Part shown: piece after piece, positions 1-24,933 of the stretch | Layout of the letters: every line of letters begins with the position of its first letter | Position numbering within the stretch: the stretch's first letter is position 1 | Source of the DNA: a virus | Direction: 5' to 3' (one strand) | Length of the DNA: 24,933 nt | Virus record (IMG/VR): IMGVR_UViG_3300046499_000519 | Coordinates: 1 to 24,933 of that record | Notes under the pieces: generated by a model | Told to the model about the DNA's origin: nothing | Databases searched by the model: none | Seen by the model: the letters and a program-made list of their open reading frames with translations, nothing else | Translations under genes and position numbers: made by a program

Positions 1-920
1 ACCTGCAGGCCCTCGTCCGCAGGGACGGCCAGCACCTGGTCAGGCTGGCCGAGCAGCGCGACCAGATCACGGTCAGGCTGAAAGCGGCGAACAAGAAGCT
101 CGCCGACCTGCAGAAAGACTGGAAGAAAACCCGCGACGACGTCGCCTCGTCCGTGCTGCAGAACGTCTCCGTCGTCACGGCGCTGCCGGAGGGCTCGGTG
201 GCGCTCACCAGCCAGGACGTGGTCGCGAACATGCGGGCGCAGGTCGCCAAGGCCAAGAAGTTCGCGGCCGACCTGATCGCGCTGCGCAAGAAGGGCCTGC
301 GGGCCGACCTGGTGCAGCAGATCGCCGAGTCGGGCGTCGACCAGGGCGGCGACACGGCCGCCGCGCTCGCGTCCGGCACCAAGGCCCAGGTCGCCGAGAT
401 CAACAGTCTGCAGGGGCAGGCCAAGACCGCCGCGGGCAAGGTCGGCTCGGCGACGGCGGACGCCATGTACAAGGCCGGCATCCAGTCGGCCCAGGGCCTG
501 GTGCGGGGGCTCAAGTCGCAGCAGAAGGCCATCGCGAAGCAGATGGAGCACATCGCCAAGTCGATGGCGGCCGCCATCCGCAAGGCCTTGAAAATCCACT
601 CCCCGTCGCAGGTGTTCCACGAGATCGGCGACTACATCACCCGGGGCCTGGCAAACGGCATCCAGGCCGGGACCCGGACCGCCGAGGCCGCTGCCGTCGC
701 GATGGCCGGGGCGGTCTCGGCCGCCGGGATGCCCGCCATCCCACGCGCCGCCAGGCCAGGCCTGGGCCACTTCGCCGCAGCGGCTGCCGGCGGCGCCTAC
801 GTGGACGTGCCCATCGTCATCAAGCTCGACGGCGATGTCCTGTTCCGCACCACGCAGCGCCGCGCCCTGCAGCACGAGCGCCGCAACACCTCCAACGGCC
901 TCTCGGCCAAAACCCGCTGA
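1..920 (+). CDS. Tail tape measure protein, C-terminal part (5' end outside window)
   Basis: The frame is open from base 3 to the TGA at 918-920, giving about 305 residues with no credible internal start, so this is the 3' end of a longer gene. It is rich in Ala, Lys and Gln, with long helices. The stretch LKIHSPSQVFHEIGDYITRG, coded near 590-650, matches the block seen near the C-terminus of many siphovirus tape measure proteins. An Ala-rich segment and a basic tail follow (VPIVIKLDGDV, then Arg-rich). Tape measure proteins set tail length and act in DNA ejection. Position directly upstream of a large tail protein fits. The family call is confident; the size of the missing part cannot be judged. 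Confidence 0.88.
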   Translation, partial: LQALVRRDGQHLVRLAEQRDQITVRLKAANKKLADLQKDWKKTRDDVASSVLQNVSVVTALPEGSVALTSQDVVANMRAQVAKAKKFAADLIALRKKGLRADLVQQIAESGVDQGGDTAAALASGTKAQVAEINSLQGQAKTAAGKVGSATADAMYKAGIQSAQGLVRGLKSQQKAIAKQMEHIAKSMAAAIRKALKIHSPSQVFHEIGDYITRGLANGIQAGTRTAEAAAVAMAGAVSAAGMPAIPRAARPGLGHFAAAAAGGAYVDVPIVIKLDGDVLFRTTQRRALQHERRNTSNGLSAKTR

Positions 921-942
921 CCGCCGACCAAGGGGGCCCTCG

Positions 943-3876
943 TTGACTGTTCCCACCGGATTCCCTCTCGACGACGGCCCCCTGATCGGCACCTGGCCGC
1001 GCCTGCTGTTCCAGATCGCGTGGAACGCGGGCGGCAACAGCACGGCGCCGAACCACTGGTACACCGTGTCCAAGCGGCTCCGTGGCCCCTGGAAGGCAAC
1101 GCTGGCCGGGCGGCAGTACGAGCTGGACACCGTCACCAGCGGGGGCGCCTCGTTCGTCCTGGACAACCTCGACGGCGCGTTCGACCCCGACAACGCGAGC
1201 AGCTTCTTCTACCCCTACGTGCTGCCCTACCGGCGGGCCCGGATCGCCGCGCAGACCGGCCCGTCACGCAACCTGCTGTACTTCTGGGTCGGCGACGGAT
1301 CGCAGCTGACGTCGATGGCCGCGTCGACCGGCACGCCCGGCCTGGCGACCGGCCTGCCCGCGTCGGTGTCCGGGCTGACCACGGCCCAGACCTGGGCCCT
1401 GCCCAACGGCACAGCCAGCAACGCCGCGTTCGGGCTGATCGGGGCGACGCAGGACTGGACGGCCCTCGACTGCGAGGGCACCACGGTCACCCCCGGGGCC
1501 GCGTACTCGGCCGGAGTCGACCTCCAGCTCGCCGCAGGCGGCATGACGTCCCTGTCCATGCGTCTGCGCCTGCAGTTCTTCTCCCTGACGGGCACGTCGA
1601 TCAGCACGTCCGTGTCGTCGACCGTGGGCATCACCACGTCCTCGGTCCGGCTCACGGCCTCCGGGACCGCGCCCTCGAACGCCGCGTTCGCCGTGCTCAG
1701 CGTCGTCACCCAGGCCGCGACCACCTCGGCCACCACCGTGCGGGCCACCGCCTGGCAGCTGGAGCAGGCGGCCGCGCCGACCGGCTGGGTGTCGGCCGGC
1801 GGCTGGTTCCAGATCTGGCAGGGGTTCGTCGAGCGGTGGCCGCAGTCCTACGACAAGAACGGCAAATACGGGCTGGCTGATGTCGTCTGCGTCGACTCCC
1901 TCGCCCCTCTGTCCCAGCTCACCTACTCCGACGTCATGCCGGGCTGGCTGTCCCAGACCCAGTCGGCCAGCCTGCAGTGCGCCTACGATCTCGCCGCCCT
2001 CGGCACCAGCCCGGACGTCCCGGGCGGCCGCGCGTTCCTGCCCTACGCCGGCAGCCAGGTGGGCAGCGGGGGCCTGGACGTCGTCGGCGCGAACATCGTC
2101 ACCGGTACGTCCATCACCTCGACGACCGACCTGGGCACCCTGTGGGGGGTCCCGGGCCCGGTGACGACCCTGGCCAACAACCAGGCCGCGAGCCTCGGCA
2201 ACGCGGCCGGCGCGACCTACCTGCAGCCCTGGGACGGCGTCGACCACCTCATGCTCCCCAACGGCGGATGGACGCGCCTCATCTGCTTCCGCACCACCAA
2301 CGTGCCCGGCACCGGGGGCCGGTTCTCCGTCGCCACCGTGTGGAGCGCAACCGGCGGCGGCTACATCACCGGCAGCGGCAACCAGTCCTGCGCGAACGTC
2401 GAACTCGTGGGCAACGGCATCACGTTCAAGCTGCAGAACGCGGCCAACACCGCGGGCACCTGGACCATCATCACGGAGGTCCCCGTCACGGACGGGGACT
2501 GGCACTGCGCCGTCATGTCCCTGTCCTCCGACGGCAAGACGTGCAACTTCACCATCGACGGCCACCCGGCGACGATCACCTCCGGCACCAGCATGGCCTC
2601 GTCGACCTACACGATGGACGTGATCGGCGGCACGGTCACCAGCAACGGCGAGAACACCGCCAGCTTCAACGGGGACATCGCCTACTTCGCGCAGTGGAAC
2701 GCCGACATCGGCCTCAGTGCAGCCAGCGACCTGTCCCGCGGTTTCGCACGCGGCTGGTCGGGCGACAGCATCACCGACCGCATCACCCGCCTGCTCAACC
2801 TGGCCCACTTCCATCCCGGCTCCGGCGTCTCCTTCGCGTCGACCGGCACGCAGGGCACCACCGGCGCGATCTCCCTGAACGGCCGCTCCGCCCTGGACGC
2901 CATCCAAAGCGCGGCGGACACCGAGAACGGGCAGTTCGCCGTCAACGGCTTCGGGACGCCGCGACTGTTCGGGCACCTGTGGCGGTGGATCCAGAACACA
3001 CCCGTCGCCGTCTTCGGCGAGAACGCGGCGGGCGGCGAGATCCCGGTCCGGGACGACATCAAATTCGAGCAGGACCCGGCCCACCTCTACAACGACGTCC
3101 AGATCACCGTCGAGGGAGCTGCCGACGCCACCGACCAGACCCGGCTACAGGAGTCGTCCGACAGCACCTCGCAGACCGCCTACTTCCCGCAGACCCTGAC
3201 CCGCACCATCAACCCGGTGGCCGCGCAGACCGGCAAGGACATGGCCGACTACCTGCTCAGCCTCTACAAGGACCCGCACACCCGCCTGCAGGGACTCACC
3301 GTCGACCTCGCCCACAGCGTGGCCCTGCAGCGCGCCACGCTGGGCCTGCGCTTCGCCGACCTGGTACGCGTCGTGAAACGGCCCGCCCTCGCCCCGGCCA
3401 AAACGATGGACGGCTTCATCGAGCAGATCGAATGGTCGGGCGACGACACCGGCGCCGTCCTGCAACTGCGCCTGCAGATCTCCCCCGCCTCCCAGTACCG
3501 GTACTGGATCATCTCCGCCGCCTGGGCCGCGCTGACGACGTCGCCGTCCGCCGGCGTCAGCACCATCACCGTCGGACCGATCTCCGGCAACAACGCGATT
3601 GCCGCGCAGGCGGTCATCCCCGCCGGATTCACCATGACCCTCGGCTACGGCACCGCCAACACGGAGACCGTCACCGTGCAGTCCGTGCAGACCGTCAGCC
3701 CCGGCTACAGCACCGTGCAGCTCACCCTCACCGCGCCCACCACCAAGAGCCACACCGCGGGCGACGTGATCTGTTCGCCGCTGCCCGGCGTGACCCTGCC
3801 GCCCGGCGGCACCTATCCCACCTGCTTCGACACCCCGGCGATGTTCGGCGGGACCAGCCCCTTGTTCGGATTCTGA
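943..3876 (+). CDS. Large tail protein (hub/receptor-type) with a LamG-like insertion
   Basis: I chose the TTG at 943 because AGGGGG at 931-936 lies six bases upstream and no ATG or GTG fits better; this gives 977 residues. The N-terminus carries the pattern RQYELDTVTSGGASFVLDN followed by DGAFDPDN (about residues 58-90), typical of actinophage minor tail proteins placed after the tape measure. About residues 425-590 form a beta-rich segment (GGWTRLICFRTT, DGDWHCAVMSLSSDGKTCNF, FNGDIAYFAQWN) that resembles a LamG/concanavalin-like carbohydrate-binding fold. About 610-860 resembles the conserved tail-hub part, and the C-terminus is Thr/Ser/Gly-rich. The likely role is tail-tip structure and receptor contact. 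The tail assignment is firm; the carbohydrate-binding role is inference. Confidence 0.8.
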   Translation: MTVPTGFPLDDGPLIGTWPRLLFQIAWNAGGNSTAPNHWYTVSKRLRGPWKATLAGRQYELDTVTSGGASFVLDNLDGAFDPDNASSFFYPYVLPYRRARIAAQTGPSRNLLYFWVGDGSQLTSMAASTGTPGLATGLPASVSGLTTAQTWALPNGTASNAAFGLIGATQDWTALDCEGTTVTPGAAYSAGVDLQLAAGGMTSLSMRLRLQFFSLTGTSISTSVSSTVGITTSSVRLTASGTAPSNAAFAVLSVVTQAATTSATTVRATAWQLEQAAAPTGWVSAGGWFQIWQGFVERWPQSYDKNGKYGLADVVCVDSLAPLSQLTYSDVMPGWLSQTQSASLQCAYDLAALGTSPDVPGGRAFLPYAGSQVGSGGLDVVGANIVTGTSITSTTDLGTLWGVPGPVTTLANNQAASLGNAAGATYLQPWDGVDHLMLPNGGWTRLICFRTTNVPGTGGRFSVATVWSATGGGYITGSGNQSCANVELVGNGITFKLQNAANTAGTWTIITEVPVTDGDWHCAVMSLSSDGKTCNFTIDGHPATITSGTSMASSTYTMDVIGGTVTSNGENTASFNGDIAYFAQWNADIGLSAASDLSRGFARGWSGDSITDRITRLLNLAHFHPGSGVSFASTGTQGTTGAISLNGRSALDAIQSAADTENGQFAVNGFGTPRLFGHLWRWIQNTPVAVFGENAAGGEIPVRDDIKFEQDPAHLYNDVQITVEGAADATDQTRLQESSDSTSQTAYFPQTLTRTINPVAAQTGKDMADYLLSLYKDPHTRLQGLTVDLAHSVALQRATLGLRFADLVRVVKRPALAPAKTMDGFIEQIEWSGDDTGAVLQLRLQISPASQYRYWIISAAWAALTTSPSAGVSTITVGPISGNNAIAAQAVIPAGFTMTLGYGTANTETVTVQSVQTVSPGYSTVQLTLTAPTTKSHTAGDVICSPLPGVTLPPGGTYPTCFDTPAMFGGTSPLFGF

Positions 3877-3887
3877 CCGGAGGCCCC

Positions 3888-4451
3888 GTGACCACTCGAC
3901 CCACCCTCACCCAGGCCACACCGGGATTCCCGGCCTCCGACGCCTGGTGGAAAGCGCAGGTCTACGACCCGCTCACCTACCTGTACGGGCAACTGCCCAT
4001 CGAGGTCTACAAGCAGAACGACTTTCTGATGACCTCGGTGACCACGGTCGCCTCCGACCCCGAGCTGCAGTGCACGCTCGCCGCGAACTCGGTGTACCGC
4101 GTCGAGTTCTTCCTCCACTACGCCGCCATCGACGCCGCGCGGATCAAAACCCAGTGGCTGGTGCCTTCCGGCGCGACCGGGTTCCGGTCGGCCCTGGGCC
4201 CCGACCAGGGCGTCATCCTCTCCAGCACCTCCTCCGGCGGCACCGGCCGCTGGGGTGTCCACGGCTTCACCACCGCCTGCACCTACGGCACCCGCGACTC
4301 GAACGCAAACCAGTGCGTGGCCATCGAGGAAGGCGTGGTGACCACCACGACCGGCGGCACCCTCGCCATCCAGGCCGCACAGGTCACGTCCTCGGCCACC
4401 TCCAGCAAGATCTCCAGCGGCTCGTACATGCGCGTCAAGCTGCTCTCGTAG
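3888..4451 (+). CDS. Minor tail / tip protein, beta-sandwich type
   Basis: GTG at 3888 is preceded by CCGGAGG at 3877-3883, 11 bases after the previous stop; the product is 187 residues. The first 55 residues look helical (DAWWKAQVYDPLTYLYGQLP). The remainder is Thr/Ser/Gly-rich with regular beta-strand patterning (SVYRVEFFLHYAAI, KTQWLVPSGATGF, GGTLAIQAAQVTSS), ending in SGSYMRVKLLS. This layout is common in small minor tail proteins of actinophages just downstream of the hub gene. I see no enzymatic motif. It is the last clear structural gene before the lysis region. Confidence 0.6.
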   Translation: MTTRPTLTQATPGFPASDAWWKAQVYDPLTYLYGQLPIEVYKQNDFLMTSVTTVASDPELQCTLAANSVYRVEFFLHYAAIDAARIKTQWLVPSGATGFRSALGPDQGVILSSTSSGGTGRWGVHGFTTACTYGTRDSNANQCVAIEEGVVTTTTGGTLAIQAAQVTSSATSSKISSGSYMRVKLLS

Positions 4452-4462
4452 GAGTTCCGTTC

Positions 4463-5359
4463 ATGACCTTTCGTCTCGGCAAGCTGCCCGCGCAGCCCGC
4501 CCGCCCACACCTGACGCTCTCCCCCGTCCTGCGCGAGCGACGCCCCGCCCCGCCTGCCTCCTCCGACTGGCAGGCCGACACCATCCAGTGGCCGATGTAC
4601 GGAAACGCGGCGATCGGCGACTGCACGTGCGCCGGCGTCGGCCACCTCGTCAACCAGCTCACCTTCTACGGCTCCGGCATCGAGGTGCAGCCGACGGAGA
4701 CGTCCGTGATCGGCATGTACTCGGCGATCACCGGCTACACCCCCTCGAACCCGGACTCGGACACCGGCGCCTACTGCCAGGACGTCCTCGCGTACTGGCG
4801 TAAGACCGGACTCGAAGGCCACAAGATCGTGGCCTATGCGGCGCTCGACGTGTCCAACCTGACCGAGGTCAAGCAGGCCATCAGCCTGTTCGGCAGCGTG
4901 TACGTCGGCCTGAACTTCCCCGACTCCGCGATGGACCAGTTCAACGCGGGCCGGCCCTGGGACGTCGTCAAGGGCGCCCGGGTCGAGGGCGGGCACTGCG
5001 TCATGGTCGGCGCCTACGGCAACGGCAAGCTGGGCCTGGTCACCTGGGGCGCCGAGACCGAGATGACCGAGGCGTTCTGGAAGCGCTACGTCGACGAGGC
5101 GTGGGTCGTCCTCGACGCCGACGGGCTCCGAGGCGCCGGCGTCTACTTCACCGGGGCCCCGTCCTGGTACGCGCTCGGCGAGCAGTACGCCGCGCTGACC
5201 GGCGAGAAGAACCCCATCCCCAAGCCCGGCCCGGTGCCGTCCCCTCCTTCGCCGCCCGCTCCTTCTCCGGCTCCTGGCCTTGATCCGCGCCTGGTTGCGG
5301 CGTGGCAGTCGATGAACGAGTGGGCGCGCGACAACCACGTCACCGCGAAGGGAGCCTGA
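4463..5359 (+). CDS. Papain-like cysteine peptidase-type protein at the tail/lysis junction
   Basis: ATG at 4463 has GGAG at 4451-4454 overlapping the previous stop; 298 residues. The motif GNAAIGDCTCAGVGHLVNQ places a candidate nucleophile Cys54 (or Cys56) at the start of a helix. GGHCVMVGAYG supplies a candidate His178, and VTWGAE (194-198) sits where papain-like enzymes carry the Asn/Ser-Trp-Gly strand, here with Thr in place of Asn. After about residue 245 there is a Pro-rich linker (residues 253-273) and a short helical tail. There is no signal peptide. It could cleave peptidoglycan peptides or a phage protein, or be an inactive structural version. The neighbours downstream are the endolysin and holin. 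Confidence 0.55.
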   Translation: MTFRLGKLPAQPARPHLTLSPVLRERRPAPPASSDWQADTIQWPMYGNAAIGDCTCAGVGHLVNQLTFYGSGIEVQPTETSVIGMYSAITGYTPSNPDSDTGAYCQDVLAYWRKTGLEGHKIVAYAALDVSNLTEVKQAISLFGSVYVGLNFPDSAMDQFNAGRPWDVVKGARVEGGHCVMVGAYGNGKLGLVTWGAETEMTEAFWKRYVDEAWVVLDADGLRGAGVYFTGAPSWYALGEQYAALTGEKNPIPKPGPVPSPPSPPAPSPAPGLDPRLVAAWQSMNEWARDNHVTAKGA

Positions 5360-5361
5360 CC

Positions 5362-6168
5362 ATGGCACTGATGCCCGGGGCCGCCTACATAGGCCCGACC
5401 GTGAACAAGCGCACCGACGGCATGGTCGAGGTCCGCGGCCTCGTCCTCCACATCCAGCAGGGCACCGAGGCCGGGTCGGAGGCCTGGTTCAAGAACCCGG
5501 CGTCCCAGGCGTCCAGTCACTTCCTCAGCCCGAAGACCAGCGGCCTGCGGCAGCTCGTCGACACCAAGGATCGCGCCTGGGCCGAGGCCGATGGGAACGC
5601 GCACTGGGTTTCCCTGGAGAACGAGGGCTACGCGGGCGACGCCCTGACCGCCAGCCAGGTGGAGAACGCCGCGCAGCTGCTCGCGTGGCTGCACACCGAG
5701 TACGCGGTGCCGCTGGAGTCGACCGACGACCCGAACGGCCACGGTCTCGGCTGGCACGGCATGGGCGGCGCCGCCTGGGGCGGGCACACCGGCTGCCCTG
5801 GCGACCCGGTCAAGGCGCAGCGTCCCGCGATCATCGCGCGGGCCCGGCAGATCCTCGGCCTTACCGTGCATCCGGCCGTGTCCCTCGCGCACGTGGTATC
5901 CGCGGCCCGGCATGACCCGGCGGCCGCGCAGGGCCACGCCACGCACAAGGCCGAGGTCCTGCTCGTCGAGCGCGCGCTGCACGCCGAGGGGCTCCTCGCC
6001 GCCCAGTACGTGGACGGCAGTTTCGGCACCAAGACCGTCGCGGCGTATGCCCGCTGGCAGCGCGGAGCCGCCGGCGGCAGCTACGTCGGCACCGCAGCCG
6101 ACGGCATCCCCGGCGCCAACTCGCTGAAGCGGCTCGCCGCCCGGCATGGCTTCACCGTCACCGACTGA
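5362..6168 (+). CDS. Endolysin: N-acetylmuramoyl-L-alanine amidase with C-terminal wall-binding-like domain
   Basis: ATG at 5362 follows GGGAG at 5350-5354, with two bases between the previous stop and this start; 268 residues. The N-terminal about 165 residues fit the Amidase_2/PGRP fold. GLVLHIQQGT carries the first Zn ligand His30, SLENEGY carries the acidic Glu86/88 region, and GWHGMGGAAWGGHTGCPGD carries His132/His142 and Cys145, of which one His plus Cys145 complete the site. Residues about 198-268 (KAEVLLVERALHAEG, YVDGSFGTKTVAAYARWQ, ADGIPGANSLKRLAARHGF) resemble a PG_binding_1 repeat. The enzyme would cut the amide bond between MurNAc and L-alanine. No signal peptide is visible, so export should depend on the holin that follows. 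Confidence 0.85.
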   Translation: MALMPGAAYIGPTVNKRTDGMVEVRGLVLHIQQGTEAGSEAWFKNPASQASSHFLSPKTSGLRQLVDTKDRAWAEADGNAHWVSLENEGYAGDALTASQVENAAQLLAWLHTEYAVPLESTDDPNGHGLGWHGMGGAAWGGHTGCPGDPVKAQRPAIIARARQILGLTVHPAVSLAHVVSAARHDPAAAQGHATHKAEVLLVERALHAEGLLAAQYVDGSFGTKTVAAYARWQRGAAGGSYVGTAADGIPGANSLKRLAARHGFTVTD

Positions 6169-6189
6169 CCTCCCGAGAGGACCCACCCC

Positions 6190-6444
6190 ATGAGCAACGG
6201 CATTCCCGGCCTTCTGATCTCCGCGAAGACCTACGCCATCGACCTCGCCGAACGCGTCATCTGGACGTTCCTCGGCGCGGCCGTCGCCGTCGCCCTCGCG
6301 GGCGGCCCGGCCGACATGCTGCACGTCTCCTTCTGGCAGGGAGCGGCAACGGCCGGCATCGCTGCGGCTGTCTCCCTGGTGAAGGGTCTGTTCGTTCGCG
6401 GCCTCGGCCAGCGCAACAGCGCCAGCTCGGCGCCCAGCGTCTGA
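6190..6444 (+). CDS. Holin, r1t type
   Basis: ATG at 6190 is preceded by a GAGAGG ribosome site at 6174-6179; 84 residues. The opening pattern TYAIDLAERVIWTFLGAAVA, then an Ala/Gly-rich segment and a second hydrophobic stretch (AATAGIAAAVSLVKGLF), matches the r1t-type holins of actinophages: two membrane segments and a short polar Ser-rich tail. It would form the membrane lesion that releases the amidase. Its stop overlaps the next start (TGATG), so the two are translationally coupled. Confidence 0.8.
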   Translation: MSNGIPGLLISAKTYAIDLAERVIWTFLGAAVAVALAGGPADMLHVSFWQGAATAGIAAAVSLVKGLFVRGLGQRNSASSAPSV

Positions 6445-6710
6445 TGGGCGCCCCGGTCCCGGACCCGGGCGTCTACATCAGTCCGGCGCAGATGTACCAG
6501 GAGCTGAGATCCCTGTCCGATGGCCTGACCCGGGTAGAGACGAAGCTCGACAGCATCGGGCAGGGCCTTCACGACCTCGACAAGGATGTCTCCGACCACG
6601 AGACCCGCATCCGCACGCTGGAAAAGGGGCGATGGCCACTGCCCACACTCGGCATCCTGACTGGCCTCGCCGGCGCCGCCACCGGCGCAGCTGCCCTCTT
6701 CCACAGATGA
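6444..6710 (+). CDS. Second lysis protein: coiled coil plus C-terminal membrane segment (XhlA-like layout)
   Basis: ATG at 6444 overlaps the holin stop; 88 residues. Residues about 13-60 show heptad spacing (QMYQELRSLSDGLTRVETKL, then LHDLDKDVSDHETRIRTLEK) and should form a coiled coil. Residues about 67-86 (LPTLGILTGLAGAATGAAAL) form one membrane segment. The layout is that of XhlA-type holin partners, known from PBSX-like lysis cassettes. I infer an accessory holin or spanin-like membrane role from layout and position only. A strong terminator follows four bases after the stop. Confidence 0.6.
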   Translation: MGAPVPDPGVYISPAQMYQELRSLSDGLTRVETKLDSIGQGLHDLDKDVSDHETRIRTLEKGRWPLPTLGILTGLAGAATGAAALFHR

Positions 6711-6713
6711 CCA

Positions 6714-6745
6714 CGGCCCCGCTCTCCTCCGGGAGGGCGGGGCCG
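6714..6745 (+). terminator. Terminator at the end of the tail/lysis operon
   Basis: Arms 6714-6727 and 6732-6745 form a 14-bp stem (outer CGGCCCCGC/GCGGGGCCG, one G-T pair inside) closed by a TCCG tetraloop, the UNCG class that is unusually stable. CTTTCGTG follows. It lies directly after the last lysis gene and ends the late rightward operon. Confidence 0.8.
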
Positions 6746-6782
6746 CTTTCGTGCGTCCAGGGGTACGGACTAGCTCGCACCC

Positions 6783-7073
6783 TTACGGCTTCGGCAGCTC
6801 GGTCACGAACGTGCCGATGCCCGGCTGCATCTGCGCAAGGCCCGCTTCTCGCAGCTCGGTCAGCACCCGGCGCGCCGTCATCTGCGCGATCCCGAACTCG
6901 CCGTGGAGTGCCAGCACGCCCGGCAGTTGCTCGCCCGGCGCATACGTGCCGTCTGCGATCCGCGCCTCGATGATCTCGTACACCTGCTGCCATCGCGGGA
7001 TGTCCGGCTTCCAGTCCATGATCTCGACGCTAGGCAGGACAGGCCTACCCGGCGAGACGAGATTGCCTGACAC
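6783..7073 (-). CDS. Small GntR-family winged-helix regulator without effector domain
   Basis: Leftward gene, GTG at 7073 (96 residues) or ATG at 7019 (78 residues); neither has a strong ribosome site. The product is a bare GntR DNA-binding domain: PRWQQVYEIIEARIADGTY, PGEQLPGVLALHGEFGIAQM, TARRVLTELREAGLAQMQPG, then IGTFVTELP. There is no ligand-binding domain. Small GntR proteins (KorSA, TraR types) repress transfer and replication genes in Streptomyces plasmids and integrative elements, which matters because an FtsK/TraB-like gene lies at 21299. Tandem repeats sit at its start and suggest autoregulation. It lies between two terminators, so it is probably transcribed on its own and could act in the lysogen. 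Confidence 0.75.
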   Translation of the reverse strand: MSGNLVSPGRPVLPSVEIMDWKPDIPRWQQVYEIIEARIADGTYAPGEQLPGVLALHGEFGIAQMTARRVLTELREAGLAQMQPGIGTFVTELPKP

Positions 7074-7101
7074 GCCTAGCTACCCTAGCTACCTAGTACT
7101 A
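7029..7101. promoter_or_regulatory. Operator-like repeats at the GntR gene
   Basis: CTAGCTACC occurs twice in direct tandem at 7076-7084 and 7085-7093, followed by TAGTACTA. GCCTAGC at 7074-7080 has an inverted copy GCTAGGC at 7029-7035. Such AT-richer, repeated sequence stands out against the surrounding GC and overlaps the GTG start of the GntR gene. The likely role is an autoregulatory operator and promoter for the GntR gene and perhaps for the rightward small genes. The exact promoter boxes are not clear to me. Confidence 0.5.
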
Positions 7102-7173
7102 CGCTGCGGAGACACGTAGAACCCCGGCAGCCGCTGATACGGCCCCGGGGACGGCCGACTGGTTGGAGTCGAC

Positions 7174-7371
7174 ATGGGAAAGCCTACGCACGCTTCGGCA
7201 TCGCGCACAGAGCAGGCGCCCGTCCAGTGGTGTCACTGGCACAAGGGCCCATCCGAGACCGCCGTCCTGGTGGACGCGATCGAACGGAACTCCGCCCCGC
7301 CCATGCCGCTGTACGCGTGCGCACCGTGCCGTGAGCAGCGCGGCCTCGTCCCGCTGGCCGACCTGTCGTGA
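7174..7371 (+). CDS. Small Cys/His-containing protein, function unknown
   Basis: ATG at 7174 follows GGAG at 7164-7167; 65 residues. It contains WCHWHKG near residue 19 and YACAPCREQRG near residue 48, a spacing that could bind one zinc ion. Short zinc-finger-like proteins of this kind are common in Streptomyces phages, but I cannot assign a function. It opens a three-gene set with 4-base overlaps, between the GntR gene and attP. Confidence 0.6.
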   Translation: MGKPTHASASRTEQAPVQWCHWHKGPSETAVLVDAIERNSAPPMPLYACAPCREQRGLVPLADLS

Positions 7372-7550
7372 GCGCCGTCGAGACGACCCCCGAGTGCAGC
7401 CTCAGCGAGCACGCCATGTGCGACGGCCCGGCCGTCATCCGGCGCCGCGGTGCACCCGCGTGGGAGGCGCCACTGATGACGATCAAATGCGGGTGCCGCT
7501 GCCACGGAGGCCGCGCCACCCCACCCTCCGCTAGCAAGGGACGACGATGA
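7368..7550 (+). CDS. Small Cys-containing protein, function unknown
   Basis: GTG at 7368 overlaps the previous stop (GTGA), and its own stop overlaps the next ATG (ATGATGA at 7547); 60 residues. The tail KCGCRCHGGRA is Cys/His-rich, and an upstream CSLSEHAMCDGPA adds further possible metal ligands. Coupled overlaps on both sides support translation. No function is recognised. Confidence 0.5.
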   Translation: MSAVETTPECSLSEHAMCDGPAVIRRRGAPAWEAPLMTIKCGCRCHGGRATPPSASKGRR

Positions 7551-7714
7551 TCTGCGCGCGCTGTGAGATGCCGATTCTGCCGGGCGAGCGGCATGAGACG
7601 TGGGAGATCGAGCAGGCGTCAGGGCCGGGTGGGAGAGTTTCCCTTCATGCGGACCTGTGTGCACGGACGGTGCGGCAGTCGACGCAGGATGACCGTCCCT
7701 GGCAGCGGCGATAG
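7547..7714 (+). CDS. Very small zinc-ribbon-like protein
   Basis: ATG at 7547 overlaps the previous stop; TAG at 7712-7714; 55 residues. It starts MICARCEMPILPGERHETWE, a CxxC knuckle, with LHADLCART later offering His and Cys. The start pattern (M-x-C-x-x-C) is typical of tiny phage zinc-ribbon proteins. It ends 37 bases before a strong terminator, which supports its being the last gene of this set. Confidence 0.5.
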   Translation: MICARCEMPILPGERHETWEIEQASGPGGRVSLHADLCARTVRQSTQDDRPWQRR

Positions 7715-7751
7715 GTTCCCGGTCCCGGCGCGGCGGTGCCGGGCACGGGTG

Positions 7752-7783
7752 GGCCCCGGCCGGACGCCGATCCGGCCGGGGCC
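7752..7783 (+). terminator. Rho-independent terminator after the small-gene set
   Basis: Perfect 13-bp stem: 7752-7764 (GGCCCCGGCCGGA) pairs with 7771-7783 around the loop CGCCGA, followed by GTTTTGTG. It closes the 7174-7714 operon and guards the attachment region. Confidence 0.85.
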
Positions 7784-7807
7784 GTTTTGTGTCTTGATCG
7801 TCTGCAC

Positions 7808-7829
7808 TTCGTCCGAGCATTGGCCGAGC
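7808..7829 (+). repeat. Candidate integrase arm site, left copy
   Basis: This 22-base stretch matches 8092-8113 at 20 positions in the same orientation. Each copy contains two CCGAGC hexamers 11 bases apart (7813-7818 and 7824-7829). The copies flank the tRNA-derived core. This is the geometry expected of arm-type sites bound by the N-terminal domain of a tyrosine integrase; that role is inferred. Confidence 0.6.
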
Positions 7830-7859
7830 CCGCGATCACCAGCGGCCCGAAAAACGAGT

Positions 7860-7895
7860 GAGCCCCCAGCTCAGATCGCTCTGAGCTGGGGGCTC
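7860..7895. terminator. Bidirectional terminator next to the tRNA-derived att core
   Basis: A 16-bp perfect stem: 7860-7875 pairs with 7880-7895 around TCGC. Read leftward, the hairpin is followed by CACTCGTTTTTCGG, a real T-tract, so it works best for leftward transcripts such as a tRNA-Lys transcript. Read rightward it is followed by TTCGGT. It lies six bases beyond the tRNA 3' end. Confidence 0.8.
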
Positions 7896-7900
7896 TTCGG

Positions 7901-7945
7901 TAGACCCTGTGGGACTCGAACCCACAACCAATGGATTAAAAGTCT
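7901..7945 (-). other. attP core: 3' half of a tRNA-Lys(UUU) gene
   Basis: Read leftward, 7942-7901 runs from the anticodon loop CTTTTAA (anticodon TTT at 7940-7938) through the variable region and T-arm (GTGGG-TTCGAGT-CCCAC) to an acceptor strand AGGGTCT with discriminator A; CCG follows, so CCA is not encoded. The 5' side of the anticodon stem mismatches after two pairs, and no D-arm or 5' acceptor strand lies at 7946-8000. It is therefore a 3' fragment, not a working tRNA gene. Tyrosine-integrase elements use such fragments as attP so that integration rebuilds the host tRNA. The integrase gene is 220 bases away. Confidence 0.82.
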
Positions 7946-8091
7946 GCGTGGCCATCAAGTCGCCCTGTCTCGCCCCGTGATGCTCTGTGCCGGGCTGCGC
8001 CGTGGAGTGCTGGTCAACTGGCTATCGGGGTCGCTCTGAGGTCTACTCTCATGCCGTCTCGTGCCGCCCCATGTCGGGCAATTCCGGGACG

Positions 8092-8113
8092 TTCGGCCGA
8101 GCAATGGCCGAGC
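8092..8113 (+). repeat. Candidate integrase arm site, right copy
   Basis: Direct copy of 7808-7829 with two mismatches; CCGAGC at 8097-8102 and 8108-8113, again exactly 11 bases apart. It lies between the tRNA fragment and the integrase stop. Confidence 0.6.
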
Positions 8114-8116
8114 AGA

Positions 8117-8147
8117 AAGGCCCCGCCACCTGGGGTGACGAGGCCTT
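8117..8147 (-). terminator. Weak terminator-like hairpin after the integrase gene
   Basis: AAGGCC at 8117-8122 pairs with GGCCTT at 8142-8147; read leftward, TTTCTGC overlaps the end of the stem. The 6-bp stem and large loop make it a modest candidate for ending the int transcript. Confidence 0.35.
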
Positions 8148-8164
8148 GTCCGTTCCACTCAACT

Positions 8165-9844
8165 CTACGCCGGACCCTGCCCGTTGTCAGTGCCCGCGTC
8201 TACCGTGGATCCATCACCATCCGCGTCTGCTGGCTGCGACGCTCCAGGCCCCGCCACCGGGACAGCGACCGGGGACGGGGCCTCGTCGCGCGGCCGCCTC
8301 GCCCGCGGCACGGCGGCAGCAGCCGCCTCGGCGAGCTCGTCCTCGTACTCCTCGAACAACTCCATGTACGTGTCGGCTGTCAGGACGATGGTGGAGTGCC
8401 GGAGCTTCTTGCTCGCGTCGTGGATGTCGCCTCCACCTGCCTTCACCAGGGCGGCCGCGCCGTGGCGCAGATCGCGGAGGTTGATGGGCGGCAGGCCGGC
8501 CGCGTCCGAGATCCGGCGGAACGCCTTGGACACGACGTCCGGGTGCAGCCAGCTCCCGTCCTCCGCGGTGAACATCTTCCCGGTGTCCGTCCAGTCCGCA
8601 ACGTCCTCGCCTGCCTCACGCTGCTCGGCCGCCCTGGCGGTCCACTCCTCGCGCTCCCGCTGCTGCCGCTCGCGGTGCTGGAGCAGGACGCGCACGGTGC
8701 CCGCGTCGAGCTTCACCACGCCGGCCGATCCGTCCGTCTTGGGCGCCGTCTCGATCGGCGTCCACCCGTCGACCACGATCTCGGCCGCCACCGTGATCGT
8801 CTTCCGTGCCGGGGAGAAGTCTGACCAGCCCTGCCCGACACCCTCGCCGCGGCGCAGTCCGTGATGGGAGATCAGGTGGAAGAACGCGTACAGCCGGTCC
8901 GATTCGGCCGCGTCGAGGAACGCGCCCAGCTGCGCTGGCGTCCACACCATGACCGGGCCCGGCTTCACGCCGGTCTCCTGCCAGCGCGTCACCCGCTCGT
9001 CAGTCCACAGCATGCCCTTGGGGCGAGAGGCGGCAGCCAGCTCGACGTGGGCGGCCGCGTTGAAGGTGATGAGCTGCTTCTTCATCGCCTTGTTCAGGGC
9101 CATGCGGAGAGTGCGGCGGATGGCCTGCTTGGTGGCCGGGCCGGTGATGCGGCGGAAGGGCGGCATCTCGGCGAGCTTGGCCCGTTCCTTCGCAAGCTGG
9201 GCACGCTCGGCCGCCTTGGGCGCTCCGGGCCTGCCTCGCGTGCAGCGTTCGGTCTGCTCGCGGCGGGCGGCGTTCTCGGCGCGGATCACATCATTGCGGT
9301 CCTCGATGGCCGCGAACATGTCCTCAAGGTGGCCGACGCCCAGCCGGTCCAGGCGCAGGTGCCCGATGGCTGGCTTGAGGTGGACGCGGATATGGCTGTC
9401 GTAGCCATGGTTCGTGGTGACCCGAGTCGCCTTGGCGGCCATGACCTGGTCAAGCCAGTCACCCACGGTCGTGCGCCCATCGAGGGGGACGCCGACGCCG
9501 AGCTTGCGGGACACCTCGGTCGGGTCGGGGATGTCGCCGCGGGTCTTCATGAGTCCGGCGAGCAGGTCGCCGACCCGGCGCTGTCCGTCCTCGTCGTCGC
9601 CGGGCAGGTCGAGGATGGCGCGGATGCGGTCGAGGTCGGTCTGCGCGTCGGCGACTTTGAGGTAGCCAGTGCGACGGAAACGCCGACGCTTGCCCTCACT
9701 GTCGGGCGGGAGTTCCTGATGCAGTTCGTGGTTGCCGTGGCTGCGCTTGGACAGTTGCGGGCACTTCACGCCGAGCCGCTTACCCGCTGTGTCACGGCAC
9801 TCGCAGCGTTTCGTGATGCCGCCAGCGCGGCGAGAAACCGGCAT
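8165..9844 (-). CDS. int: Tyrosine-recombinase integrase
   Basis: I chose the ATG at 9844 (559 residues): GGAG lies seven bases upstream and this start leaves a 13-base gap to the repressor gene, whereas the longer frame from 9922 would overlap it by 65 bases. Residues 14-39 (C14, C16, C28, H36, H39) form a zinc-ribbon-like N-terminus. About 125-190 is a core-binding domain. The catalytic domain shows HHGLRRGE (Arg331), a PKTDG hairpin (Lys369), NLRDLRHG with Arg460, KLRHS (His483) and the nucleophile in TADTYMELF (Tyr493). The HxxR box reads RDLR, with Arg457 in the usual His place. A charged Arg/Glu insert follows the core-binding domain, and an Ala/Pro-rich tail ends the protein. The attP core lies just downstream. 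It should carry out integration into a tRNA-Lys gene, and excision together with the product of 10958. Confidence 0.93.
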   Translation of the reverse strand: MPVSRRAGGITKRCECRDTAGKRLGVKCPQLSKRSHGNHELHQELPPDSEGKRRRFRRTGYLKVADAQTDLDRIRAILDLPGDDEDGQRRVGDLLAGLMKTRGDIPDPTEVSRKLGVGVPLDGRTTVGDWLDQVMAAKATRVTTNHGYDSHIRVHLKPAIGHLRLDRLGVGHLEDMFAAIEDRNDVIRAENAARREQTERCTRGRPGAPKAAERAQLAKERAKLAEMPPFRRITGPATKQAIRRTLRMALNKAMKKQLITFNAAAHVELAAASRPKGMLWTDERVTRWQETGVKPGPVMVWTPAQLGAFLDAAESDRLYAFFHLISHHGLRRGEGVGQGWSDFSPARKTITVAAEIVVDGWTPIETAPKTDGSAGVVKLDAGTVRVLLQHRERQQREREEWTARAAEQREAGEDVADWTDTGKMFTAEDGSWLHPDVVSKAFRRISDAAGLPPINLRDLRHGAAALVKAGGGDIHDASKKLRHSTIVLTADTYMELFEEYEDELAEAAAAAVPRARRPRDEAPSPVAVPVAGPGASQPADADGDGSTVDAGTDNGQGPA

Positions 9845-9857
9845 TGCTTCACTCCAC

Positions 9858-10616
9858 TCAGAACGGGGGTTCGTCCGGCCAGTCTTGCTTACCAGGGCTC
9901 GATTTATGCGAGGCGTCCTCATGGCCCTCGACCCCCAGCCGATGCAAGACCTCTTTCTTCATGTCTTGCATGATTCCATCAACGGTCTTTCTGATCTCGT
10001 CTGGCGTGATAGTGAAGGTGATTTCCTTCTCGCCCTGCTGCACGACGAGTTGTTTCTCACCGTGCTGCTCAGCGAGGTAGTCGTCGTACTCGTCCTCTCG
10101 ATCCCACCGCTCGACGCGCGCGCTTGGGTCCCATGTCAGCCCCAGCGTCTTGAGGTGCACGTTAACGGCTTCCACCAGCGACGGAGGATACCGAAGAGGG
10201 AAAGCAGCAGAGAGGAGACCTTTCATCTCAACAACCGCAGCAGAGGGCGTGAACTGATCGGTCTCTTTCGTCATCCTGTACTTCGCCACACCGCGATCCG
10301 CAGGCAACGGAAGGAAGAAGTACGAGATCGGCTGAGAGAAAACCAGGGAAAACGCAAGCAGTTCATTTGCGTTGAACTCTCGGGATCGCCCCGTCTGCCA
10401 CGACCGTTCAGAAGCGCTGAGCGTCGCCGCCGTCCACGGCTTACCGCTTACCTCTTGCAGCCGTGCGGCTGTTTCTTCCTGAGTCCAGCCAGCGGACCGT
10501 CGCGCCCTCGCGAGGTTGTAAGCGACCACTTGGTTGACCGTGAGGAGTCGGCGGGTCGGGGCCCCAGAGGGATCATCCGCTGTCTCGTCGCTCTCCAGCC
10601 CAGGTGTATCTGACAT
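9858..10616 (-). CDS. XRE-family repressor ending in an SSB-like DEPPF tip
   Basis: ATG at 10616 is chosen because a TACACT -10 box (10629-10624) ends seven bases before it, the spacing of leaderless Streptomyces transcripts; 252 residues. Residues about 27-95 are an XRE-type helix-turn-helix (VNQVVAYNLARARRSAGWTQ, then EETAARLQ and LSASERSW), followed by SQPISYFFLPLP. The middle (about 110-185) has no family I recognise, and residues about 190-235 are charged and helical. The last residues are DWPDEPPF, almost the same as the SDEPPF end of the phage SSB at 17024. Divergent from a Cro-like gene and upstream of int, it is the best candidate for the immunity repressor. The role of the DEPPF end is unknown. 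Confidence 0.78.
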   Translation of the reverse strand: MSDTPGLESDETADDPSGAPTRRLLTVNQVVAYNLARARRSAGWTQEETAARLQEVSGKPWTAATLSASERSWQTGRSREFNANELLAFSLVFSQPISYFFLPLPADRGVAKYRMTKETDQFTPSAAVVEMKGLLSAAFPLRYPPSLVEAVNVHLKTLGLTWDPSARVERWDREDEYDDYLAEQHGEKQLVVQQGEKEITFTITPDEIRKTVDGIMQDMKKEVLHRLGVEGHEDASHKSSPGKQDWPDEPPF

Positions 10617-10623
10617 AGCCCCG

Positions 10624-10645
10624 AGTGTAGGCCGTCGGTCTACAC
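10624..10645 (-). promoter_or_regulatory. Repressor promoter (-10) and overlapping operator
   Basis: GTGTAG (10625-10630) and CTACAC (10640-10645) form a perfect inverted repeat with a 9-base spacer. Read leftward, TACACT at 10629-10624 is a good -10 box lying within one arm, seven bases from the repressor ATG. Binding here would block the box, as expected for autoregulation. No convincing -35 box is visible. Confidence 0.6.
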
Positions 10646-10718
10646 GCGTACAGGATCCACAGACACCAATGTGCAGTGATGCTTGCGCGCGTGATGACTG
10701 ACATGCCACTCTTCACAG

Positions 10719-10961
10719 GTGACAACTGAACGCACACCGGTGCGCAGTAGTCCCCCGATTCGCGCTGTCCGCGCCGCTCGGGGACTCTCACTGCGGACCG
10801 TAGCCCAACGCTCGGGCATCGACCCGGGCCACTTGTCCAAGGTCGAACGAGGCGAGAAGTACCTCTCCGTCGAGGCCCTCTACCGCCTTGCTGTCGTGCT
10901 GGATCTCCGGGAGCTCTCCCAGCTCCTCAAGCCGTACATCAGTCAGCGGGAGTCGGCATGA
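10719..10961 (+). CDS. Cro-like XRE helix-turn-helix protein
   Basis: GTG at 10719 has no ribosome site, so a leaderless start is possible (TTGCGC at 10683-10688, 18 bases, CACTCT at 10707-10712 is a weak promoter match). The product has 80 residues, nearly all HTH: IRAVRAARGLSLRTVAQRSG, IDPGHLSKVERGEKYLS, VEALYRLAVVLDL. It is divergent from the repressor and overlaps the excisionase-like gene by 4 bases. It probably acts as the lytic regulator opposing the repressor and opens the early operon. Confidence 0.75.
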   Translation: MTTERTPVRSSPPIRAVRAARGLSLRTVAQRSGIDPGHLSKVERGEKYLSVEALYRLAVVLDLRELSQLLKPYISQRESA

Positions 10962-11260
10962 CCGACCCCACCGCAGCCCGCCGCAAGACCCTCACGGTCG
11001 CCGAGGCCATCGCCCTGCCCGTGATGTTCGACGTCTGGCCCACCCTCGGCGCCGCACTCGACATCGGCCGCACCGCCACCTACCAGCTCGCCCGCGAAGA
11101 GGCGCTGCCGATCCCCGTCATCCGGGTCGGCCGGCAGCTCCGCGCCAGGCGCAGCGACCTCCTGAAATTCCTCGGCATCCGCGAGGAGAACGGCGACGGC
11201 GCCGGGGGTCCAGCCCCGACGCCGCTTGCCGAGCGCGCCACCGCAACCACTTGCAAGTAG
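10958..11260 (+). CDS. Excisionase-like (AlpA/Xis) helix-turn-helix protein
   Basis: ATG at 10958 overlaps the Cro-like stop (ATGA); 100 residues. Residues about 28-72 (WPTLGAALDIGRTATYQLAR, then PIPVIRVGRQLRARRSDLLK and FLGI) fit the MerR/excisionase-type winged HTH with the R-V-G-R wing seen in Xis proteins of Streptomyces integrative elements. The C-terminus is Ala/Pro-rich and probably loose. Coupling to the lytic regulator gene means it would be made on induction, which suits a recombination directionality factor for the int at 8165. It could instead be a plain transcription factor. Confidence 0.7.
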   Translation: MTDPTAARRKTLTVAEAIALPVMFDVWPTLGAALDIGRTATYQLAREEALPIPVIRVGRQLRARRSDLLKFLGIREENGDGAGGPAPTPLAERATATTCK

Positions 11261-11277
11261 AAGAGAGCACGCTCATG
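11257..11277 (+). repeat. Duplicated translation start region, copy 1
   Basis: The 21 bases ending in the ATG of the 11275 gene match 12651-12671 at 19 positions; the shared core is GTAGAAGAGAGCACG. Both copies end exactly on a start codon (ATG here, GTG there), so GAAGAGAG probably serves as the ribosome site. Confidence 0.6.
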
Positions 11278-12027
11278 TCCATCTTGACACCCGCGGCGTC
11301 AACGGCGACGCCGACGTCGACCGATCAGCGCAGCAACGGAATCAACGTCGCCATCGGTGCGACCTACAGCCCCCTCGAAAACGGCCTGTCCGTCAGCCTC
11401 TGGGCCACCCCCGACATGGACGACTACGCCTACGAAGCCGTCTACAACGCGGCCCGCATCAGCCTCCCCGACGCCGAGGACAACGTCCGCACCCAGCTCG
11501 CCGAGCACAACGTGCAGGTCCATGCCTTCCTCAACGAAGACGGCCCGCTCACCGCCCAGCAGCGTGGCGCCGACTGGATGACCCGCTGGGGCTGCACCCC
11601 TCACTGCATCAACGAGCACGGCGCCCCCACCGAACCCGAGTGGCACGCCGGCGTCCCCGTCGAGACCGTGCACCGGGACATCGACTGCTGCTCCAGCGAC
11701 GCCGAGAACGCAAGGCTTCCGTTCCTCGCGGTGAAGACGGTCGTCACCAACGACAAGCCGCAGGCATATGGGCGCAAGACGCAGGTGTGGCTCGACTACG
11801 GCCGGTCCATCGGCGAACTCAGCCCTGCGGAGGGCCGCGAGGTTCTGGAAGCGATGCGCGCCTTCGTTCCCCTGTTCGAGATCGTTGTCGAGCAGGCCGA
11901 GCGCAGCGCACGAGACGACTTCGAGGGCGACCCGGAGATCGCCCGTCTCGACCAGGAGGCCGACTACCGCCGCGCGCAGGCCATCACCGCCAGGAACCGT
12001 GCTGGAAAGTCGGGAGCCGCGTCGTGA
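11275..12027 (+). CDS. DUF6907-type protein, function unknown
   Basis: ATG at 11275 lies at the end of the duplicated start region; 250 residues. Residues about 27-80 look like an alpha/beta part (INVAIGATYSPLENGLSVSL). The Cys/His block WGCTPHCINEHGAPTEPEWH, with GVPVETV, about residues 103-128, followed by DIDCC, resembles the metal-binding signature of the actinobacterial DUF6907 family. The last 40 residues are charged and helical. It is the first sizeable gene of the early operon after the excisionase-like gene. A second protein of the same type is at 18811. No function is known to me for the family. Confidence 0.6.
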   Translation: MSILTPAASTATPTSTDQRSNGINVAIGATYSPLENGLSVSLWATPDMDDYAYEAVYNAARISLPDAEDNVRTQLAEHNVQVHAFLNEDGPLTAQQRGADWMTRWGCTPHCINEHGAPTEPEWHAGVPVETVHRDIDCCSSDAENARLPFLAVKTVVTNDKPQAYGRKTQVWLDYGRSIGELSPAEGREVLEAMRAFVPLFEIVVEQAERSARDDFEGDPEIARLDQEADYRRAQAITARNRAGKSGAAS

Positions 12028-12332
12028 CCCGGACTCCGCAGGACACGTTCCTGTCCGACCAGGCCCTCGCCACCGCCCGGGACGCGGCCGCCGACCCGAG
12101 CCTCGTACCGGTCGCCATCACCGCCGCGAACGGCGAGCAGTGCACGTGGTGCGACTGCCCGCTCGACCTGCACAGGCAGCCTGGCTACGTCTGCGACGGC
12201 TGCCCGACCCAGGCCAAGCACGTCGTCAGCACCTTCGACGGCCCCGGCGTCCGATACGACTTCCCGGCCTGCGAGCGGCACACCACCGACATCGTCGCGT
12301 CCGTCGCCCAAGTAGTGGGAGGAACTCGATGA
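12024..12332 (+). CDS. Small Cys-rich protein, function unknown
   Basis: GTG at 12024 overlaps the previous stop (GTGA); 102 residues. It contains CTWCDCPLDLH and CDGCPTQAKH near residues 40-65 and CERHTTDI near 83, enough Cys/His for one or two zinc sites. It overlaps the next gene by 4 bases. No family is recognised. Confidence 0.6.
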   Translation: MTRTPQDTFLSDQALATARDAAADPSLVPVAITAANGEQCTWCDCPLDLHRQPGYVCDGCPTQAKHVVSTFDGPGVRYDFPACERHTTDIVASVAQVVGGTR

Positions 12333-12571
12333 CCGACTACACCCCGGGCGACTGCCCGCCGGACGAGCCCATCGGCTTCATCCCCGAGGAGCTGTACCTG
12401 AAGAGGGCTTCGGAACGAGGCCGCCACGAGATCGTCCTCGGCTCGATCCGCGGCCACCTCGAAGAACAGCCCACCCCGGTCGCGGTGCTCTCCGCCGTAC
12501 GCCGGTGGATCAACGAGGTCATCGCCGTAGGCGACGAGGTCGCCAAGACCAAGCGGAGCAACTCCGGCTGA
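12329..12571 (+). CDS. Small hypothetical protein
   Basis: ATG at 12329 overlaps the previous stop and has GGGAGG at 12317-12322; 80 residues. The first 20 residues are acidic and Pro-rich; the rest looks helical (EIVLGSIRGHLEEQPTPVAV, then RRWINEVIAVGDEVAKTKRS). Last gene before a hairpin. Function not recognised. Confidence 0.55.
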   Translation: MTDYTPGDCPPDEPIGFIPEELYLKRASERGRHEIVLGSIRGHLEEQPTPVAVLSAVRRWINEVIAVGDEVAKTKRSNSG

Positions 12572-12583
12572 CCGGGGAAGCGC

Positions 12584-12619
12584 AGCGGCCCCGGGCCCAC
12601 CCCCAGGCCCGGGGCTGCT
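12584..12619 (+). terminator. Hairpin between early genes (terminator or attenuator)
   Basis: Arms 12584-12597 and 12606-12619 make a 14-bp stem (one G-T pair) with the loop CACCCCCA, 12 bases after a stop. Only a short T run follows, so it may act as an attenuator in the early operon rather than a full stop. Confidence 0.6.
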
Positions 12620-12650
12620 TGCGCACTCACGAACACCACTGGCCCCGCTC

Positions 12651-12671
12651 GTAGAAGAGAGCACGTTCGTG
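12651..12671 (+). repeat. Duplicated translation start region, copy 2
   Basis: Matches 11257-11277 with two changes (C to T and A to G, the second turning ATG into GTG). It provides the start of the 12669 gene. Confidence 0.6.
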
Positions 12672-12971
12672 AACAGCACCACCACCGTCCTCCCGCTCTT
12701 CGGGGAGGACATTGAGCACGACGAGACGGAGATCCAGCCCGCCTCGCCTGCTCTCGGCATGGCCGCCGCCGCGGCCCGCCTCGTCGCCTACCGCGACACC
12801 CAGTTCGAGGACGGCGAGCCGCGCGCGCTGCTCGTCGTCGACTGCTCGTTCTGTGACAGCCAGCACGTCCACGCCGCCGGCCTCGCCTCGGCCCCGCGCG
12901 TCTGCCCCCGACGCTCGCGGTGCGTCGGCCGCCCGACCGGCACGTACTACTTCCCGGAGGTGGCCGCGTGA
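12669..12971 (+). CDS. Small Cys/His protein upstream of the primase
   Basis: GTG at 12669 ends the duplicated start region; 100 residues. The N-terminus is acidic; residues about 58-86 carry DCSFCDSQHVH, RVCPRRSRC, a likely zinc-binding set. The C-terminus (GTYYFPEVAA) overlaps the primase start by 4 bases. Coupling suggests a role in replication, but none can be named. Confidence 0.55.
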   Translation: MNSTTTVLPLFGEDIEHDETEIQPASPALGMAAAAARLVAYRDTQFEDGEPRALLVVDCSFCDSQHVHAAGLASAPRVCPRRSRCVGRPTGTYYFPEVAA

Positions 12972-13825
12972 CCGACGGGATCGCGTACAACAAGCTCGCC
13001 GACCGCGTCCGCGACCTCGGTCTTCAACACCGGTTCAGCGGCGGCGCCCTGCGCGTCCAAGGTGTCTGCCACGACGGGGACTCCCCGGACACCGTTGCCG
13101 TTCGGCGCGGCAACAACGGCGGGGTCGTCATCCACTGCCACAAGTGCGACGGCAACACGGACTTCCTCGCCGCGATCGGATGGACCGAGGCCGACCTCTT
13201 CGATGAGCCGCTGGAGCAGACCCGCGACCGGCCCGCAGACGACCTATGGATCCCCTGCCAGGACCGCGGGCACAAGCGCGTCGCGCAGTACGTCTACCGC
13301 GACGCCAACGGGGCGGTGGTCCACGGTGTAACCCGCTGCGACCAGAAGGATTTCGCCCAGTGGAGGCCCGACGGCAGTAACCGCTCCGGCCGGCGCTGGT
13401 CCCTCAACGACAAGCAGGGCAACCGGCTCGTACCGCTCGTTCCGTACCGGCTGCCCGAGCTGCTCGCCGCGAAGGAAGCCGACCGGGTCATCTGGATCGC
13501 GGAGGGTGAGAAGGACGTCCACGCGCTCGTCGACCACGGTCTCGCCGCGACCTGCAACGCAGCCGGATCGGGCAAGTGGACGGCCGAACACGCCGCGTAC
13601 CTCGAAGGCGCGGACGTCACCATCGTCGCCGACCGGGACCCGAAGGGCCGCGAGCACGCGCAGCTGGTCGTCGAGTCGCTCCGAAGCCTGGCGCGCACGG
13701 TGTACGTGGTCCAGGCCCTCACGGGCAAGGACGCCTACGACCACTTCGCCGCCGGTCACAAGGACTCGGAGTTCCAGCAGGCGTGGGCCCCCGTCCCTCA
13801 CCCTGCCGATCGGGGGCAGGCGTGA
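12968..13825 (+). CDS. Phage primase: CHC2-like zinc domain plus Toprim
   Basis: GTG at 12968 overlaps the previous stop; 285 residues. The N-terminus shows a zinc-type set, GVCHDGDS (Cys34, His35) and VIHCHKCDG (Cys57, Cys60), as in CHC2-like primases. The Toprim part has IAEGEKDVHAL (Glu179, Asp183) and IVADRDPKGREHA (Asp222, Asp224), the acidic metal-binding residues. About 95-165 links the two. It is about half the size of DnaG and lacks a helicase; the next gene, coupled by GTGA, probably supplies the ATPase. It should make RNA primers at the phage origin. Confidence 0.82.
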   Translation: MTDGIAYNKLADRVRDLGLQHRFSGGALRVQGVCHDGDSPDTVAVRRGNNGGVVIHCHKCDGNTDFLAAIGWTEADLFDEPLEQTRDRPADDLWIPCQDRGHKRVAQYVYRDANGAVVHGVTRCDQKDFAQWRPDGSNRSGRRWSLNDKQGNRLVPLVPYRLPELLAAKEADRVIWIAEGEKDVHALVDHGLAATCNAAGSGKWTAEHAAYLEGADVTIVADRDPKGREHAQLVVESLRSLARTVYVVQALTGKDAYDHFAAGHKDSEFQQAWAPVPHPADRGQA

Positions 13826-15387
13826 ACGAGGAGCCGAATTGGGCCGAGGACGTCAAGGAACCGGACTGGTCGTCCGGTGTCCACGCCGAGGACAGTCAGG
13901 GCTGGGAGGACGCTGTCCCGCTCGCGCCGCCGGCCCCGCTGCCCCTCGACTCCGCCCGCCTGCGCGGCATCGGGGTCATGGCACAGGCAGTAGCGACCAG
14001 CCTTCAGGTGCCAGTCGATCTGCCCGCCTGGCTCGGCATGGCCGTTGCGTCCACGGCGATCGGCGGCCGCCGGGCCGTGAGCCCGAAGCCGGACTGGACC
14101 GAGCCGGTCACCCTGTACACGATGCCGGTCGCCGCGCCCGGAGAGATGAAGTCGCCCGCCCTGAGCCTGATGGGCAAGCCGATCTACGCGGAGGAGGAAC
14201 GACGCAGGGAGGCCGACAAGGTCGCAGTCGTCCGGGACCGGCGCAACCGGAAGATGGTCGAGGCGTCCGTCGCCGAGGCCGAGACCCGGGTCATCAAGGC
14301 GAAAGACTCCGTCGCGCGCACAAAGGCGAAGCAGAACCTGGAGGTGGCCTACTCCGAGCTAGAGGATCTCGGCGACCCGCTCGTCCACACGCAGTTGGTC
14401 GCGGACGACACCACGCCCGAGGCGGCTATCGACCTGATCGCCGAGCAGGGCGAACGGCTCGCCGTACTGTCCACCGAAGGGTCGTTCCTCGGGAACGTAG
14501 GCGGCCGGTACAGCAAGTCCGCCAACCCCGAGATCGTGCTCAAGGCCTGGAGCCACGAGACGCACTCCGTGAACCGGAAGAGCGGGCCGCCCGTCCTGCT
14601 CAAGCGGCCGAACCTCAGCCTCGGACTGGCTGTACAGCCCGGGTTCCTCACCGGCATGGGAGAGACCGGCGACGTCTTCGAGGCCCGCGGCCTCATGGCC
14701 CGCTTCATCTTCGCCATGCCGACCAGCCGAGTTGGCGAGCGGACCTACGACAGCGACCCGATCCCGGCCGAGGTGAGCGCCGCGTACAGCGCGGCTGTCG
14801 TCCGGATGATGCAGGTAATCCACGACGATCCGGAGTACCGGGTGATGAGCCTGGAGCAGAAGGCGCAGGATCTGTTCCGCTCGTTCTGGGAAGCGCTGGA
14901 GCCGCGCCACAAGGCACACGGCGACCTTGCGGCCGTCGAGGGGTGGGCGAAGAAGCTGCCCGGCCAAGTCCTGCGGATCGCCGCGGTGCTCGCGCTGTAC
15001 GAGGAGCCGACCACGCTGGTCGTGAGCGGCGAGGTGATGGACGACGCGATCTCCCTCGTGCCGTACCTGATCCAGCACGCGCGCCTGGTCGCTGACCTGA
15101 TGTCAGAGGAGCGGCAGTCCAAGCTTGGCCCGGCCCGCGCAGTCCTGGACTGGCTGCGCCGTGTCGAGCAGCGCGGCCGGTTCGCGGCGAAGGACGTGGA
15201 GAAGGCCGTGCGGGGCCAGAAGTGGTGCACGGCCATGGAGGACGTGGACGCCGCTCTCGGCGTCCTGGAGCACGCCGGATGGGTCCGGAGGATCGACCCT
15301 CCGCCGCGCGAGGACGGGGCTCGCGGCCGGCCGCCGAAAGCTCGTTTCGTCGCGCACCCGGAGACGTTCAAGGCGAAGGCCGGGTGA
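13822..15387 (+). CDS. DUF3987 (YfjI-type) replicative ATPase/helicase-like protein
   Basis: GTG at 13822 overlaps the primase stop; 521 residues. After an acidic 40-residue head comes LPAWLGMAVASTAIGG and a degenerate P-loop VAAPGEMKSPALS (Lys110, Ser111), typical of DUF3987, where GxGKS is relaxed. A charged coiled-coil stretch follows (about 125-180), then LAVLSTEGSFLGNVGGRYS and RLIF-type strands (FEARGLMARFIFAMPTS) of the ATPase core. The last 90 residues form a winged-helix-like end (RAVLDWLRRVEQRGRFAAKD). Proteins of this family sit beside primases in phages and integrative elements and are thought to act as helicases; direct proof is limited. Confidence 0.78.
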   Translation: MNEEPNWAEDVKEPDWSSGVHAEDSQGWEDAVPLAPPAPLPLDSARLRGIGVMAQAVATSLQVPVDLPAWLGMAVASTAIGGRRAVSPKPDWTEPVTLYTMPVAAPGEMKSPALSLMGKPIYAEEERRREADKVAVVRDRRNRKMVEASVAEAETRVIKAKDSVARTKAKQNLEVAYSELEDLGDPLVHTQLVADDTTPEAAIDLIAEQGERLAVLSTEGSFLGNVGGRYSKSANPEIVLKAWSHETHSVNRKSGPPVLLKRPNLSLGLAVQPGFLTGMGETGDVFEARGLMARFIFAMPTSRVGERTYDSDPIPAEVSAAYSAAVVRMMQVIHDDPEYRVMSLEQKAQDLFRSFWEALEPRHKAHGDLAAVEGWAKKLPGQVLRIAAVLALYEEPTTLVVSGEVMDDAISLVPYLIQHARLVADLMSEERQSKLGPARAVLDWLRRVEQRGRFAAKDVEKAVRGQKWCTAMEDVDAALGVLEHAGWVRRIDPPPREDGARGRPPKARFVAHPETFKAKAG

Positions 15388-15500
15388 GTTCTTTCCATTA
15401 ATTCCATGCCTCAGAGGAGGCCGAGGCATGGCCTTGATTACTTACAGGTCTCCCCGTAAGCCAATTTAAAGAGTAATTATTACTCTCTGTAATCAATGGG
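15388..15500. other. AT-rich dyad cluster, candidate replication origin
   Basis: Directly after the primase/helicase pair the base composition drops sharply. The stretch holds TTCCAT twice (15393-15408), a 9-bp hairpin (15404-15412 with 15423-15431), TTGATTAC at 15434-15441 inverted at 15489-15496, CTTAC/GTAAG at 15441-15445 and 15456-15460, and a perfect 17-base palindrome AGAGTAATTATTACTCT at 15470-15486. Nested dyads with an AT-rich core in a very GC-rich genome are what an origin looks like. Alternatively it is a strong regulatory region. No gene is seen from 15388 to 15609. Confidence 0.5.
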
Positions 15501-15609
15501 GGTGGTGAACATGCGCGGACCGTGAGCGACGGGCCACCTCACAACCCGATCCCCATCCCCGCATGGCATGGAAAAAAGGGAAACAACTCCCGCTCGCCGA
15601 GGAGAGACG

Positions 15610-15855
15610 ATGCCTGACTTCATCCCCGCCAGTCCCGGCTGGTACGTCCGCGAGACCGACGATGACGGCGACGAAGGGCTCGACCCCGTCATCGCCTGGA
15701 AGGCCACGACCGACAAGGACGGCGACGACATCCTCCTGCCGTTCGTCGACAACTCCCCCGGCTTCCCGCCGTTCTGCCTCAGCGAGGAGTCGTTCACGAC
15801 GCTCGAACGCCACGTCGTCTACCGGCCCAACCACGACCCCGGCAAGGACGCCTGA
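15610..15855 (+). CDS. Small acidic protein, function unknown
   Basis: ATG at 15610 is chosen over an upstream in-frame ATG at 15568 because GAGGAGAG lies just before it; 81 residues. It is strongly acidic (GWYVRETDDDGDEGLDPVIA, TDKDGDDILLPFVD) and has the small beta-rich look of a phage accessory protein. No family is recognised. Confidence 0.6.
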   Translation: MPDFIPASPGWYVRETDDDGDEGLDPVIAWKATTDKDGDDILLPFVDNSPGFPPFCLSEESFTTLERHVVYRPNHDPGKDA

Positions 15856-15869
15856 CCGTCCACTCTCTT

Positions 15870-15891
15870 CCGGCCGTCGACCGGCGGCCGG
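15870..15891 (+). terminator. Short hairpin between small genes
   Basis: CCGGCCG (15870-15876) pairs with CGGCCGG (15885-15891). With no T-tract and only 7 bp, it is at most an attenuator. Confidence 0.3.
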
Positions 15892-15912
15892 CCGATCCGA
15901 AGGAGAACCACC

Positions 15913-16371
15913 GTGACCCAGCACCTGACCCTCGTCCACACCGCCGAGAACACCGAACCCCCGCAGCTCGACGGACCCACCGAACCCTGCGTCGTCACCG
16001 GCCCCAACGACCCGCACAGCATCAACATCCAGATCGGCGACACCGACGACGACGGAGACCCCGACGACACCGTCTACATCACCTTCGAGTTCAGCGACGG
16101 CCGCACCTTCGAGATCACCCTCGACAACCACCGCGCCGACTACATCGGCGGCCTGCTGAAGAAGGCCCACACCATGGTCGAGGAGCGCACGGACACCGAG
16201 ATGGCCGCGTTCTGCGCCACCCTCTGCCCGGTCCACGACGGCTGTGTAACCGACGGCAGCGCCTGCACCTGCACGGATCGCTGCACCCAGTGCCAGCAGC
16301 GCTTCACCGAGGCCGACGCCGCGGCCGACAGCATCACCGACACCTGCTCGAACTGCCTGCGCTCCGCCTGA
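15913..16371 (+). CDS. Acidic protein with Cys-rich C-terminus
   Basis: GTG at 15913 follows AAGGAG at 15900-15905; 152 residues. Residues about 36-80 are acidic and beta-like (INIQIGDTDDDGDPDDTVYI, TFEFSDGRTFEITLDNHRAD). From about 100 there are Cys pairs (FCATLCPVHDGC, CTCTDRCTQCQQRF, TCSNCLRSA) that suggest one or two zinc ribbons. Asp-rich proteins with Cys-rich ends are frequent in Streptomyces phages and plasmids, without known function. Confidence 0.6.
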   Translation: MTQHLTLVHTAENTEPPQLDGPTEPCVVTGPNDPHSINIQIGDTDDDGDPDDTVYITFEFSDGRTFEITLDNHRADYIGGLLKKAHTMVEERTDTEMAAFCATLCPVHDGCVTDGSACTCTDRCTQCQQRFTEADAAADSITDTCSNCLRSA

Positions 16372-16386
16372 CCCGCGCACGAGAAC

Positions 16387-16413
16387 GGCCGGCCCGCGGG
16401 AACCGGGCCGGCC
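16387..16413 (+). terminator. GC-rich hairpin (terminator or attenuator)
   Basis: Perfect 10-bp stem, 16387-16396 (GGCCGGCCCG) with 16404-16413, loop CGGGAAC, 15 bases after a stop. There is no T-tract. Confidence 0.5.
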
Positions 16414-16444
16414 ACCCACCCAGCATCCCACCGAGGAGACCAAC

Positions 16445-16921
16445 GTGCTCGACCCGAAGACACTCACCGCGTTCGACGAGACCACCGCACTCGGCATCGC
16501 CACCCTCTGGAACGACGCCATGCCCACCATCCGCCAATACCTCGACCGCCAGATCCACGACATCGAAACCGCCGGCCGCCTCATCACCGAATGCGACGAC
16601 GCCACCTGCGACACCCACGACAAGCACCGCCAGGACGACGAGGACTGCCCCTGCTGGGTCTGCGAGAACAGCGGCCTCCCCACCATGGCCACCGACCTCC
16701 GCCACTGGCTCGACAGCCTCCACACCGACGGCACCGCCTACGGGGTCGAACCCACCCCGGAAAGCCTGCTCGACCTCGTCACTACCTGGTTCTACGTCAA
16801 CGGTCAGGTGTCGCACACGAACGTGCCGGCCTACCAACTGGGCCCGCTCTACCGCCTCGCCGCCGAACTGGCCGACCAGACCAACGCCAAGTTCACCGCG
16901 ATGGCAGCCGACATGCCCTGA
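16445..16921 (+). CDS. Hypothetical protein with a central Cys cluster
   Basis: GTG at 16445 follows GAGGAGAC; 158 residues. A helical head (LGIATLWNDAMPTIRQYLDR) leads to ECDDATCDTHDKH and CPCWVCENSG near residues 50-77, a plausible zinc site, then a helical half (LLDLVTTWFYVNGQVSHTNV). No family is recognised. It precedes ssb in the same direction. Confidence 0.6.
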   Translation: MLDPKTLTAFDETTALGIATLWNDAMPTIRQYLDRQIHDIETAGRLITECDDATCDTHDKHRQDDEDCPCWVCENSGLPTMATDLRHWLDSLHTDGTAYGVEPTPESLLDLVTTWFYVNGQVSHTNVPAYQLGPLYRLAAELADQTNAKFTAMAADMP

Positions 16922-16972
16922 CCCGCCCCGGCCCGGTCGTCCACGCGGCGGCCGGGCCCGCCACCCGCCAGT

Positions 16973-16997
16973 TGCGTCCGTCAGCCTGACGGACGCA
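16973..16997. promoter_or_regulatory. Perfect 25-base palindrome upstream of ssb
   Basis: TGCGTCCGTCAG (16973-16984) and its exact complement (16986-16997) are separated by a single C. With such a small centre it suits a protein-binding site better than an RNA hairpin. The ssb ATG is 27 bases downstream, so repressor control of ssb is a natural guess; a terminator for the gene before is the alternative. Confidence 0.55.
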
Positions 16998-17023
16998 GAT
17001 ATCGCCTCGAGAAGGAGCCCGCC

Positions 17024-17533
17024 ATGGCAGGCGAGACCGTCATCACCGTCGTCGGCAATCTGGTCGATGATCCCGAACTCCGCTTCACCCCGGCCGGCGC
17101 CGCCGTCGCCAAGTTCCGTATCGCCTCCACCCCGCGAGTCTTCGACAAGCAGACCAGCGAGTGGAAGGACGGCGACAGCCTGTTCCTCACCTGCTCGGTG
17201 TGGCGACAGGCCGCCGAGAACGTTGCTGAGTCCCTCGCCAAGGGCGTCCGCGTCATCGTGCAGGGCCGGTTGAAGCAGCGGTCTTACGAGGACGGCCAGG
17301 GCGTGAAGCGGACCGTGTACGAGATCGACGTCGACGAGGTCGGCCCGACCCTCGCGCGGGCCACCGCCAAGGTCACCAAGAACCCGAGCAGCGGCGGGCA
17401 GGCAGGTGTTCCAAATGGAACACCTGGTGGACAGAGCGTCACTGGCCAGCAGCAGGGTGGCGGTTGGGGCGCCCCGGCCGGCCAGCAGCAGACCGGGCAC
17501 AGCGCCGGGTACAGCGACGAGCCCCCGTTCTGA
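17024..17533 (+). CDS. ssb: Single-stranded DNA-binding protein
   Basis: ATG at 17024 follows GAAGGAG; 169 residues. Residues 1-110 form the OB fold: [63 protein letters not shown]. The Gly/Gln-rich linker (about 120-160) ends in GYSDEPPF, the acidic tip that binds replication and repair proteins. It coats single-stranded DNA during phage replication and works with the primase and DUF3987 protein upstream. The length is usual for actinobacterial SSB. The same tip occurs on the repressor at 9858. Confidence 0.95.
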
Positions 17534-17562
17534 TCAGCGACTAACCGGAGAAGGGAGCCGAC

Positions 17563-18201
17563 GTGACCCTCAACGATCAAGCCGTGCACGCCTGCGGTCT
17601 GTGCGAGGGCGAGGCTGGCGGCCGATACCTGTGTGAGCGGGACACGGTTGCCCTCGTCCGGCGCCTCGGCCTGCTGCCCGACCTCGACGCCGAGCTGGCC
17701 ATGCACTTGGTGCCCGCGCGCTCCGGATTCGGCGAGCTGGTCGCCACGCGGTCGGCCGCCGGTCCGAGGTCGCCGATCAACGAGGCGGTGTTCGACGAGA
17801 TCCACGGCAACCAGACGGGCGAGGTTGTCCACTCCTGGCGGGTGGACATCCAGCGGGAGCGCTGGCCGCAGCACGCGGCCCCGCCCCGGGCCGGACTGGC
17901 CGCGGACTGCCGGTGGCTGGCGATGGAGCTGGAGTGGATCGTCGTCCACTACCCGGCGGCCGGCGATCTGGCGCGCGAGGTCCGCGAGTCGGAGGCCCAG
18001 CTCCGATCGCTCGTCGGGGATCCGCTGCCGCGTCGTCAGCGGCTCGGGTTGTGCGTGGCCGCGGCGGACGGGGCGGTGTGCGGTGCGGTGCTGTCCCGGC
18101 TGCCGGGCGAGGCGGTGCGGTGCCGGTGGTGCGGGGCGTCGTACCGGACGGAGCAGGAGTTGCTGCTGCTCGCGCACTTCCAGCCGCAGGAGTCGGCATG
18201 A
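17563..18201 (+). CDS. Protein with Cys knuckles at both ends, function unknown
   Basis: GTG at 17563 follows AAGGGAG; 212 residues. The N-terminus has ACGLCEGEAGGRYLCERD and the C-terminus VRCRWCGASYRTEQELLLLAHF, both zinc-knuckle-like. The middle is helical with conserved-looking Trp/Arg residues (LAADCRWLAMELEWIVVHYP). This two-ended finger layout is seen in Streptomyces phage and plasmid proteins of unknown function. It could bind nucleic acid. It ends 14 bases before a strong promoter. Confidence 0.6.
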   Translation: MTLNDQAVHACGLCEGEAGGRYLCERDTVALVRRLGLLPDLDAELAMHLVPARSGFGELVATRSAAGPRSPINEAVFDEIHGNQTGEVVHSWRVDIQRERWPQHAAPPRAGLAADCRWLAMELEWIVVHYPAAGDLAREVRESEAQLRSLVGDPLPRRQRLGLCVAAADGAVCGAVLSRLPGEAVRCRWCGASYRTEQELLLLAHFQPQESA

Positions 18202-18215
18202 TGTCGCCACGGGTG

Positions 18216-18245
18216 TTGACATCCGTCGCCACCCCTGGCTACAGT
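18216..18245 (+). promoter_or_regulatory. Strong vegetative-type promoter
   Basis: TTGACA at 18216-18221 and TACAGT at 18240-18245 with an 18-base spacer: a full -35 and a good -10 match for the main Streptomyces sigma factor. It lies 37 bases before the GTG at 18282 and would drive the 18282-23401 block separately from the early operon. Confidence 0.75.
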
Positions 18246-18281
18246 TGTGGAACGGCCACCGCTTCCGGTACTAGGAGGGAC

Positions 18282-18491
18282 GTGACTACGTGGAGAGAGC
18301 GCCATGACGCAGCCGTCCAGAAGCAGAACGCCGCACAGAAGGCGTACCAGGAAGCCACCGACGAACGAGCCCAGGCCCTCATCGACGGGGAAACCGAACT
18401 CGGCAGCCAAGCAGCAGTAGCCAGAGAACTCGGCGTCACCCGGGCCGGCATCAACCGGGCCATCAACGCCCTGAAGAACAAACAGGCGTAG
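18282..18491 (+). CDS. Small helix-turn-helix protein
   Basis: GTG at 18282 has AGGAGGG at 18273-18279 and lies just after the strong promoter; 69 residues. The first half is charged and helical (RHDAAVQKQNAAQKAYQEAT). Residues about 40-65 (GSQAAVARELGVTRAGINRA) form a clear HTH of the Fis/XRE-like kind. Being first in the operon, it probably regulates the spread/transfer-like block that follows. It ends at the TAG inside the repeat at 18488. Confidence 0.65.
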   Translation: MTTWRERHDAAVQKQNAAQKAYQEATDERAQALIDGETELGSQAAVARELGVTRAGINRAINALKNKQA

Positions 18492-18500
18492 CTACACCCC
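18488..18500. repeat. GTAGCTACACCCC, copy 1
   Basis: Thirteen bases identical to 21210-21222; in both places the TAG is the stop codon of a small gene and a larger block follows. The inner TAGCTAC also occurs twice at the GntR gene (7077-7083, 7086-7092). It is a candidate shared operator. Confidence 0.45.
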
Positions 18501-18592
18501 ACAACTGAAGACGGCCCAAGGCCGGGATTGCCGTCCCAGCCAAGGGCCTGACCGAGAACGCCATCCTGACTAGACCAGGAGGAGATCCGGCT

Positions 18593-18814
18593 ATGGCCGA
18601 TCTTTCCATGCCCGCCTGCTCGGACGACACCACCCCGTTGCCCGAGCGCAGCGCCCTCGACACCGCCATCGCCCTGGCCCAGCGGAGCCTCGCCAACTAC
18701 GGCCGCCCCGACTTCCGCGACCCGAACGCCATCAGCCACGCCCACGGCCACATCACCGAGTCGCTCCGCATCCTGCTCCACACCCTCGGCGTCGAGACGG
18801 GTGAGGACCAGTGA
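18593..18814 (+). CDS. Small hypothetical protein
   Basis: ATG at 18593 follows AGGAGGAG; 73 residues, mainly one or two helices (LDTAIALAQRSLANYGRPDF, HITESLRILLHTLGVETG). It overlaps the next gene by 4 bases. No family is recognised. Confidence 0.55.
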   Translation: MADLSMPACSDDTTPLPERSALDTAIALAQRSLANYGRPDFRDPNAISHAHGHITESLRILLHTLGVETGEDQ

Positions 18815-19194
18815 GCACCGAGCCCCGCACTGTCACCCTCGCCACCATCGACCGCGGCCCGGTGACGATCCCCGAGCCCTCGTGGTGCCAGGGGCACAGC
18901 CACCACGACCCCGAGACCGAGTACGTCGACGTCATCCACGGCAGCCCGGAGATCAGCCTCACCTTCCACTCCGCCGTGCTGCTCGCCGCGGGCCTGGTCC
19001 AGTCGCCGCACGCCAGCGTCGACGCCACCCCCGGGCTCGGCGGCCCGACCCCCGGAGTCTCGGTCCACCCGCTCGGCGAGACCCTCGGCCCGGTCGACCT
19101 GTACGAGCTCGCCGCCGCACTCGACTCCTACGCCGACCGCCTGCGCGACCTCGCCGACCAGCTCGACACGATCCTCACCGGGGGTGGCCGGTGA
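18811..19194 (+). CDS. DUF6907-type protein
   Basis: GTG at 18811 overlaps the previous stop; 127 residues. EPSWCQGHSHHDPETEYVDV followed by a His-containing strand and the helix LYELAAALDSYADRLRDLAD match my memory of DUF6907 proteins of Streptomyces. Its Cys/His residues could bind metal. It is coupled to the membrane protein downstream by GTGA. Function unknown; 11275 is a second, larger protein of this type. Confidence 0.65.
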   Translation: MSTEPRTVTLATIDRGPVTIPEPSWCQGHSHHDPETEYVDVIHGSPEISLTFHSAVLLAAGLVQSPHASVDATPGLGGPTPGVSVHPLGETLGPVDLYELAAALDSYADRLRDLADQLDTILTGGGR

Positions 19195-20042
19195 GCCGCA
19201 TCCGTCGCGCCGTCGCCTGGCTGGCCCGCCCGTTCAAGCGGACCGCCCCGCACACCGGCCGCCGCCCCTCAGCGCCGCTGTGGGTCCGCGGACTCACCGC
19301 CGGCGGACGCCCCATCGTCCTCGGCGTCGCCCTCCTCATGTGCGCGCCCGGCGAGTACCACCTCGCCGAGACCGCCGGATGGGACGACCCCTTCACCTAC
19401 GGCATGCCGGTCGTCCTGTCCGCCTACGCGGGCATCGCGGCCGCCGTCGCCTCCACCCGACGCCGCGGTGACCGGGGCCGCTGGTCCGCCATCATCGGCG
19501 CCTGCCTCGCCCTCGGCCTCGCCATGGCCGCCCAGGTCGTGTCGCACCTGATCACCACCGGGCACGTCATCGCCGACCAGCCCGTCCTGATCGCCGTCAC
19601 GAGCCTGGTCCCGCCCGCCGTCGTCGGCCACCTGCTGCACCTCGCGGCCAGCCCGCCGGACGGCCACCAGGACGCCCGGGACGCCGAGGACGCGACCGCG
19701 TCCGACCCCGCCCCGAGCGTCCCCGTGACACCAATTGGTGTCACGGCCGAGCCCGTCGAGCCGCCCACCGTCACCCTCGAACGCGACCCTCAGCAGGACG
19801 CCACCGGGACGCCCGAACTCCCGCCCGGGACGGGGCAGGACGCCGAGGACGCCGAGGACGGACCGCCGCCCGAGCCACCCCTCATGACGTCCGCTCAGGT
19901 CGCCGCGCAGTACGGCATCGACCCGTCCACCGTCCGCTCCTGGGTGGCGGCCGGACGCCTCACCGTCCACAGCAAGGACGCCCGAGGACGCAACCTCTTC
20001 CACCCGGACGCCCTCCCCGAACGACAGGCGGTCACAGCATGA
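19191..20042 (+). CDS. SpdB-like membrane protein with C-terminal helix-turn-helix
   Basis: GTG at 19191 overlaps the previous stop; 283 residues. After a basic head come three to four membrane segments (about 40-56, 68-90, 98-120 and 130-152). A long Pro/Asp-rich linker with repeated DAEDA (about 155-230) leads to a MerR-type HTH (about 232-275: MTSAQVAAQYGIDPSTVRSW, VAAGRLTVH). The layout resembles the plasmid spread proteins (SpdB) and DUF2637 proteins of Streptomyces conjugative elements, which work with TraB in spreading DNA through the mycelium. The linker carries a 24-base DNA palindrome at 19723-19746. Membrane topology is clear; the spread role is inferred from the layout and the FtsK gene downstream. 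Confidence 0.62.
   Translation: MSRIRRAVAWLARPFKRTAPHTGRRPSAPLWVRGLTAGGRPIVLGVALLMCAPGEYHLAETAGWDDPFTYGMPVVLSAYAGIAAAVASTRRRGDRGRWSAIIGACLALGLAMAAQVVSHLITTGHVIADQPVLIAVTSLVPPAVVGHLLHLAASPPDGHQDARDAEDATASDPAPSVPVTPIGVTAEPVEPPTVTLERDPQQDATGTPELPPGTGQDAEDAEDGPPPEPPLMTSAQVAAQYGIDPSTVRSWVAAGRLTVHSKDARGRNLFHPDALPERQAVTA
19723..19746. repeat. Perfect 24-base palindrome inside the SpdB-like gene
   Basis: CCGTGACACCAA (19723-19734) is followed directly by its exact complement (19735-19746). It lies in the linker-coding part, where the protein sequence (VTPIGVTA) gives no reason for symmetry. It looks like a binding site for a dimeric regulator. Confidence 0.6.
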
Positions 20043-20203
20043 TGCGCCTGCTCTTCGGAGCCCTCCTCGGCCTGCTCGCCGCCTTCCCGTCGCTCCTCGG
20101 CCTGGCCGCCACGGCGGTCCTGCACCCGGTCGTCCTCGCCGTCCTGGTCGGCGTCCTCGCCTGGCCGCGTCTCGCCCGCACCCTGCGGAGGTGGACCACG
20201 TGA
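20039..20203 (+). CDS. Very small membrane protein
   Basis: ATG at 20039 overlaps the previous stop (ATGA) and its TGA at 20201-20203 overlaps the next GTG; 54 residues. It starts MMRLLFGALLGLLAAFPSLL, and a second hydrophobic stretch (AVLHPVVLAVLVGVLAW) leads to a basic end (RLARTLRRWTT), so two membrane helices are likely. Four-base overlaps on both sides support it. Tiny membrane proteins of this kind are usual in Streptomyces spread operons. Confidence 0.6.
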   Translation: MMRLLFGALLGLLAAFPSLLGLAATAVLHPVVLAVLVGVLAWPRLARTLRRWTT

Positions 20204-20517
20204 GCGACGCTCTCGCCAAGGCAGAGGCCGCGGCATCCGAAGCCGCGGTGAATACGGCCGCCGTACAGGTCGCCCTCGCCGCCATCGAGCTGGCCAAGCT
20301 CGCCCAGCAGCAGCCCGCCGCCCAGCAGCCCGCATGCCACCAGGCGCACCGTCAGGGCCGCAGCACGGGCGAGTGGCTGGGCATCGGTGGCGCCGTGTGC
20401 GTCGGTGGTGTCGGCATTGCGTTCGCCTCGATCGCCATCGCCATCTGCGGCATCTCCGTCGCCATCCTCGCGCTCGTTCTCCGCTCCATCTGGAGCGACA
20501 TCCAGAAGCACCGCTGA
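20200..20517 (+). CDS. Small membrane protein with N-terminal amphipathic helix
   Basis: GTG at 20200 is chosen over the in-frame GTG at 20191, because GGAGG at 20187-20191 is spaced correctly for 20200; 105 residues. Residues about 1-40 form an Ala-rich helix (SDALAKAEAAASEAAVNTAA), then a Gln/His-rich patch, then one long or two short membrane helices (IGGAVCVGGVGIAFASIAIA, ICGISVAILALVL) and a short basic end. Probably a spread-type accessory membrane protein; function inferred from place only. Confidence 0.58.
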   Translation: MSDALAKAEAAASEAAVNTAAVQVALAAIELAKLAQQQPAAQQPACHQAHRQGRSTGEWLGIGGAVCVGGVGIAFASIAIAICGISVAILALVLRSIWSDIQKHR

Positions 20518-20530
20518 CCAGGAGGAACCC

Positions 20531-20740
20531 ATGTACCGAGAAGCGCACCTGGAGCTCGCGAACGAAGCGGTCACCAAGGCCGAGCGGCTCGCCGGGTGGG
20601 CGGAGAACGCGGCCCGCGGCGACGGCCCGCACAAGGCCGTCCCCTACGCCGCCGCCGGCACCCTCTGGGACTCGATCGCCCGCACCCACCTGCTCATCGC
20701 CCAGGCCATGCCCGACGACGACACCACCCCGGAGGCCTGA
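20531..20740 (+). CDS. Small helical protein, function unknown
   Basis: ATG at 20531 follows AGGAGGAA; 69 residues. It is helical throughout (REAHLELANEAVTKAERLAG, WDSIARTHLLIAQAMPD) with an acidic end. It resembles, in size and pattern, short proteins in Streptomyces plasmid spread operons; the resemblance is weak. Confidence 0.55.
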   Translation: MYREAHLELANEAVTKAERLAGWAENAARGDGPHKAVPYAAAGTLWDSIARTHLLIAQAMPDDDTTPEA

Positions 20741-20741
20741 C

Positions 20742-21017
20742 ATGACCGAGCGCACCGCCGCCTGGCCGGAGGGTGTCATCGCCCGCTACCTCACCGTCGC
20801 CGGTGCCCACGTCGACATCTGGTACGACACCGGCACCCTCCGCACCCGGTGCAGCGGCGAACGCTGCGCCTGGACCGTGCGCAAGTCGACCCGCGTCTTC
20901 TACACCGACTCCGTCGCGGAGCGGGACGAGAAGATCACCGCCGCCGTCCCCGCGCTCCAGCCCGACGTCCAAGCCCACGCCGAGCGCTGCCGCGCCATGC
21001 CCCGCCCCACCACCTGA
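20742..21017 (+). CDS. Small Cys-containing protein
   Basis: ATG at 20742, one base after the previous stop, with GGAGG at 20731-20735; 91 residues. It has TRCSGERCAWT near residue 36 and HAERCRAMP near residue 80, a C-x4-C plus H-x3-C set likely to bind zinc. This type of small protein is common in Streptomyces phages and mobile elements. Function unknown. Confidence 0.6.
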   Translation: MTERTAAWPEGVIARYLTVAGAHVDIWYDTGTLRTRCSGERCAWTVRKSTRVFYTDSVAERDEKITAAVPALQPDVQAHAERCRAMPRPTT

Positions 21018-21036
21018 CGGCTCAGGAGACCCCGAT

Positions 21037-21213
21037 ATGGCGTTCACCAGCAAAGACCCGCATACCGCAGCCGAGATCCTCAAGGTCGTCGCGCTCGGCG
21101 TCCGCATCGAGCGCCGCCAGGCCCGCGGCAAACCCGTCAAAGCCCTGGAGAACCGCGTCGAGCGCATCCGCGAGGACGCGCAGAAGCGCGAGGACGCCCG
21201 CGGACGCAAGTAG
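21037..21213 (+). CDS. Small basic helical protein
   Basis: ATG at 21037 follows AGGAGA; 58 residues. Rich in Arg, Lys and Glu, it looks like one long helix (AAEILKVVALGVRIERRQAR, LENRVERIREDAQKREDARG). Its stop TAG lies in the second GTAGCTACACCCC copy. Function unknown; a DNA- or FtsK-binding role is only a thought. Confidence 0.5.
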   Translation: MAFTSKDPHTAAEILKVVALGVRIERRQARGKPVKALENRVERIREDAQKREDARGRK

Positions 21214-21222
21214 CTACACCCC
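21210..21222. repeat. GTAGCTACACCCC, copy 2
   Basis: Identical to 18488-18500, here 77 bases before the FtsK-like start and running into the hairpin at 21221. Confidence 0.45.
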
Positions 21223-21262
21223 GGGGACGGCGTCCTACCGCCAAGCACGGCGCCGTCCCCGG
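21221..21262 (+). terminator. Hairpin upstream of the FtsK-like gene (attenuator)
   Basis: Perfect 12-bp stem, 21221-21232 (CCGGGGACGGCG) with 21251-21262, 18-base loop. There is no T-tract. It lies between the small basic protein and the FtsK-like gene, so it could limit read-through into the translocase. Confidence 0.5.
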
Positions 21263-21298
21263 GCCCGGACCGCCCAACAGAACGACCGGAGAGCCAGC

Positions 21299-23401
21299 AT
21301 GACCGACACACTGATCAAGCCGCCACAGGACGCCGACCAGGACGCCGAGGACGCACGGCAGGACGCGCCGGACGCGGTCGAAGACATCGAGGCCGTCGAC
21401 CGTCCCGACAACCCTCTCGCCGACTGGCTCACCGTCCCCGACGCGCCGATCCTGCCCGCCTGGGCTCGCAACTGGGAGTCCGTCCGTGCCAACAGCGGCG
21501 CGTTCGTGAAGGTCACCTGGTGGCACACCCGCTACCACTCCCTCCGCAGCCCCAAGTACGGCGCCAAGGTCGTCGGCTACTCCGCGCGCGGCGCCTTCCG
21601 AGGCGGACGACGCCTGTGGCCCGTCCTCGCCGCCCAGGACCACACCCGGGCGGTCAAGGCACTCGCCGCCCAATCCAAGGCCAAGCCCGAGGACGACACC
21701 GTCGCCCAGCGCTACCAGGTCGCCCACCGGGACCGCACCCTCGCCCGCCGCTGGCGCTGGGGCGCCGCGCTCGGCCTCGCGTCCGCCGCGGCCGTCGCCC
21801 TCAACTACGCCTCCCTCGGCCTCCAGCTCGCCGCCAGCTGCATGATGTGCGGCGGCCTGGCCGCCATCGGCTGGTCCGACGAGGCACAGATCCTCGACCA
21901 CGGCACCCCGCCCCTGCGCATCGCCATGGACTCCCAGCAGCTCAACGACGCCCTCCGCGCCACCGGCCTGCTCAAGCAGGGCAAGGGCGACGACGACGGA
22001 CCCAAGGTCAACTGCGTGATGGGGCCGCTCCGCGACGGCAAGGGCTGGGCAGTCGTATTCGACCTGCCCCGCGGCGGTGGCAAGACCGCCTCCGACGTCC
22101 TCGCCAAGCGGACCGCCATCGCCGCCGAGCTCAGCGTCGACGAGATCCAGGTCATCATGAGCCGCGTCCGCGCAGCTCACGGCGGCAACGCAGGCCGCGT
22201 CTCGATGTGGGTCGCCGACGACGACCCCTACCTCGCCCCGCCCACCCCGTCGCCCCTGGAGGGCATGGACGCCTTCTCCATCTGGGACCCGATCCCCTTC
22301 GGCCAGGACGCCCGCGGCAACCGTGTCACCCTGCCCATCGTCTGGCAGTCGATGTTCTTCGGAGGCCTGCCCCGGCGCGGCAAGACCTTCTCCCAGCGCC
22401 TCCTGACCGCCGCCGGCCTCCTCGACCCCTACGTCCGTCACTACGTCTGCGACTTCAAGGGCGGCCAGGACTGGATCCAGACGCGGCAAGTCGCCCACCG
22501 CCTGGTCCTCGGCGCCGAAGAGGACGCCATCCTCGCCTTCCGGGCCCTGCTGAAAGAGCTGCTCGCCGAGATGGAGCGCCGCTTCTCCATCCTGCGCGGC
22601 CTGCCCACCTCGATCTGCCCCGAGGGCAAGCTCACCCCCGAGATCGTCAAGCGCTACAACATGCCGTTCGTCCTGTTCACCGTCGACGAGCTGCAGGAAG
22701 CGTTCCTCGCCGTCGACGACCAGGAGCGCGAGGAGATCATCAACGACATGGCGCGCATCGCCCGCCGCGGCCCCGCCGCCGGGTTCATCTCCAACTACGC
22801 CTCCCAGCGCCCCGACGCCAAGTCCGTGCCCACCAAGCTCCGCGAGATCATCACCATCCGCTACTCGACGCAGGTCACCGACCAGACGTCCTCCGACATG
22901 ATCCTCGGCAAGAGCAAGGCCTCCCAGGGCGCGGACGCGTCCGTCCTCTCCGAGGAGCACAAGGGCGTCGGCGTCCTCGTCACCGGTCCGGCATCCTTCG
23001 TCACCGTGAAGGCCGACATGCTGGAGACCGCCGCCTTCAACACCATGTGCGCCAAGGGCCGCGCCCTGCGCGAAGGCTGCGGCCAGCTCACCGGCGACGC
23101 CGCCAACGACCCCAGCGTCATCGCCGAAGCCTCCGGCATCACCATCAGCCCCGTCCTGTCCGACTGCCTCGCCGTCATGCGGCACAGCCCCAAGCTCCAC
23201 ACCGTCGACCTCCTCGCCCGGCTGGAGAACCTCGACGAGGACTACGGCGACTGGGACGCCGAACGCCTCGCCAAGGAGCTGGAGGACGCCGGCGTGAAGC
23301 GCATGACCAAGCAGGTCAACATCGGCGGCAAGAACCTCGCCGGATACCGCCGCGAGGACCTCGAAGCCGCGATGCCAGCCGAGCTCCTCAACGCCCGGTA
23401 G
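21299..23401 (+). CDS. FtsK/SpoIIIE-family DNA translocase (TraB/TraSA-like)
   Basis: ATG at 21299 follows GGAG seven bases upstream; 700 residues. Residues 10-35 are an acidic Asp/Ala repeat. About 154-191 hold two membrane helices (WGAALGLASAAAVALNYASL, CMMCGGLAAIGW). The FtsK ATPase runs from about 325 to 570: Walker A GLPRRGKT (356-363), YVCDFKGGQDW, Walker B FVLFTVDE (457-464), and the ASQRPDAKSVPTKLREII motif. From about 630 a winged-helix-like end (VDLLARLENLDEDYGDWD to GYRREDL) may bind DNA. In Streptomyces plasmids and integrative elements such single proteins move double-stranded DNA between hyphae. With the SpdB-like and small membrane genes upstream this looks like a transfer module; a role inside the phage cycle is the alternative. 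Confidence 0.85.
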   Translation: MTDTLIKPPQDADQDAEDARQDAPDAVEDIEAVDRPDNPLADWLTVPDAPILPAWARNWESVRANSGAFVKVTWWHTRYHSLRSPKYGAKVVGYSARGAFRGGRRLWPVLAAQDHTRAVKALAAQSKAKPEDDTVAQRYQVAHRDRTLARRWRWGAALGLASAAAVALNYASLGLQLAASCMMCGGLAAIGWSDEAQILDHGTPPLRIAMDSQQLNDALRATGLLKQGKGDDDGPKVNCVMGPLRDGKGWAVVFDLPRGGGKTASDVLAKRTAIAAELSVDEIQVIMSRVRAAHGGNAGRVSMWVADDDPYLAPPTPSPLEGMDAFSIWDPIPFGQDARGNRVTLPIVWQSMFFGGLPRRGKTFSQRLLTAAGLLDPYVRHYVCDFKGGQDWIQTRQVAHRLVLGAEEDAILAFRALLKELLAEMERRFSILRGLPTSICPEGKLTPEIVKRYNMPFVLFTVDELQEAFLAVDDQEREEIINDMARIARRGPAAGFISNYASQRPDAKSVPTKLREIITIRYSTQVTDQTSSDMILGKSKASQGADASVLSEEHKGVGVLVTGPASFVTVKADMLETAAFNTMCAKGRALREGCGQLTGDAANDPSVIAEASGITISPVLSDCLAVMRHSPKLHTVDLLARLENLDEDYGDWDAERLAKELEDAGVKRMTKQVNIGGKNLAGYRREDLEAAMPAELLNAR

Positions 23402-23545
23402 AGGGGTAGGGCTCTACAACCCCCGCTACGAGACCCCCTCTTGACCACCCCTACCCGGCGAGTGGATCTAGAGGGGGGTCTCTACCGCCATAGACCCCCC
23501 TGTAGTGGGCCCTCACCTGCGAAGTAGTGGGCGTAGAGGGGTTCT
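23398..23545. repeat. Repeat cluster downstream of the FtsK-like gene (clt/operator-like)
   Basis: GTAGAGGGG occurs at 23398-23406 and 23533-23541, with CTAGAGGGG at 23468-23476. GTAGTGGG occurs at 23502-23509 and 23524-23531 (22 bases apart). GAGACCCCCTCT at 23430-23441 is an inverted partner of AGAGGGGGGTCTC at 23470-23482. No gene is seen from 23402 to 23588. In Streptomyces plasmids TraB binds short repeats in a clt locus; this cluster directly after the translocase is a candidate. It could also be the operator of the 23589 HTH gene. Confidence 0.45.
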
Positions 23546-23588
23546 TAGGAATGACCCTGAAAACCCCCGCAGGCCGCATCATGGGAGC

Positions 23589-23789
23589 ATGGAGTCGCAG
23601 ATCATCCGGCCCGGCCACCTCACCGCCCACCAGGTCGCCCGGCAACTCGGCATCACCCTCGGAGGCGTCCGCCTCCTCGTCCACCGCGGACAGCTCACCC
23701 GCTCCGGCGGCACCGTCGGACAGCCCTGGTACCCCATCCAAGACGTCGCCGCCCTCGCAGCCAAACGACAGACCCGCAAGGCCGCTTGA
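23589..23789 (+). CDS. Small helix-turn-helix protein
   Basis: ATG at 23589 gives 66 residues; GGGAG is too close to be a good ribosome site, so the start is uncertain and an in-frame GTG at 23505 exists. TAHQVARQLGITLGGVRLLV followed by HRGQLTRSGG and WYPIQDVAALAAKR is an AlpA/MerR-type HTH with wing. It could control the transfer block or the late genes. A leaderless start is possible. Confidence 0.6.
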   Translation: MESQIIRPGHLTAHQVARQLGITLGGVRLLVHRGQLTRSGGTVGQPWYPIQDVAALAAKRQTRKAA

Positions 23790-23858
23790 CCGCAGGTCAG
23801 CGACATGTAACGCTTTCGACGTACAGCTGTGCCCGCACACGGGCACCACACGCGCACA

Positions 23859-23895
23859 CGAAACCCCGGAACGGCCCTGAGCCCCCGGGGTTTCG
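23859..23895 (+). terminator. Terminator after the small HTH gene
   Basis: Perfect 11-bp stem, CGAAACCCCGG (23859-23869) with 23885-23895, 15-base loop. The stem itself ends in GGTTTCG and TCGTGTC follows. It works in either direction on stem strength, but the T-run is short. Confidence 0.6.
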
Positions 23896-23981
23896 TCGTG
23901 TCACAGGACGGACACACCACCCCCACCTGCACAGACCTGCGGAACACTGAGCCCCTCACCACCAGTTCCAAGGGGGGAACC

Positions 23982-24242
23982 ATGGGGTTCATCAACAACG
24001 CCAAGGCGAGCAAGGCCAGCGACGAAGCTCGTAAGGCGTACACCGAGGGACGCGCCGTCCTCACCTACAAGATCATTGAGGCCAATGTCAGCAGCAAGAC
24101 CACAGCGCCGATGACCGGCGTCGGCGAACAGATCGAGGCCATTGAAGCCGAGGGCTGGGCCCTGGCCAACATGGCAGCCAGCGAGAGCAAGACCCTCGGC
24201 GGTGAGCGCACCGCCCTGATCTGCCTGTTCCGCAGGCGCTGA
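23982..24242 (+). CDS. Small conserved-type protein (DUF4177-like fold)
   Basis: ATG at 23982 follows AGGGGGG; 86 residues. A helical head (NNAKASKASDEARKAYTEGR) precedes strands and a helix (EQIEAIEAEGWALANMAASE, then TALICLFRRR). The pattern of a sheet protein with E-A-E-G-W and a final L-F-R-R is one I associate with small Streptomyces and phage proteins related to DUF4177. No biochemical role is known to me. Confidence 0.6.
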   Translation: MGFINNAKASKASDEARKAYTEGRAVLTYKIIEANVSSKTTAPMTGVGEQIEAIEAEGWALANMAASESKTLGGERTALICLFRRR

Positions 24243-24270
24243 CACGCCAGCCACCAGGCAGGGAGACAGC

Positions 24271-24615
24271 ATGGCCACACGCCGCCAACGCCCCTGCCTG
24301 GTGTGCGGCACCCTCACCCGCAACGCCAGCAGGTGCGACACCCACCAGCAGCAGTACCAGCAGCGACAGGACCGGGCCCGAGGCAGCGCACACCAGCGCG
24401 GCTACACCCAGGCCTGGCGTACCGCAGCAGCCGCAGCAGTGACCGAGCACAAGGCGGCACACGGCGACTGGTGCCCCGGATGGGGAGTACCTGCCCACGC
24501 ATCCAGCGACCTGACCGGCGACCACATCACACCCAAGGCAGCCGGCGGCACCGACGACCCGACCAACATCCAGATCCTGTGCCGTGGCTGCAACGCCCGC
24601 AAGCACGCCCGGTAG
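24271..24615 (+). CDS. HNH endonuclease
   Basis: ATG at 24271 follows AGGGAGA; 114 residues. PCLVCGTLTRNASRCDTH is a zinc knuckle. The nuclease core is DLTGDHITPKAAGGTDDPTN then IQILCRGCNARKHAR: the DH pair carries the catalytic His, the Asn is in PTNIQ, and CxxC closes the fold. Small HNH proteins next to terminase are widespread in cos-type phages and assist terminase cutting at cos. The place just before the terminase small subunit fits exactly. Confidence 0.9.
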   Translation: MATRRQRPCLVCGTLTRNASRCDTHQQQYQQRQDRARGSAHQRGYTQAWRTAAAAAVTEHKAAHGDWCPGWGVPAHASSDLTGDHITPKAAGGTDDPTNIQILCRGCNARKHAR

Positions 24616-24776
24616 CGGTCACCCTCGGCCGCGCCTTGGCCGGAGGTCGGCGCGGGTGGGGGGGGGCGGGGAGATCCGTGGGGCGTGCACCTATCCGGAC
24701 CCGGCCCCCCATCCCCCACACGCAACCGCGAAATTTGACCCCGGGGGGTCTGTGACCTGCCAGGGGGGTGGCGATC
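24616..24776. other. Probable cos region between HNH and terminase
   Basis: There is no gene here. The stretch has a long G run (24657-24666) with further G blocks, a C-rich mirror (24702-24718), AAATTT at 24731-24736 and GACCCC/GGGGTC at 24737-24750. Such homopolymer and dyad structure between HNH and small terminase is where cos lies in many actinophages. The exact nick positions cannot be read from sequence. Confidence 0.5.
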
Positions 24777-24933
24777 TTGCCCGCAGGACGGCCGCCAACT
24801 CCCACGGAACGTAAGCGGAAACTCGGCAACCCCGGCAAGCGGGCCCTGCCCGACGCCTCCAACGTGGTGGCGCTGCCCCCAGTCGTGGACGACGTCCCCT
24901 CTCAGCTTCAGCCGGCCGGACGCGCGGTGTGGG
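24777..24933 (+). CDS. Terminase small subunit, N-terminal part (3' end outside window)
   Basis: TTG at 24777 with AGGGGGG at 24762-24768 eight bases upstream; an in-frame GTG at 24768 is the other choice. The first residues, PAGRPPTPTERKRKLGNPGK then RALP, match the basic head of P27-type small terminase subunits (GRPP...GNPGKR). The rest in the window (VVALPPVVDDVPSQLQPAGR) leads into the usual helical part. It would recognise cos and hand DNA to the large subunit, which lies outside the window. Confidence 0.8.
   Translation, partial: MPAGRPPTPTERKRKLGNPGKRALPDASNVVALPPVVDDVPSQLQPAGRAVW

Follow-up and report, generated by a model that had tools for sequence, protein, structure and literature searches.

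Why should a phage repressor end in the same residues as a single-stranded DNA-binding protein (SSB)? The question arises in a viral stretch of 24,933 nucleotides, from a Streptomyces-type phage (IMG/VR record IMGVR_UViG_3300046499_000519, here called the window), where the XRE-type protein XRE1 ends in DWPDEPPF and the phage SSB in GYSDEPPF. Translation confirms both ends, and the five-residue DEPPF identity at the two true C-termini, which the initial annotation had pointed out, is exact. We favor, with moderate confidence, the reading that XRE1 is a C1-type repressor whose disordered tail carries a selected mimic of the SSB tip and docks on an SSB-interacting protein. The two proteins and the parts of XRE1 are placed as follows.

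9858..10616, minus strand: XRE1, candidate C1-type lysogeny repressor, 252 aa from the ATG at 10616 (translation)
10314..10538, minus strand: helix-turn-helix (HTH) domain of XRE1, residues 27-101 (AF2 pLDDT about 69-91, PDB HTH matches)
9861..9917, minus strand: tail of XRE1, residues 234-252, predicted disordered and unconserved (pLDDT <50, C-anchored identity)
9861..9884, minus strand: SSB-type tip DWPDEPPF, the exact C-terminus of XRE1 (translation and homologue C-termini)
17024..17533, plus strand: phage SSB ending GYSDEPPF (PF00436, E 1e-30; translation)

XRE1 has a Cro/C1-type HTH fold in its AlphaFold (AF2) model, which was built from four sequences and is confident only at residues 27-101, with residues 218-252 below pLDDT 50. 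Foldseek matched this HTH to ImmR, C.AhdI, ClgR and SinR (best E 9e-3, TMt up to 0.81); the structural matches lie in the HTH alone, and outside it the model does not allow interpretation. The HTH also holds most of the invariant columns of two family alignments (A3 and A4), and one relative, L164, matches phrog_3 ‘transcriptional repressor’. XRE1 itself had no match in Pfam, NCBIfam or PHROGs, where an S24 peptidase domain of the LexA/S24 self-cleaving kind was likewise not found, and Pfam gave no match to the OB-fold SSB domain (PF00436). A profile of the XRE1 family matched no solved structure. The translation closes with ...SSPGKQDWPDEPPF before the stop codon at 9858-9860, its last residues being ...GKQDWPDEPPF, so that an acidic stretch and P-F stand at the exact C-terminus behind a linker predicted to be disordered.

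The locus around XRE1 is arranged as a lysogeny switch next to an integration module.

7900..7944, minus strand: attP core, lying outside XRE1 and downstream of the integrase (3′ half of tRNA-Lys(TTT))
8165..9844, minus strand: tyrosine integrase, directly downstream of XRE1 (PF00589; phrog_1 integrase, E 6e-37)
10625..10645, minus strand: putative operator just upstream of the XRE1 ATG, palindrome GTGTAGACCG-A-CGGCCTACAC
10719..10961, plus strand: XRE2, small divergent HTH_3 protein in Cro-like position (Pfam HTH_3)
10958..11260, plus strand: small HTH_17 or excisionase-like protein (weak Pfam HTH_17, E 6e-4, under the curated cut-off)

XRE1 is thus flanked by the tyrosine integrase, whose start was deduced from MPVSRRAGG in the window and MPASRRAGG in the relative L035, and by the divergent XRE2. 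A divergent promoter region with the putative operator separates repressor and cro-like gene, and a related GTTGAC-N5-GTCTACAG lies at the same position in relatives of XRE1. This CI/Cro-switch arrangement leads us to infer autoregulation of XRE1 as a lysogeny repressor of the C1 type. An XRE2 homologue diverges from the repressor in every relative examined, and an integrase lies downstream at each untruncated locus of the family. The rest of the window looks like a tailed phage with an amidase. Its plus strand also encodes, at 20849-23401, an FtsK/SpoIIIE-like ATPase, recognized by a weak Pfam match that does not reach the cut-off; genes of this kind are characteristic of conjugative elements in actinomycetes.

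The attP core is identical to sites in Streptomyces genomes. In one of these, G971, core copies at positions 45121 and 78944 of contig C388 enclose a repressor module, and the repressor between them still ends in EEEPPF. The same contig carries the tRNA-Lys 3′ half in four copies (35655, 40713, 45121 and 78944), which suggests that several elements have integrated in tandem at a single tRNA. In the window, a strong hairpin (GAGCCCCCAGCTCAGA tcgc TCTGAGCTGGGGGCTC) at 7861-7896 adjoins the core.

Relatives of XRE1 share an SSB-like tip more often than not, but in varying form. They were drawn from IMG/VR contigs and from 392 genomes belonging to a genus with chaplins, which we took to be Streptomyces, and a second draw of genomes from the same genus returned the same matches. 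The family set comprises 13 full-length members, the window protein and twelve relatives, of which 9/13 end in an SSB-like tip (DEPPF, EEPPF, DEEPPF, EDPPF, EDTPF, EEVPF, EPLPF or SSVPF).

Tipped: window, DWPDEPPF
Tipped: L035, SEEEPPF
Tipped: L034, EPPSSVPF
Tipped: L004, EPREPLPF
Tipped: L005, SFEDTPF
Tipped: L010, WGEEVPF
Tipped: L163, PLEDPPF
Tipped: L164 and L167, GWDEEPPF
Tip-less: L162, TDEGAT
Tip-less: L166, SEPEQE
Tip-less: L036, GKRPES
Tip-less: L037, RGQEK

The pattern is weaker in L004 and L034, whose tips are less acidic than those of real SSBs. The initial annotation had asked whether DEPPF is kept among homologues and had named variable ends lacking DxPPF as evidence against it. 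A looser SSB tip, roughly [DE][DE]xPF, is kept and the exact DxPPF is not, and the objection holds in part, since four relatives are tip-less. Because these four exist, the tip is not needed for repression; they show it to be an add-on outside the core repressor. Beyond these sources, no XRE1 homologue was found in the phage and plasmid record collections, a scan of a genome-contig collection returned a single distant HTH relative without the tip, and relatives in the other actinobacterial groups sampled were HTH-only and tip-less.

Tipped repressors adjoin either serine integrases, in convergent orientation, or the window-type tyrosine integrase, in the same direction. Next to L162 and L166 lies a tyrosine integrase of a second type, which points to exchange of their repressor 3′ ends, and L036 and L037 are tip-less beside serine integrases. 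Such exchange may move the 3′ end of the repressor together with the integrase, as a single unit.

The end of the tipped proteins is conserved where the tail before it is not. In a C-anchored alignment of eight distinct tipped sequences, F and P are present in 8/8 each, an acidic residue at -5 in 7/8 and one at -4 in 6/8, whereas columns -6 to -30 of the same eight have a mean identity of 0.08 and a maximum of 0.25. These eight were chosen for presence of the tip, and the argument accordingly rests on the contrast with the tail and on the spread of the tip over the repressor tree, where it is found in each of the two deep clades and the label changes at least three times. Shuffling within the last 30 positions reproduced two invariant terminal columns in eight homologues in 0/200,000 trials. 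Furthermore, the proline codons of the tip vary among relatives and the arrangements downstream of the repressor differ, which argues that the protein is selected, rather than the end reflecting a DNA constraint or gene overlap. Overlap with the integrase gene was rejected as the source of the tip on the same differing arrangements. The tip of XRE1 is a real and probably functional feature.

Its pattern is that of SSBs in the same elements and hosts, which end in YSDEPPF, HPEEPPF and HPEEAPF. An aromatic residue at -7 is shared as well, Y in the SSB and W in the window, L010 and L164/L167 repressors. PF ends are rare in the background, at 0/421 Streptomyces genes and about 2/519 phage genes once tip-selected genes are removed, rates that are approximate since rough gene calls recovered about half of the expected host genes. 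This rarity, with the shuffling result, bears out the earlier view that a chance match is unlikely. Some tip-bearing records (L005, L163 and the G971 prophage stretch, the last by phmmer) had no detected SSB, so a partner system with a phage SSB is not obligatory.

DEPPF ends also occur on other phage proteins. Among 80 phage loci with DEPPF before a stop, 41 encode classical SSBs, and the non-SSB proteins include other ssDNA-binding families and a helicase. One locus, L067, holds a repressor-like gene of its own.

L067, 8481-9017, plus strand: XRE protein ending AYDEPPF
L067, 9019-10128, plus strand: tyrosine integrase, almost directly after the XRE gene

The HTH-family matches of the L067 protein differ from those of XRE1, and the two are apparently unrelated, though a very distant relationship through the common HTH fold is conceivable. 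Tipped repressors may thus have arisen a second time in L067. The case is a single sequence: no independent homologue for a conservation check was found, and similarity to HTH proteins of M. abscessus phages is confined to the HTH, with the tip absent from the one that was translated.

SSB tips are so found on phage helicases too: L044 encodes a DNA helicase (2702-4384, plus strand, phrog_16) ending DDEPPF, and L099 (up to 6456, plus strand) a helicase, similar to it by eye, that ends LDDEPPF. Small and apparently different DEPPF-ending phage proteins occur in L058, L117, L080, L102, L104, L114 and L115, often with low-complexity linkers before DEPPF. Those of L058 and L117 match ssDNA-binding PHROGs, and the other five may be unrecognized SSB replacements.

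Presence of the tip in 9/13 family members and two clades, the unconserved tail before it, the match to SSBs and the recurrence in L067 fit a selected docking peptide and lend partial support to the initial annotation, in which such docking could read replication stress or hold back replication. SSB tips dock many partners (PMC4137731), and it is from this established biology that docking of the XRE1 tip is inferred. The disordered C-terminal tail would end in a selected SSB-tip mimic, whose PF carboxy-terminus and acidic residues would most likely occupy the SSB-Ct pocket of a protein that interacts with SSB, be it a host protein of the RecO, RecG or PriA class or a phage protein. Docking could in this way tie the activity of the repressor to replication or repair: with the partner abundant or engaged, the repressor might be pulled off, or the partner might itself be held back. 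Our guess is that induction or titration is favored over inhibition, given that XRE1 has no recognized cleavable S24 domain, which also makes a protein-protein induction signal plausible.

The main rival to docking is a degradation signal, a reading that the initial annotation had not raised. A ClpXP-type host protease, perhaps with an adaptor, would read the terminal xPF, turn over the repressor and set the lysis-lysogeny threshold, an explanation that we consider unlikely. The exact C-terminal position behind a disordered tail would suit a degron, other actinophage repressors carry C-terminal degrons (BPs gp33, PMC4557955), and the last three residues of Streptococcus mutans SsbA, LPF, suffice for ClpXP degradation of SsbA and of GFP (PMC5143411). 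L004 ends in exactly LPF, but it is the only XRE1 relative to do so, and in S. mutans PF alone is insufficient and L is required, in an effect that depends on the strain and is absent in E. coli (PMC5143411). Nor does a degron need acidic residues at -4 and -5, yet most tipped relatives keep them, as is typical of SSB docking. We think it quite unlikely that the end is instead a structural latch, with PF tucked into the protein's own core or a neighboring subunit to control oligomerization or DNA binding and with no SSB partner. Conserved C-terminal residues can be structural, and AF2 is poor beyond the HTH. However, the tip persists though the domain and tail that separate it from the HTH are divergent and of unequal length, its pattern matches the SSB tips of the same genomes, and the L067 repressor, with other HTH-family matches, has the same tip.

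That the tip is a coincidence, a neutral inheritance or a side effect of integrase overlap is improbable. The four tip-less relatives, two of them abutting a different tyrosine integrase, speak for it by making the 3′ end look exchangeable, but PF ends are rare in the background, PF is invariant behind a tail of about 8% identity, downstream arrangements differ and proline codons vary. Gene order (integrase, repressor, divergent cro-like gene) is as in phage BPs (PMC4557955), where the end of the repressor could be expected to be cut off on integration at an attP inside its gene. Such integration-dependent immunity is scarcely credible for XRE1: for the lineage with the tyrosine integrase, to which this applies, it is contradicted by the attP core in the tRNA-Lys 3′ half downstream of the integrase, and the G971 repressor keeps its EEEPPF end in a module flanked by core copies.

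On balance, the tip of XRE1 probably serves as a genuine docking device that would connect the repressor with proteins of DNA replication or repair. Many actinophage repressors lack a cleavable domain, and the route by which their prophages are induced is largely unclear. A repressor that carries the peptide used as a hub in replication and repair offers a direct, testable link to induction and, if the reading is true, takes SSB-tip mimicry beyond replication proteins and into transcriptional switches; the open-access literature searched yielded no previous description of an SSB tip on a repressor. More tentatively, and with doubt on our part, there may be a class of actinobacterial prophage repressors in which the SSB-tip mimic is the induction input. 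Repair or replication proteins of the host or of a superinfecting phage would capture the tail, and lysogeny would respond to stress on replication, or to a replicating phage, with no need of RecA-driven self-cleavage.

Known systems resemble XRE1 in part. The SSB C-terminus (DDDIPF in E. coli, YSDEPPF in Streptomyces) shares with it the terminal PF, the preceding acidic residues and a disordered linker, and DEPPF of XRE1 is identical to host and phage SSB ends. Unlike in SSB, the XRE1 tip appears on a predicted DNA-binding repressor rather than an OB-fold, and several relatives are less acidic. The S. mutans SsbA degron is likewise an SSB tip acting as a C-terminal signal, but it needs L at -3 and depends on the strain, whereas in XRE1 tips that position is mostly P, V or T. 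BPs gp33 is also a repressor between an integrase and a divergent cro-like gene with a functional C-terminal end; in BPs, attP lies within the repressor gene and the tag is ssrA-like, whereas in the window attP lies past the integrase, in what remains of a tRNA-Lys gene, and XRE1 has no ssrA-like end. Stl2 of SaPI2, like XRE1 on our reading the master repressor of a mobile element, is switched by, and inhibits, the recombinases Sak and Sak4, and the authors suggest that the Sak C-terminal domain engages the acidic tail of SSB (PMC5779228, PMC11846896). It is a precedent for a repressor switch that uses recombination proteins thought to engage SSB tails. Stl2 differs from XRE1 in binding Sak and Sak4 via its own loops and oligomer, with no SSB-type tip reported in the text consulted. 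Stl-type derepression by a phage recombinase or other phage protein could serve as an analogy for the mode of action of XRE1.

Follow-up and report, generated by a model that had tools for sequence, protein, structure and literature searches.

A conjugation-like FtsK module with an adjoining clt-like repeat array in a temperate Streptomyces phage

Why would a phage carry, between its replication and packaging genes, a set of genes that looks like a conjugation module? The question is raised by positions 19191 to 23401 of the window, as we call the whole 24,933-nucleotide stretch analyzed here (IMG/VR virus record IMGVR_UViG_3300046499_000519); the host of this phage is Streptomyces and its source is soil. 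The initial annotation had described a conjugation-like cluster at this place, and all of the genes that it named are present, on the + strand and tightly packed as a single cluster: a protein with a transmembrane (TM) region and a helix-turn-helix (HTH) domain, two small membrane proteins, further small genes, and a 700-aa FtsK-type ATPase. Its placement of the cluster between replication genes and the HNH/terminase region of a phage was equally accurate, as primase, DUF3987, and SSB genes lie upstream, while an HNH gene and then the start of a small-terminase gene lie downstream. A full-length copy of the small terminase, found in contig L011, matches phrog_83 and is followed by TerL.

The left end of the window consists of phage genes, including those for a tape measure protein, an endolysin, and a holin, and the integrase is encoded on the − strand. 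The predicted attP core (7900 to 7948, without strand assignment) adjoins the integrase, corresponds to the 3′ end of tRNA-Lys(TTT), and is 98% identical over 49 bp to a host att site. The related prophage of Streptomyces sp. WAC 01529 (42.1 kb), alike in layout, is flanked by copies of the tRNA-Lys att site within a complete chromosome. Genes for an integrase, a terminase, tail proteins, and lysis together mark the window as a temperate tailed phage. AICEs encode an integrase, RepSA, RepAM, or Prim-Pol replication, and Tra, and lack virion genes (PMC3218068). The window shares with them an integrase and a Tra-like protein, yet it has Toprim primase/DUF3987 replication as well as tail, lysis, and terminase genes, and it does not qualify as an AICE. 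A misassembled join of a phage and an AICE might be suspected in an incomplete metagenome-type virus record that comes without a completeness estimate; however, L011 repeats 13.6 kb of the window at 99.98% identity and runs on into TerL, and the same layout is present in the chromosomal 42.1-kb prophage, so that these independent assemblies effectively refute an artifact, to which we assign a negligible probability. The module gene set was found again in independent phage contigs and isolate prophages. Among isolated phages (50,697 records), the best relatives reached about 27% identity for FtsK and 40% for TerL.

The membrane and accessory genes, all on the + strand, begin with a DUF6907 protein of 127 aa (18811 to 19194; Pfam PF21848, E 2e-26; cluster of 26 loci), whose gene is a neighbor of the module in numerous phages and AICEs. 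It is followed by a 283-aa membrane protein in the Spd position (19191 to 20042), for which hydropathy indicates hydrophobic stretches near residues 34 to 52, 99 to 117, and 126 to 149, and Pfam a C-terminal HTH_17 domain of the MerR/BldC type (residues 231 to 275, E 2.3e-5); its AlphaFold model is poor overall (pLDDT 59), with the HTH part above 90. The proposal of a Spd-like set stood in part. We rejected the window's own protein as a SpdB2/DUF2637 homologue, as no significant similarity emerged from Pfam, hhalign, or structure, the TM part being modelled too poorly to be used, while DUF2637 is matched by 9 of the 25 phage proteins that occupy the equivalent slot (best, 3.6e-17). What the protein has in common with Spd-slot proteins is the slot and the predicted architecture of a TM region with a C-terminal HTH domain. 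The next gene encodes a 54-aa protein predicted from hydropathy to be membrane bound (20039 to 20203; cluster of 16 loci), and beside other FtsK families its place is held by a two-TM gene of similar size. A 108-aa protein with a C-terminal TM segment (20191 to 20517; cluster of 31 loci; alignment A7) is common to AICEs and to phages of different FtsK families. Two accessory proteins of 69 aa (20531 to 20740; cluster of 12 loci) and 91 aa (20742 to 21017; cluster of 5 loci), the latter of narrow distribution, precede a DUF6257-like protein of 58 aa (21037 to 21213). The Pfam DUF6257 match of this last protein is below the cut-off (E 0.0034); by profile comparison with the AICE/plasmid cluster of the gene preceding ftsK (hhalign probability 96%, E 3e-9), the two are homologous.

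Right after the stop codon of the 58-aa gene, the leader of ftsK contains a conserved stem-loop with a 15-bp stem (21220 to 21263, + strand). Its predicted RNA fold has a free energy of −40.2 kcal/mol (z −2.97), and both-sided changes occur in 7/7 consensus pairs across 48 loci. Most loci have the stem-loop ahead of ftsK, AICEs share the leader, and a similar hairpin lies upstream of pSVH1 traB; an Rfam search with the stem-loop gave no match.

The ATPase itself (21299 to 23401, + strand) had been read as TraB-like, and the comparisons bear this out. Its nearest relatives are translocases of Streptomyces AICEs and plasmids (64 to 75% identity), and it aligns with the TraB of pSVH1 over 591 aa (26.7%, E 4e-39). 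The FtsK/SpoIIIE motor is recognizable from invariant Walker A (G361-K362-T363) and Walker B (D463-E464) residues. Like TraB-type translocases, the protein has an N-terminal membrane segment, with hydrophobic segments at residues 157 to 175 and 173 to 191 by hydropathy and model helices at 133 to 169 and 173 to 192. In the AlphaFold model (pLDDT 77.5), whose nearest PDB folds by Foldseek are FtsK and the conjugation protein TcpA (E about 1e-14), the C terminus forms a winged helix, likewise as in TraB-type translocases (helices 618 to 626, 635 to 645, and 654 to 663; strands 632 to 634, 672 to 675, and 678 to 684; pLDDT of the block mostly 80 to 90). Against the plasmid TraB equivalog model NCBIfam NF041214, the protein scored 16.8 bits (E 0.0019) with a cut-off of 800 bits, and we therefore call it TraB-like rather than an equivalog; it also falls slightly under the Pfam FtsK_SpoIIIE cut-off. 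A grouping with the conjugal TraB/AICE translocases of Streptomyces is thus supported at the sequence level.

The initial annotation had missed short repeats that lie 3′ of ftsK. They form a clt-like array of GTAGNGGG/TAGAGGGG repeats (23398 to 23541, + strand), the first copy of which overlaps the ftsK stop codon. Five copies of GTAGNGGG occur in 196 bp directly 3′ of ftsK where 0.03 are expected (0 of 200 shuffles). Because of this excess, and because the gene set recurs across independent phages, the module is not a chance arrangement. The array occupies the position of the GACCCGGA repeats of pSVH1, right after traB, and it is present in nearly all loci of the same FtsK family, phage or AICE. 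An unbiased 6-mer test singles out the arrays in most loci of other array families and in pSVH1, while the degenerate GTAG array stays at background in some same-family loci (e.g., L006, L029, and L031).

In other phages, the same slot is filled by unrelated FtsK alleles, with motors only 24 to 31% identical, and each of these is accompanied by an array of its own (CGAAACC, CTAGCA, CAGTGA, or AGGGAG). L090 and L093 have a TerL about 94% identical to that of the window phage, whereas their FtsK is 27 to 28% identical and their array is different; among near-identical phages, FtsK and array were swapped jointly. Since the two are replaced together and each allele has its own array, the array goes with the pump in the manner of a clt; at the sequence level, it shows what a candidate cognate clt should have, namely short repeats that are carried by the element itself and are specific to the pump across families. 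Within the family, an association of winged-helix class with repeat variant by simple counting (Fisher 2e-9) was dropped, as the tree contains about 3 independent contrasts for it and significance is lost once phylogeny is taken into account.

Phage operators are often repeated. The array might accordingly be a set of operators, unrelated to FtsK, for another phage regulator or for the 66-aa HTH gene (23589 to 23789, + strand; phrog_2474 MerR-like, E 5e-12) that follows it in many phages. AICEs, however, have the array with other downstream genes; L090 differs in both FtsK and array, although its HTH gene shares 79% and the gene after it 100% identity with the window's counterparts; and the repeats of pSVH1 are found at the same place. 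On these grounds we rejected the operator reading as improbable.

FtsK was found within 5.5 to 7 kb before TerL in 26 of 81 related phages; as so many lack it there, phage growth in itself does not require it. The window and L014 share a single block of 96% identity (19183 to 23900), which ends at 23900, and the exchanged cassette has its right edge at the HTH gene. The FtsK tree requires at least six changes between phage and non-phage, and FtsK alleles have evidently been exchanged between phages and AICEs. Both this exchange and the presence of FtsK in only part of the related phages would suit a module that is passing AICE cargo without a function for the phage. Against this stand a dN/dS of 0.21 to 0.28 among phage copies, full-length open frames, and an accessory layout and slot that are alike with several FtsK families. 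The module is, by its substitution pattern, under purifying selection, and mere cargo appears very unlikely.

A different proposal is that FtsK acts inside the infected cell on phage or host DNA, for example by freeing closing septa of DNA, separating replicated genomes, or helping with packaging, with no DNA export. FtsK-like genes in actinophages had been noted in the initial annotation, and annotated FtsK/SpoIIIE ATPases are indeed carried by the isolated phages Gilgamesh, P1312, and Geonosis; replication or segregation roles have been suggested for such genes (PMC11536984, PMC4569894), and the location of the window's gene, which shares its strand with the replication genes on one side and the packaging genes on the other, would agree. 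The Gilgamesh protein, however, is only 26.6% identical to the window's FtsK over 42% of the protein, and in the literature examined no Spd set or array is described for the three phages. The nearest relatives of the window's FtsK are conjugal translocases that AICEs and plasmids encode together with the same accessory genes and an array in the same place. That each FtsK allele has an array of its own on the phage genome suggests that the phage's own DNA is what it recognizes, and most of the related phages surveyed lack FtsK. The packaging neighbors, moreover, include TerL types from different clusters beside FtsK copies still 87 to 90% identical. We regard a purely intracellular role as unlikely.

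We consider it probable that the cassette is instead a TraB-like double-stranded DNA transfer module with its own clt, by which phage DNA that has not been packaged would be moved through the mycelium. The FtsK-type protein would form a ring anchored in the membrane, presumably a hexamer, and its C-terminal winged helix would recognize the GTAGNGGG array beside its own gene as a clt on the phage genome. Helped by the Spd-position protein and the 54-aa and 108-aa membrane proteins, it could then drive phage DNA, circular or in replication, across the cross-walls of septa or across contacts between hyphae. Besides its spread as virions, the phage would thus travel as naked DNA inside one mycelium and perhaps from one mycelium to another. 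DNA binding, hexamer formation, transfer, and the timing of the FtsK system are what we infer here. It is tempting, though more tentative, to extend this to a set of not-yet-isolated temperate Streptomyces phages that may have two modes of spread, by virions and by naked circular DNA that a phage-encoded TraB-like protein, specific for the clt array of the same phage, would pump from hypha to hypha; phages and AICEs would have traded several such pump/array specificities. If true, a virus would be applying a conjugation-type pump to its own genome, which would let it cross the septa of a multicellular host and could give it access to cells without its receptor or to cells that block virions. 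The several FtsK alleles at one phage locus, each with its own repeats, would constitute a testable specificity code, and the arrays provide a means of predicting clt sites in AICEs of the window's FtsK family.

Gene-order comparison, as the initial annotation had suggested, revealed a resemblance to both pSVH1 and AICEs. The TraB/clt system of pSVH1 (L077) also combines an FtsK-type pump, with an N-terminal TM segment and a predicted C-terminal DNA-binding domain, with a stem-loop leader and short repeats right after the pump gene, and its SpdB2 gene and a small gene lie upstream of traB in an order comparable to that of the window. Unlike the window, pSVH1 is a plasmid with Rep and without virion genes; its pump is 27% identical, its repeats are GACCCGGA rather than GTAGNGGG, and one small gene, instead of several, separates Spd from the pump. 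AICE modules (e.g., L051, L053, and L035) have an FtsK 65 to 69% identical to the window's, and AICE FtsK proteins are up to 92 to 96% identical to those of other phages (L029 and L031). Varying subsets of DUF6907, the 108-aa protein, DUF6257, the stem-loop, and the array also occur in these modules, but AICEs encode PrimPol/Rep, often have GntR-type genes, and lack capsid or tail genes, in contrast to the Toprim primase/DUF3987, structural, and lysis genes of the window. In the Pseudonocardia plasmid pPaSha2 (L007), the FtsK is 33% identical and no array was found 3′ of ftsK, unlike in the window; like the window, this plasmid has phage genes, its replicon carrying terminase, Bet, and holin, and an annotated DUF2637 gene adjoins its FtsK gene.

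The initial annotation had proposed a conjugation-like FtsK/Spd module inside the early region of the phage (19191-23401, plus strand). The genes are as described there, but the membrane protein in the Spd position (19191-20042, 283 aa) has no SpdB2 match. In other phages, proteins occupying the equivalent slot match DUF2637, and spd genes are very diverse (PMC4170104); the Spd part is the weaker part of the transfer reading. The 700-residue ATPase (ftsK, 21299-23401) contains an FtsK motor and two hydrophobic segments. Its AlphaFold model (mean pLDDT 77.5) places a winged helix at the C terminus (residues ~618 to 690). Foldseek ranks FtsK and TcpA, a conjugation protein from clostridia, highest for this model, and the experimentally studied TraB of plasmid pSVH1 is 26.7% identical over 591 residues (E = 4e-39). 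The nearest annotated relative (68%) is encoded by a Streptomyces decoyicus plasmid in the gene row DUF6251, small gene, DUF6257, FtsK. The record of this plasmid (L006, positions 1-29140) contains one 14.57-kb unit twice, with repeated annotated proteins, and is therefore a head-to-tail dimer. The circular Pseudonocardia plasmid pPaSha2, which carries terminase, Bet, and holin genes as well as adjacent DUF2637 and FtsK genes, is a further phage-like replicon in which these two genes occur together.

The noncoding stretch directly 3′ of ftsK contains GTAGNGGG repeats in both orientations, the first of which overlaps the stop codon. The pattern GTA[GA]NGGG, derived from the window itself, occurs five times within 196 bp, compared with 0.03 copies predicted from the remainder of the window; none of 200 shuffles reached five copies. 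Nearly all other loci whose FtsK is ≥64% identical are likewise enriched for it, be they phages, plasmids, or integrative conjugative elements of Streptomyces (AICEs), and loci with a distant FtsK are not. In pSVH1, five copies of GACCCGGA, an octamer that we take to be the published TraB recognition sequence, lie directly 3′ of traB. The TraB winged helix recognizes 8-bp repeats at clt, which in pWTY27 spans the tra 3′ end and the adjacent 159 bp (PMC4170104, PMC3583192). The arrays of several families conserve, at their right end, an ACCTGC- or AGCTGC-like element and, after it, two direct repeats (23514-23523 in the window and homologous positions; GACCTGC in pSVH1), possibly an additional protein-binding site within clt.

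Further loci were gathered from viral contigs around three terminase queries, giving 234 new loci. Where 5.5 kb or more of sequence preceded TerL (81 loci), tblastn detected an FtsK in this upstream region in 26. Iterative profile searching of the 234 new loci yielded 35 FtsK genes, each on the same strand as TerL. The motors of these FtsK families are 24 to 31% identical to that of the window, and each family has its own array in the unchanged position (CGAAACC/GGTTTCG, CTAGCA, CAGTGA, or AGGGAG). A free-choice 6-mer test recovered the family arrays and the pSVH1 repeat, with none of 60 shuffles scoring as high in most cases. The decisive comparison is that of the window with two near relatives. 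L093 resembles the window phage in its Spd-position protein (85%), a 54-aa protein (83%), HNH (89%), and TerL (94%). L090 does so in the gene that follows the HTH gene (100%), the small terminase start (96%), and TerL (95%). In both, FtsK is just 27 to 28% identical to that of the window, and the array is of the GTTTCG type. Since FtsK and array both differ on a nearly identical backbone, the sequences indicate that the array is tied to the pump rather than to the phage backbone or the gene that follows.

A motor with its own recognition site on the element would follow the TraB/clt logic, in which self DNA is selected. By this analogy, the FtsK-type pump probably transfers unpackaged phage DNA, putatively across septa or between hyphae.

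A search of viral and bacterial contigs yielded 24 and 43 loci, respectively, and by gene maps and family scans many loci were sorted into three contexts: phages with TerL, portal, and head genes; AICEs with GntR, PrimPol, a Rep-like gene, a Xis-like gene, and an integrase; and two integrative elements of ~15 kb (L025, 1-14667, and L026, 1-14987) with an integrase, TerS/TerL, and the Spd-FtsK-array module. Neither of these two elements yielded a portal or capsid gene, and they are perhaps phage satellites also carrying a transfer module. The label "AICE or plasmid" denotes the absence of packaging genes from the stretch examined, at most ~10 kb per side. At least six changes of the phage label are required on the FtsK tree, where single phages fall in AICE clades; FtsK identity reaches 96.3% between phage L029 and AICE L051 and 92.4% between phage L031 and AICE L053.

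Between the window and comparison locus L014, nucleotide identity is 96% across a single block (19183-23900) that runs from the Spd-position gene to the HTH gene and includes the array; beyond this block, the two are far less similar. FtsK proteins are 87 to 90% identical among phages whose terminases are 62 to 84% identical or fall in different clusters, and 66 to 68% identical between phages with terminases 78 to 83% identical. The dN/dS of phage FtsK copies is 0.21 to 0.28. The module is a cassette under selection. Its layout (a DUF6907-size gene, a TM protein, a ~55-aa two-TM protein, a ~108-aa TM protein, small proteins, FtsK, array, and a 66-aa HTH protein) recurs beside different FtsK families in all loci with enough sequence, and the 108-aa protein is alignable across FtsK families and in AICEs.

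FtsK-like genes of actinophages are already known, with replication or segregation roles suggested in published papers, as are TraB modules in plasmids and AICEs. The open-access literature that could be searched contained no account of phages carrying a Spd/TraB/clt cassette. Among 50,697 records, isolated phages had neither a close FtsK (window, CGAAACC, CAGTGA, or AGGGAG type) nor a close relative of the window-type terminase, so the group is known here from prophages and metagenomes only.

The window record, a 24,933-base virus contig, begins with the end of the tape measure gene, further late genes, and endolysin and holin genes. These are followed by an integrase and a repressor on the minus strand and then by a long plus-strand run of Cro-like, Xis-like, primase, DUF3987, SSB, module, and HNH genes and the start of the small terminase subunit. 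The position of the attP core, a tRNALys(TTT) 3′ end (~7900-7948), with the lysis genes on one side and the integrase on the other, identifies the gene order as that of an excised temperate phage. A relative whose integrase is 68% identical is integrated in the chromosome of Streptomyces sp. WAC 01529 (complete sequence), flanked by two copies of the attP-core sequence 42.1 kb apart. A short GntR-like gene (96 aa; 6783-7073, minus strand) is situated in the interval from the lysis genes to attP; in AICEs of the same FtsK family, GntR regulators lie near the transfer genes.

The gap between ftsK and the previous gene is ~85 bases in most loci. It harbors a stem-loop that has no Rfam match; in the window (21220-21263), the stem is 15 bp long and the hairpin begins fewer than 10 bases after the previous stop codon. 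Each of the seven consensus base pairs has compensatory changes on both sides across 48 loci. A comparable hairpin precedes pSVH1 traB, making the stem-loop common to phages, AICEs, and pSVH1, and it may limit the expression of a pump that would be harmful in excess.
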